From NCBI GenBank assembly GCA_903923395.1, contig CAIXXM010000065.1, forward strand, positions 1-45,468: 45,468 bases of DNA, in the 5' to 3' direction. The notes beneath the pieces are model-generated. The model did not search any database, had not been told where the DNA came from, and worked only from the letters and a program-made list of their open reading frames with translations. Source of the stretch: an uncultured Acidobacteriia bacterium. Its GTDB lineage: Bacteria; Acidobacteriota; Terriglobia; Bryobacterales; Bryobacteraceae. Below are positions 1-45,468 of this stretch, piece after piece (the first letter of the stretch is position 1; each line of letters opens with the position of its first letter). The translations under genes and the position numbers were made by a program.

Positions 1-488
1 ACCGGAGGCAGTATGGATTCCAGGCCCTTGCCGCACAGCCGACCAACCTGTATGGCCCCGGCGATAACTTCGACCCGCAAAACTCCCACGTGCTGCCTGG
101 GTTGATCCGCCGGTTTTATGAAGCAAAACGCGACGGCACGCCAGCCGTGACCATTTGGGGAACCGGCAGTCCGCGCCGTGAATTCCTACACGTGGATGAC
201 CTCGCTTCCGCCTGTGTCTTTCTCATGCAGCATTACGATGACGAGTTACCAATCAATGTGGGGACCGGGGAAGATATCGCCATCGCAGATGTGGCGAGGA
301 TGATCCAGGAGGCGACGGGTTACCAAGGCCAAATCGAATTCGATACTTCGAAGCCCGACGGCACACCGCGCAAGTTACTGGATGTTAGCCGACTCACCGC
401 ATTAGGCTGGCAGGCACGCATTGCCCTACCCGATGGAATCCGGCAGACCGTGGAGTGGTACGCAGGCACGCGGGCTGCAGAGAAGTAA
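1..488 (+). CDS. fcl: GDP-L-fucose synthase, C-terminal part (5' end outside window)
   Basis: The reading frame is already open at base 3 and ends with TAA at 486-488, so only about the last 160 residues are present. They match the C-terminal half of the short-chain dehydrogenase/epimerase enzyme that converts GDP-4-keto-6-deoxymannose to GDP-L-fucose with NADPH. Visible family signatures are PTNLYGPGDNF near the start, the segment WGTGSPRREFLHVDDLA, INVGTGEDI, and KPDGTPRKLLDVSRL near the end. The catalytic Tyr-x3-Lys lies upstream of the window. GDP-fucose feeds surface polysaccharide synthesis, so a glycan locus may lie further left. The next gene is 66 bases downstream on the same strand but belongs to a different functional group. 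The call is based on strong recall of the family. Confidence 0.9.
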   Translation, partial: RRQYGFQALAAQPTNLYGPGDNFDPQNSHVLPGLIRRFYEAKRDGTPAVTIWGTGSPRREFLHVDDLASACVFLMQHYDDELPINVGTGEDIAIADVARMIQEATGYQGQIEFDTSKPDGTPRKLLDVSRLTALGWQARIALPDGIRQTVEWYAGTRAAEK

Positions 489-554
489 GAGTGCATCCCA
501 TCGGAGCAAATCTGGTAAGATCATGAGTCTCTAAGGGGTGAAGCTCAACTTTGT

Positions 555-1118
555 ATGGATGGTGACGTAACACTTCTGCTCAATCGTTGGTCGGCGGGAG
601 ACCCGGCGGCACTCGATCCCATCATTGCGCGTCTCTATCCCGACTTGAAGAAACTTGCGGAACATCGTATGTACCGCGAGCGTTCCGATCATACGCTGCA
701 GGCCACCGCGCTCGTCAGCGAATTCTTCCTCACCATCGCCCAGAACCAGGGCATGCTCTGGAATGGCCGGCAACATTTTCTCGCCGTTGCAGGACGAGTC
801 ATGCGCCGCATGCTGGTAGATTATTCCCGCTGGCATAACGCCGCCAAAAGGGGAGGCTCGCAGCTCCTGATGACGATCGACGGCATGGAATTTCCAGACC
901 GCTGCACAGGCGTTGACATGATCGAGGTGGACCGCGCCCTGGATCTTCTCGCCAAACGGGATGAACGCGCCGCCAAAGTCGTGGATATGTACTGTTTCAG
1001 CGGCCTCACCCACCGCGAAATCTCATCCGTAATTGGCGTGGACGAACGGACAGTGCGGCGCGACTGGCGATTCGCCCGCGCCTGGCTGGCCACACAACTT
1101 TCCGCGAAAGCCTCCTGA
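555..1118 (+). CDS. ECF-type RNA polymerase sigma factor (acidobacterial Sig-70_X6-like group)
   Basis: This 187-residue protein has the two-domain layout of extracytoplasmic-function sigma factors. A sigma-2 region lies at about residues 5-95 (LLNRWSAGDPAALDPI at the start, then HTLQATALVSEFFL and FLAVAGRVMRRMLVDYSR). A sigma-4 helix-turn-helix lies at about 130-185 (LTHREISSVIGVDERTVRRDW). The subgroup with the VMRRMLVDYSR motif is widespread in Acidobacteria and Planctomycetes. Its members often sit beside a protein kinase, as here: the stop codon is followed without any spacer by the kinase ATG. No anti-sigma factor is visible, so control through phosphorylation by the partner kinase is a reasonable inference. 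A GGGGTG purine run about 20 bases upstream is a poor ribosome-binding site, so the start is only moderately certain. Confidence 0.92.
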   Translation: MDGDVTLLLNRWSAGDPAALDPIIARLYPDLKKLAEHRMYRERSDHTLQATALVSEFFLTIAQNQGMLWNGRQHFLAVAGRVMRRMLVDYSRWHNAAKRGGSQLLMTIDGMEFPDRCTGVDMIEVDRALDLLAKRDERAAKVVDMYCFSGLTHREISSVIGVDERTVRRDWRFARAWLATQLSAKAS

Positions 1119-3737
1119 ATGAAGACTGCGGACTGGAAAAAAGTCAGAGCTGTCTTCGAAGCCGCGCTGAGCGCCGCAGAACAGGACCGCCCCGGTCTCG
1201 TCAATCAACTGGCAGGCAGTGATTCCACCCTGCGCGGTGCCGTCCTCGAACTGCTCGCAAATCATCAGGATGAATCCGGCCCGGACGCCGACCGTCCCGC
1301 GCCTTCCAGAGTTTTCCAGGATGGAGAGTTAGTTGCCAGCCGCTTCGAAGTGATCCGTTTTATTGACCGCGGCGGCATGGGCGAAGTCTATGAAGTGTGG
1401 GACAGGAGACTGAGGCTCCGCTGCGCACTGAAAACCGTGCGGCCCGAACTCACAGGAACTCCCGCCAGCCTGGAACGCTGCGAGCGCGAAATCCGTGTCG
1501 CCAGAAACGTGTCCCATGAAAACTTGTGCCGCGTGTTTGAATTCATTGAGCACACGCCCCAGGAACCGGAAGCACGGGTCGTCCCCTGCCTCACCATGGA
1601 ATTTGTGGACGGCATCAGTCTGGCGGCACGGCTGCAGCGTGATGGTCCGTTCCCCTGGCAGGAGGCTCTTCCGCTCATCCGTCAGATGGCCTCGGGACTC
1701 GCTGTTCTGCATGCCGAGGGCATCGTCCACAGGGATCTGAAGCCCTCCAACATCATGGTCACGCGGCGCCGCAGCGGCGAAGACCGGGCCGTACTGATGG
1801 ACTTCGGTCTGGCCAAAGACCTCTCTTCAGATTCGTTTGAGTCCACCGGCATCTCCAACGCTGGAGCGCCTTATTTCATGGCTCCCGAGTTACTCAGGAA
1901 TACTACCCCTGGAGTGCCTGCCGATATCTACGCCTTTGGTCTGGTGATCGATGAGATGGTGACTTCGCGCAGGGCCTTCGAAGGCGGCTCTGTGCAGGCC
2001 ATTTGTTACGCCAAGCTATTTGAAAGCCCAATCCCGCCAGCACAGCGTGCCGCCCATCTACCGGACAGTTGGAACAACACCATCCTCCGCTGCCTCGACT
2101 CCGATCCGGCGAAGCGCTTTCCGCAGGCGCAGGATGTGATTGCCGCTCTGTCCGCTGCCCCCGAGAGTCCCCCGAAGCGGAGGAAGCTTTGGATTCCGGC
2201 GCTGCTGACCGCACTGATCCTGCTCCCCTGTATCCTCCTGGCGCTGCTCGCGCTGCGCCCCACGGCAGCCTCGATCAGCGTTTTCGAAATCGAGAATCAG
2301 ACCGGAGAACGGAATCTCGAATACCTCTGCACTGGGTTGACAAACGAACTGATCCGGCGTTTGGCAAGCCTTCGCGAAACGAAAGTCATCCCCATGCGGG
2401 CCAGCCGTTCGAAAACCATCGGAACGGATCCTGGCAGATTCTCGCTCGGCGGCAGTTTGCAGCAACATGCCGGCCAGTTGCAGCTTGCCGTGTCCGTGCT
2501 GGACAACCGCACAGGCAGTCTGCTGTGGTCTGGCAACTTTGACCGGGGGAGCATCAATGAACCGGTGGAAACGCAATCGGAAATAGCGTCCAGCACGGTC
2601 ATCGCTCTCCAGCAAAACGTGATCTTTGGCAGCGCAGGGAGAGCCACCGGCGCGGGTGTTGTGGCGCGGGCTTTGATCCGCCTGCGGTCTCTACTGCAGT
2701 TGCCTGGCGGTGCGGCCATCACAGCCCCGCCGACGACCAGCAATCTCGCTCTCGACAAATACATGCGTGCCCGCGAATTGATTGTTCAGGATCCCCCGGA
2801 AGCGATTCAGTCAGGCATCAACCTGCTCAACGCAGCCATTGCGGAAGATCCCGGTTTCGCGCTCGCGTATGCTGCCCTTGCCCAGGCCAATATCAATTTC
2901 ACCGGCTACGCCTACAACCAGACCCAACGCCGGATCGCTCTGGCGCGACAATATGCTGACCGCGCGGTTTCCATCGACCCGAATCTACCGGAAGCACATG
3001 AGGCACTCGGCATGGTGCTCGAACGGGAATGGGCCTGGAACCAAGCACGGGAACAGTACGCGCTGGCCCTGGGCCTGAAGCCCTCTCTCGCCAGTTCCAG
3101 ACGCAGACTGGGCCGGTTGTTGATTGAAACCGGTCACATTGAGGAAGGCGTATCCGAAGTCAGGCGCTCCGCACAGGATGACCCTTATGACCCTTCCGGG
3201 CCGAACTATCTTGGGCTCACCCTGTTTCTTGCAGGCAAATATCAGGAAGCGCTGCAGGTACTTGAGAAAGCTGCGCAACGGCAGGAGAACCTCGGCGGCA
3301 TGCACAATCTGGCAGACGTTCACGCCGAATTAGCGATACTCTCCACCGGTGCCGAACGGGACTATCATTTGCACACGGCCTTCGGGCTTGCGGACCGCGT
3401 TACCGCACTCGAAACGCAGATCCGGACCGACCCGCGCATCCGCACGCCATGGGGCGACAAGATGCATGCCCACTTCTATTCCATTCAGGGGAACCTCGCC
3501 GCGGCTGCACCCTATCTGGAGCGGATGCTGACAGACATGAAAGAACATCTAACCTCGCCCGCCAATGTCGCCATGGTCCTAACTGCCCAGGGCAGGAACC
3601 GGGAGGCACTCGACTTATTGGAACAATGCCTCGAGCAGCGTGATCCCTACCTGCCACTTACCCCTTCCATGCCATTCTTTGTAACTTTGCGCAAGGAAGC
3701 CCGCTTTCAGAGCCTGATCAAGAGCGTGGGAATGTAA
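1119..3737 (+). CDS. Membrane-anchored Ser/Thr protein kinase with extracellular TPR domain
   Basis: This 872-residue protein contains a complete Hanks-type kinase. The glycine loop is GGMGEV (85-90), the ATP-binding lysine is K105, the catalytic loop is HRDLKPSN (204-211), the metal-binding motif is DFG (228-230) and APE is at 255-257. All catalytic residues are present. A basic stretch, PPKRRK, precedes one membrane helix at about 357-380. The outer part begins with a domain beginning ISVFEIENQTGERNLEYL, of the kind seen in TolB- and adenylate-cyclase-associated proteins, followed by TPR-like helical repeats from about 550 to 860. An N-terminal helical region of about 70 residues precedes the kinase. 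The ATG follows the sigma-factor TGA directly, so the two genes are almost certainly co-translated and form a signalling pair. The signal sensed outside the membrane is unknown. Confidence 0.93.
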   Translation: MKTADWKKVRAVFEAALSAAEQDRPGLVNQLAGSDSTLRGAVLELLANHQDESGPDADRPAPSRVFQDGELVASRFEVIRFIDRGGMGEVYEVWDRRLRLRCALKTVRPELTGTPASLERCEREIRVARNVSHENLCRVFEFIEHTPQEPEARVVPCLTMEFVDGISLAARLQRDGPFPWQEALPLIRQMASGLAVLHAEGIVHRDLKPSNIMVTRRRSGEDRAVLMDFGLAKDLSSDSFESTGISNAGAPYFMAPELLRNTTPGVPADIYAFGLVIDEMVTSRRAFEGGSVQAICYAKLFESPIPPAQRAAHLPDSWNNTILRCLDSDPAKRFPQAQDVIAALSAAPESPPKRRKLWIPALLTALILLPCILLALLALRPTAASISVFEIENQTGERNLEYLCTGLTNELIRRLASLRETKVIPMRASRSKTIGTDPGRFSLGGSLQQHAGQLQLAVSVLDNRTGSLLWSGNFDRGSINEPVETQSEIASSTVIALQQNVIFGSAGRATGAGVVARALIRLRSLLQLPGGAAITAPPTTSNLALDKYMRARELIVQDPPEAIQSGINLLNAAIAEDPGFALAYAALAQANINFTGYAYNQTQRRIALARQYADRAVSIDPNLPEAHEALGMVLEREWAWNQAREQYALALGLKPSLASSRRRLGRLLIETGHIEEGVSEVRRSAQDDPYDPSGPNYLGLTLFLAGKYQEALQVLEKAAQRQENLGGMHNLADVHAELAILSTGAERDYHLHTAFGLADRVTALETQIRTDPRIRTPWGDKMHAHFYSIQGNLAAAAPYLERMLTDMKEHLTSPANVAMVLTAQGRNREALDLLEQCLEQRDPYLPLTPSMPFFVTLRKEARFQSLIKSVGM

Positions 3738-3784
3738 GAAAGGGTACGCTAACAGAAAACAAAATCGAAAGTGAGAAACCGGAA

Positions 3785-4720
3785 ATGACTCTGCCTCCCT
3801 ACGGCAAAATGACCGAGACCCATATGTTCGCTATGCGGGAATGTGCCTTCGTGCCTTCTGCCTGGCGTGGTCCGGAAGGCTCCCCGAAATCCGCGGATCA
3901 ACAGTACCAAGAGTTTCTTCAGCAAACTCTTGAGGTCATCAAAGAAAACCTCTGGCCGGAACACACTTCTTCCGGCTGGCAAGGTGCCAGTGCCCGGCAT
4001 ATGGTGGAACTCACCAGAACAGACCTGGACCTCATGCTCACCATCCAAAGTGACCGGCTCCTGGATCAATCCATTTATCCGTCTGATCCGAATGTAAGCA
4101 AAACCCACCGCGAGTTATTCCTCCGCGAAGATACCGGCTCAGAATCCTTCGGTGCGCACTATGGCGATTACGACCCCGGCGCTTTGTTTGCTCTGACAGA
4201 TCGAATGTCGAAACTGGGAGATGTGGGGCTCGCAAGAACCGTGGCAAACGGCCCGCTCACTCTCAAGTTGAAGCTGCAGCGGCCCCGCGCCTATCAAACA
4301 GCCATGATCTTCGGCCTCACGGATTTCATTTACCTTGAGGCAGATACAGCCTGTACGCCTTCCATTTTCAGCGGCCATTGTTTGCAGGGTGCCTTGTGCC
4401 TGGGCTCAATTCTGGAACAACTGCTCAACTCCGGGACGCCGGTCACGGATCGAATGCTGCAATACACCGCGGATATTGGCGACAGGCGCGTCATGGCAGG
4501 TGCCCACTATCCCTCCGACAACCTCGCCTCCTGGCTGATGGTTTTCCTGAGCGCACCGTTCGTCTTCCGCAATAAGAACGTCCGGCCACTGCTCTGGAAA
4601 GCCCTGCAGGAGCACAGCACCGTTTACAAGCGCATCGTGGATTCCGGCAACTCCATTTATTCCCCCGCTTTGCAGGCAGTGCACGACGCCTATTCCGGGT
4701 CGCTTGCGATTTGCCTGTAA
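3785..4720 (+). CDS. PAP2-superfamily / vanadium haloperoxidase-like protein
   Basis: This 311-residue protein carries the three phosphate- or vanadate-binding motifs of the PAP2/vanadium haloperoxidase fold: KLKLQRPRAYQ (161-171), SGH (196-198) and RVMAGAHYPSD (235-245), with R235, H241 and D245 spaced as R-x5-H-x3-D. Phosphatases and haloperoxidases share this site, so the reaction cannot be assigned from sequence alone. The length and the region around 60-150 resemble the soluble bacterial haloperoxidase-like group more than membrane lipid phosphatases, because no clear membrane helices are present. No export signal is obvious. It lies 47 bases after the kinase gene on the same strand and could be co-transcribed. 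A palindromic hairpin follows the stop codon. Confidence 0.75.
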   Translation: MTLPPYGKMTETHMFAMRECAFVPSAWRGPEGSPKSADQQYQEFLQQTLEVIKENLWPEHTSSGWQGASARHMVELTRTDLDLMLTIQSDRLLDQSIYPSDPNVSKTHRELFLREDTGSESFGAHYGDYDPGALFALTDRMSKLGDVGLARTVANGPLTLKLKLQRPRAYQTAMIFGLTDFIYLEADTACTPSIFSGHCLQGALCLGSILEQLLNSGTPVTDRMLQYTADIGDRRVMAGAHYPSDNLASWLMVFLSAPFVFRNKNVRPLLWKALQEHSTVYKRIVDSGNSIYSPALQAVHDAYSGSLAICL

Positions 4721-4728
4721 CTTCCGCC

Positions 4729-4775
4729 TAAGTATTCGCCGGCAAAACGGACCTCGGGGCGGCGGCGAATGCTTA
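4729..4775. terminator. Hairpin between convergent genes, likely bidirectional terminator
   Basis: Bases 4729-4741 (TAAGTATTCGCCG) pair with 4763-4775 (CGGCGAATGCTTA) over 13 positions with one T-G wobble and a 21-base loop. The hairpin fills the gap between the stop codons of the PAP2-like gene (+) and the ketosynthase gene (-). There is no clear T tract on either side, so it is either a factor-dependent or a weak intrinsic terminator. Confidence 0.6.
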
Positions 4776-4787
4776 GTAGTGCGTTAC

Positions 4788-6035
4788 TTACAACTTCCGC
4801 AACACCAGCGCCGAATTCTTGCTCCCGAACGCAATGCAATTCGCCAGCGCATACTCGGCTGAAAAAGGCCGCGCGGCATTCGCCACATAATCCAGATCGC
4901 ACTCCGGGTCTGGATTCTCCAGATTGACCGTCGGCGGCATTACGCCATCCCGCAGGGCCAGTAATGTCGCCGCAACCCCGGCAGCGCCGCAGGCACCCTG
5001 CGGATGTCCAATCAAACTCTTCAGCGATGACCCAGGCACCTTATACGCCATGTCGCCGAACGCCAGTTTCATTGCCCGCGTTTCAATGCGGTCGTTCAGC
5101 TCCGTCGCCGTGCCGTGATAACTGATGTAACCAACCTGCTCCGGCCCAATCCCGGCCTCATCGAGCGCCATCTTCATCGTCCGCGCTGGTTCTTCGCCAC
5201 ACTCTTCCAACCGCACGCGGTGAAAGGCCTCGCAGGTGGAACCATAACCGGCAATCTCGCCATAGACATACGCGCCGCGCGCCTGCGCATGCTCCAGATC
5301 CTCCAAGATGAAGAACCACGCACCTTCCGCTACAACAAAACCACTGCGGTCCTTCGAAAATGGCCTCGACCCGCGCTCCGGTTCTTTGTTCCAGTTCGTG
5401 GTCATAATCCGCATCACCATAAAGCCGCGCAGAATCAACGGCGCAATTGGCGCATCCACGCCACCCACCAGCATCCAGGGCAGCCGGCCCGATTGAATCT
5501 GCTGGTAGGCGTGTCCAATCGCATCAGTCGATGAGGTGCAACCCGTCGAAACAATGTGGCTCAAACCCCGGAAACCGAAGCGCATGGAAATTTCACTCGC
5601 CAGCGTTCCAATGGTGGAAGTCGGGACAGTGTAGACGCTGCACTGCTTCTCATGCCCGGTGTAAAAGAGTCTGTACTGCTCTTCCGTGAAGTCCTGCGAG
5701 CCGCCGCCGGAGCCGACGATCACACCAACCTGCCGCAGTTCATCTTTCGACATCCTCGCAGGCTCCATCCCGGCATCCGCGACTGCCTCCCGTGCGGCAC
5801 AAACACCCAGCGGCACGCAGCGCGAAATATGCTGACGGTCTTTGGCATCCACATAGGCCAGTTCGTCGAAGCCCTTGACCTCGCCCGCGATCTGGACCTG
5901 CATCCCCGCAGGATCAAAGCGTGTAATCCGCCCGACCCCGCTCACCGCACTCTTGGTTGCGGACCAAAACTGCTCCCGGCCGATTCCGTTTGGACTGACG
6001 GCCCCAATCCCCGTGACAACGACTCGACGTCTCAT
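4788..6035 (-). CDS. Beta-ketoacyl synthase, FabF family with type II PKS-like active site
   Basis: Starting at the ATG at 6035 (MRRRVVVTGIGAVSPNG) gives 415 residues, the normal FabF length; the frame stays open further upstream but that extension has no family similarity. The thiolase-fold catalytic triad is complete: C166 in STGCTSSTDAIGHA, H307 in SYHGTATELND and H344 in SLIGHPQGACGAAG. The Cys context (GCTSSTDAIGHA) is closer to ketosynthase-alpha of type II polyketide systems (GCTSGLDS-type) than to housekeeping FabF (ACSSG-type). It would catalyse decarboxylative Claisen condensation of an acyl or polyketide chain with malonyl-ACP. No chain-length factor, ACP or ketoreductase lies beside it, so it is a lone synthase and its product is unknown. 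It is divergent from the membrane protein at 6087. Confidence 0.88.
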   Translation of the reverse strand: MRRRVVVTGIGAVSPNGIGREQFWSATKSAVSGVGRITRFDPAGMQVQIAGEVKGFDELAYVDAKDRQHISRCVPLGVCAAREAVADAGMEPARMSKDELRQVGVIVGSGGGSQDFTEEQYRLFYTGHEKQCSVYTVPTSTIGTLASEISMRFGFRGLSHIVSTGCTSSTDAIGHAYQQIQSGRLPWMLVGGVDAPIAPLILRGFMVMRIMTTNWNKEPERGSRPFSKDRSGFVVAEGAWFFILEDLEHAQARGAYVYGEIAGYGSTCEAFHRVRLEECGEEPARTMKMALDEAGIGPEQVGYISYHGTATELNDRIETRAMKLAFGDMAYKVPGSSLKSLIGHPQGACGAAGVAATLLALRDGVMPPTVNLENPDPECDLDYVANAARPFSAEYALANCIAFGSKNSALVLRKL

Positions 6036-6086
6036 GCGGATTCGCGTGTTTTGCGTTTGCCTCACCGTAAGTATAGGCTGAGGGTA

Positions 6087-6638
6087 ATGGCGTCTGACGC
6101 AAACGCGAGGGGAAGAGCAAAACTCCGGCACATCTTGTCTGGTTTGGAGGCGGGGATCACGGGAGCGATCTTCATGTACCTCCTGTCGCTTGCAGGGGGC
6201 TTTCTGGCACGCCACACCGCATGGTCACTGGCCAACCTCTTCGCCACAACCTTCTACGGAGAATCCGCCTATTCCGGCACCCTGACCGCAAAAACGTGGC
6301 CCGGACTGGCTCTCTTCTTCGTCATCTACGGTGCACTCGGCATGGTCTGGGGCTGGATCGCCAGAGAAGGCAGCGATGCTTTGTTGCCAGTGAAATCCAT
6401 GCTGCCATTGTGGGGCGGGCTGTTCGGAATCCTTTGCTTCTACTTCTTCTTCAGCTTCGCGTGGAACCGGATTAATCCGTTGATCCCGCTCTATGCGCAA
6501 ATCTCGAACCTGCGCGCCGGACACTTGCTGTGGGGCGTCTGCCTCTCTCGGTCCGCCGTTTACGCGAAGCGCATCGCCGGAGTGAATGCGGACCCCGCCG
6601 GCGACCCCGAAGTCAAAAGCGGCGAAGTGATCGTGTAA
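6087..6638 (+). CDS. Predicted polytopic membrane protein, unknown function
   Basis: ATG at 6087 follows a purine-rich GAGGG closely and gives 183 residues; the frame is open much further upstream but there overlaps the ketosynthase gene antisense. Four hydrophobic segments are visible: about 19-38 (AGITGAIFMYLLSLAGG), 70-92 (WPGLALFFVIYGALGMVWGW), 107-127 (LPLWGGLFGILCFYFFFSF) and a weaker one near 143-158. The C-terminus is hydrophilic. I do not recognise a family. It is transcribed divergently from the ketosynthase across a 51-base gap that must hold both promoters. Its last 79 bases overlap the end of the convergent minus-strand gene at 6560. Confidence 0.65.
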   Translation: MASDANARGRAKLRHILSGLEAGITGAIFMYLLSLAGGFLARHTAWSLANLFATTFYGESAYSGTLTAKTWPGLALFFVIYGALGMVWGWIAREGSDALLPVKSMLPLWGGLFGILCFYFFFSFAWNRINPLIPLYAQISNLRAGHLLWGVCLSRSAVYAKRIAGVNADPAGDPEVKSGEVIV

Positions 6639-6946
6639 AGCGGAGAATCCCGCAGCAACTCACCCCAACCACGCGCCGGACTTTGGTTCTCCAAAAGGCA
6701 CCGGCGCCCCTCTTCCCTGCCTTCCACCCGGACTCCCAGACCCGAACGGCTCACACGGTAAGCCGTTCGGGCACCCATCGCCAGCGCGGTCGAGTCAAGC
6801 GCCGGCGTGTTCTCCATGAGGATGTGCAACCCGCCATCAGGGCGGACCAGTACTGCAAACTCCTCATGGCGATCCCGCCCTGCATCCGAGGCATCGGACG
6901 TCGCAACCTCAAAGATTCGCCGGGCGTTCTCAAGAAATGTATCCAC
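6560..6946 (-). CDS. Small conserved acidobacterial hypothetical protein
   Basis: A GTG at 6946 gives 128 residues. The segment FAVLVRPDGGLHILME followed by ALAMGARTAYRVSRSG and GVRVEGREEGRRCLLE resembles a small protein I associate with many Acidobacteria genomes, with no assigned function. It starts 9 bases after the stop of the alpha/beta hydrolase and is probably in one transcript with it. The C-terminal tail (about residues 103-128), rich in Ser, Pro and Gly, lies antisense to the end of the membrane-protein gene at 6087-6638. The tail may be a drifted extension caused by loss of an earlier stop codon. No signal peptide or membrane helix is present. Confidence 0.6.
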   Translation of the reverse strand: MDTFLENARRIFEVATSDASDAGRDRHEEFAVLVRPDGGLHILMENTPALDSTALAMGARTAYRVSRSGLGVRVEGREEGRRCLLENQSPARGWGELLRDSPLYTITSPLLTSGSPAGSAFTPAMRFA

Positions 6947-6955
6947 GCAAGTGAC

Positions 6956-7606
6956 TTATCGGCCCGCAACGCGATGGTTTGAGGAAAATCCGGCAAGAAA
7001 TTGAACCACCCCGTCGAGCGAAAACTTCCCCCGCCGCAAATCATGCCCCGCGCCTGCCACAAACTCCAGCCGCGCCCCACCGGGAATCACGTGGGTCTCC
7101 CGCTCCAACTCCTCCGGCGTGCCAAACTCATCCTTCGTCCCGCTCACGAATAAAGCAGGCACGTGTACCAGCGGGAAGTGACCCGTCCGCAACTGCTCCG
7201 GTTTCCCCGGCGGATGCAGGGGATAAGACAGCAGCAATAAACCTTCGGCAATCTCCGGCTCCTCACTTGCCAAAATGCTGGCCTGCCGCCCGCCATAGGA
7301 ATGGCCGCCGAGCACCACCGCCCCACCGCACTGCCGCCGCAACTCGCGGGCCAGCGCCGCCAGCCCGCTGCGATCCGCCGCTCCACCAGACGGATGCGGA
7401 GGCCCGGAAGGCCGCTTCTGCCGGAAAGGCAGGTCATACCGGGCCACAAGCACCCCCGCCGCGCAGCAGGCATTCGCCACGGCCTCCAGCAATGGCGTCC
7501 GGCAAGTCGCGCCCGCACCATGCGTCAACACCATCCCCGTGCCGTTCGGCTTCTCCGGGCGGTGCCAAACGACCGTGTTACCGTTTCCCCATGAACCTGA
7601 ATCCAT
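6956..7606 (-). CDS. Alpha/beta hydrolase of the COG3571 / dienelactone hydrolase-like group
   Basis: This 216-residue protein has a compact alpha/beta hydrolase fold without a large cap domain. The oxyanion region is LTHGAG at about 27-32, the nucleophile elbow is GGHSYGGRQ at about 99-107, the acid is the Asp in SGTKDEFG at about 156-163, and the catalytic His is in GAGHDL at about 187-192. The triad is therefore complete. Proteins of this size and motif pattern are predicted esterases or hydrolases of unknown substrate. The start at 7606 overlaps the start of the divergent dinB gene by 16 bases; no shorter ATG or GTG start preserves the first strand. Confidence 0.8.
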   Translation of the reverse strand: MDSGSWGNGNTVVWHRPEKPNGTGMVLTHGAGATCRTPLLEAVANACCAAGVLVARYDLPFRQKRPSGPPHPSGGAADRSGLAALARELRRQCGGAVVLGGHSYGGRQASILASEEPEIAEGLLLLSYPLHPPGKPEQLRTGHFPLVHVPALFVSGTKDEFGTPEELERETHVIPGGARLEFVAGAGHDLRRGKFSLDGVVQFLAGFSSNHRVAGR

Positions 7607-8067
7607 ATGAGTCCTGTCTTGGAGATCGTAACGCCCTCGAAGTGATCGCCGATACTCCCCGTCTCATCCATGATTTTGCCGCAGTTTTGGGAACCGCCGG
7701 TCTCGAACGTCCCCTCGCCCCCGGTAAATGGACCGGACGCGAAGTTATTATCCACCTTGCAGACACCGAAATTGCCTTCTCGTTCCGACTCCGGCAGGCT
7801 CTGGCCGAAGATCACCACCTCATCCAGCCCTTCGATCAGGACCGCTGGGCACTCAACTATTCCGCCTATTCCGCACAAGCCGCCGTTGAAACCTTCCTGG
7901 CCCTGCGCCGCTGGAATCTGGCCCTCATCGCCGGCATCACCAAAGAGTCCTTCGAACGCCCGTTGACCCACCCCGAACGCGGCCAGATGAAATTCCAAAT
8001 ACTAATCGATACCATGGCAGGACATGACATCAACCACCTGCGGCAGTTGGAAATGCTTGCTGGCTAG
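7591..8067 (+). CDS. DinB-family (YfiT-like) metal-dependent four-helix protein
   Basis: ATG at 7591 gives 158 residues; an open frame continues upstream but encodes only proline-rich antisense sequence. The N-terminus NPYESCLGDRNALEVI, the segment LAPGKWTGREVIIHLADTEIAF and the C-terminal MAGHDINHLRQLE are typical of DinB/YfiT-like proteins. The three metal-ligand histidines are expected to be the ones in VIIHLAD and in GHDINHL. Members act as thiol-dependent transferases or hydrolases in detoxification, but the substrate cannot be read from sequence. The 5' end overlaps the divergent hydrolase gene by 16 bases, and no ribosome-binding site is visible, so translation may be leaderless. Confidence 0.82.
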   Translation: MNLNPYESCLGDRNALEVIADTPRLIHDFAAVLGTAGLERPLAPGKWTGREVIIHLADTEIAFSFRLRQALAEDHHLIQPFDQDRWALNYSAYSAQAAVETFLALRRWNLALIAGITKESFERPLTHPERGQMKFQILIDTMAGHDINHLRQLEMLAG

Positions 8068-9430
8068 CCGGCGAACACTAAAGAGAACGGTACTCCAGCT
8101 TCTCGCCCTTGCCGTGGCCGGACTCTCATGCGCCGCGGCACCGCCGACTTTCTCGAAAGACGTCGCACCCATCTTCTACAAGAAGTGCACCGGTTGCCAC
8201 CACCCCAATGACGCCGCGCCGATGTCACTGCTGGACTATAAATCCGCACGTCCCTGGGCCGCCGCCATCGGTGAAGCCGTCAAGCTCAAACGCATGCCGC
8301 CCTGGTTTGCCGATCCACACAGCGGGCCGTTCTCGAATGACCCCAGCCTGACCGCCGCAGAGCGCGCCACCATCACTCAATGGGTCGAACAGGGCGCCAA
8401 AGAAGGCAACCCCGCCGATTTGCCCGCCAAGCCTGTGTACACCGATGGCTGGCACATCGGCAAACCCGATGCCATCTTCGATATCGGCGAAACCCACACC
8501 GTCAAACAGGACTTCCCCGACGAATACGTCAGTTTCACCGTCCCCACCAACTTCACCGAAGGCCACTGGGTGCAGGCCGTCGAGATGCTGCCCGGCAACC
8601 GCCACGCTGTCCATCACGGCCACGTCTCCGTCATCGATCCAACACCGGCACCACCCAAACCAGCCGGACCCCGCAAAGCCGCCAAACCCCAATCCTTCAG
8701 CGACTTCATCTTCACCGGCGAAGACAAGATCCGCCACATGAAGCCGGAATCGCCCGTGGTCAATGATCCCTGTTCCTACTCCGGCCCGGAGTTCCCCAAC
8801 CTGCGCAGTGCCGCCCCCGGCGCACTGGTTTCGTTCCTGCCAGGCATGCCGCCGGACAAGTACCCCGCAGGCTCCGCCAAGTGGATTCCCCCCGGTGCCA
8901 GCCTGAAATTCACGCTGCACTACCACGCTGCAAAATCGGCCGATGGCACCCCGGTCACGGACCGCACCAGCGTCGGCCTGATTTTCGCCAAAGAGCCACC
9001 TGCAACGCCCATCCGCCGGCTCGGCGTCGATAACTATTTCTTCGCCATTCCGGCCGGAGCGGCGAATCAGGAAGTGCGGCAGTGCGCCGAATTCGACCGC
9101 GACTCCCTGCTGATGACCTTCACCGCCCACATGCATTACCGCGGCAAGGATGCACTCTTCCAAATCCAGCGCCCCGGCGAAGCACCGGAGAACGTCCTCT
9201 ATATCCCGAAATATGACTTCAACTGGCAACTGAAGTATGTGGAGAAAGAGCCCGTCTTCGTCCCCAAAGGCACGAAGCTGATCATTACTTTCCACTACGA
9301 CAACAGCCCCAACAATCCCGGCAACCCGGACCCCGCCAAGCCCATCCGCTGGGGCGACCCCAGCGCCGAGGAGATGATGAGCGGCTGGCTGGATTACATC
9401 GACGCACCGGTGCGAACTTCCCGGAAGTGA
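8024..9430 (+). CDS. Secreted cytochrome c fused to a copper type II monooxygenase (PHM)-like domain
   Basis: The longest start gives 468 residues. A TTG at 8057 (residue 12) would give a cleaner signal peptide beginning LLASRRTLKRTV, so the start is uncertain. After the export signal (cleavage near residue 39) a single haem c site, CTGCH, lies at 55-59, with M91 in KRMPPW as a possible axial ligand. The rest resembles the two jelly-roll domains of peptidylglycine and dopamine monooxygenases. Candidate copper ligands are HH at 197-198, LHYH at 298-301, HMH at 369-371, and a Met at about 451 in SAEEMM, the position equivalent to the PHM copper-M methionine. Such fusions are numerous in Solibacter-type Acidobacteria. 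An oxidative periplasmic role with haem delivering electrons to copper is inferred. It overlaps dinB by up to 44 bases and depends on the Ccm system further right. Confidence 0.8.
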   Translation: MTSTTCGSWKCLLASRRTLKRTVLQLLALAVAGLSCAAAPPTFSKDVAPIFYKKCTGCHHPNDAAPMSLLDYKSARPWAAAIGEAVKLKRMPPWFADPHSGPFSNDPSLTAAERATITQWVEQGAKEGNPADLPAKPVYTDGWHIGKPDAIFDIGETHTVKQDFPDEYVSFTVPTNFTEGHWVQAVEMLPGNRHAVHHGHVSVIDPTPAPPKPAGPRKAAKPQSFSDFIFTGEDKIRHMKPESPVVNDPCSYSGPEFPNLRSAAPGALVSFLPGMPPDKYPAGSAKWIPPGASLKFTLHYHAAKSADGTPVTDRTSVGLIFAKEPPATPIRRLGVDNYFFAIPAGAANQEVRQCAEFDRDSLLMTFTAHMHYRGKDALFQIQRPGEAPENVLYIPKYDFNWQLKYVEKEPVFVPKGTKLIITFHYDNSPNNPGNPDPAKPIRWGDPSAEEMMSGWLDYIDAPVRTSRK

Positions 9431-9469
9431 CATCTCAGGGTCTGGTCCGCGGGATTGCCCCGCGATGTC
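9429..9469. terminator. Hairpin between convergent genes
   Basis: Inner arms CGCGGG (9448-9453) and CCCGCG (9459-9464) enclose a 5-base loop, and outer arms GACATC (9429-9434) and GATGTC (9464-9469) can add a second stem. It occupies the short gap between two convergent stop codons. No T tract is seen, so intrinsic termination is only plausible. Confidence 0.5.
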
Positions 9470-9476
9470 GGCGCAC

Positions 9477-10463
9477 TCAGCGTTTCCGCTGCTGTTCTTC
9501 CATCAACTGCTGAATGACTTTCGGAGTAAATAACCCGACTGGTTTGTCACCGGAACCATACACCCAGTCACTGATCTCCGCAGCATTTACTTCGACCGTT
9601 GAATCCAGATGCAATCCATCCAGATCAACAGGTTCGTTGCCCAGACGGCCGCCAATCGTATCGCCCTCGATGCGATTTACAAGAATCCAGATATGTTCGG
9701 AGACGGAACCTGCCGTCAACTTCGCCTTCACCGCGAACTTGTCGCCGCTGCCGCGTTGAAATGCTGCCTGAAATTCCGGGAAACGGCGGCGCGCCTCCGC
9801 GATCGCCTCATCCAGCCGGGGATCGGATTCGACACCCAGCACCGGCGGCTTCGCCGATGGGCTGAAAAACAACGTCTGAATTGGATCCTCTGCCTGAAGC
9901 CTTTCCACGGTTGTCTCATCAACCACCGCGAGCAAACGTTGTGGCGGATAGAAAATGGCCATGGCGTTTTCGTTGACCAGTCGCGCAATCACCCTGGCAG
10001 CGAAACGGTACGACCCGGGCGCAGGCACCTTGGGCTCGTGGATATCCATCGCGAGCCAGGCTCGATTCTCCAGAATCGCCTTTCGCAGCCGCAGGTCAGG
10101 ATAATACTTCGCAATCCGCTCAGGATTGTCGCCGTAACGGCCGGCAAAGCTATGAAATGCATACATTCCGCCAGCAACAAAGGCGATGAAGTGAGGAGAC
10201 GTACCCGTGACGAAATCACCTGCCGGACGTTCCTCACCCGGGTCAGCCGGCCCCTCCAGTGCGGCGACCTCAGAACCGGATTCCTCACTTAGAATCTGCG
10301 CCAGTTGACCTGCACTTACCGCAGCCGGCTGCTTGAGCAACAGGACGAAGCCCGATGGGCCTTCAGTTCGTGACTTGAGAACCCGCCAAATGACCGCGAG
10401 CACGGCCACCACAGTTACAACGGCAGCGATAACAAAGGGATTCCCGAAACCCATGGGGGCCAT
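9477..10463 (-). CDS. Membrane-anchored protein with C-terminal DUF2314 domain
   Basis: This 328-residue protein has one N-terminal membrane helix (about 9-30, PFVIAAVVTVVAVLAVIWRV) and then a long soluble part. The C-terminal 90 residues or so match DUF2314 (YegJ-like): DKFAVKAKLTAG, EHIWILVNRIEGDTIGGRLGN, and VEVNAAEISDWVYG. The middle region (about 35-230) carries motifs such as HFIAFVAGGMYAFHSF and YYPDLRLRKAILENRAWLAMDI, which I do not recognise as a named domain but which look conserved rather than random. The function is unknown; DUF2314 domains occur in proteins of unclear role and some immunity-like proteins. It is divergent from the molybdopterin oxidoreductase over 47 bases. Confidence 0.75.
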   Translation of the reverse strand: MAPMGFGNPFVIAAVVTVVAVLAVIWRVLKSRTEGPSGFVLLLKQPAAVSAGQLAQILSEESGSEVAALEGPADPGEERPAGDFVTGTSPHFIAFVAGGMYAFHSFAGRYGDNPERIAKYYPDLRLRKAILENRAWLAMDIHEPKVPAPGSYRFAARVIARLVNENAMAIFYPPQRLLAVVDETTVERLQAEDPIQTLFFSPSAKPPVLGVESDPRLDEAIAEARRRFPEFQAAFQRGSGDKFAVKAKLTAGSVSEHIWILVNRIEGDTIGGRLGNEPVDLDGLHLDSTVEVNAAEISDWVYGSGDKPVGLFTPKVIQQLMEEQQRKR

Positions 10464-10510
10464 GATACCGGCACCGCGCGCTTGCCCCCAAACCCTCTAA
10501 ACTAAAGGCA

Positions 10511-12553
10511 GTGCCCACCCAACACTCCGTCTGCGCTCTCGATTGCCCCGATTGCTGCAGCCTGTTGCTCGAATTCGACCCCGCCACGCAGCGCGCCTCG
10601 AAACTGCGCGGCAACCCGGATCACCCGGTCACGCAAGGGTTCCTCTGCGCCAAAGTCGCCAAATACCTCGACCGTTCCTATCACCCCGACCGACTGCTTC
10701 ACCCTCTGCGCCGCACGGGCCCCAAAGGCTCCGGCCAGTTCCAGCGCGTCAGTTGGGGCGAAGCCATCGCCGAAACCGCTGAAAAATTACTCGCCGTGCG
10801 CGATCAGTTCGGCCCCGAAGCCATCCTGCCCTACTCCTACGCCGGGACCATGGGCCTGATTCAGGGCTCGGGCATGGACCGCCGCTTCTTCCACGCCCTC
10901 GGTGCCTCACGCCTTGACCGCACCATCTGCTCTTCGGCTGGCACCGTCGGCATGACTGAAGCCACCGGCGACCGGTTCGCACCGGCTCCCGAAGATTTCA
11001 TCCACGCGAAGCTCATCATCGCCTGGGGCGCGAATATCCTCGGCACCAACGTCCACCTCTGGCCCTTCATCGTGGAAGCCCGCCGCAATGGCGCGCGCTT
11101 CTATGTCATCGACCCCCGCAAGGACCGCACAGGCAAACTCGCCGACCGCCACTACGCCATCCACCCCGGTTCCGATACCGCCCTCGCGCTTGCCCTCATG
11201 CACGTTCTCATTGCGGAGAACCTCGTCGATCACGACTACATCTCCCGCCAGACCCTCGGCTATGACGACCTGGTGCGCAAGACAGCCGAATGGACGCCGC
11301 AACGCGCGGCTGCACTCACGGGAATCTCCGCCGAAGACATCGTTCAACTGGCCCGCGAATACGGCACCATCCAGCCTGCGGTGATCCGCGTCAACTATGG
11401 CGTGCAGCGTTCGGAACGCGGTGCCATGGCCGTGCGCGCCATCGGTCTGCTTCCCGCGCTCACGGGAGCGTGGAAGCACCAAGGTGGCGGCGTGCAACTC
11501 TCCACCTCCAATGCCTTCCGCTTCAATTTGGCGGCACTCGAAAGGCCGGATCTCGCCCCGCCCGGACGCCTCGTCAATATGTCCCTGCTCGGCCAGGCGC
11601 TCACCGAACTCGACCATCCGCCCGTGAAGGCCATGGTGGTTTACAACTCCAACCCCGCCGCCATCGCCCCAGACCAGACCGCTGTCCGGCAGGGCCTCGC
11701 CCGCGAAGATCTCTTCACCGTGGTCCTGGAACAGTTCCAGAACGATACCGCGGACTTCGCCGATATCGTCCTGCCGGTCACCACTTTCCTCGAACACTCT
11801 GATCTGTACAGAGCCTATGGACACTACTACGTCCAACTCGCCCGGCCCGCCATGCCCGCCCCCGGCGAGTGCCTGCCCAACACCGAAATCTTCCGCCGTC
11901 TGGCAGCGAAGATGGGTCTCGATCACCCGGCCCTGCGTGACTCCGACGATGCTCTGATCCGGGCCGCTCTCGATTCCAGCCACCCGCACATGCAAGGCAT
12001 TACTCTAGAACGGCTGGAGCGCGAACACTCCATCCGCCTCAACCTGCCCGATCCCTTCCCGCCCTACGCCGAAGGGCCGTTCGGAACCCCCTCCGGCAAA
12101 TGCGAATTCCATGCGGAGACGCTCGACTACACGCCCCCTGTGGAATCGCGCCTGGGCGATGCCGAACTCCGGGCGAAGTACCCCCTGGAATTGCTCTCCG
12201 CCAAGAATCCAGACAGTATGAATTCCACCTTCGGCAACCGCTCTGCGGTCGATGCGCAGACCGCTCTCGTCACCCTGCACACCGTTGACGCAAAGGCGCG
12301 CGGGATCTTCTCCGGTGACACAGTGACGCTCTTCAATGACCGCGGCGCACTGGAGGCCACGGCCATGGTGAATGAAGACATCGCACCGGGCGTCATCAAC
12401 GTTCCTGCCGTTCGCTGGCCGAAGCTTTCCCCGGGCGGCACGGCGCTGAACGTGCTGACATCGCAACGGTTGACGGACAAGGGCGGCGGACCGGCACTGT
12501 ACAGCTGCCTCGTACAGATCAAAAAATCCACCCCGCTGCCCGCAGTGGATTAA
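10511..12553 (+). CDS. Molybdopterin oxidoreductase with N-terminal 4Fe-4S site (DMSO reductase family)
   Basis: A GTG at 10511 preceded by AAAGG gives 680 residues. The N-terminus holds a four-cysteine [4Fe-4S] site, C8-x3-C12-x2-C15 with C46 in GFLCAK. Family segments follow: HPLRRTGPKGSGQF, RVSWGEAIAE, IAWGANILGTN, FYVIDPRKDRTG, VNYGVQRSERG and MVVYNSNPAA. The C-terminal molydopterin-binding domain (about 560-670) contains NSTFGNR and INVPAVRWPKLSPGG. No signal peptide or twin-arginine motif is present, so the enzyme is probably cytoplasmic. No partner iron-sulfur or membrane subunit flanks it, so the electron acceptor and substrate are unknown; biotin-sulfoxide, formate-like and other uncharacterised subgroups are alternatives. 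Confidence 0.85.
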   Translation: MPTQHSVCALDCPDCCSLLLEFDPATQRASKLRGNPDHPVTQGFLCAKVAKYLDRSYHPDRLLHPLRRTGPKGSGQFQRVSWGEAIAETAEKLLAVRDQFGPEAILPYSYAGTMGLIQGSGMDRRFFHALGASRLDRTICSSAGTVGMTEATGDRFAPAPEDFIHAKLIIAWGANILGTNVHLWPFIVEARRNGARFYVIDPRKDRTGKLADRHYAIHPGSDTALALALMHVLIAENLVDHDYISRQTLGYDDLVRKTAEWTPQRAAALTGISAEDIVQLAREYGTIQPAVIRVNYGVQRSERGAMAVRAIGLLPALTGAWKHQGGGVQLSTSNAFRFNLAALERPDLAPPGRLVNMSLLGQALTELDHPPVKAMVVYNSNPAAIAPDQTAVRQGLAREDLFTVVLEQFQNDTADFADIVLPVTTFLEHSDLYRAYGHYYVQLARPAMPAPGECLPNTEIFRRLAAKMGLDHPALRDSDDALIRAALDSSHPHMQGITLERLEREHSIRLNLPDPFPPYAEGPFGTPSGKCEFHAETLDYTPPVESRLGDAELRAKYPLELLSAKNPDSMNSTFGNRSAVDAQTALVTLHTVDAKARGIFSGDTVTLFNDRGALEATAMVNEDIAPGVINVPAVRWPKLSPGGTALNVLTSQRLTDKGGGPALYSCLVQIKKSTPLPAVD

Positions 12554-12564
12554 AATCGTACATT

Positions 12565-12594
12565 AGGACCGAATACAACAGGACCGAATACAAC
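12565..12594 (+). repeat. Perfect 15-bp tandem duplication in the leader of the lipoprotein gene
   Basis: The unit AGGACCGAATACAAC occurs at 12565-12579 and again at 12580-12594 without mismatch. The second copy ends one base before the ATG at 12596. Each copy carries an AGGA that could act as a ribosome-binding site, 12 bases (near copy) or 27 bases (far copy) from the start codon. It looks like a recent slippage or duplication event. Confidence 0.9.
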
Positions 12595-12595
12595 C

Positions 12596-13159
12596 ATGAC
12601 GAATTCCTTCACTGGCACACGCCGGTACATGCGCTACATCTGCGTCTCCGCCTTGATGCTTTCCCTCACCGCCGCCGGCTGCAAGGGCAAGCGCGAAAAG
12701 ATGAATGTTGCCGTTGAGGAAGAAGCGGCACCGCAGGTTGCCTCCACCATCAACATGGGCAACCCCAAACTCTCCGCGCAGCTGTTGAATGGTTTCTACG
12801 GTATTGAAAACGGCCAGTGGCGCTGGACCGCAGGCAAGTTCGCCGTCATGTTAAAGCCGCCAGCCAATGCCGCCACCGCAGGCGCCACGCTAAAGCTCGC
12901 CTTCTCGCTGCCTGAAGTGATCACCTCCAAAGTTCCGCCGCCCTTCACGCTTTCCGCCAGTATCAATGGCACTGCTCTGAAGAGCGAGAAGTACGACGCT
13001 GCCGGCACCTATACCTACAGCGTCGATGTACCCGCCAACCTTCTGGCAGGGGAAGCCATCCGGGTCGATTTCACGAGCGACAAGAGCATGCCCCCCAGCG
13101 GCGCCGACAAGCGTGAACTCGCGCTGATCGCCGTCAGTGCCGGTTTGACCGCCAAATAA
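12596..13159 (+). CDS. Predicted lipoprotein of unknown function
   Basis: This 187-residue protein begins with a basic region (TRRYMRYICVS) and a hydrophobic stretch ending LTAAGC, a weak lipobox with the acylated Cys at about 29, followed by the charged segment KGKREK. The mature part contains MGNPKLSAQLLNGFYGIENGQWRW and a predicted beta-rich domain with PPPFTLSASING and YSVDVPANLLAGEAIRVDF. This pattern resembles a carbohydrate-binding-like or BNR-free beta sandwich seen in acidobacterial hypotheticals, but I cannot assign a function. It follows the oxidoreductase gene by 42 bases with the 15-bp duplication in between, and precedes the TMEM175-like gene by 9 bases, so the three may be co-transcribed. 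Confidence 0.7.
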   Translation: MTNSFTGTRRYMRYICVSALMLSLTAAGCKGKREKMNVAVEEEAAPQVASTINMGNPKLSAQLLNGFYGIENGQWRWTAGKFAVMLKPPANAATAGATLKLAFSLPEVITSKVPPPFTLSASINGTALKSEKYDAAGTYTYSVDVPANLLAGEAIRVDFTSDKSMPPSGADKRELALIAVSAGLTAK

Positions 13160-13168
13160 CGGGTACCT

Positions 13169-13819
13169 TTGGCAAAATCGCACAGGCCGGCGAAAGCCCA
13201 TTACAACCTCATCGCGGGCGAAAGTGTCGAGCGCCTGGCAGCCTTGAGTGACGGCATCTTCGCCGTCGCCATGACCCTGCTGGTGCTCGATCTTCGCGTT
13301 CCCGGCGCACAGGCAATCCGGACCGATGGCCAGTTGCGGGCTCAATTACTGACTCTGCTGCCCCAACTCGCCGCCTACATGATGAGTTTTCTCACACTCG
13401 GCATCTTCTGGAACGGACAGCAAGCGCAACTCAACCGCTTCTCCCGCAACAACAGACACCTCACTTGGGTTCACTTGTTGTTCCTGTTTGCCGTAACCAT
13501 GATGCCGTTTTCCACCAAACTGCTGGCCGATTTCATACGCTACCGGACGGCGCTCGTCTGTTACTGGATGAACATCGCCGCTCTGGGTGCCGTCCTCTAT
13601 GGAAGCTGGATCTATGCCAAACGGGCCAACCTGCTCAAGCCTGACACCACGCACGAAATCGATTGCGCGGTCCGCCGCCGTATCCTCACCGCACAAGGAC
13701 TCTACGCCTTTGGAGCGCTTCTCTGTATCTGGGATACTTATGCAAGTATCGGTTTCATCGCACTGGTCCAATTGAACTTTGTCATCGCTCCGCCCCTGGG
13801 AATCTTGAGACGCATATGA
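13169..13819 (+). CDS. TMEM175-family (DUF1211) potassium channel-like membrane protein
   Basis: A TTG at 13169 gives 216 residues. The first helix carries RLAALSDGIFAVAMTLLVLDLRVP, the signature of the bacterial TMEM175 family, where the FSDGIFA-type helix lines the ion path. Further hydrophobic segments lie at about 58-77, 94-115, 122-144 and 172-205, giving about six helices as in the family. Bacterial members assemble as tetrameric K+-selective leak channels. No ribosome-binding site is evident before the TTG, but no better start exists. The stop overlaps the next gene's start as ATGA, so translation of the two is coupled. Confidence 0.85.
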   Translation: MAKSHRPAKAHYNLIAGESVERLAALSDGIFAVAMTLLVLDLRVPGAQAIRTDGQLRAQLLTLLPQLAAYMMSFLTLGIFWNGQQAQLNRFSRNNRHLTWVHLLFLFAVTMMPFSTKLLADFIRYRTALVCYWMNIAALGAVLYGSWIYAKRANLLKPDTTHEIDCAVRRRILTAQGLYAFGALLCIWDTYASIGFIALVQLNFVIAPPLGILRRI

Positions 13820-14223
13820 AAGTAAATTACGACGGCCGCATTTTCCGCTCTGTCTCCAACTCCGGTAACGGCGACGTGGACAATGACACCATCTTCAAGT
13901 ACCACCAGGTGGACGATATCGTGATGGCAACTTACTCGGGCGGTGCGATCCGATTCGGCACGCTCATCGCAACTGTCTCCCCGGAAGGTACACTCGACAT
14001 GCGCTATTCGCACGTCAACAAGGAAGGGCAACTCGCGACCGGCATATGCTCCAGCGAGCCGGAAGTGCTGCCCGATGGCCGCATCCGCCTCCACGAAGAA
14101 TGGCAATGGACCTCAGGCGATCTTTCCGAAGGCAGTTCTGTGATCGAGGAGATCGGGCGCTATCCAGGTGAGTCGGGCTTCGATACTGCGGACGACATCG
14201 AAACTGTAGAACCGGCGGTGTAA
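13816..14223 (+). CDS. Small conserved protein, often mislabelled N-acetylglutamate synthase
   Basis: ATG at 13816 overlaps the TMEM175 stop by four bases and gives 135 residues. The sequence, including YDGRIFRSVSNSGNGDV, DTIFKYHQVDDIVMATYSGG, GTLDMRYSHVNKEG and IRLHEEWQWTSGDLSEG, matches a compact family common in Bacteroidetes and found elsewhere. Databases sometimes call it n-acetylglutamate synthase, but nothing here resembles an acetyltransferase. The family normally stops soon after the SEG-SVIEEI segment; here 22 extra residues follow. That extension lies in a 111-base antisense overlap with the convergent gene ending at 14113. Confidence 0.75.
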   Translation: MKVNYDGRIFRSVSNSGNGDVDNDTIFKYHQVDDIVMATYSGGAIRFGTLIATVSPEGTLDMRYSHVNKEGQLATGICSSEPEVLPDGRIRLHEEWQWTSGDLSEGSSVIEEIGRYPGESGFDTADDIETVEPAV

Positions 14224-14547
14224 GTCCCGCGCGCCGCCGAACTCACACACGGCAGCGGCAGCGGCATCCCATTCCTGCGTCATTCCCTGCAGATAGGCCT
14301 GCAATACCTCATACCAGAACTGCGCCAACGTCGCATGGTAGCCGGACGTTTCGCTGTTCACCGTACCAACCGCTTCGTTATAGCGGATAATCCCTGCACT
14401 CATTGCTGCCATCCCATCGCCGGGGTAACGAACAAGCATGCAGGCGCACACGGCCACATGTGCAGCATGCGTCCATTCGGGCTTCGGCAATGTCCCGTTC
14501 TCCCAAGCCGCGACGAAACGCTGCAAGGCCTCAGGAGATTCCAGCAT
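14113..14547 (-). CDS. Uncharacterised helical protein with GYHxT motif
   Basis: ATG at 14547 (MLESPEALQRFVAAWENG) gives 144 residues; upstream sequence in this frame is antisense to the Uma2 gene. The order PEWTHAAHVAVCACML, then IIRYNEAVGTVNSETSGYHATLAQFW, is the hallmark of a widespread uncharacterised family with the pattern WTHxAH...YN...G....GYHxTLT. The paired histidines suggest a metal or ligand site, but no activity is established as far as I know. It starts 4 bases after the Uma2 stop, so it is the distal gene of that transcript. The last 37 codons overlap the convergent gene at 13816-14223, yet the segment FYSFDVVRSIEARLTWIAPDLL looks genuine. Confidence 0.75.
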   Translation of the reverse strand: MLESPEALQRFVAAWENGTLPKPEWTHAAHVAVCACMLVRYPGDGMAAMSAGIIRYNEAVGTVNSETSGYHATLAQFWYEVLQAYLQGMTQEWDAAAAAVCEFGGARDLHRRFYSFDVVRSIEARLTWIAPDLLDHRTAFGKIA

Positions 14548-14551
14548 GGAC

Positions 14552-15097
14552 TCAGAACCCGGCCAGCAGCTTGGACACAGCGGCGGAAAACCCGGGCAGG
14601 AGTGGTGTTTCGAGCACCGCATCGCCGCCACGCAGCAACCGGATTCCGGTCTGTGTCTGGATGAAGATCTCCGTGTTCTCCGAATCCAGCACCCAAACTT
14701 CCTGACTGCCGCCATCCAGATACTCAAGCACTTTGCGGTTAACGTCGAAGGCAGTTTCCGAGGGCGAGAGAACCTCGACTGCGATATCCGGCGCGAACGG
14801 CACGGGGACCTTCTTCGGATCAACATCCCGGAAGCGCCTGGCGAGAAAAACGGCTACATCGGGACGGCGCACAGTGGCAGGACCCGTGCGGCAATCCATC
14901 TCCGCAACCACGACGGCAACGGGATTCTCGCGTAGATATAATGCCACCGTCAATTCGATGTTTTGGCGAATTTTGGCATGAAGCGGATTGGCACTTGGCA
15001 ACGGAATCAGTTCTCCTTCCACCAGTTCAAAATCCTCAGTGTCGGAAGTAGACATCTGGGAGAACTCATCAACAGTCATCAGCGTTTTCGTACTCAC
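14552..15097 (-). CDS. Uma2-family (DUF820) putative restriction endonuclease-fold protein
   Basis: I chose the GTG at 15097 because AGGAG lies 8 bases before it; this gives 181 residues. An upstream ATG-type start at 15127 and a downstream ATG at 15079 are alternatives. The protein has MTVDEFSQM, then DFELVEGELIPL, RRPDVAVFLARR, and the core APDIAVEVLSPSETAFDVNRKVLEYLDGG with QEVWVLD. This is the PD-(D/E)XK fold of DUF820, first described as expanded in cyanobacteria. The acidic residues in RRPDVAV and IAVEVLSP are the expected metal ligands. The biological role of these proteins remains unclear. It is followed 4 bases later by the GYHxT-motif gene and lies after the KimA-like permease. Confidence 0.85.
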   Translation of the reverse strand: MSTKTLMTVDEFSQMSTSDTEDFELVEGELIPLPSANPLHAKIRQNIELTVALYLRENPVAVVVAEMDCRTGPATVRRPDVAVFLARRFRDVDPKKVPVPFAPDIAVEVLSPSETAFDVNRKVLEYLDGGSQEVWVLDSENTEIFIQTQTGIRLLRGGDAVLETPLLPGFSAAVSKLLAGF

Positions 15098-15132
15098 GCG
15101 CTCAGCTCCTGCATTATCGTAACCCAATCCCC

Positions 15133-17001
15133 TTATACCGATGCGTACCAGGGCACATTAATCACCACGATCCGCTGGCTTCCCTTGACCAGCAACAGCG
15201 TCTTCAGAACACTCGCCCGCTGGTTGTGCAGCAGGTAGTGATACCAGTGCTTTTCCACCAACTCCGGCAGCACCACCGCGATCTGCCGCGACGGATTCTC
15301 GCGCTCCACCTGCAGCACATACTCCATAATCGGCAACAGCACATAGCGGTAAGGCGAATCCAGAATCACCAGTTCCGGCGCCGGCAAACCAGCCTCGCGC
15401 GCGGGCACCTCGGCATACATCGACCAGTCCTTGCAGAACGCGGAATCCGTCTCATCCCCCGCCGATACGTGCACCGCCCGGATCTCATGCGAAACCGCAT
15501 AACAGAACCGGAGCGCCTTCTGGGTGACCTTGTTCCAGCCGGCAATCGGGGTAATCACAATCGGCTCTTCCACATTCGTGAAGTCCGCCGGACTATGGCT
15601 GGCCACCTCATCACCAACTTCCCTGTAGTGTCGCTTCACCAGCATCATGACGCTCAACATCACAGGCACCAGCAGCACCGTCACCCATGCGCCTTCCAGG
15701 AACTTCGCTCCCAGCACAACGATGGTCGTCACGCCCGTGGCCGCCGCTCCCAGGCCGTTGACCAACATGTTGTGGAAGTGCTTGCCAGGGGTCTTGCGCC
15801 AATGCAACACCATGCCGGCCTGTGACAGCGTGAATGCCAAAAATGCTCCGACGGCATACAGCGGAATCAATCGATCCGTGACGCCATTGAACAGAACCAG
15901 CAGCGCTCCCGTCAGGATCGCCAACACATAAATGCCGTTGGTGTAGACCAGACGCCGCCCCGTGGAAGCGAAAGAGTGCGGCAGAAAGTTATCGCGCGCA
16001 ATAATCCGGCAAAGTCTGGGGAAATCCGCGAACGCGGTGTTCGCCGAAAGGGCGAGCACCAGCAAGATCGACCCAATCGATACGTAATAGAACACGCCCT
16101 TGCCCGCCACCGCGCGCAGCAGCATGGAGAGCACACTCTCATAATTCTTCACCGGGTCAGTGGCGCCGATGTGATAAACATTCGCCAGCCACGCAATACC
16201 CGCCAGCAGGATCATGAGAATGATGATGATGATGGTGAGCGTCTTCTGCGCGTTCTCTGACGTGGGTTCCCGAAAGGCCTTCACGCCATTGGAGACCGCT
16301 TCCACCCCCGTCATCGCGGCACAACCGCTGGAGAAAACCTGCAGGATCAGCCAGGCACTGACCATGGTTGTCGCGGGGGGCAACGCCGGCAGCGCTTCCA
16401 CCGGGACGGGATGACCACCCGCCATCACGGCCTTGATCACGCCCCAAACGATGGTACCCACCAAACAAAGCACGAACAGATAAGTGGGAATCACAAACAC
16501 CGCACCAGCCTCCTTCAACCCGCGGAGATTGATGAAGGTAATCACGGCAAGAATCCCCAGACAGAGATGCAGCGTCTGCGGCTGCAGGCTGGGGACGGCG
16601 GAAACCAGCGCCCCAACACCCGCCGAGATGCCCACCGCTGCGGTCAGCACATAGTCGATCATCAGGGCCGCGGCAGCCAGCAACCCGGCCCCTTCGCCGA
16701 TATTCTCCTTGGCGACCGTATAGGATCCGCCGCCATTGGGATACGCGTGAATCGTCTGCCGGTAAGAAAAGTAGAGGATCGCCAGCAGCAACAGAATGCT
16801 GCCGGTAATCGGGACGATGTAAGAAACACCCGCCGCGCCCAACGGAATCAGCAGGGTTAATGCCGCCTCCGGGCCATAGGCAGCGGAACTCAGCGCATCC
16901 AGACCAAAGACCGGTATGCCCGCAACGGGTCCGATCTTTTCCGCGCGCTCTTCGTGCGTGGCTAATGCGCGGCCAAACAGGAAATCGGTAATCGAGGTCA
17001 T
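15133..17001 (-). CDS. APC-superfamily permease, KimA-like potassium importer
   Basis: This 622-residue protein has about 12 membrane helices up to residue 450 and a cytoplasmic C-terminal part of about 170 residues, as in KimA (YdaO) of Bacillus. Residues aligned with the K+ site of KimA are present: D35 and Y42 in GLDALSSAAYGPE, and D116-Y117 in LMIDYVLTAAVG. The segment AYPNGGGSYTVAKENIG (87-103) is also family-typical. KimA-type carriers import K+ with protons and are inhibited by cyclic di-AMP through the C-terminal domain. No c-di-AMP riboswitch is possible here, since only 36 bases separate the start from ccmD. Generic amino-acid permease is the alternative annotation, but the aligned residues favour potassium. 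Confidence 0.8.
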   Translation of the reverse strand: MTSITDFLFGRALATHEERAEKIGPVAGIPVFGLDALSSAAYGPEAALTLLIPLGAAGVSYIVPITGSILLLLAILYFSYRQTIHAYPNGGGSYTVAKENIGEGAGLLAAAALMIDYVLTAAVGISAGVGALVSAVPSLQPQTLHLCLGILAVITFINLRGLKEAGAVFVIPTYLFVLCLVGTIVWGVIKAVMAGGHPVPVEALPALPPATTMVSAWLILQVFSSGCAAMTGVEAVSNGVKAFREPTSENAQKTLTIIIIILMILLAGIAWLANVYHIGATDPVKNYESVLSMLLRAVAGKGVFYYVSIGSILLVLALSANTAFADFPRLCRIIARDNFLPHSFASTGRRLVYTNGIYVLAILTGALLVLFNGVTDRLIPLYAVGAFLAFTLSQAGMVLHWRKTPGKHFHNMLVNGLGAAATGVTTIVVLGAKFLEGAWVTVLLVPVMLSVMMLVKRHYREVGDEVASHSPADFTNVEEPIVITPIAGWNKVTQKALRFCYAVSHEIRAVHVSAGDETDSAFCKDWSMYAEVPAREAGLPAPELVILDSPYRYVLLPIMEYVLQVERENPSRQIAVVLPELVEKHWYHYLLHNQRASVLKTLLLVKGSQRIVVINVPWYASV

Positions 17002-17037
17002 GGACCTCTATTGTCCCCGACCCAGGGCACAAACGCG

Positions 17038-17190
17038 CTAATTCTTGCGCTCGTCCACCAGATTTTTGAGCCGCGTGAGTTCCTTATCCATCTTCTGCCC
17101 GCGCCGGACCAGCAGAATCACGTACGCAATCACAATCAACCACGCCGCCGAATACCCGTAGAACAGAAACCGCAGATTAATTTGGTCCAT
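17038..17190 (-). CDS. ccmD: CcmD-like small membrane protein
   Basis: This 50-residue protein runs from ATG at 17190, with AAGGAG about 15 bases upstream, to TAG at 17038. It has one membrane helix, FYGYSAAWLIVIAYVILLV (about 10-28), followed by a basic, helical tail, RRGQKMDKELTRLKNLVDE. CcmD is known to associate with CcmABC and to release holo-CcmE from CcmC. Size, topology and position directly after ccmC, as the last gene of the Ccm set, support the call. Confidence 0.9.
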   Translation of the reverse strand: MDQINLRFLFYGYSAAWLIVIAYVILLVRRGQKMDKELTRLKNLVDERKN

Positions 17191-17206
17191 TGTTTAGAAA
17201 ATCTCC

Positions 17207-17887
17207 TTAGAGTGCGTGCACTTCGCGCCGCACGGAATCCATCTCGCGCCGTGTATTCTCCTGGTGCAGCCGGACCAGCACCATCGCTCCGGAGATCAGG
17301 ATGAACGAAAGCACACCCAGCCAGAACGGACCCTTGAATTCCGGAGCCAAGCCACCGGTTTCGAGCACCGGCGCAGGGTGCTGCGTGCGCGCATCATGCC
17401 AGCGGATCGCCATGAAAACAATCGGGATATCGACAAACGCGAAGATCGACAGAATCGCCGACATCGTCGCTCGCTGCGTCGGTTCATTCACCGCCGGCCG
17501 CAGCAACAGATAGCCCAGATAGAGCAGGAAGCAAATCAACTGGCTGGTCAGCCGCACATCCCAGGCCCACCAAATCCCCCACATCACCCGGCCCCAGATA
17601 CTGCCCGTCACCAGATTGACCAGCGTGAACATGGTGGCCACTTCAATGCAGGAAGTCGCCATGGAGTCATACGCGAAGTCCTTCTTCACCAGGAACATCA
17701 CACTGCCCACCAGGGCCACCGTGTAGAGAATCCAGGCAGCGAAGGCCGCAGGCACGTGGATGAAGAGAATGCGGTAGATCGCTCCCTGCATCGCCTCATC
17801 CGGCAGCACCATGAAAACGGTGAACAGGTTGTAGAGCAGAATCAGCGAGCCGATGAGCCCGAGGGTGTAGACGGTTTTTTCACGCAT
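17207..17887 (-). CDS. ccmC: Haem exporter / haem-handling protein CcmC
   Basis: This 226-residue protein has six predicted membrane helices. The tryptophan-rich WWD motif lies at 103-110 (WGIWWAWD), and the flanking haem-iron ligands are H44 in FIHVPAAF and H164 in IRWHDARTQH. CcmC loads haem onto the chaperone CcmE at the outer face of the membrane, together with the CcmAB transporter and CcmD. It begins one base after the ccmB stop codon, consistent with tight co-translation. The last loop (HPAPVLETGGLAPEFKGPF) is longer than the minimal form but normal for the family. Confidence 0.95.
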   Translation of the reverse strand: MREKTVYTLGLIGSLILLYNLFTVFMVLPDEAMQGAIYRILFIHVPAAFAAWILYTVALVGSVMFLVKKDFAYDSMATSCIEVATMFTLVNLVTGSIWGRVMWGIWWAWDVRLTSQLICFLLYLGYLLLRPAVNEPTQRATMSAILSIFAFVDIPIVFMAIRWHDARTQHPAPVLETGGLAPEFKGPFWLGVLSFILISGAMVLVRLHQENTRREMDSVRREVHAL

Positions 17888-17888
17888 A

Positions 17889-18572
17889 TCAGACCACCAG
17901 AATAAAGTCGATCAGGAACAGAGCCAGCGACGTGTAGATCAAGTCGAACGCAATCAGCAGCCGCAGCCAAGCATTATTGTCGCCGAAAATGGACTCCCGG
18001 TTGAGTAAAGCTCCTGTTAACTGCATTGCCCCCAGCAGCAGAGGAATCAAAATCGGGTACAGGATCACCGGCAACATCAGTTCGCGCAGTCGCACATTCA
18101 CGGTCACCGCACTGAACACCGAGCCCACAACGGCAATCCCCCACGTCGCAATCGCGGCCACAAAGACGATCATCCAGAATGCGCCATCCCAGTGGATGTT
18201 GTAAAAGATCCCGAAGACCGGCAGCGAAATCAGCTCAACCATCATGATCAGGACGAACCCCGCGATCGCCTTGCCGAGGAAGATCGACCAGCCAGGCACC
18301 GGCGACGCCACCAGCACATCCAAACAGTCATTCGGCAGTTCCCGCGAGAAGCCGCGGTTCACAATCAACGCCGAGGCGAACAGGAACACCATCCACAACA
18401 ACCCGCCCGCAATGGACCGCAATTCTTCCCGGCCCAAATCAAAGGCGAAACTGAACAGCACCAACACCACCAGCGAAAATGACACTGCGGCGTTGAGCGA
18501 TTCCTTGGTGCGGAGTTCCGTCCGCAAATCTTTCCACGCAATCGACCACGCGGCAGACAGACCGTAGTTCAC
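17889..18572 (-). CDS. ccmB: Haem exporter membrane subunit CcmB
   Basis: A GTG at 18572 overlaps the ccmA stop as GTGA and gives 227 residues with six hydrophobic helices. The N-terminal amphipathic start (WSIAWKDLRTELRTKESLNA), the segment LRSIAGGLLWMVFLFASALIVNRGF, and the loop ELPNDCLDVLVASPVPGWSIFLGK are typical of CcmB. It forms the permease part of the CcmAB ATPase complex. ATP hydrolysis by CcmA releases holo-CcmE from CcmC. The longer reading frame starting at 18731 is only an upstream extension inside ccmA and should not be used. Confidence 0.93.
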   Translation of the reverse strand: MNYGLSAAWSIAWKDLRTELRTKESLNAAVSFSLVVLVLFSFAFDLGREELRSIAGGLLWMVFLFASALIVNRGFSRELPNDCLDVLVASPVPGWSIFLGKAIAGFVLIMMVELISLPVFGIFYNIHWDGAFWMIVFVAAIATWGIAVVGSVFSAVTVNVRLRELMLPVILYPILIPLLLGAMQLTGALLNRESIFGDNNAWLRLLIAFDLIYTSLALFLIDFILVV

Positions 18573-19270
18573 GAGGCCTCTCCATATTGCCGGTAAAGCC
18601 AACCCGGATCCGCCAGCATTTCCGGTGTTTGCGGGCCCTGGTGAACGATCTTGCCGCGCTCCAGCAGCGCAACATCTGTCGCCAGTTCCATCGCTTCCCG
18701 AATCTGGTGCGTGGACATCACAATCGTGCAACCGGCATCGCGCGATTCCCGCAAAATCGTTTGGAGGACATGAATCGCCCGGTCATCAAGTGAAGTGAAG
18801 GGCTCATCGAGCAATACCATTTCCGGCTGATGCAGGAAGGCCCGTGCGATAGCCAACCGCTGCCGCATCCCGCGGGAGAACTCCCTTGCCATGCCGTCAC
18901 GAACCCTGGTGAGGCCGACGCGCTCCAGTGACTCTTCTGCGGCTTTCTTCGGGTCAGGCAACTGCAGCAACTTCCCAAAGAGCAGCAGATTTTCCATCGC
19001 ACTCAAGTCGTCGTAGACGCCGATGCCGTGACCGAGATAACCGATCTTCCGCCGTGCCGCTTCATCGCGCGCCGGTGCCCCCAGGATTTTCACATCCCCT
19101 TTGGCCGCCCGCGAAAGACCTGCCAGAATGCGCAAAAACGTGGTCTTCCCGGCCCCATTGCGCCCCAAAAGCGCGAGGCACGAACCCTTGGCCACCTGAA
19201 GAGTTACGCCGCGCAGCGCAGGGTAATCGCCGAAATACTTCCAGACATCCGCCGCGTCCGCCGCAATCAT
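18569..19270 (-). CDS. ccmA: Cytochrome c biogenesis ABC ATPase CcmA
   Basis: ATG at 19270 overlaps the previous stop as ATGA and gives 233 residues. All ABC ATPase motifs are present: Walker A GRNGAGKTT (36-44), signature FSRGMRQ (131-137), Walker B MVLLDE (151-156), D-loop SLDD and switch His in STHQ. The signature SRGMRQR instead of LSGGQ is typical of CcmA. CcmA drives the CcmBCD complex that frees holo-CcmE. In this operon it sits after the beta-sandwich membrane protein, not at the head as in E. coli. Confidence 0.95.
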   Translation of the reverse strand: MIAADAADVWKYFGDYPALRGVTLQVAKGSCLALLGRNGAGKTTFLRILAGLSRAAKGDVKILGAPARDEAARRKIGYLGHGIGVYDDLSAMENLLLFGKLLQLPDPKKAAEESLERVGLTRVRDGMAREFSRGMRQRLAIARAFLHQPEMVLLDEPFTSLDDRAIHVLQTILRESRDAGCTIVMSTHQIREAMELATDVALLERGKIVHQGPQTPEMLADPGWLYRQYGEAS

Positions 19271-20310
19271 TTCTTCGCTTTCGTTTGCGGTGCACTTTCG
19301 TTGGGATTGCCCTTGCGGTAGAGCAGCGCGAACCCGCAGCCCAACATGCCGATCACCGTCAACAGAAACCACTTCACGGAATTCACGGTATCGGGCAAAC
19401 CCGCCGTGCTCGACATCAAACCGTAAATCTTCGGCAGATTTTCCGTCAACCGCGGCGCACCATTGTCCTCGCCGGATTCCGCGGGCGCATCCTGCTTTAA
19501 CAGCCCCACGCCTTCCACAACCACCTTGTACGCAGGTCCCTTCACGCCATAAATCGTGGCCTGTGACTGGGGCTCAGTACCCTGATCCTGTACGCCATCG
19601 CCTTTGATCACAACACCCTTCGGTGCCACAATCCGCGTCTGCCCGCCCTTGAACAGATCTCTGCTTTCAAAAACCCCGGGGCTCTTGAAGGGCATCGACC
19701 AGGTCAGGTCAATGCGTGAATCGCCGGGCTTAATGGGGAAATCCAGTTTGAACGTACCCGGCTTCGGACCCGGATCCGCCGCCTTCCGCACCGGCACAGA
19801 ACCCGGCCCCGTCGCGTTGATTTCCACTTTCCCGCCAGCACCTTCGGGCAGTACGAACTGCAGCGTGCCGGCATCCGGATCATTCCAGGTTGAGGTGCCG
19901 TCGTTCTTGAAGACGTAGCTTTCACTCACGCGCAGAACACCTTCGGGCGTTGGTTCCAGCAGCATCATGTGCTGGTCCACGTGCGCAGAGCCGGGCTTTT
20001 TCGACGATTCATACACCGGAAGGTTTACCCCGTTCGAAGGCATGCCCGGCGGAATCATCTTGTTGTATGTCACGCCCTTGTACGCGGCCTGCACCAGGCG
20101 CGGCCCCTGGAATTCCTTCGCGAAGGCAAACTTGCCCTCCGCATCAGACTTCACGGAATCGACCATTTGCGGACCGTCTTTGGTCACCTGGAACAAACTG
20201 ACCGTGGCACCGCCCTGCGGCTTGCCCGTGGACGCATTCACCACCACGCCATCCACACCTGCCGCCTGCAGCGCGAAGGCCGCCAGAAAACCAGCAAACA
20301 GCAATCTCAC
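19267..20310 (-). CDS. Secreted, C-terminally anchored protein with carboxypeptidase regulatory-like domain
   Basis: A GTG at 20310 overlaps the zinc-ribbon stop as GTGA and gives 347 residues. It starts with a signal peptide (RLLFAGFLAAFALQAAG), followed by a carboxypeptidase regulatory-like beta sandwich (VDGVVVNASTGKPQGGATVSLF, about 18-90). A longer beta-rich region follows (YVFKNDGTSTWNDPDAGTLQFVLPEG). One C-terminal membrane helix lies near 313-333 (VKWFLLTVIGMLGCGFALLY), with a short basic tail inside. The bulk of the protein therefore faces the periplasm. It is not part of the classical Ccm set. Its translational coupling to both neighbours implies that it works with them. I infer a role in presenting apocytochromes or organising the complex, with no direct support. 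Confidence 0.8.
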   Translation of the reverse strand: MRLLFAGFLAAFALQAAGVDGVVVNASTGKPQGGATVSLFQVTKDGPQMVDSVKSDAEGKFAFAKEFQGPRLVQAAYKGVTYNKMIPPGMPSNGVNLPVYESSKKPGSAHVDQHMMLLEPTPEGVLRVSESYVFKNDGTSTWNDPDAGTLQFVLPEGAGGKVEINATGPGSVPVRKAADPGPKPGTFKLDFPIKPGDSRIDLTWSMPFKSPGVFESRDLFKGGQTRIVAPKGVVIKGDGVQDQGTEPQSQATIYGVKGPAYKVVVEGVGLLKQDAPAESGEDNGAPRLTENLPKIYGLMSSTAGLPDTVNSVKWFLLTVIGMLGCGFALLYRKGNPNESAPQTKAKK

Positions 20311-20726
20311 TTCGCCACCGCCATCGGTTTGCCACACTCTCCGCAGAACTTCAAGGTCTTCTCAAAGGATGCCCCGCAACTGGGGCAGGTATTCTTCCGG
20401 GCCGGAGCAACCACCGGAACAGCCGGTGCCGAGCCCGTCTTTTCAATCTGCGCCTTCACTTCATCAATGGCAGCAAGCACACCGGCCAGTTCCTTCTGTA
20501 AATCGAGCTTGACCGCAAGATAGTCGGCATCAGAGAGCTTGCCCACCCGGTATTCAAACTGCAAATCGCGCAGGTTCTCATAGATCGAGGCCTTGCGCTC
20601 ATCCAGATGCTTGAAGGGCGAAACAGGGGCGGGCTTGGGTAAATCCTGATTGCGAATGAAGAGCAGGAAGACGAGCGGCACGGCGCCCAGCAAGGCTCCA
20701 AGCGTGATCAGCAGGTTGACGTCCAT
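20307..20726 (-). CDS. Membrane-anchored zinc-ribbon protein within the ccm operon
   Basis: This 139-residue protein has an N-terminal membrane helix (about 4-24, NLLITLGALLGAVPLVFLLFI), then a helical segment (LDERKASIYENLRDLQFEYRVGKLSDADY, about 41-69) and a C-terminal zinc ribbon, CPSCGASFEKTLKFCGECG (114-132). The helical segment resembles the short cytoplasmic region found after CcmI/CycH-like anchors (ENLRDLEFEY.GK.SDADY). That resemblance makes a shortened CcmI relative plausible, although the TPR domain of CcmI is missing and a zinc ribbon takes its place. It overlaps ccmH by one base and the next gene by four. Confidence 0.82.
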   Translation of the reverse strand: MDVNLLITLGALLGAVPLVFLLFIRNQDLPKPAPVSPFKHLDERKASIYENLRDLQFEYRVGKLSDADYLAVKLDLQKELAGVLAAIDEVKAQIEKTGSAPAVPVVAPARKNTCPSCGASFEKTLKFCGECGKPMAVAK

Positions 20727-21232
20727 TATTCGAGCTTCGCGAGATCCCTTTCAATGGTTTCGCGGTACTTGGCAAGCGCGGGGTCGTCGATTTCAGGCAG
20801 AGCAGGTTCACCGGTAGCCGCGGCAACGGGAGCCAGCGGCTTCCGCATCATCCGCTTCAGCACCATCCAGATCAGCCCGACACCCGCGGCAAGCGAGGCA
20901 TAGGGCACGATCCAGAACGAATTGTTCGGATCCGGCCGGAAAATCGCCGGACCATATTCGCGGATGAACGAATCGATGACCTGTTTATCGTCCAGCCCCG
21001 CCGTCTGCATCTTGTAGATCTTGGTGCGCGCAGGCTTGCAAAAATGACACTGCCCCGCCGACATCATGCAGTTCAGATTGTCTTTGCAGGCACCACACTG
21101 GCAAGTCAGGTGACTAGCCACACGCTTGACCTCATCGCTCTCAATCTGCGATGCGGTCTGCGCGAGCGTCACCACTGCCAGGGCAAGCCCCAACAGCACC
21201 CGCTTCACGGAATTAGACTTCAACAGGGGCAT
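20726..21232 (-). CDS. ccmH: CcmH-like apocytochrome thiol oxidoreductase, cysteine-rich variant
   Basis: The ATG at 21232 has GAGGAAGA just before it and gives 168 residues; a GTG at 21208 would avoid a 20-base overlap with ccmF. A signal anchor (about 10-28) leads to the redox domain. Canonical CcmH has a single LRCxxC. Here the region reads HLTCQCGACK (41-50), followed by C55 and C62-x2-C65, six cysteines in 22 residues. C46-G-A-C49 is the likely equivalent of the canonical CxxC. The three-helix fold continues with KIYKMQTAGLDDKQVIDSFIREYG, and a membrane helix lies near 105-123 (WIVPYASLAAGVGLIWMVL). CcmH reduces or holds the apocytochrome CxxCH before haem ligation by CcmF. Confidence 0.88.
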   Translation of the reverse strand: MPLLKSNSVKRVLLGLALAVVTLAQTASQIESDEVKRVASHLTCQCGACKDNLNCMMSAGQCHFCKPARTKIYKMQTAGLDDKQVIDSFIREYGPAIFRPDPNNSFWIVPYASLAAGVGLIWMVLKRMMRKPLAPVAAATGEPALPEIDDPALAKYRETIERDLAKLE

Positions 21233-23219
21233 TCTTCCTCGTCACACCGACAACTTCCGTCCGCGCGTAAGACCGCGCTACTTTCGCCGGAACCAGAGCA
21301 ACCAACGTACCAAACACCAGCACCAGCACACCAATCCAAACCCAGTTCACCAGCGGGAATACATAGGCCTGCAAAACAGCCTTGTCCCCTTCGCGCGACG
21401 CATAGTTGATGTAGAGGTCTTCGTTCAGCCGGGGGCGCAGCGCCACGTGTGCCGAACCCTCCTTCGACGCCTTGTAGAAGCGGCGGGTGGGACGAAGCTC
21501 GCCCAGATTCTCGCCATCCTTCGCGACCTTCAGAACAGCGGTGTCCCATTGGTAATCCGGCGTGTCACCATCAATCAGATCAACAACTTGCAGGGTATAG
21601 CGGCCCACATGCATCACAGACCCTTTGTCCACCTCCGCCGTCGCCCGCTGATCGAAAGGCTTACCGCTGAAACCGATGAACATTAGCACAATGCCCATGT
21701 GCACCAGATAGCCGCCGTAACGCCGTGTGTTGCGGTGCGTCAGTTCCACGGCCGCCATGATGGGGTTCATCCCGGTCTTCTCCCGAATCGCCATCGAACC
21801 ACGGAAGAATTCCATTGTGATGGTTGCCGCCACGAAGAAGCAGAGACCGAAGGAAATTAACGCATAGGGATGGCGCATGCCTGCGGCAAACAGCGCACCA
21901 ACCACCAGCAGCATCCCGATGCCGGGGCCCTGGAAATTCTTCCGCAAACTCTCCATCGAGGTCTTCCGCCACGCAAACAGCGGACCCACCCCCGTCAGGA
22001 ACAGCAGGAACAGGCCAATCGGCACCATCAGCCGGTTAAACCAAACCGCGTCGAGCGAGATCTTCTCCGTGCCGAACTGTTCGCTGATGATCGGGAACAA
22101 AGTACCCCACAAGACAGCGAAGCAGCTCGCCAGCAGAATCAGATTGTTGAACAGGAAACTGGATTCGCGCGAGACCACACTTTCGAGCGGCGCTTCGCTC
22201 TTGAGGAAGTCCAGGCGGTCAATAATCAACCACACCACCGCGGCGATGCCCGTCGCGAGGAACACCACGAAATACTTGCCAATCGGCGACTGCGCGAAGG
22301 CATGCACCGAACTCACAATACCGGAACGCGTCAGGAAGGTGCCGAAGATGCAGAGGAAGAACGTGGAGGCGATCAACACCATGTTCCACACCTTCATCAT
22401 GCCTTTCTTTTCCTGCATCATGACCGAGTGCAGGAACGCTGTCCCGCCCAGCCACGGCAGCAGCGACGCATTCTCCACCGGGTCCCACATCCAGTAGCCG
22501 CCCCAGCCGAGAACGTGATACGCCCAGCCGGCACCCAAAGTGATCCCAATCGACTGGAACAGCCAGGTCACCACCGTCCAGCGGCGCGTGATGTGGATCC
22601 AGCTGTCACCGGGCGCGCGGGAGATCAGGGAAGCCATCGCGAACGCAAACGGAATCGCGAAACCGACGTAGCCCAGGTACAGAAACGGCGGATGAATCAC
22701 CATCGCCCAATACTGCAACAGCGGACTCAACCCCATGCCATCCGGCACGTTCACGATCAGCTTGCCTTCCGCCAGCACCTGGAACGGGCTGACCACAAAG
22801 CAGTTCAACGTGAGAAAGAACAATTGGACAGAGGAGATGATCGCCACCACCCAGGGCATAATGTGCCGGTGGGATTTGCGGTTCAGCAGAACCACCGTGG
22901 CACCGTAACACGAAAGCAGCCAGCTCCAGAACAGCAGGGAGCCTTCCTGGCCGCCCCACCATGCCGCGAACTTGTAAAACACCGGCATCGCCTTATTGGT
23001 GTGGGACGCCACATAGGCCATGCGGAAATCCCCCGTCAGCAGGGAATACACCAGCACGACCGAGGCAGCGGTTACCAGCAGACACACCGCCAGCATTGCC
23101 CGTTCTCCGCTCAAAAGCAGGAACGGCTTGCCCTTCAGCCTCCCCACGATGGATGCCGCAATGGCGTACAACCCGATACAGAAGGCAAGAAGAAGCGCGA
23201 GCGCGCCGATGTTTTCCAT
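21213..23219 (-). CDS. ccmF: Cytochrome c haem ligase subunit CcmF
   Basis: This 668-residue, multi-helix membrane protein has the CcmF landmarks: FAAWWGGQEGSLLFW (84-98), VIHPPFLYLGY (174-184), the WWD haem-binding motif WGGYWMWDPVEN (239-250), and the downstream histidines in LHSVMMQ and VHAFAQS. The C-terminal periplasmic domain ends with a final helix near 625-648. CcmF takes haem from holo-CcmE and, with CcmH, attaches it to CxxCH cysteines. An AGGAG sequence lies about 10 bases before the ATG. It follows ccmE by 13 bases. Length and motifs are those of the full-length family. Confidence 0.96.
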   Translation of the reverse strand: MENIGALALLLAFCIGLYAIAASIVGRLKGKPFLLLSGERAMLAVCLLVTAASVVLVYSLLTGDFRMAYVASHTNKAMPVFYKFAAWWGGQEGSLLFWSWLLSCYGATVVLLNRKSHRHIMPWVVAIISSVQLFFLTLNCFVVSPFQVLAEGKLIVNVPDGMGLSPLLQYWAMVIHPPFLYLGYVGFAIPFAFAMASLISRAPGDSWIHITRRWTVVTWLFQSIGITLGAGWAYHVLGWGGYWMWDPVENASLLPWLGGTAFLHSVMMQEKKGMMKVWNMVLIASTFFLCIFGTFLTRSGIVSSVHAFAQSPIGKYFVVFLATGIAAVVWLIIDRLDFLKSEAPLESVVSRESSFLFNNLILLASCFAVLWGTLFPIISEQFGTEKISLDAVWFNRLMVPIGLFLLFLTGVGPLFAWRKTSMESLRKNFQGPGIGMLLVVGALFAAGMRHPYALISFGLCFFVAATITMEFFRGSMAIREKTGMNPIMAAVELTHRNTRRYGGYLVHMGIVLMFIGFSGKPFDQRATAEVDKGSVMHVGRYTLQVVDLIDGDTPDYQWDTAVLKVAKDGENLGELRPTRRFYKASKEGSAHVALRPRLNEDLYINYASREGDKAVLQAYVFPLVNWVWIGVLVLVFGTLVALVPAKVARSYARTEVVGVTRKNAPVEV

Positions 23220-23232
23220 GTCTTAAATGCTC

Positions 23233-23679
23233 CTAGAGGCTGCTGCGAAGGGAATTGCCCGCGGCCGGTTGCAGGCGCTGCGGCGCTTCACCCGGCTTCG
23301 GCGCATACTTCGATGCGCACTTGGCCTGAATCTGGGATGCATGAAATACACCATCAGGACCAAGACGTCCATCCGCCAGCGCCTGCGCACCGTCGCGGAA
23401 GGTATCAGGCAGCGGGTCGCGGCCTTCATAGGAGACATGCAGGACACTCTTTTCCTGCACCAGATTGAATTGCACCTGTTCGCCGGTCTTCTTGATGGAA
23501 TTCGCCTGCACATCTCCGCCAACGCGAATGTGCCGGATCTGAGCGTCACTGCCCATTCCGCGAAGCTCGGTGATGGTCTTGTAGTAGGTTTGGGAACCCT
23601 TGAGGCCGGCGGTTGCCAGCCAGACAAGCGACCCGACGATGATTGCCATCAGAACCGCGAATTTGCCGTACTTTTGCAT
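23233..23679 (-). CDS. ccmE: Haem chaperone CcmE, Cys-type (CxxxY) variant
   Basis: This 148-residue protein starts at ATG 23679, with AGAGGG just upstream. It has an N-terminal membrane anchor (FAVLMAIIVGSLVWLATAG, about 7-25) and the OB-fold domain (IRHIRVGGDVQANSIKK, VQFNLVQEKSVLHVSYEG, DTFRDGAQALADGRLGPDGVFHASQI). In most bacteria the haem-linking motif is HxxxY. Here it is C121-A-S-K-Y125 (AKCASKYAP), read directly from the codons TGC and TAT. Cys-type CcmE proteins are known from some archaea and sulfate reducers, so this is a rare but described variant. It is the first gene of the operon and has its own leader of about 40 bases. Confidence 0.94.
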   Translation of the reverse strand: MQKYGKFAVLMAIIVGSLVWLATAGLKGSQTYYKTITELRGMGSDAQIRHIRVGGDVQANSIKKTGEQVQFNLVQEKSVLHVSYEGRDPLPDTFRDGAQALADGRLGPDGVFHASQIQAKCASKYAPKPGEAPQRLQPAAGNSLRSSL

Positions 23680-23718
23680 AGGCCCTCTTTACGCACAAGT
23701 ATAACCCCGCCGCAACGT

Positions 23719-25170
23719 TCAAGAAGGGTTCTGCGCGCCCGTCAACCGGAACATCACGCGCAACTGCGACCGCCAATCCGCCGCCAGACCAATCCGCACA
23801 AACTCAATCGACGGATGGATGTACTTCAACAACGTCTCCGAGGTCGAATGAAACTCCAGAGACGGAGCAACCAACAAGATCCGCGGCGCTTCCCGCAGCA
23901 GTGTCACTCCCGGAAAATACCCCTGCCGCTCAAATTCCCCGGACTCCAGAAAACGCCTGACACCCGCCCAGTAATCCAGGGCCTGAAACGGCAACTGGAT
24001 CTCCGCCGAGGCCTTTAGCTCCAGAATCGCCAAACGTCCCGCTGTATCCACCGCCAACAGATCCGCAATCCCCCGGTCCAGCCCCAGAGTCAGCCCAACC
24101 TGCCCATACACCGGCGACACACGCAAACCCGCATCAATCACCAGCGGATTCCCCCGGACCAGCGATTCCATCCACCCTTCCGGATACTGCAAGTACAACG
24201 GATGCTGCCGGTCATCATTTTCGACCGCACGGACCCGCACCAACTCCCGCGCCATAGAAGCGACGGTGTCCGGAGTGCATCTCCGTTTCCGCCCGATCCC
24301 GCACGTGAAGGTGCCATCCTTCCAGCGGGCGAACTCCAACCCCTTCACCTCAAACCGGATGGACCCATCACTCTGCGCCACGGAATCCACCCCGGGCAAC
24401 TGCAACACTGGACCGGCTGCCGGTCCCCGAAGACACGGCAACAACGCACCCGCGGCATTTCCCGCCCCCGGATCTTCCACCGCGCAAAGACGGTTGCGTC
24501 CGTCATAGACCAGCAGGGAGACCTGAACTAAATCCTTCCGCAACCATCTCGCCCGCCCAAAGACCTGCGCCTCGCTCCCCTGCGGCGTGAGAAAGACCAA
24601 ACGCCGGATGGTGATCCCCGGCTCCCGCCGTCGCAGATACTCGAGCCAAATCAATCCAAACGCAACCACCGCACCAGGGTCCGTGGCATCGGGAGGCACC
24701 CCCATCGCCGCTACCCCGCCCGAACCCAGCCGGAGAAATGCCCGCGCATAAGCAGGCGTGAGACTTTCCTCCAAATTCTGCTCTGTACTGATATCGAGGA
24801 GCTTCCAGCCCGGGAATTCCCTTTGCAACATTATCTGGAAGCGTTCCCGGAAGGCCATCCGCGAACCACGCCGCTCCACCTCACGCCCTTCCGGCCCCGC
24901 CAAATCGCAGATCTGCGTCTCGCCCTCCGCCTTGGGGAAACGTTCCGTTGTCAGAACCAGGCGGTGCCGCTGCCGGTCTTTCACCCCGGTCACCTTGCGG
25001 ACGATATTGCGCTGTTCATCCCAGGCCTGCAGGACCACGCGGCCATTCCACTCCGACAAACTCCAGCACCCAACCACCAGCCGGAACGGTTCCGCACCGA
25101 CATCAATCAACGCCGGTTGTTCACAGCGGGCCACGAACTCCGTGAGCACCTCCTCGAGCCCCGCACTCAA
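23719..25170 (-). CDS. Large hypothetical protein with C-terminal PD-(D/E)XK nuclease-like domain
   Basis: A TTG at 25170 overlaps the GGDEF-gene stop as TTGA and gives 483 residues. The C-terminal third contains D370 in GIADLLAVD, E384-L-K386 in LAILELKAS and Q396 in PFQALDYW. This is the D...ExK...Q pattern of the PD-(D/E)XK phosphodiesterase fold, as in NucS-type nucleases. The first 360 residues have no domain I recognise; YARAFLRLGSGGVAAMGVPPDAT (141-163) and FGLIWLEYLRRREPG (171-185) look conserved. It is probably an acidobacterial protein of DNA metabolism, but other PD-(D/E)XK proteins have lost cleavage activity. It lies between a diguanylate cyclase-like gene and the ccm operon, 39 bases before ccmE. 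Confidence 0.7.
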   Translation of the reverse strand: MSAGLEEVLTEFVARCEQPALIDVGAEPFRLVVGCWSLSEWNGRVVLQAWDEQRNIVRKVTGVKDRQRHRLVLTTERFPKAEGETQICDLAGPEGREVERRGSRMAFRERFQIMLQREFPGWKLLDISTEQNLEESLTPAYARAFLRLGSGGVAAMGVPPDATDPGAVVAFGLIWLEYLRRREPGITIRRLVFLTPQGSEAQVFGRARWLRKDLVQVSLLVYDGRNRLCAVEDPGAGNAAGALLPCLRGPAAGPVLQLPGVDSVAQSDGSIRFEVKGLEFARWKDGTFTCGIGRKRRCTPDTVASMARELVRVRAVENDDRQHPLYLQYPEGWMESLVRGNPLVIDAGLRVSPVYGQVGLTLGLDRGIADLLAVDTAGRLAILELKASAEIQLPFQALDYWAGVRRFLESGEFERQGYFPGVTLLREAPRILLVAPSLEFHSTSETLLKYIHPSIEFVRIGLAADWRSQLRVMFRLTGAQNPS

Positions 25171-26369
25171 GACTCCACCCCGACTTCGGCTTCTGTCTCA
25201 TTCCCCGCCAGTGCGGCAGACCACCCCGCCAAGGTGACCCCCACCTGACTGTCATCGGGCAATTTTCCGCAAGCAAACGCATACCGGTGCCCGCCCAGGC
25301 GCTTGGCGACATACATCGCCTGGTCCGCATGCCGAACCAGATCCCCCGGAAGCTCCCCATGATCCGGATACATGCTGATCCCGATACTCGCGTCGCCCCG
25401 CAGTTGATGCGTCTCCACTGGGAACACCGCCTGCAGAGAACGCAAAATCTCCCCCGCGCGGCGCTCGGCCTCATCCTGCCCCCGCAGCCCGGAGAGAAAG
25501 ATCAGGAACTCATCCCCGCCCAGCCTGCCGACGACAGCCCCGGGTCCCGCCGCTTTCTCCATCCGGCGCGCCACCGCACAGAGAAAAAGATCACCCACCC
25601 GATGCGACAACCGGTCATTGATCCCCTTGAAACCATTCAAATCGACATAGAGAAGCACCAGCTTCTCCCGCCGCGCCCGCGCCAAACCGCTCTCCAGCAA
25701 TTGGACCAGCGAGAACCGGTTTGGCAAACCCGTCAGAAAATCGTGCTTCGCAATCCGGGAGAGCGTGTGGTTGTCCACCACGCGTGAGAAATATTCCTTG
25801 TGCATGCGCCCGCCGTGCACCACAAGAAAGAGCGAGTACAACGCAAAGGCCAGAGCAGAACCCCAATGCCCCGGCGTGCTCGACCACAACAGTGCAGTCA
25901 CCTGCGGACCGTACAACAAACACACATAAACGCGGATCAGAACCGCGTTATGCACCAGAAAGCTGGCACCCGCAGCAGCCACAGCGGACAGATAGAGCAG
26001 CAGCACCATCACGTCGGGATCGTGATACCCATCCACCGCTGACAAATACGCCCCGAGCAGCCCCCAGCCCGTGCCATTCCCGATAACCAGCCCCACCGCC
26101 AGCCGCCGCCAAAGCAAATGCCGGATATGGCTGATTTCCTGCCGCCAAACCAGTAAAGCCAGCCGCGCCGCAGCCAACACAAAGAAGAACAGCCCCGCAA
26201 AGAGCATCAACCGCGGATGCCGCCACGCCAACCTTGTCGTCACCGCGGTCAAAACAAAACACAGCGGGTTGCCCCAGACGCCATCCCAGGAACGTTCCGC
26301 AAGATCCTGATCGATCTTGCCTGAAACACCCTGTTCCAACTCCTCGCTCGGCTGCCGTTCCCGGACCAT
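25167..26369 (-). CDS. Membrane-bound GGDEF diguanylate cyclase
   Basis: This 400-residue protein has six or so hydrophobic segments between about 50 and 186, then a GGDEF domain. Domain landmarks are HDFLTGLPNR (209-218), YVDLNGFKGINDRLSHRVGD (241-260), and GRLGGDEF with the GGDEF active site at 284-288, followed by GDASIGISMYPDHG. The active site is intact, so cyclic di-GMP synthesis from GTP is expected. The RxxD inhibitory site normally placed five residues before GGDEF reads GPGA here and is absent, so simple product inhibition is unlikely. The membrane part is not one I can assign to a named sensor family. The stop overlaps the next gene's TTG start. Confidence 0.9.
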   Translation of the reverse strand: MVRERQPSEELEQGVSGKIDQDLAERSWDGVWGNPLCFVLTAVTTRLAWRHPRLMLFAGLFFFVLAAARLALLVWRQEISHIRHLLWRRLAVGLVIGNGTGWGLLGAYLSAVDGYHDPDVMVLLLYLSAVAAAGASFLVHNAVLIRVYVCLLYGPQVTALLWSSTPGHWGSALAFALYSLFLVVHGGRMHKEYFSRVVDNHTLSRIAKHDFLTGLPNRFSLVQLLESGLARARREKLVLLYVDLNGFKGINDRLSHRVGDLFLCAVARRMEKAAGPGAVVGRLGGDEFLIFLSGLRGQDEAERRAGEILRSLQAVFPVETHQLRGDASIGISMYPDHGELPGDLVRHADQAMYVAKRLGGHRYAFACGKLPDDSQVGVTLAGWSAALAGNETEAEVGVES

Positions 26370-26404
26370 CTCATGGTCCTTATCGGCTGTTTCTTACCGG
26401 AAGT

Positions 26405-26878
26405 TTAGCCCGGATTCGAGTCCGCGCGTTTCAGCCGCAGCTCCACCCAGGCAGGAAACAATGCCGGGTCCCCCAGCCACACCAGCATCCACTCCACCAT
26501 TTCGGCCTTCACTGCGCGCTTCTCCACGGAAACCCGCCCGCTCAATGATGCAAACTTCGCCCGGTCCTTGGCGGCAATGACCTCGCGCCGAGCCAACTTC
26601 CGAAGCCCCTCATCGCCCCCCGCATAAACCGCGCTCATCGCCACCAGCGAATCCGCCAGTTCCCCGAAAGTGTGTTGTTCCACGCCGCGCCAGGGCTGCT
26701 CCACCGGAATACCAGCTTCCCTCAAGCCAGCCCGCAGCGTTTCCGCGGCCACATCCGGCAAACCTGCCCGCAACAAAGCCCACTCAGCACCAGCCACGCC
26801 AAGCCAGCCGCGCCCCCGCGCAAACTCCCCCACCCGCTGCTTTTTTGTGAGCTTCTTATGTTTTGCCTTTGACTGCAC
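26405..26878 (-). CDS. Small helical hypothetical protein overlapping mltG
   Basis: A GTG at 26878 (VQSKAKHKKLTKKQRVGEFARGRGWLG) gives 157 residues and overlaps the end of mltG by 23 bases; a GTG at 26833 would avoid the overlap. The N-terminus is strongly basic. The rest is helix-rich, with AEWALLRAGLPDVAAETLRAGLREAG and AEMVEWMLVWLGDPALFPAWVELRLKRAD. The codon-position bias and Ala/Leu/Arg-rich composition are those of a coding region, but I do not recognise the family. Position directly after mltG suggests shared transcription with ruvX and mltG. Confidence 0.55.
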   Translation of the reverse strand: MQSKAKHKKLTKKQRVGEFARGRGWLGVAGAEWALLRAGLPDVAAETLRAGLREAGIPVEQPWRGVEQHTFGELADSLVAMSAVYAGGDEGLRKLARREVIAAKDRAKFASLSGRVSVEKRAVKAEMVEWMLVWLGDPALFPAWVELRLKRADSNPG

Positions 26879-27845
26879 GACGATACACCGCCACGTTCGC
26901 CTCATGTTTGGCCGAGGATTCGGCGAAGTTATGCCCGCCCGAACCATCCGCCTTGGCCACAAAATACAGGAACTTCGTCTCTGCCGGTGCCAGCGCCGCC
27001 CGCAGCGCCCCTTTGCCCGGATTCGCAATCGGACCCGGCGGCAAACCTTCGTGCTGATACGTGTTATACGGATTCAAACTCGCCAGGTCAGACTTGTAAA
27101 TTGTCCCCCGCCAACGGCCATCCAGAATCGCCGCATAAACCACCGTCGGATCACAGCCCAGCCGCATGCCCAAGCGCAAACGGTTCGCGAAGACACTCGC
27201 CACCAGCACCTGCTCCTGCGGCAAACGCGCCTCCCGCTCCACCAGCGACGCCAGCGTCACCGCCCGGTGCGGATCACCCAGCCCCCCGGCCGCCTTCCAC
27301 TGTGTCCGAAACTCGCCCGTCATCATCCGGCACAATTGCTGCGCCGTCGTATGCCTGTAAAGCCTGTATTTACTGGGGAAAAGATAGCCTTCGAGCGTTT
27401 GTGCCTTCGGATCCAGATCCCGGATCAACGCAGGGTCCTTCGCCGCGGCCAGAAACTTCTCCTGTGGAATCGTCCCCAGCTTTGCCACCGCCTGCGCGGC
27501 TTCCCAGCGGTTGTAGCCCTCTGGAATCAGCAACTCCAGATAGAAGATATCGCCCTTGATCAACCGCCCCGCCACTTCCAGAGCGCTCGCCCGCTTCTCG
27601 AACTTGTATTCCCCCGCCTGCAGCGCCTTGCCACGGTACAGCGCCCGGGCCGCCAGGAAAACCCAGCGGCTCTTCACCACACCCTTCGCTTCCAGCACCC
27701 CTGCCATTTGCCCCGTCGCGGTGCCCCGCGGAAACTCCACGAAAACCGGTTCCGTGAACCCCTGGTACGGCGAGTTCACTTCCTTCCCCACATATGCCGC
27801 ACCGCCCGCCAACACAAGCAGCACCAACCCCAGAAGGTATTTCAT
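26856..27845 (-). CDS. mltG: Endolytic murein transglycosylase MltG (YceG-like)
   Basis: ATG at 27845 (MKYLLGLVLLVLAGGAAYVG) overlaps the ruvX stop as ATGA and gives 329 residues. An N-terminal membrane anchor is followed by a LysM-like domain and the catalytic domain. The catalytic Glu is E203 in SLVEREA, equivalent to E218 of the E. coli enzyme. Other signatures are LEGYLFPSKYRL (151-162), GCDPTVVYA and NPYNTYQHEGLPPGPIANPG. MltG cleaves nascent peptidoglycan glycan strands at the outer face of the inner membrane and is thought to terminate strand elongation. The ruvX-mltG pairing is common in many bacteria. Confidence 0.95.
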   Translation of the reverse strand: MKYLLGLVLLVLAGGAAYVGKEVNSPYQGFTEPVFVEFPRGTATGQMAGVLEAKGVVKSRWVFLAARALYRGKALQAGEYKFEKRASALEVAGRLIKGDIFYLELLIPEGYNRWEAAQAVAKLGTIPQEKFLAAAKDPALIRDLDPKAQTLEGYLFPSKYRLYRHTTAQQLCRMMTGEFRTQWKAAGGLGDPHRAVTLASLVEREARLPQEQVLVASVFANRLRLGMRLGCDPTVVYAAILDGRWRGTIYKSDLASLNPYNTYQHEGLPPGPIANPGKGALRAALAPAETKFLYFVAKADGSGGHNFAESSAKHEANVAVYRRAVKGKT

Positions 27846-28279
27846 TCGCTCCGCCCCCAAGCCGCCGAATCCAGATAGCTCTGCAACAAAATCACGGCGG
27901 AAAGCTTGTCGATGGTGGGCTTCCTCTGACCGTTCGCCACACCACTGCCCCGCAGGACCCGCTCCGCCTCCTTGCTCGTCCAGCGCTCATCGCGGAACGT
28001 CACAGGCAAGCCCGTCTTCCGCTCCAGCTCCGCCGCAAACTCGCGCGTGTACTCACCCTGCCGGCTCGCATCGCCACTCATGTGCAAAGGGTCGCCAATC
28101 AGCAACTCCGTCACACCCCTGGCGACGATCAGCTTCCGCAACACCTCAATATCATCGCGCCGCCCGGTGCGCTCCAGCGTCTCCAGGCCCTGCGCGGTAA
28201 TCCCAAGCTCGTCACTCAGCGCCAGTCCGATCCGCTTCCGTCCGACGTCCAGCGCCAAAACGCGCCCCGGTCTGCTCAT
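27842..28279 (-). CDS. ruvX: RuvX/YqgF, RNase H-fold putative Holliday junction resolvase / pre-16S rRNA nuclease
   Basis: ATG at 28279 (MSRPGRVLALDVGRKRIG) gives 145 residues; the frame is open for another 39 codons upstream but those encode the 15-bp tandem repeat and have no family similarity. The RNase H-like core is clear: the first catalytic Asp D11 in LALDVGRKRIGLALSD, then LIGDPLHMSG, FRDERWTSKEAE and IDKLSAVILLQSYLD, which contains the last acidic residue. In E. coli this protein trims the 5' end of 16S rRNA. It is the first gene of the ruvX-mltG-26878 run and is divergent from the AI-2E permease gene across a 379-base structured gap. Confidence 0.95.
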   Translation of the reverse strand: MSRPGRVLALDVGRKRIGLALSDELGITAQGLETLERTGRRDDIEVLRKLIVARGVTELLIGDPLHMSGDASRQGEYTREFAAELERKTGLPVTFRDERWTSKEAERVLRGSGVANGQRKPTIDKLSAVILLQSYLDSAAWGRSE

Positions 28280-28311
28280 GCATTCAATTGTAGGGAAGAG
28301 GGTAGTGCTGC

Positions 28312-28353
28312 GTGAGGTTTTGCGATGTGAGGTTTTGCGATGTGAGGTTTTGC
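28312..28353. repeat. 15-bp tandem repeat, 2.8 copies
   Basis: The unit GTGAGGTTTTGCGAT occurs at 28312-28326 and 28327-28341, and its first 12 bases again at 28342-28353. There are no spacers and no mismatches. It lies 33 bases upstream of the ruvX start, in what should be the ruvX leader or promoter. Confidence 0.92.
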
Positions 28354-28367
28354 TGTGAAAGGAATGG

Positions 28368-28463
28368 CAGGTGCCGGAGAGGCGAAACCCCGGCACCTGA
28401 TAACTTCAGCCCTCGGAGGACATTACGGCTGAAGCGACCCGGTGATCGGAGGACGTCCGGGTC
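28368..28463 (+). ncRNA. Candidate structured RNA: three tandem hairpins, two with CGGAGGAC loops
   Basis: Hairpin 1 pairs 28368-28377 with 28390-28399 (perfect 10-bp stem, 12-base loop containing GGCGAAAC). Hairpin 2 pairs 28404-28411 with 28427-28434 (8 bp, 15-base loop). Hairpin 3 pairs 28436-28442 with 28457-28463 (7 bp, 14-base loop). The loops of hairpins 2 and 3 both contain CGGAGGAC (28414-28421 and 28447-28454), exposed on the plus strand. Loop GGA motifs are what CsrA/RsmA proteins bind, and GGAGGA is also a full Shine-Dalgarno sequence. The element lies about 200 bases upstream of the AI-2E permease GTG, so it is either a leader element of that gene or a separate small RNA. Strand is inferred from the GGAGGA loops. 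I cannot match it to a known riboswitch. Confidence 0.45.
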
Positions 28464-28634
28464 ATCAACACACTTGCGTTCCCAGGAAGCATCCAGGGGG
28501 CCAAAGCCGACGGGCACGGCGAATCAAGCACTTACGCGAAACAACCTCCCCGTGGACGGCACGATTCGCAACAGGCCGGAACAGCCGGGTGTCCTGTTTC
28601 GGAACACTGCCAGTGCCGCCCCCGAAATGCTAGT

Positions 28635-28647
28635 CTCGAAGTTCGAG
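28635..28647. promoter_or_regulatory. 13-base palindrome immediately upstream of the permease start
   Basis: CTCGAA-G-TTCGAG has perfect 6-base arms around a central G, 11 bases before the GTG at 28659. It occupies the place where a ribosome-binding site would be expected. It could be an operator or a small hairpin that affects translation initiation. No second copy was noticed in the window. Confidence 0.4.
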
Positions 28648-28658
28648 TCCCCTGCACC

Positions 28659-29795
28659 GTGTTTGACACCCATAATGAAAGCAAACCCAGCTTTCCAGCT
28701 GCCCCGATCCAAAGCTGGTCACTGACCGTCATTGCCGCCGGTGTCGTCCTCGGCATGCTCTACTGGGCCCGCTCCATCTTTATCACCGCCATCGTCTCCA
28801 CCATCCTGGCCCTGATCCTCGAACCCTTCGTCGCCGCACTCGTTCGGATTCGCATCCCCCGCCCCATCTCGTCCGCGCTTGTCCTTACCCTCGCGGGCCT
28901 CGCCCTCTATTTCGCCGGTGCCGCCGCCTACAACCAGGCCTCCTCCCTCGCCAGCGACGCACCCCAGTTCCGCGACCACATCACCGATATCGCCACCAAC
29001 GTCGGCGACCGCATCCAGCACATCCAGGAAGCCACCACCCGGCTCATCCCGGCCAAGAAAGACACCAACCCGCCCGCCACCGCACCCAAAAAGGCCCGCG
29101 GCAAAGCCACCGCCCCCGCCCCCATCCAGGAAGTCCGCATCCATCAGGACTCCAACCCTGTCGCGGACTTCGTCTTCGCCCGCCTCGGCTCCGTCTACGA
29201 GTTCATCCTCATGGCATCCTTCGTGCCCTTCCTCGTCTTCTTCATGCTGAGCTGGCGCGACCACTTCTACAAAAGCTTTCTGCGCTTCTTCGACGGCCAA
29301 GACCGCGTCGCGGCAGCCCGCAGCCTGGATAGTATCTCGGCCGTCGCCCGCGCCTTCGTCGTCGGCAACTTCCTCATCGGACTGGCCTCGGCCATTCTCA
29401 GCGCCCTCGCCTTCGCCATCATCCACGTCCCCTTTCCCTTCCTGGCCGGAGGCCTCAGCGGCTTCCTGACCATCATTCCCTATATCGGCGTACCCCTCGC
29501 CATGCTGCCCCCGCTTCTCACTGCCATCGCCGAAGGCCAGAACACCAGCGCGCTTCTCCTGATCGTTGTCATCGTCCTGACCCTGCACGTGGTTGCGCTC
29601 AATGGGCTCTACCCCAAACTGGTCGGCGCCAGAGTCCACCTGAATCCGCTCGTCGTCACACTTTCCTTCATGTTTTGGGGCTTTTTGTGGGATGCCGCCG
29701 GACTCGTACTCGCGATTCCACTCACTGCCGGACTCAAAGCCGTCTGTGACAATGTCGTACCGCTCCGCCCCATCGGACGCTTCTTGGGAGACTAG
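28659..29795 (+). CDS. AI-2E family transporter (PerM/YhhT-like permease)
   Basis: A GTG at 28659 gives 378 residues. The protein has two hydrophobic segments near the N-terminus (about 22-40 and 42-60), a third near 70-90, a long soluble region to about 185 with an Ala/Pro/Lys-rich low-complexity part ([19 protein letters not shown]), then five or so further helices. Family motifs are [38 protein letters not shown] and [29 protein letters not shown]. Members export varied small molecules or ions; only some relate to autoinducer-2. No purine-rich ribosome-binding site precedes the GTG. The pta ATG follows 4 bases after its stop. Confidence 0.88.
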
Positions 29796-29799
29796 AAGC

Positions 29800-30765
29800 A
29801 TGACGCACCCCTTTCTCGAATCCCTCAAAGAAAAAGCCCGGGCCGTGCGTCGCAGGATCGTTTTCCCGGAAGGCGATGACCCGCGCGTCGTCGAAGCCGC
29901 CCGTCAGTTGCATGCCGAAGGCCTCCTCACCCCAATCCTGATTTCCCGGAACTCTGTTCTCGAAATCGAATCCGTGGAACCGGCCTGCTCACCCAGACTT
30001 TCGGCCTACATCGCTGCCTTCCACGAACGGCGCAAAGCCAAGGGCACCACCGAAGCCCAGGCCGAAGCCGCCATCCGCAAACCGCTGTGGTTCGCCGGCA
30101 TGATGGTCGCCCAGGGACATGCCGATGGCTTCGTGGGCGGCGCAGACACCACCACCGCCGATACCGTTCGCGCAGCGCTCCAAACCATCGGCCCCGCCCC
30201 CGGCGTCAAAACCGTCTCCAGTTTCTCCCTGCTCTGCCACCCCGAACCCGAATTCGGCCATAACGGCGTCATGCTGTTCTCGGATTGCGCCGTCGTGATT
30301 GAACCAACCGATGAGCAACTCGCCGACATCGCCATCGCCTCCGCCCGCTCCACACGGCTGTTCCTCGAAACCGAACCCCGCGTCGCGCTGCTCTCATTTT
30401 CGACCCACGGTTCAGCCAGCCACCCCGATATCGATCACGTCCTGAACGCCCTCAAAATCGTCCGCGAACGGGAACCGAACCTGCTCATCGATGGGGAAAT
30501 GCAATTTGACGCCGCCGTGAACCCGGCCATCGGACGCCGCAAAGACCCAGGGTCAAAGGTCGCGGGCCACGCCAACACGTTTGTCTTCCCGAATCTGCCC
30601 GCAGGCAACATCGGCTACAAGATCGCGGAACGCCTGGGCGGCGCGCTCGCGGTTGGCCCCATCCTGCAGGGCCTCGCCAAGCCGGCCAATGATCTCTCGC
30701 GCGGTTCGCGTGCCGAACACGTCTACAACACCGCCCTCCTGACAGCGTGTCAAGCTGGAGCGTAG
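29800..30765 (+). CDS. pta: Phosphate acetyltransferase
   Basis: ATG at 29800, preceded by GGGAG about 10 bases away, gives 321 residues, the size of the short catalytic-only Pta. Family segments are [17 protein letters not shown] (18-34), [61 protein letters not shown]-type sequence and [26 protein letters not shown]. It interconverts acetyl-CoA and acetyl phosphate with phosphate. No acetate kinase gene is adjacent. It is coupled to the permease gene upstream and to the secreted protein downstream, which begins right after its TAG. Confidence 0.95.
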
Positions 30766-31332
30766 ATGAAGCACTGGCTCCTGCTTTTCAACATCTGCGC
30801 ACTCGCCGCCGCCCAGGAACCCACCAAGCTCGGGCAACACACCATCGGCGAAACCATCCAGCAATGGGCCAGCGTCACGCACGCGCTGGAAGAACTCGGC
30901 CCCGCCTGCAAAGGCAAAACCAAAGACAAGGCCAAGTGCACTTACCTGACGGAAATCAGCAACGGCACCGCAGCCAGAACCTTCTACCTGGACGTGGACC
31001 GTTCCTATGTCTTTGACTTCCTCAACGGCAAACTCGCCATCGTCACCATCAAGCCCAATACCCTTGCCGTGGACCCGAAGGACCGCGTGCTCGACTTCGA
31101 AGACGAAGTGGACCTGCTGACCGAATCCTACGGCAAACCCGCGGAAACCACGCTCATCGATAAATACAACGCCTACGGTGTGAAGTGGAAGCGCCGGATC
31201 TGCGTTTGGACACTGCCCGATGGCACGCAAATCACCGCCACTGAGGACCCGGAATTGAACGGCGAAGATAAGTTGCTGAGCATTGTCTTCACAGCGAAAG
31301 ATGCCATGGTCCGCCGGAATCCCTACAAGTAA
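30766..31332 (+). CDS. Secreted hypothetical protein
   Basis: The ATG immediately follows the pta stop and gives 188 residues. A short signal peptide (KHWLLLFNICALAAAQ, cleavage near residue 17) is followed by a mature part with GQHTIGETIQQWA, a Cys pair at about 48 and 58, and a region FYLDVDRSYVFDFLNGKLAIVTI with beta-sheet character. The C-terminal half includes LTESYGKPAETTLID and KRRICVWTLPDGTQITATED. This resembles small periplasmic acidobacterial hypotheticals, and I cannot name a function. It ends 6 bases from the stop codon of the convergent nadB gene. Confidence 0.7.
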   Translation: MKHWLLLFNICALAAAQEPTKLGQHTIGETIQQWASVTHALEELGPACKGKTKDKAKCTYLTEISNGTAARTFYLDVDRSYVFDFLNGKLAIVTIKPNTLAVDPKDRVLDFEDEVDLLTESYGKPAETTLIDKYNAYGVKWKRRICVWTLPDGTQITATEDPELNGEDKLLSIVFTAKDAMVRRNPYK

Positions 31333-31338
31333 CCAAGC

Positions 31339-32868
31339 TCAGACCAGGGGCGTGATCAAGTCCCGCACCAGGTTCGACTCCAGCAGAAACTCAGCGCGCT
31401 TGTCAGGAAAATCCACCCGGAAATGTGCGCCCCGGCTCTCTTCCCGCCACAACGCCGCCTGCGCGATCAAGTGCGCCACTTCGTAAATGTTCCGCAACTC
31501 CAGTGCGGCAAGAGTCGGTTCCAGCATCGGCGAAAGGGACACGCCATCCAGCACGTCCAAAAACTGCAGCAGCCCGGCCCGCGATCTGGAAATCCCGCAG
31601 AACTCCCAGGTTAGTTGCCGCAAATCACTTTCGGAAATATCGGGGATCATCGTGGGTGCAACCGAACCGGCACCCGCGCTGCTCCCCGCCGTGCTCCGCA
31701 TCTCCCGCGCGGCCCGCGCCCCGAATACCAGTGCCTCCAGCAGGGAATTGCTGGCCAAACGGTTCGCCCCGTGCACTCCGGTGCAAGCCACTTCACCGGC
31801 CGCGAACAACCCCGCAATATTCGTCCGCCCGTCCAGATCCGTCTGCACTCCGCCCATCGCATAGTGCGCTGCCGGGTGCACCGGCGCCGCCTGCAGGGAG
31901 ATATCCACGCCATACGCCTTGCAGGTTTCATAGATCCGGGGAAACCGCTGCCGGATGAAATTCGCGCCCCGCGCCGTCAAATCCAGGAAGACGTGCGGCG
32001 CATCCGTCCGGCGCATCTCCTCCACAATCGACCGCGAAACAACATCCCGCGGAGCCAGATCCTTCAGCTCGTGATACCTCGCCATGAAGGCTTCGCCATG
32101 TTTGTTCCGGAGCACCGCGCCTTCCCCGCGAAGTGCCTCTGACAGCAGAAACCGCGGCGCACCTTCCACATGCAACGCCGTGGGATGAAACTGCACAAAC
32201 TCCAGATTTGTGATCGTCGCACCCGCACGCCAGGCCATCGCGACACCATCGCCCGTCGCCACATCCGGGTTGGTCGTCTCCTTGTAGACACGCCCCAGCC
32301 CGCCCGTCGCCAGCAGCACCGCCTTCGAGTACACCCGGTCAAATGAGCGCGTTCTCTCATCAAAGAGTGCCGCGCCGGTCACGGCACCATCCGCCGCCGT
32401 AATCAGGTCTGAAACCGCGGAGTAACTCTCAAACCGCACATTCGTCAGCGAAGCGGCTTTGAAGTAGAGCGTCCGCGCAATCTCCCGCCCTGTGGAATCC
32501 CCATGCGAATGCAGAATCCGGTTGCGGCTGTGCGCGCCTTCCCGGGTGAAGGCCAGCTTCTGCCCGTGCTTGTCAAACTCCGCACCCCAGTCAATCAATT
32601 CCTGGATCGCCGCCGGACCCTCTTCCACCAGCGCATGCACTGCTTCACGGTTGCAAAGTCCATCGCCGGCATAAAGCGTGTCCTGCTCATGCAGGGCAAC
32701 TTCATCCTCGTCGCTCAACGCCACCGCTATTCCGCCCTGCGCATACTCTGAAGACGATTCGCGCAGACTGTCCTTCGCGATCACAAGCACGGTGCCAGAT
32801 TTTGCCAGCTCAATGGAGGCACGCAATCCAGCCACGCCCGCACCGATGACTACATAGTCGAAGTCCAT
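31339..32868 (-). CDS. nadB: L-aspartate oxidase
   Basis: This 509-residue flavoprotein begins with the FAD-binding Rossmann motif VVIGAGVAGLRASIELA (6-22). It contains SSEYAQGGIAVAL (39-51), the active-site region HSRNRILHSHGDSTGREIARTL, and YAMGGVQTDLDGRTNIAGLFAAGEVACTGVHGANRLASNSLLEALVFG broken into its usual fumarate reductase/succinate dehydrogenase-like blocks. The C-terminal helical domain is present. It oxidises L-aspartate to iminoaspartate, the first step of de novo NAD synthesis. nadA and nadC are not in the window. The length is typical, and the gene appears to be a single transcription unit. Confidence 0.96.
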   Translation of the reverse strand: MDFDYVVIGAGVAGLRASIELAKSGTVLVIAKDSLRESSSEYAQGGIAVALSDEDEVALHEQDTLYAGDGLCNREAVHALVEEGPAAIQELIDWGAEFDKHGQKLAFTREGAHSRNRILHSHGDSTGREIARTLYFKAASLTNVRFESYSAVSDLITAADGAVTGAALFDERTRSFDRVYSKAVLLATGGLGRVYKETTNPDVATGDGVAMAWRAGATITNLEFVQFHPTALHVEGAPRFLLSEALRGEGAVLRNKHGEAFMARYHELKDLAPRDVVSRSIVEEMRRTDAPHVFLDLTARGANFIRQRFPRIYETCKAYGVDISLQAAPVHPAAHYAMGGVQTDLDGRTNIAGLFAAGEVACTGVHGANRLASNSLLEALVFGARAAREMRSTAGSSAGAGSVAPTMIPDISESDLRQLTWEFCGISRSRAGLLQFLDVLDGVSLSPMLEPTLAALELRNIYEVAHLIAQAALWREESRGAHFRVDFPDKRAEFLLESNLVRDLITPLV

Positions 32869-32987
32869 GATTTACTTGGATTTTAACAGCCCGGGACCAA
32901 CTGCCCGCCACAGCTCATTAACACAGCTTTAATGCCTGCCTGTGCCCCGTTGTTACTGCACTTTCACACTCTGTATGCAATGCTGGA

Positions 32988-33008
32988 GGGGAGCTTAGTT
33001 TGCTCCCC
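32988..33008 (+). other. Stable hairpin in the leader upstream of the TPR gene
   Basis: GGGGAGC (32988-32994) pairs perfectly with GCTCCCC (33002-33008) around a 7-base loop, TTAGTTT. It lies about 140 bases upstream of the TPR-protein ATG and 120 bases upstream of nadB. The 279-base gap (32869-33147) has no other clear feature; AT-rich stretches near 32880 and 32920 could hold promoters for both genes. Confidence 0.45.
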
Positions 33009-33147
33009 GTGTTGTTTCCCCTGGCCCCCTGGTCCAACCCCGTCCTGCACTTAGTGCGCTGCTAACCGCGGCCCCGTTCTCTTCTCAACAACAACAACGC
33101 TGGCCGGAGGTGTCTTGCCACACACCCGGCAAAAGAAAGGAACCCTC

Positions 33148-34458
33148 ATGCGCATAAACGCAGCGCTACTGCTATTCGTGTATCTACCCCTCACCGTGTC
33201 TGCTGCAACAGACAGCAAAGCATCCCCGCATGCGGTTTGGGACCAGCGCCACAAAGAAGGCAAGCAGGCTTACAGCGCGAAGAACTACAGTAAGTCGGAA
33301 AGTCTCTTCCTCGAATGCTTCCAACTGGCGACATCCTCCGTGGAGCGCGGCATTGCGGCCAATGATCTGGGGCACGCCCTGCATAACTTGAACCGCGAAC
33401 GCGAAGCCCGCGTCTGGTTTGAACGGGCACTCAGCATCTGGCGCGAACAGCCCGGCTACAACGATCCCGCTGCCCACACGGCCATCGGCCTGGCGGACGT
33501 GCTGCGCAGCATGGGCGATTATCCCGGCGCATTGAAGATCCAGGCCGAAGCGCTGGCGTTCCAGAACATCTCACCGGAAACCCGCGCGGAAATTCTCAAC
33601 GCGCAAGCCGATCTTGTCCGTGAAACCGGCAGTTTCGAACTGGCCTTTCATCTCTTCTCGGAAGCGCTCGATACCCCCGGCATCCCGGAACAGCGCCGAT
33701 TAGATTCACTGCTCGGCCTGGGCGAACTCTCCCGCCATTTCGGTGACCACGCGAAATCCGTCGAATACTTCCAGCAGGCGCAGGAACTCGCGGACCAACT
33801 GCACAATGGCCTGCTCTCCGCGGTTGCCATGCGCGGCCTCGCACAAACCTACGTCGAAGCAAGAACCTTCGCCCGTGCAGATCCGCTTTACCGGCGCGCA
33901 CTCAGTCAACTCGAAGCTGTCCGGGCACCAAGCCAGCAGATCGCCATCACACTGGCCTGCACCGGCGACCTCTACCGCCTGGAAGGCAAGCTCGCTCTGG
34001 CCGAAGATGCCTGGAGCCGCACGATTGCAATCGAGAAATCCTCCCTCGGTGAAAACCATCCGCAGGTTGGCCTCATCATGGCACAACTGGCGGAACTCTA
34101 CTCCAGTGAAAACCGTATGGAACTCGCCGAAACTTGTGCGCGTGACTCTTACCGCATTATGTCCAGCGCACTCGGCAGCAACAGCGCAGCCACCGGAGCA
34201 GCCCTCGCCTCCGTCGCCCTGGTGGAAGCCCGCCAACAACATCTGCAGGACGCCGCGAAGCACTATGAAACCTCCCTCACCATCATGCGGAAGGCAAACA
34301 TGGCCAATGATACGGCCATGGCAACCATTCTTGACCGCTATGCCGCGGTGCTGAAAGCCATGCACCGCGGCCGCGAAGCCAAGTCCGCTGAACTGGAAGC
34401 CAGAAACATCCAGAAGAATCAAAACTTCCTCGCAGGCGCGGCCGGCACGCGTCACTGA
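33148..34458 (+). CDS. Secreted TPR-repeat protein
   Basis: ATG at 33148 (MRINAALLLFVYLPLTVSAA), with AAAGGAA 8 bases upstream, gives 436 residues; a TTG at 33115 is less likely. A signal peptide is followed by about nine helical repeats of the TPR type, for example GKQAYSAKNYSKSESLFLECF (about 39-59), ANDLGHALHNLNREREARVWFERAL and HPQVGLIMAQLAELYSSENRMELAE. The pattern resembles kinesin-light-chain-type TPRs (long repeats with two conserved blocks), which mediate protein binding. No enzymatic domain is present. Its location upstream of the stress-type cluster may be coincidental. Confidence 0.82.
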   Translation: MRINAALLLFVYLPLTVSAATDSKASPHAVWDQRHKEGKQAYSAKNYSKSESLFLECFQLATSSVERGIAANDLGHALHNLNREREARVWFERALSIWREQPGYNDPAAHTAIGLADVLRSMGDYPGALKIQAEALAFQNISPETRAEILNAQADLVRETGSFELAFHLFSEALDTPGIPEQRRLDSLLGLGELSRHFGDHAKSVEYFQQAQELADQLHNGLLSAVAMRGLAQTYVEARTFARADPLYRRALSQLEAVRAPSQQIAITLACTGDLYRLEGKLALAEDAWSRTIAIEKSSLGENHPQVGLIMAQLAELYSSENRMELAETCARDSYRIMSSALGSNSAATGAALASVALVEARQQHLQDAAKHYETSLTIMRKANMANDTAMATILDRYAAVLKAMHRGREAKSAELEARNIQKNQNFLAGAAGTRH

Positions 34459-34468
34459 CCACCGCACT

Positions 34469-34492
34469 TTGACCCTATATGGTCAATTGACA
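34469..34492. promoter_or_regulatory. Candidate operator: TTGACC-N6-GGTCAA-TTGACA
   Basis: A palindrome TTGACC (34469-34474), spacer CTATAT, GGTCAA (34481-34486) is followed at once by a third half-site, TTGACA (34487-34492). It lies about 100 bases before the csbD start. The same arrangement recurs at 40542-40563. TTGACA could also be a -35 element, but no good -10 lies at the proper distance. Confidence 0.5.
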
Positions 34493-34593
34493 CCGTACAG
34501 CCGCTTCTAACAGCAGTTATCAGCCGGAAAAACCACGGCCCTCGAAATGCTCATTGTTCTGTGAACTTTCCGTTCGACAAGGAGCAGGCATTT

Positions 34594-34830
34594 ATGAATA
34601 TGGATCAACTTGAGGGCAGCTGGAAACAAATCAAAGGTGAGGCTAAACGCAAGTGGGGCCTTCTCACGGAAGACGATCTCACGGCCGCCGCAGGCAAGCA
34701 GGAAGTACTCGTCGGCAAACTGCAGGAACACTATGGTCTGGTCAAAGAAGAAGCACAGAAACAACTGGACGATTTTCTCAAAAACCTCAAGCATGCAACG
34801 GAAGCCAGGTCCGAACATCATATCGGCTGA
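34594..34830 (+). CDS. CsbD-family stress protein
   Basis: ATG at 34594 with AAGGAG about 10 bases upstream gives 78 residues, the usual size for the family. The signature is MDQLEGSWKQIKGEAKRKWGLLTEDDL, followed by AAAGKQEVLVGKLQEHYGLVKEEAQKQLDDFL. CsbD-type proteins are small, hydrophilic and helix-rich, and in Bacillus are under sigma-B control; their mechanism is unknown. Here it stands alone, followed by a long non-coding gap, with a candidate operator upstream. Confidence 0.93.
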   Translation: MNMDQLEGSWKQIKGEAKRKWGLLTEDDLTAAAGKQEVLVGKLQEHYGLVKEEAQKQLDDFLKNLKHATEARSEHHIG

Positions 34831-35343
34831 GTGCTGTTAATACGCTGCGGACGAGTTTGTGGTGGCCTCTTCCGCAGTACGTTTCATTCAAGGAGCAACC
34901 GTTACCACCAGCCTCACATAGGGGTACCCGCGGTCTTGAAGACAGTAACCGTTCTCCTGGTTGATATAGGCATCGTCCTGCCCGTACCAGTTATCAGACC
35001 AGTCAGCAGGATAGGGAGATATATACACCGCCATCCCCCGCGCTAACTAATCCCGGGATCTTTGATCCATATTCCAATTTTTCGAGCGATGCTCTGAAAA
35101 GGTCGCATAGCCGGATTTGCCCCTGCACGGGCTCCACCCGCTTACCCTGTTCTTGCCGGCCTGCCTGTCACTGGATGTAACTGCACCCAGATATCCATTG
35201 GCACGCTGCGTGCAAGGGGAGGCTGCAGGGAATTCATCATAATAACCGCCAGAGCCCGGAGCAAGAGCCGTATCTACTGGAAGAACGGGCGCGTCTGGCA
35301 GGTTCGCTGCAGCGCGACGAATCCAAAAAGAAACTTACCAACC
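34831..35343. other. 513-base gap without a clear gene
   Basis: Apart from the doubtful short minus-strand reading frame at 34888-35034, I see nothing convincing. The stretch is less GC-rich in places than the coding regions, has no obvious terminator T tract, and contains no copy of the candidate operator. The lmo0937-family gene starts at its right edge after an A-rich run (CCAAAAAGAAAC) that could act as a weak ribosome-binding site. Confidence 0.6.
34888..35034 (-). CDS. Possible short or decayed gene rich in Tyr, Trp and Asp
   Basis: A minus-strand frame from ATG at 35034 to TGA at 34888 encodes 48 residues, including DWSDNWYGQDDAYINQENG and DRGYPYVRLVVTVAP. The Trp/Tyr/Asp pattern resembles the C-terminal end of small exported bacterial proteins with the layout WYDxDDVYI...YYLxNRxxPxVRxAI. 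No signal peptide is encoded. The same frame is open upstream for almost 95 codons beyond an in-frame TAG at 35047-35049, with sequence that does not look conserved. It may be the remnant of a longer gene. Chance similarity remains possible. Confidence 0.3.
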   Translation of the reverse strand: MAVYISPYPADWSDNWYGQDDAYINQENGYCLQDRGYPYVRLVVTVAP

Positions 35344-35493
35344 ATGTTATGGACACTCGCAGTCATTTTATTCGTACTTTGGGCACTAGGAATGGTAACG
35401 GCCTACACAGCTTCCGGCCTGATCCATATCCTTCTCGTACTCGCGCTCATCGCAGTTCTGATCCGCGTGATACAGGGAAGGAGTGCCATCTGA
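35344..35493 (+). CDS. lmo0937-family small membrane protein
   Basis: The 49-residue product is almost all hydrophobic, with two helices: LWTLAVILFVLWALGMVTAY and GLIHILLVLALIAVLIRVI, ending QGRSAI. This matches the lmo0937 family of about 50 residues, found next to stress genes in many soil bacteria; function unknown. It is too short for routine gene calling but the match is close to full length. Confidence 0.9.
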   Translation: MLWTLAVILFVLWALGMVTAYTASGLIHILLVLALIAVLIRVIQGRSAI

Positions 35494-35536
35494 ACACTTC
35501 CCTCAGTAATCAAGAAGTAGCTGCAGGAGCCAGGTT

Positions 35537-35692
35537 ATGTTAATCCTGCTGATCGTATTTATTCTTCTTCTGAGCGGCGGCGGCGGCTATTATGGCCATA
35601 GCCGCTGGGGTTATGGAGGCAGCGCGGGCATCGGCCTCGGTACAATCCTGCTGATTCTGCTCTTGCTCTGGTTTATGGGTAGTTTGCATTAA
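35537..35692 (+). CDS. DUF3309-family mini membrane protein
   Basis: This 51-residue protein has a hydrophobic N-terminal helix (LILLIVFILLL), a glycine- and tyrosine-rich turn (SGGGGYYGHSRWGYGGSAG) and a second helix (IGLGTILLILLLLWFMG). This is the DUF3309 layout. A GGAG lies about 8-10 bases before the ATG. It starts 43 bases after the lmo0937-family stop and is probably in the same transcript. Its stop overlaps the convergent glycosyltransferase stop by 4 bases. Confidence 0.9.
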   Translation: MLILLIVFILLLSGGGGYYGHSRWGYGGSAGIGLGTILLILLLLWFMGSLH

Positions 35693-36705
35693 TGTCCTGC
35701 CAGTAAAGCTGCATAAACCTTTTCATAGCCCGCGACCATGGTTTCGATGGAGAACAGTTCCATCACGCGGCGGCGGCAGGCGGTCCGGTCAATTTCAGAC
35801 AACCGCCCGACTGCTGCCGCCGCTTGATCTGTATCATCCACCAGAAATCCCGTCCGGCCATCCGCTATCACTTCCCTGCAGGACCCCAGATCCATTGCAA
35901 TCACCGGAACGCCCGCTGCATTCGCTTCCGCCAGAACCAGGCCGAAGCGCTCGGGAATCGTATTTAGATGGAGCAGCGCGGCCGCCCGCGCAAAGAGACT
36001 GTTCTTCTGCTCCACAATCACGGGACCGGTATAAGAAATCCGTTCACCGTCCAGGTGCGGCTCGATCAACCTCTCGAAGTATTCACGATCCTGAATGATT
36101 CCCGCAATCAGAAGACGCCGTCCCGTCATGCCGGCAACCTCAATCGCGAGATGAGTGCCTTTATCAGGATGAATCCGGCCCAGAAAGAGCAACTCCCCGC
36201 CGCCTGTCGGCTGAAGGGGATACAGACCGGTATCGATCCCGTTATAAACAGTGGCAACATAGTTCAGGCCCGCTGCCCTGTCCGCATTGCTGACCGATAC
36301 AAAGTTACTGTTCCGGTATTTCTCATATACCGGCATGATTTGTGGCGATGAAAACCCGTGGATGGTTGTCAGCAGCGGCGTCTGCACCAGCCGGGAGTAA
36401 GTCAGCGGCATGAAGTCATAGTGGCTGTGGATAAGATCGTACTCCCCCGCATGCTCAAAAACTTCTGAAATGTGGCGGTATTCGGCCACTTTGGCATCCA
36501 CAGTTCTGTCTTCCTCATAACCCCGCGGTACAACCGCATGCAATTTGGCGGCTGTGATCGAGTCCCCTGTCGCGAACAGAGTCACATCCCAGCCTCTGGC
36601 GGCGAGCCCTTCAGCCACGTTTCCGGCCACCGTTTCCCACGCGCCATAGTCCCTCGGCGGGGTGCGCCATGCGACGGGAGAAAGAACGGCGATCCGCCGC
36701 TTCAA
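35689..36705 (-). CDS. Glycosyltransferase family 4 (GT-B fold)
   Basis: A TTG at 36705 overlaps the GH130 stop as TTGA and gives 338 residues. The N-terminal domain has PPRDYGAWETVAGNVAEGL and DLIHSHYDFMPL. The C-terminal nucleotide-sugar domain has LLFLGRIHPDKGTHLAIEVA (about 173-192) and the EX7E-type segment PERFGLVLAEANAAGVPVIA. This is a retaining GT4 enzyme, transferring a sugar from a nucleotide-sugar donor; donor and acceptor are not readable from sequence. It is the last gene of a tight three-gene operon with GH130 and a second GT4. Confidence 0.9.
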   Translation of the reverse strand: MKRRIAVLSPVAWRTPPRDYGAWETVAGNVAEGLAARGWDVTLFATGDSITAAKLHAVVPRGYEEDRTVDAKVAEYRHISEVFEHAGEYDLIHSHYDFMPLTYSRLVQTPLLTTIHGFSSPQIMPVYEKYRNSNFVSVSNADRAAGLNYVATVYNGIDTGLYPLQPTGGGELLFLGRIHPDKGTHLAIEVAGMTGRRLLIAGIIQDREYFERLIEPHLDGERISYTGPVIVEQKNSLFARAAALLHLNTIPERFGLVLAEANAAGVPVIAMDLGSCREVIADGRTGFLVDDTDQAAAAVGRLSEIDRTACRRRVMELFSIETMVAGYEKVYAALLAGH

Positions 36706-38153
36706 ACTTCTGTCTCCATCGCAGCCAGCACATCCGCGAGCGGAATCATGGCAAATGTGGCCGAGTGGTCAGCCATGGCATAGGGAATGATCAACATCCC
36801 GTTGTGAACCAGTGCCCCGCACGAGTAGACTACATTCGGAACATAGCCTTCACGCTCCACGGCGTTTGGCTCGAGCAGTGGTTCGCGCAAACGCCCGATG
36901 ACGATTGTGGGGTCCGCAAGATCCAGCAGGAAGGCACCAATACAGTAGCGCCGCATCGGGCCCACGCCATGGCTCAGAACCAGCCAGCCGGCCTCCGTTT
37001 CGATTGGCGAACCACAGTTGCCGATCTGCACCATCTCCCAGGGATACAGCGGCTTCAGAATGAGCGTGTGTTCGTTCCAAAAGTGAGGGTTCCCGGAAAA
37101 CATGATGTAGATGTTCTCGTTGTCCTGCCTGGAAAGCATGGCGAAGAGACCGTTGAGCTTCCTGGGAAAGAGCGCCATCCCCTTGTTGACCGCAGCAGGC
37201 CCGTTCAGGGTAGTAAAGCGAAAGACAAGAAAGTCCGCCGTCTCGACAAGCTCCGGGAAGATAGCCCTGCCATTGAACGCCGTAAAGGTGGCAAAGTAGA
37301 TGTAAGTGCCGTCCTCCTTCGCGAACCGGACGAACCGGGCATCTTCAATACCATTGCTCTGCTCAGGGGTCGCTGGAAACAAAACGCGTTCAGAAAGCGG
37401 CTGACCAGGATCAAACCGGACCTCATGGTTGGAACGGGCCAGCGTCCAGATCCCGTCCGCAATGTTCTTCGACAAGTTACAGTTCGCGGCACCCTCGCTA
37501 TCCAGCGCGAGGCGAAGCTCCCGCAGGGTAAACTTATTCGCCAACTTCTCCAGGACGCACTTCGCGGCTTCGGTTTTCAGCCCGCGGGCATACATCGTCC
37601 GGGAAAACAGCGCCTTCTCATAGACCGGATTGGGTATCTGCTTCGGCTCTTCCAGAAAACCACCCGGCGCGTCTACGTTGATGGAATAGTCCACATGAAC
37701 CGTTCCTGTCCGGAATGTAATCGAGGAGACATGACCTTCGCCTGTGGCGCGGAGACTGAGAATGAAACGCACGCCGCCGGGCGCAACGCCCTCCTGATCC
37801 GGATGTGGCACGATCGAAGGATTGAACAGCGCAGCCGATTCCAGTGAGTATTCCGCCAGGAAGTAAGATCCGATCAGCATCTGGCGGGCCGGCGAAATTC
37901 TCACATGCGAAGGCGTCAGCAACCGGAGTTCGTCGTACCTTGCGCGGAAGCGTTCCCGGATATTGCGGTGACGCAGCGAGAATTCCTTGCAGACCGACTC
38001 CAGTATCTTCGGAACCTCTTTCTCCGGCAGCAGCATGATCCTTGCGATGATGCGCCGCGCCCGGTCGGCATCTCCAGGATCGAAGGGCCGCAGCAGGACG
38101 CGGGTTTGATCCGGCGCAATTACAGCGCCGGTACGGATGGGGGAAAGGCGCAC
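36702..38153 (-). CDS. Glycoside hydrolase family 130 (mannoside phosphorylase-like)
   Basis: A GTG at 38153 directly follows the previous stop, giving 483 residues. Five-bladed beta-propeller features of GH130 are visible: ESAALFNPSIVPHPDQ, ARSNHEVRFDPGQP, GIEDARFVRF (the conserved E-D-x-R segment), IYIMFSGNPHFWNEH, GSPIETEAGWLVLSHGVGPMRRY and SCGALVHNGMLIIPYAMADHS. GH130 enzymes phosphorolyse or transfer beta-mannosides, and a few are hydrolases. An N-terminal extension of about 110 residues precedes the propeller. Flanking GT4 enzymes make turnover or synthesis of a mannose-containing glycan the simplest reading. Confidence 0.88.
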   Translation of the reverse strand: MRLSPIRTGAVIAPDQTRVLLRPFDPGDADRARRIIARIMLLPEKEVPKILESVCKEFSLRHRNIRERFRARYDELRLLTPSHVRISPARQMLIGSYFLAEYSLESAALFNPSIVPHPDQEGVAPGGVRFILSLRATGEGHVSSITFRTGTVHVDYSINVDAPGGFLEEPKQIPNPVYEKALFSRTMYARGLKTEAAKCVLEKLANKFTLRELRLALDSEGAANCNLSKNIADGIWTLARSNHEVRFDPGQPLSERVLFPATPEQSNGIEDARFVRFAKEDGTYIYFATFTAFNGRAIFPELVETADFLVFRFTTLNGPAAVNKGMALFPRKLNGLFAMLSRQDNENIYIMFSGNPHFWNEHTLILKPLYPWEMVQIGNCGSPIETEAGWLVLSHGVGPMRRYCIGAFLLDLADPTIVIGRLREPLLEPNAVEREGYVPNVVYSCGALVHNGMLIIPYAMADHSATFAMIPLADVLAAMETEV

Positions 38154-40442
38154 TTAGTCTCCCACCGCAACCGGCTGCAGGAAGCTTGTCAGGATATCCG
38201 CGGAAAGCCGCATTTCCGCCAGCGAAAGCAGAAAGGCGAGCGTGGATTCCGCACCTTGGTTCCAGTTCACACGGTCCACATGCAGGCCGTCACAACAGCC
38301 GCCCGTTTGCGGAGAGTACAACTCCTTGCCCAGATCATTCCAGCCAAGGAACCAATCGAAAGCACGCTGCGCCTGTTCATTCCACCAGAGATCTCCTGTG
38401 ATCCGGAAGGCCGCCAGACAAGCGGAGACCGTGGCATTGGCCTCCACCGGCTGCTGATCGAAGTCCGCACGGGCGCCGCCGCGTACGTGGAAGCCATTGC
38501 TGCCAATGGGGCGGAAATGTCCCTGTTCGGAGGTTTGGATTTCCACGAGCCACCGCAAGGATTCCAGACCCAGTGCGAGCACGTCGTCACGCCCCATGGC
38601 ACTGCCGCTTAGGATCAGCGCATGAGGAATCTTCGCATTGTCATACGAAAGGCTTTCCTCATACCAGCGCCAGTCCTGCTGGGCGGTGCGGTGATAGATA
38701 TCCGTGAGCCTCCAAACCAAGGTATCCCGGATCTGGTTTACCATGCTGTCGCCGCCCAAACGGCGCAAATATTCATGGATTCCGATGAGCGCAAAGGCCC
38801 ATGCCCGCGGCGACCGGCATTCCAGCAACTCCGGTAATCCACGGGAGAAGATCTGGCCCGCCAGCATCTGAAAACTGCGGTAAGGAGAGCGGCCCACCGC
38901 CGTGCCAAGTGCCCACAATGCGCGGCCCTGGCAATCTTCGGAACCGGCCTGATCAAGCCAGCGGCGGTCAAAACTCATGAAGTTGTGAAACCTGCGGGTT
39001 CCCTGGTCAAACGCGTGATGAAGAAATGCTGCACAGGTCGTAGCGATCGACCGGACTTCATCTTGATCTCCGCCCAACTCACTCAGTTGCACCGCCAGTA
39101 CAAGAGCGCGTGCATTGTCATCCGCGCAGTAACCTTCCGCGAAGTTCGGCACCGTGAAGACTGCATGCTGGAAAACACCGGTCGCGTCCGTCATCCGGCG
39201 TAAATGCGTGAGTTTCATCTCCGGCAGTTCGCGGGGCTTGCGGTCCACGGTCTTGGCGGCGAGGAACTTATGGGCCAGTGGCGCGCCCTCCAGCCGCGCC
39301 AGTTCGAAGGAATGCATATAACGCTTCGCGGCGCTGCTCCAGATCATGTCCCGGCCAATCCTGTAAGCATTGCGCCGCATCGCATGCCGCCGGTTGTCAT
39401 CACCCAGCAAATCGATGATCGCCTCGGCCATCGCGGCCGGATTCGCAAAGGGAACCAGGGTTCCGCGCTCTTCATCGAGCAGTTCGGCGGCATGCCAATA
39501 GGGGGTGGAGACCACTGCCTTTCCCGCTCCAAACGCATAGGCCAGCGTACCGGAAGTAATTTGCGCCTCCTGTAAGTACGGAGTGATATACAGGTCTGCC
39601 GCGCCAATAAACTCTTTCAGATTTTCCAGATCGACAAACTGGTTGTAGAAGATGACATTCGCTCCAACCTTGTTCTTGCGCGCCAGAATCTCAAGACTGA
39701 GCCGGTATGCCTCGCCGTGTTCGCGAAGTTCGTTGGGGTGGGTTGCCCCAAGAATGACATACACAACGTCGGGAAACTTCGCGACAATCGCCGGCAGAGC
39801 GTTGAGCACATGTTCGATTCCCTTATTGGGCGAAAGCAGACCAAAAGTAAGCAAAACGATCTTGCCTTCCACTCCGAACTGATCTTTATAGTAGGCAGGG
39901 TCAACAAAGCCGACATCGGGAATGCCGTGGGCAATCAGATCGATGCGGTTCGCGGGTGCATGATAAATCTCCCGCAGCATTTGCATACCGCGTTGCGACA
40001 TCACCACGAATCTGGTGGAAAGTGAGATTAGTTCCTGCATCACACGGCGCTGGGCCGGATCGGGATCGCGAAGAACTGTATGGAAAGTCGTCACCACAGG
40101 CATTCTCAGTTCGCGCAGCAGAGCCAGAATGTGACTGCCGGCAACCCCGCCAAAGATGCCGAACTCATGCTGCAGGCAGACGATGTCCACGTCGGAGATG
40201 TTGAGAAAATCCGCCGCCCGCAGATAAGAGGCGATATCCTGCTCCTCAATTTCAAAGCGGACGACCTCGGGATATTCGTAGCCGGTTTTGATGTCATTGA
40301 CAGAAACGCAGAGGCACTCACTTTGGGGATACTCCGTGGCCACCGCGGCCAACACATCAGAAGTGAACGTGGCGATACCGCACTTTCTCGGCAGGTGATC
40401 GCCGACGAACGCTATTTTTTGGATTCCACGGGTCTCAGTCAT
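38154..40442 (-). CDS. Bifunctional protein: GT4 glycosyltransferase fused to an (alpha/alpha)6 glycosidase-like domain
   Basis: ATG at 40442 follows AAGGAAG by 5 bases and gives 762 residues; a GTG at 40460 would remove that ribosome-binding site from the leader. Residues about 8-390 are a GT4 domain (GDHLPRKCGIATFTSDVL, LQHEFGIFGGVAGSH, LLTFGLLSPNKGIEHVLNAL, YLQEAQITSGTLAYAFGAGKAVVST). Residues about 410-755 form a helical domain with GYCADDNARALVLAVQL, RWYEESLSYDNAKIPHALI and GCCDGLHVDRVNWNQGAEST, resembling six-hairpin glycosidases. Making and trimming one glycan in a single polypeptide is inferred. It is the first gene of the operon. Confidence 0.88.
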   Translation of the reverse strand: MTETRGIQKIAFVGDHLPRKCGIATFTSDVLAAVATEYPQSECLCVSVNDIKTGYEYPEVVRFEIEEQDIASYLRAADFLNISDVDIVCLQHEFGIFGGVAGSHILALLRELRMPVVTTFHTVLRDPDPAQRRVMQELISLSTRFVVMSQRGMQMLREIYHAPANRIDLIAHGIPDVGFVDPAYYKDQFGVEGKIVLLTFGLLSPNKGIEHVLNALPAIVAKFPDVVYVILGATHPNELREHGEAYRLSLEILARKNKVGANVIFYNQFVDLENLKEFIGAADLYITPYLQEAQITSGTLAYAFGAGKAVVSTPYWHAAELLDEERGTLVPFANPAAMAEAIIDLLGDDNRRHAMRRNAYRIGRDMIWSSAAKRYMHSFELARLEGAPLAHKFLAAKTVDRKPRELPEMKLTHLRRMTDATGVFQHAVFTVPNFAEGYCADDNARALVLAVQLSELGGDQDEVRSIATTCAAFLHHAFDQGTRRFHNFMSFDRRWLDQAGSEDCQGRALWALGTAVGRSPYRSFQMLAGQIFSRGLPELLECRSPRAWAFALIGIHEYLRRLGGDSMVNQIRDTLVWRLTDIYHRTAQQDWRWYEESLSYDNAKIPHALILSGSAMGRDDVLALGLESLRWLVEIQTSEQGHFRPIGSNGFHVRGGARADFDQQPVEANATVSACLAAFRITGDLWWNEQAQRAFDWFLGWNDLGKELYSPQTGGCCDGLHVDRVNWNQGAESTLAFLLSLAEMRLSADILTSFLQPVAVGD

Positions 40443-40524
40443 AGGGTCTTCCTTGATCACGCGGTAACAGGGTGCAATCGGCGCGCCGAAGGTTTAGTCC
40501 ATAGCTCTCAGTGGCAGAGCGGCT

Positions 40525-40544
40525 CCGGCAGTGGCCGGCAGTGA
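40525..40544. repeat. 10-bp tandem repeat beside the operator-like palindrome
   Basis: CCGGCAGTGG (40525-40534) is followed directly by CCGGCAGTGA (40535-40544), one mismatch at the last base. It abuts the palindrome at 40542. Confidence 0.7.
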
Positions 40545-40563
40545 CCGCCGGCGGTCATTGACC
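40542..40563. promoter_or_regulatory. Candidate operator: perfect 16-bp palindrome plus third half-site
   Basis: TGACCGCC (40542-40549) and GGCGGTCA (40550-40557) form a perfect palindrome that reads TGACC-N6-GGTCA. After one base a third TGACC follows (40559-40563). It lies in the 233-base gap between divergent genes, about 100 bases from the GT4-GH start and about 113 bases from the SYLF-gene start. The half-site order and spacing match 34469-34492. Confidence 0.55.
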
Positions 40564-40675
40564 TGCGGAAATGTCATTCCCACGGTCCCCCAAAGAGGGG
40601 AAGGCCCAGCCGATTCAACGAGACGCAGTCGGGCAGCCACTTGCACTCTGGAAAGCGTAAAGAAAAGGAACACTA

Positions 40676-41350
40676 ATGAAACGAATCAAATTGACTCTTG
40701 CCATTCTTGGCGCTGCTGCTCTGTGCAGTGCTGAAACTTCCGCGGAGCGCCTGGGGCAGGCAACCAGCGTACTCAGCGATATCATGGACGCGCCCGATGG
40801 CGGCGTGCCGCATGAACTGATGGAGAAGGCCCAATGCGTTGTGATTATCCCCGGCCTGAAGAAAGGTGCCTTTATCTTCGGTGGCAAGTATGGCCGGGGT
40901 TACATTACCTGCCGCGCAGCCTCCGGCAGAGGCTGGTCGGCTCCCGCCGGTGTCACTGTGGAAGGCGGCAGCTTCGGTTTCCAGATCGGCGGTGAAGAAG
41001 TAGACGCCCTGATGCTGGTGATGAGCAAAAGCGGTGCGACCAAACTGCTGCAAAGTAAATTCACGCTGGGCGGGGATGCCTCTGTCGCAGCCGGTCCTGT
41101 AGGGCGCACCACAGCGGCTGCCACAGACCTGCAGATGCATGCCGAAATTCTGACTTACTCACGAACCCGTGGTGTCTTTGCCGGCCTGTCCCTCGGCGGT
41201 GCGACCATGCGCCCCGATAAACAATCCAACCAGGAGCTCTACCACAGCAGCCGCAGCAACCAACAAATCGTGTTCGGCAAGACAGTTCCCCCGCCGGCGG
41301 CAGCGCAGCTTCGCGAGAATCTCTCGAAGTATTCGATGCACAAGGAATAG
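40676..41350 (+). CDS. SYLF-domain (YSC84-like) lipid-binding secreted protein
   Basis: ATG at 40676 follows AAAAGGAA by 6 bases and gives 224 residues with a signal peptide (KRIKLTLAILGAAALCSA). The SYLF/Las17-binding-type domain is evident: VLSDIMDAPDGGVPHELMEKAQCVVIIPGLKKGAFIFGGKYGRG, RGWSAPAGVTVEGGSFGFQIGGEEVD, and AEILTYSRTRGVFAGLSLGGA. The domain binds phosphoinositides in eukaryotes; bacterial relatives are periplasmic or outer-membrane proteins, often in stress clusters. It is divergent from the GT/GH130 operon and shares the operator-like region with it. Confidence 0.9.
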   Translation: MKRIKLTLAILGAAALCSAETSAERLGQATSVLSDIMDAPDGGVPHELMEKAQCVVIIPGLKKGAFIFGGKYGRGYITCRAASGRGWSAPAGVTVEGGSFGFQIGGEEVDALMLVMSKSGATKLLQSKFTLGGDASVAAGPVGRTTAAATDLQMHAEILTYSRTRGVFAGLSLGGATMRPDKQSNQELYHSSRSNQQIVFGKTVPPPAAAQLRENLSKYSMHKE

Positions 41351-41459
41351 CCCGTTACTGCAATTCACTTCGATCCGCGCAGGGTCCATCGCAGAGATGG
41401 GCCCGGCGCGGATTTTTCATTTCAGTACGCATGTTTTGTGCTGATATGCTTTGATCGCC

Positions 41460-43073
41460 ATGCTCCTTCCGCGCCTCCTGTTTGTTCTGTCCCTTGGCCC
41501 ACTGGGCTGGGCGGGTACCGATATCGTCCGCACCGGGCAGGGTGCAGTGGAAGGTTTGGGCGCACAACCCTCCGGCGTGCGGCAATTCCGGGGAATTCCA
41601 TTCGCCAAACCACCCGTGGGTGAGTTGCGTTGGACAGAACCACAGCCTCCCGCCAAGTGGACAGGGACGCGTGCCGCCAAAGAGTTTGGCCCGCGCTGCA
41701 TGCAGTTGCCCATCTATGGCGACATGGGCTTCCGCTCCAACGGCGTCAGCGAAGACTGTCTTTACCTGAACGTCTGGACGCCCGCGAAAGCAGCCAATGC
41801 CAAGCTGCCAGTGCTCGTGTACTACTTCGGAGGCGGCTTTCAGGCGGGCGACGGCTCGGAACCGCGCTATGACGGAGAGAGCCTGGCGGCCAGGGGCATC
41901 GTGACGGTGACCATCAGCTACCGGCTCGGCGTCTTCGGCTTCCTCGCGCATCCGGAATTAACCAGGGAATCCGCCCACCACGGGTCCGGCAATTACGCAC
42001 TGCTGGATCAACGTGCCGCGCTGCTGTGGGTGAAAGCCAATATCGCGGCGTTTGGAGGAGATCCGGCACGGGTCACCATTGCCGGAGAATCGGCCGGGTC
42101 CATTGCAGTCAGCGCACAAATGGCATCACCGCTTTCGAAGGATCTGATGGCAGGTGCGATTGGCGAGAGCGGCTCGATTCTGGGCGCACTGTCCGCGGTT
42201 CCTTTATCAGAGGCCGAAGCGCAGGGAGTAAAATTCGGCGAGTCTATGAAAACGCCGGGGCTGGCAGCACTCCGTGCCATTCCCGCGCAACAATTGCTGG
42301 AAGCAGCAGGCAAGCCCGGCGCGGCCCGGTTCAGTCCGACCGTGGATGGGTATTTCTTCCCGGAAGACCCTGCGGCAATCTTCGCGGCAGGCAAACAGGC
42401 GCATGTGCCACTGCTGGCCGGCTGGAATTCCGAAGAAATGAATGGCCGTGCCGTGCTGGGGCGCGACGAGCCAACACCGGAAAACCTGGAAAAGGCCATC
42501 CTGCGACTCTACGGAGAGCACGGTGCGGCAGTCGCAAAGGAATACCACGCATCGACCAATGAGGAAGCGCGCGACGTCGCAACAGCGCTGGCCAGCGACA
42601 GGTTTATTGCCCTGAGCACCTGGAGGTGGCTGGATCTGGCCGCAAACACGGGCGGGAAGCCTGTGTACCGCTATTATTACTCCCGCCCCCGGCCGGCCAT
42701 GCGCGCAGCCCTGGGCAACGCAACCGCTGGACTAGCGGGCGGAGTGGTTCGCGCCACCGGTACTGCCGCAGCCGCTCCAAGACCCGCGCCGCGCGGGGCG
42801 GTCCACTCGGCCGAGATCGAATATGCGCTGGGCAATCTGGCAGGCAACCAGGTCTACGACTGGACGCCGGATGATGCCAAAGTCTCGGCTCTTATGGAGA
42901 GCTACTTCGCGAATTTCATCAAGTCCGGTGACCCGAACGGAGACGGCTTGCCCGTGTGGCCCGTGGTAAGAAAGGGCGGCCCGGCGGAGTATATGCACAT
43001 CGATGTGGAGTCCAAGGCCGAGGTCGAGCAGCACCGCGGACGGTACGAGTTGTTGGACCGTTTGGGCAAGTGA
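41460..43073 (+). CDS. Secreted type B carboxylesterase
   Basis: ATG at 41460 gives 537 residues with a signal peptide (LLPRLLFVLSLGPLGWAG); a TTG at 41451 is the alternative. Family signatures are RQFRGIPFAKPPVGELRW (41-58), SEDCLYLNVW (97-106), YYFGGGFQAGDG and TIAGESAGSIAVSAQ, with the nucleophile S211 in GESAG. The acid is likely the Glu in GWNSEEMNG and the catalytic His the one in PRGAVHSAEIEYALGNL. These enzymes hydrolyse esters of broad range; the natural substrate is unknown. It lies alone between the SYLF gene and the response regulator. Confidence 0.92.
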   Translation: MLLPRLLFVLSLGPLGWAGTDIVRTGQGAVEGLGAQPSGVRQFRGIPFAKPPVGELRWTEPQPPAKWTGTRAAKEFGPRCMQLPIYGDMGFRSNGVSEDCLYLNVWTPAKAANAKLPVLVYYFGGGFQAGDGSEPRYDGESLAARGIVTVTISYRLGVFGFLAHPELTRESAHHGSGNYALLDQRAALLWVKANIAAFGGDPARVTIAGESAGSIAVSAQMASPLSKDLMAGAIGESGSILGALSAVPLSEAEAQGVKFGESMKTPGLAALRAIPAQQLLEAAGKPGAARFSPTVDGYFFPEDPAAIFAAGKQAHVPLLAGWNSEEMNGRAVLGRDEPTPENLEKAILRLYGEHGAAVAKEYHASTNEEARDVATALASDRFIALSTWRWLDLAANTGGKPVYRYYYSRPRPAMRAALGNATAGLAGGVVRATGTAAAAPRPAPRGAVHSAEIEYALGNLAGNQVYDWTPDDAKVSALMESYFANFIKSGDPNGDGLPVWPVVRKGGPAEYMHIDVESKAEVEQHRGRYELLDRLGK

Positions 43074-43124
43074 AGCTGGAGTGAGCCGCTGCCCGCCTGT
43101 TAACGTGGGAAGTGGACCATACCT

Positions 43125-43817
43125 GTGAAGCAGCGAATTCTTATGATCGAAGACGAGGAAGGTCTCGTCCTTACGATTTCCGACCGCCTCATTTCCGAGG
43201 GCTACCAGGTGGATTCTTCGGGCGACGGTGACGAAGGCCTCCAGAAGGCCATGACCGGGGCCTATGATTTGATCCTCCTCGACATCATGTTGCCCGGCCG
43301 CAGTGGCTTCGATATCTGCCGCCGCCTGCGGCAGGCTGGCATCCGGACCTCCATCCTGATGTTGACCGCCCGCAGCCAGACCATCGACAAAGTCGAAGGT
43401 CTGCAGATTGGCGCGGACGACTACATGACCAAGCCGTTCGACATGATGGAACTGCTCGCCCGAATCGAGGCACTGCTCCGCCGCAGCGCTCCGGCACCGG
43501 TGAAGCAGGCCGAAAGCCAGATCTTCCAGTTCGGTGGCGTCACCGTGGATTTCCGCAGCACGGAAGTGAAGAAAGATGGCAAGGCTGTGCTGCTCAGTGC
43601 CCGCGAGTTCCAACTGCTGCGGTATCTCATTGAGCACCGCGGCGCATTGATCACCCGCGAAGAACTGCTCTCGAAGGTTTGGGGCTACGCGCCGCATCTC
43701 TTCACCCGCACCGTGGACGTCCACATGGCCTGGCTGCGGCAAAAACTGGAAGACAACCCGCGCGCGCCGGAGTTTCTGCTCACCATCCGCGGCTTGGGAT
43801 ACAAACTGGCAGCGTGA
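43125..43817 (+). CDS. OmpR-family response regulator, no kinase nearby
   Basis: A GTG at 43125 gives 230 residues. The receiver domain has the acidic pocket (E9, D10), phosphoacceptor D53 in LLLDIMLPGRSG and K103 in DDYMTKPFD. The winged-helix DNA-binding domain (about 130-228) contains LSAREFQLLRYLIEHRGALITREELLSKVWGY and TVDVHMAWLRQKLEDNP. All phosphorylation residues are intact. No histidine kinase is beside it; the coupled gene downstream is a TIR-like protein. Its stop overlaps that gene's start as GTGA. Confidence 0.94.
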   Translation: MKQRILMIEDEEGLVLTISDRLISEGYQVDSSGDGDEGLQKAMTGAYDLILLDIMLPGRSGFDICRRLRQAGIRTSILMLTARSQTIDKVEGLQIGADDYMTKPFDMMELLARIEALLRRSAPAPVKQAESQIFQFGGVTVDFRSTEVKKDGKAVLLSAREFQLLRYLIEHRGALITREELLSKVWGYAPHLFTRTVDVHMAWLRQKLEDNPRAPEFLLTIRGLGYKLAA

Positions 43818-44725
43818 AGTCCGTCTGTCTATTACACGCCCCGGCGGACCGTGCTGCAGCCATGGAACTCAAACTGTTTCTGGAATGCGGCTGCGACGTC
43901 GATTGCTTTCTCGAAGAGGCAACCGACATCGTCCATTCGGCCGCACACCGCGGACTCTCCGGCGATGTCCTGCTCCTGCTGCTCTCGAAAGCCCTCGGTC
44001 CGTGGCCGGAACGGCGCCACTGGGAACCGGTGCTGACCGGCGAGGCGCAATCCATTGGCGTGGAAGTTCTGGCGCTGGCACTTGAACCCTGCAGCTATCC
44101 AAAGGTGCTCCACACGTTCCATTCGCGCCGGGCTTTAAAGCGCTGGCTCTGGCACCGCAGTGCGGCCGATAAGGAATCGCCGGAATGGGAAGAGTGCTAC
44201 CGTCTGCTCAGTGACCAGCCGGGGCGCATGGAAATGCCGCTCACGGCCGCCCGCAGCTTTGTCTTCGAAGCAGCCATGGAGTTCGCGCAAGTGATCTGGG
44301 TGCCATGCGCCGGCAGGACGCCAGTGCAGCAGTGCGCCACGGCCGGACTGGCGCTGGGTCTGGAGTTGCGTGACGAAGCAGAAATCATCCGCGCGCGCGT
44401 GGAAGAAACGCTGGCCCGATCGCGGGTTCTTGTGGTCTTCGAAGGCCTGACCGGAGCAGCACCGTTTGCAGTCCACGGCCGGGCCTCTGCCTTGCTCACC
44501 AGCGATACGGACTCACCCGCACCACCGCCCGCCACCTATGCCGCGGCACGCCAGTTCGTTCTGGCAGGCAGACTGGCCGAAGCATTCGAGATCTTCTCGT
44601 CGCTCCCGCTAACGGAAGATACCCGCCGGGAAATGGCCTGGATTCTCAATGAATGGGACCGTTGCGATGAGGCGAACATCATCCACCCCGGTCACCTGCA
44701 TGCCAATCAATTGAGTTTGTTTTAG
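43814..44725 (+). CDS. Protein with TIR-like N-terminal domain and helical C-terminus
   Basis: A GTG at 43814 overlaps the response-regulator stop and gives 303 residues. The first 110 residues fit the TIR fold order: strand SVCLLHAPAD, helix MELKLFLECG, strand CDVDCFLEE, strand SGDVLLLLLSKAL, then W64 and RRHWEPVL (67-74), with strand VEVLALALEP. E71 is the nearest candidate for the catalytic Glu of TIR NADases, but the WxxxE spacing is not canonical. A middle region has AARSFVFEAAMEFAQVIWVPC. The last 60 residues (YAAARQFVLAGRLAEAFEIFSSL) look TPR-like. No database check was possible. Function is unknown; signalling or NAD consumption is a guess. Confidence 0.55.
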   Translation: MKSVCLLHAPADRAAAMELKLFLECGCDVDCFLEEATDIVHSAAHRGLSGDVLLLLLSKALGPWPERRHWEPVLTGEAQSIGVEVLALALEPCSYPKVLHTFHSRRALKRWLWHRSAADKESPEWEECYRLLSDQPGRMEMPLTAARSFVFEAAMEFAQVIWVPCAGRTPVQQCATAGLALGLELRDEAEIIRARVEETLARSRVLVVFEGLTGAAPFAVHGRASALLTSDTDSPAPPPATYAAARQFVLAGRLAEAFEIFSSLPLTEDTRREMAWILNEWDRCDEANIIHPGHLHANQLSLF

Positions 44726-44889
44726 TGTATTGCGCCGTAGTCCCGAGTCGCCCATGGGTCACAGTCTCACTCATGGCAGTTAGCAGACGGGCTAACTAAG
44801 CGCGCCCGACAATCGTTTGAACACCGGTATTCTGCTTGATGCCAACCACTAGTTGGAACGTTCCGGCACTATCGCGACTCCATAGAATC

Positions 44890-45468
44890 ATGCGGATCAT
44901 TGTGTTCCTCATACTCGTCCCACAGGTCATTGCCAGCGCCGCCGTGCCGGTGATCCAGAACGTGACCGACGCAGCGGCTTACGGCCCGCGTGTAGCACCG
45001 GGTTCTCTGGCCGTGTTGTTCGGCGCGGGTCTCGCCAGCTCCACAGCATCCGCCAACACCCTGCCCCTGACCACGAATCTGGCAGGGACCACCCTGACCG
45101 TGGCGGGAAAGACCGCACCGCTGCTCTATGTGAGTCCGGCACAGATCAATTTCCAGGTACCCGCCGCGACGCCAGCCGGCACCGCGAAAGTAATTGTCAA
45201 CGGCCCCGGCGGAGCCAGTGCGGCCTACAGCTTGACCATAACCGCGCAGGCCCCCGCGATTTTCCAGTACGGCACCAACCATGCCATGGCCCAGAATGCA
45301 GATGGGTCACTCAACAGCACTTCCGCGCGCGCCGCTTCCGGCTCCTACATCACCGTCTATCTGACCGGACAGGGGGCCGTGAATAATCCAGTGGCCGATG
45401 GACAGGCGACCCCGGCGAGTCCGCTGGCCACCGCGACCGCGACGGCGACCGCAACCATCGGAACAACA
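44890..45468 (+). CDS. Secreted protein with Solibacter-type C-terminal domain (3' end outside window)
   Basis: ATG at 44890 gives 193 codons that run to the window edge without a stop. A signal peptide (RIIVFLILVPQVIASA) is followed directly by the domain described from Solibacter as TIGR03437: VIQNVTDAAAYGPRVAPGSLAVLFG, then LYVSPAQINFQVPAATPAGTAKVIV, AYSLTITAQAPAIFQ, and ITVYLTGQGAVNNPVADGQATP. This domain is usually at the C-terminus of long surface proteins; here it is nearly the whole protein so far. The last 30 bases are a simple GCGACC/GCGACG repeat coding for Ala-Thr. Confidence 0.9.
   Translation, partial: MRIIVFLILVPQVIASAAVPVIQNVTDAAAYGPRVAPGSLAVLFGAGLASSTASANTLPLTTNLAGTTLTVAGKTAPLLYVSPAQINFQVPAATPAGTAKVIVNGPGGASAAYSLTITAQAPAIFQYGTNHAMAQNADGSLNSTSARAASGSYITVYLTGQGAVNNPVADGQATPASPLATATATATATIGTT

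Follow-up and report, generated by a model that had tools for sequence, protein, structure and literature searches.

Shared half-sites at three stress-type transcription units

The window analyzed here, the whole 45,468-nt stretch of DNA from a Bryobacteraceae genome, raises the question of whether a csbD gene, a SYLF gene, and a divergent glycosyltransferase operon answer to one regulator. The initial annotation had proposed such a link from an arrangement of short half-sites found at two noncoding places. The genes and sites concerned are the following.

34470..34503, + strand: operator A (UAS), TGACC-N6-GGTCA-N2-TGACA, fourth half-site degenerate (AGCCG)
34594..34830, + strand: csbD (CsbD-like, 78 aa; Pfam PF05532, E 1.4e-15)
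35689..36705, - strand: glycosyltransferase, gene 3 of the operon (Pfam Glycos_transf_1)
36702..38153, - strand: GH130 protein (mannooligosaccharide-phosphorylase-like), gene 2 of the operon (Pfam PF04041, E 1.5e-25)
38154..40442, - strand: glycosyltransferase (GT4-type), gene 1 of the divergent operon (Pfam Glycos_transf_1; likely ATG at 40442)
40542..40576, + strand: operator B (UAS), TGACC-N6-GGTCA-N1-TGACC-N8-TGTCA, a spacing variant
40676..41350, + strand: SYLF-domain (Ysc84) protein (Pfam PF04366, E 6.6e-35)

Both sites are present as first described. The window contains exactly two copies of the palindrome TGACC-N6-GGTCA (34470-34485 and 40542-40557); dinucleotide shuffles of the window gave a mean of 0.03 occurrences, and two occurrences in 0 of 100 shuffles. 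At site A, a 2-base gap precedes the third half-site, TGAC at 34488-34491, with A as the next base, and at site B, a 1-base gap precedes TGACC at 40559-40563. The end of palindrome A lies 108 bases from the csbD ATG (34594) and that of palindrome B 118 bases from the SYLF ATG (40676), in agreement with the first estimate of about 100 to 120 bases upstream of a start codon. We scored the sites with a profile model (R1) and a position weight matrix (PWM), both built from an alignment (A1) of 72 of the 116 family operators described below. Operator A, itself a member of the profile's training set, scored 19.4 bits with the profile and 25.3 with the PWM, the best value in the window. Operator B reached 14.2 profile bits, covering its first palindrome only. 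Site B departs from the common spacing, being the sole N1-gap match among 26 matches in 19 genomes of the same genus.

Between csbD and the glycosyltransferase operon lie two very small membrane-protein genes; one (35537-35692) encodes a DUF3309 protein, and the other (35349-35492), without a Pfam match, resembles the lmo0937 family. An OmpR-type response regulator gene is found near the cluster (43125-43817).

The three-half-site motif exceeds chance in the genome, genus, and family

We scanned the genome to which the window belongs (6.15 Mb, 169 contigs), taking the backwards pattern as the control for motif counts. The two-half-site palindrome occurred at chance frequency (8 places versus 6 for the control) and was rejected as a functional unit, whereas the form with a third half-site (TGAC after 0 to 3 bases) occurred at 3 places versus 0, so that the third half-site carries the signal. 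The third operator of this genome (C27:29640) lies between two divergent genes, which by eye encode a PRC-barrel protein on one flank and, on the other, a small protein rich in histidine and, after it, a DUF2934-like protein. Across the 19 genomes of the genus, we found 26 matches versus 1 for the control, with a gap of N2 in 22 and N3 in 3. In 237 genomes of the family, TGACC-N6-GGTCA-N2-TGAC gave 241 matches versus 8, both counts taken over both strands, so that complete four-half-site palindromes are counted twice. The genome search for the three-half-site pattern that the initial annotation had suggested therefore came out above chance in the genome, the genus, and the family.

The six best matches of the R1 profile over the genome (both strands) were operators A, B, and C27:29640; as operators A and C27 belong to the training set, this result is a check of uniqueness and not an independent find. 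No clear fourth operator emerged from this profile scan, in which 150 of 1623 first-look candidates were scored. A search of the genome allowing two mismatches was uninformative and was set aside (36 matches versus 47 for the control, both strands). Two of its matches, C27:25176 and C102:38345, were picked by context; the former is an operator-like site (PWM 20.8) before a gene pair that by eye encodes a 17M-like and a PRC-barrel protein.

For the family, the stretches fetched were 80 of those listed, leaving out G052, G098, two G166 contigs, one G167 site, and G173 to G179; one G052 site and the G098 site were taken into the repeat promoter set described below.

The complete operator has four half-sites

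Alignment of 116 operators revealed a conserved fourth half-site that was absent from the search pattern (G 0.59, G 0.91, T 0.73, C 0.79, A 0.64). Since it is kept at the right distance, the operator unit consists of two tandem palindromes, and the full operator is TGACC-N6-GGTCA-N2-TGACC-N6-GGTCA. The palindrome centers are 18 bp apart, and inside each palindrome the half-sites are spaced at 11 bp (one helical turn), which would be expected for a dimer with helix-turn-helix (HTH) domains. The initial annotation had suggested a dimer with an extra third site; it was right about the third half-site, which carries the signal, but incomplete, as the four half-sites form a site for two tandem dimers.

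Sigma-54-type promoter elements lie beside the operators, in phase with them

The sigma-54 consensus is given as TGGCAC-N5-7-TTGCT in a survey of sigma-54 (PMC12316311). We counted TGG-N9-TGC in the 244 arms of 122 operators, 35 to 135 bp from the operator center, and found 95 occurrences, against 3 to 12 for each of twelve other spacings of TGG and TGC in the same arms and 10 in a control region 300 to 400 bp off. A repeat set that included all 26 genus sites gave 92 occurrences versus 4 to 12 at other spacings; the two genus sites missing from the first set (G002:C223 and G009:C239) were included here, and neither has TGG-N9-TGC. In this repeat set, the element stood on at least one side of 72 of the 122 operators (on both sides of 18) and on neither side of 50. 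An element scoring at least 15 was present on at least one side of 105/122 operators, but this score was also reached by about 23% of shuffled arms and by 56/240 control arms, which makes the spacing test the more telling of the two; we set the scoring weights ourselves from the sigma-54 consensus, and the spacing test is independent of them.

The distances from the operator center to the -12 element were phased with a period of 11.2 to 11.6 bp, forming clusters near 72, 85, 95, 107, 118, and 131 bp. After removal of similar arms, the phasing persisted in the remaining 78 (period 11.4 bp) and was matched by 0 of 2000 jittered nulls; leaving out named gene families (61 arms), it was matched by 8 of 2000. 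Residual shared ancestry may inflate this signal.

Within the window, neither site A nor site B has TGG-N9-TGC, whereas C27:29640 has it on each side. Three weaker candidates were found.

34536..34551, + strand: candidate sigma-54 -24/-12 element of csbD, CGG-N9-TGC, score 17
40473..40488, - strand: candidate sigma-54 element of the GT/GH130 operon, CGGCGCGCCGATTGCA, score 18.5
40630..40645, + strand: candidate sigma-54 element of the SYLF gene, CGGGCAGCCACTTGCA, score 16

All three start with CGG and are thus imperfect, and the SYLF candidate is weak. The GC of the -12 element lies about 63 bp from the center of operator A for csbD, and 84 bp and 85 bp from that of operator B for the GT/GH130 operon and the SYLF gene, respectively; the last two distances fall inside the 84- to 87-bp cluster of the family, and both elements are located 30 bp before an ATG. 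Among 908 window stretches (100 bp, both strands), scores of 17, 18.5, and 16 were reached in 52, 7, and 139, respectively, so that the single window elements are suggestive only.

A PAS-AAA+-Fis protein co-occurs with the operator

Several sites adjoin a gene whose product has PAS, Sigma54_activat, and HTH_8 domains. Its Pfam domains were read for five orthologs (L099, L103, L104, L108, and L116, with L108 cut short), and no Response_reg receiver domain was found in these five, counting the shortened one. In an alignment of six orthologs including that of the genome under study (L168), the GAFTGA motif was invariant, and the Walker motifs and the HTH were kept. This genome contains one ortholog (C102:36036-38096), which is 67% identical along almost its entire length; the second-best match was 47% identical over the C-terminal half only, and 15 further matches lay in the AAA+ region. 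It also encodes one RpoN (Sigma54_DBD match, E 1.8e-55).

We evaluated the distribution of the activator in the 237 family genomes, scoring the four best candidates per genome, and found an ortholog in 70 (E 1e-130). Site and activator were both present in 57 genomes, the site only in 18, the activator only in 13, and neither in 149. The 57 genomes, out of 75 bearing the site, hold 213 of the 241 site matches. When the activator label was shuffled within genera, a co-occurrence of 57 was reached in 0 of 20,000 trials (mean 36.0, maximum 47). No activator match at E 1e-130 was found in the 18 other site-bearing genomes, six of which have at least two site matches, and no strict site in the 13 other activator genomes.

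An operator (score of at least 10) was located within 700 bp upstream of 25/40 activator gene loci, some of them near-duplicates and some with operators from the training set of the matrix, versus 0/40 in a coding control; it was not found at the other 15. These 40 loci are those, out of 47, in which the N-terminal part is present. The 47 records come mostly from acidobacterial metagenome-assembled genomes, many labeled Bryobacterales, plus the cultured strain KBS 96. The KBS 96 activator gene has an operator-like site upstream (PWM 20.5; model 11.5 bits), and the upstream region of the activator gene in the genome under study has a degenerate site only (PWM 3.0).

A structure model of the KBS 96 protein suggests three PAS-like domains, judged by eye, its AAA+ part being poorly modeled (mean pLDDT 63.9). 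The activator matched DosP by sequence and by Foldseek, and the PAS domains of FixL by Foldseek; these matches reflect the general fold and therefore do not indicate the sensed signal. Compared with named NCBIfam equivalogs (FhlA, NifA, NorR, AtoC, NtrC, PspF, PrpR, and others), no family of bacterial enhancer-binding proteins (bEBPs) reached its cutoff among the matches listed (25 of 34), the best scoring 417 bits versus a required 830, and only a general PAS domain model did so.

Some activator copies carry one in-frame stop (G003:C85, G014:C99, G166:C98, and L345). The activator is also found in records labeled Planctomycetota and Nevskia soli (L337, L341), perhaps mislabeled or mixed assemblies. 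A conserved, exported-looking protein with a GPVEIPGVH motif adjoins the activator or lies behind operator-linked promoters in several genomes (L168:5488-6213, on C102 of the genome under study, as well as L099, L101, L108, L260, L264, and L297); it has no NCBIfam match (copy of the genome under study) and no Pfam match (L099 copy).

Operators lie upstream of csbD, SYLF, and other stress-type genes

We then analyzed the first genes behind operator-linked promoters. Among 119 proteins, Pfam identified SYLF/Ysc84 in 13, PAS proteins in 8, CsbD and HisKA in 4 each, sigma-54 activators, ice-binding, and PRC-barrel proteins in 3 each, and malic enzyme and MCRA (oleate hydratase-like) in 2 each, a rough tally since mechanical gene calling missed some small genes. 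SYLF was the commonest among the families listed (25 of 80). Further operator-linked genes, named by eye, encode YtxH-like, ferritin-like, universal-stress-like, and phosphoketolase-like proteins.

We selected 28 genomes with both the activator and at least one strict site; in these, an operator (score of at least 12) lay upstream of 13/48 csbD genes, four of these operators being from the training set of the matrix, versus 1/29 in 28 activator-free genomes; none was found at the other 35 csbD genes of the activator genomes. The test used 77 of 79 csbD matches, two at contig starts being left out, and the upstream scores were bimodal. Of 42 SYLF matches in the genus, 30 loci were examined, and an operator was found about 120 to 310 bp upstream of the match at 5 and at none of the remaining 25. 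The best support for the proposed csbD/SYLF link is one genome (G018, locus L062) in which a single operator lies between divergent csbD and SYLF genes. The conservation of sites at orthologous genes that the initial annotation had asked about is therefore borne out by csbD (13/48 versus 1/29), by SYLF (13/119), and by this shared operator.

The genome under study contains a second csbD-SYLF pair (G000:C87:5518-6573; L027, L377), whose SYLF protein is 73% identical to that of the window. No operator was found at this SYLF locus (L027), and its csbD is absent from the best 40 of the 77 csbD upstream scores. PAS histidine kinases also occur behind operator-linked sigma-54-like promoters; that of L106 has a receiver domain by Pfam, and those of L105, L110, L248, and L296 were read by eye. 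Their presence behind operators suggests a signaling cascade.

Proposed mechanism and alternatives

Sites A and B are members of a family-wide set of operators at which one sensor protein, working with sigma-54, very probably turns on stress-type genes as a group. From the sequence evidence, we consider it highly likely that they are enhancers of the PAS activator, which would work through sigma-54 to drive expression of csbD, the GT/GH130 operon, and the SYLF gene. The operator, its promoters and their phasing, and the co-occurrence and adjacency of the activator were established by computation; that the activator binds these sites and activates there, and that the signal is stress, we infer. 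The activator would be a one-component protein in which PAS sensor domains are combined with an AAA+ domain of the GAFTGA type and an HTH of the Fis type, and two of its dimers would occupy the tandem palindrome. Upon sensing of a signal by the PAS domains, it would assemble on the enhancer, and ATP hydrolysis together with a DNA loop would open RNA polymerase-sigma-54 at a GG-N10-GC promoter placed mostly 60 to 120 bp away, on a preferred helix face. Enhancer looping and opening of the sigma-54 polymerase are established for the bEBP class. Site A would thereby serve csbD, and site B would serve two divergent promoters, those of the SYLF gene and of the GT-GH130-GT operon.

Another regulator might bind the operators as sigma-54 enhancers, with the PAS activator merely one of its target genes. 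The hybrid PAS histidine kinase with a receiver domain behind an operator in L106, and similar ones in L105 and L110 by eye, would fit such a scheme, as would the 18 site-bearing genomes without an activator match and the 15 further AAA+-region matches in the genome under study, which imply that other sigma-54 activators exist there. Yet co-occurrence within genera is strong for the PAS activator, the family put to that test, and an operator precedes 25/40 of its loci, and we regard this alternative as unlikely. It is very improbable that the palindrome is bound by a TetR-, OmpR-, or GntR-like protein, as a classical repressor or response regulator acting at sigma-70-type promoters; site A reads TTGACA at its third half-site, which is similar to a -35 hexamer, and an OmpR-type response regulator is encoded at 43125-43817, but the promoters beside the operators are of sigma-54 type, with one exact spacing and in phase with the operator.

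Lower still do we place the chance proximity of two GC-rich palindromes. The 16-bp pattern alone does occur at chance frequency genome-wide (8 versus 6), but with the third half-site included, the counts are 3 versus 0 in the genome, 26 versus 1 in the genus, and 241 versus 8 in the family, and sites recur at orthologous genes (csbD, 13/48 versus 1/29); a chance origin was rejected, as the genus and family counts contradict it. These nonchance family sites and their recurrence at orthologs likewise support the initial proposal of one regulator linking csbD, the GT operon, and SYLF. For control by the PAS activator through sigma-54, the counterevidence lowers the claim a little for the window genes and hardly at all for the family motif.

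Relation to known systems

Like the bEBPs NtrC, NifA, FleQ/FlrA, ZraR, NorR, and PspF, the activator described here combines an AAA+ domain (GAFTGA) with a Fis-type HTH and is associated with palindromic dimer sites upstream of GG-N10-GC; unlike them, it has N-terminal PAS domains, no receiver domain that we could find, an operator sequence of its own, and stress-type targets. A sigma-54 enhancer with a one-component activator is a known kind of system, and what is particular here is the unusual targets. The NtrC operator is TGCACC-N5-GGTGCA, bound by tandem dimers. Like ours, it is an inverted repeat that spans roughly one helical turn, but it differs in sequence and spacer, and a receiver domain was not found in the activator here. 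General stress control of csbD depends on sigma-B in Bacillus and Listeria and on RpoS in E. coli (yjbJ). The target csbD and the stress-type partners are common to these systems and ours, whereas control here apparently involves sigma-54 and an ATP-driven activator.

The nearest motif that we met is that of DVU2894/FlrA, yGTCA-N6-TGACr, described for a sigma-54 activator of a flagellar cascade with proposed autoregulation in the portion of the source available to us (PMC4641369). Both motifs are inverted repeats with related half-site letters and an N6 spacer, but the half-sites are reversed (GTCA..TGAC versus TGACC..GGTCA here), and a four-half-site tandem like ours is not noted for DVU2894/FlrA in that portion (PMC4641369). 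In the main text of the sigma-54 survey, neither "Acidobacteri" nor "csbD" has a match (PMC12316311), and we found no account of this regulon in the open-access literature searched.

Acidobacteria are abundant in soil, and to our knowledge little is known about how they control stress-type genes. A broader reading, which we offer tentatively and at somewhat less than even chances, is that in Bryobacteraceae a sigma-54 enhancer switch, and not sigma-B, RpoS, or EcfG, may run a general-stress-like program, with an autoregulating PAS activator and a four-half-site enhancer phased at about 11.4 bp; the program might then comprise CsbD, SYLF, PRC-barrel, YtxH, 17M-like, ice-binding, malic enzyme, phosphoketolase, and oleate hydratase-like genes, several of them named by eye. 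The helical phasing of enhancers and sigma-54 promoters has usually been studied at single promoters, and the operator set provides natural data on it. The findings define a testable regulon, complete with operator, promoter, sigma factor, and a candidate for its regulator, in the family to which strain KBS 96 belongs, and they give a regulatory context to the poorly understood csbD, SYLF, and GH130/GT genes.
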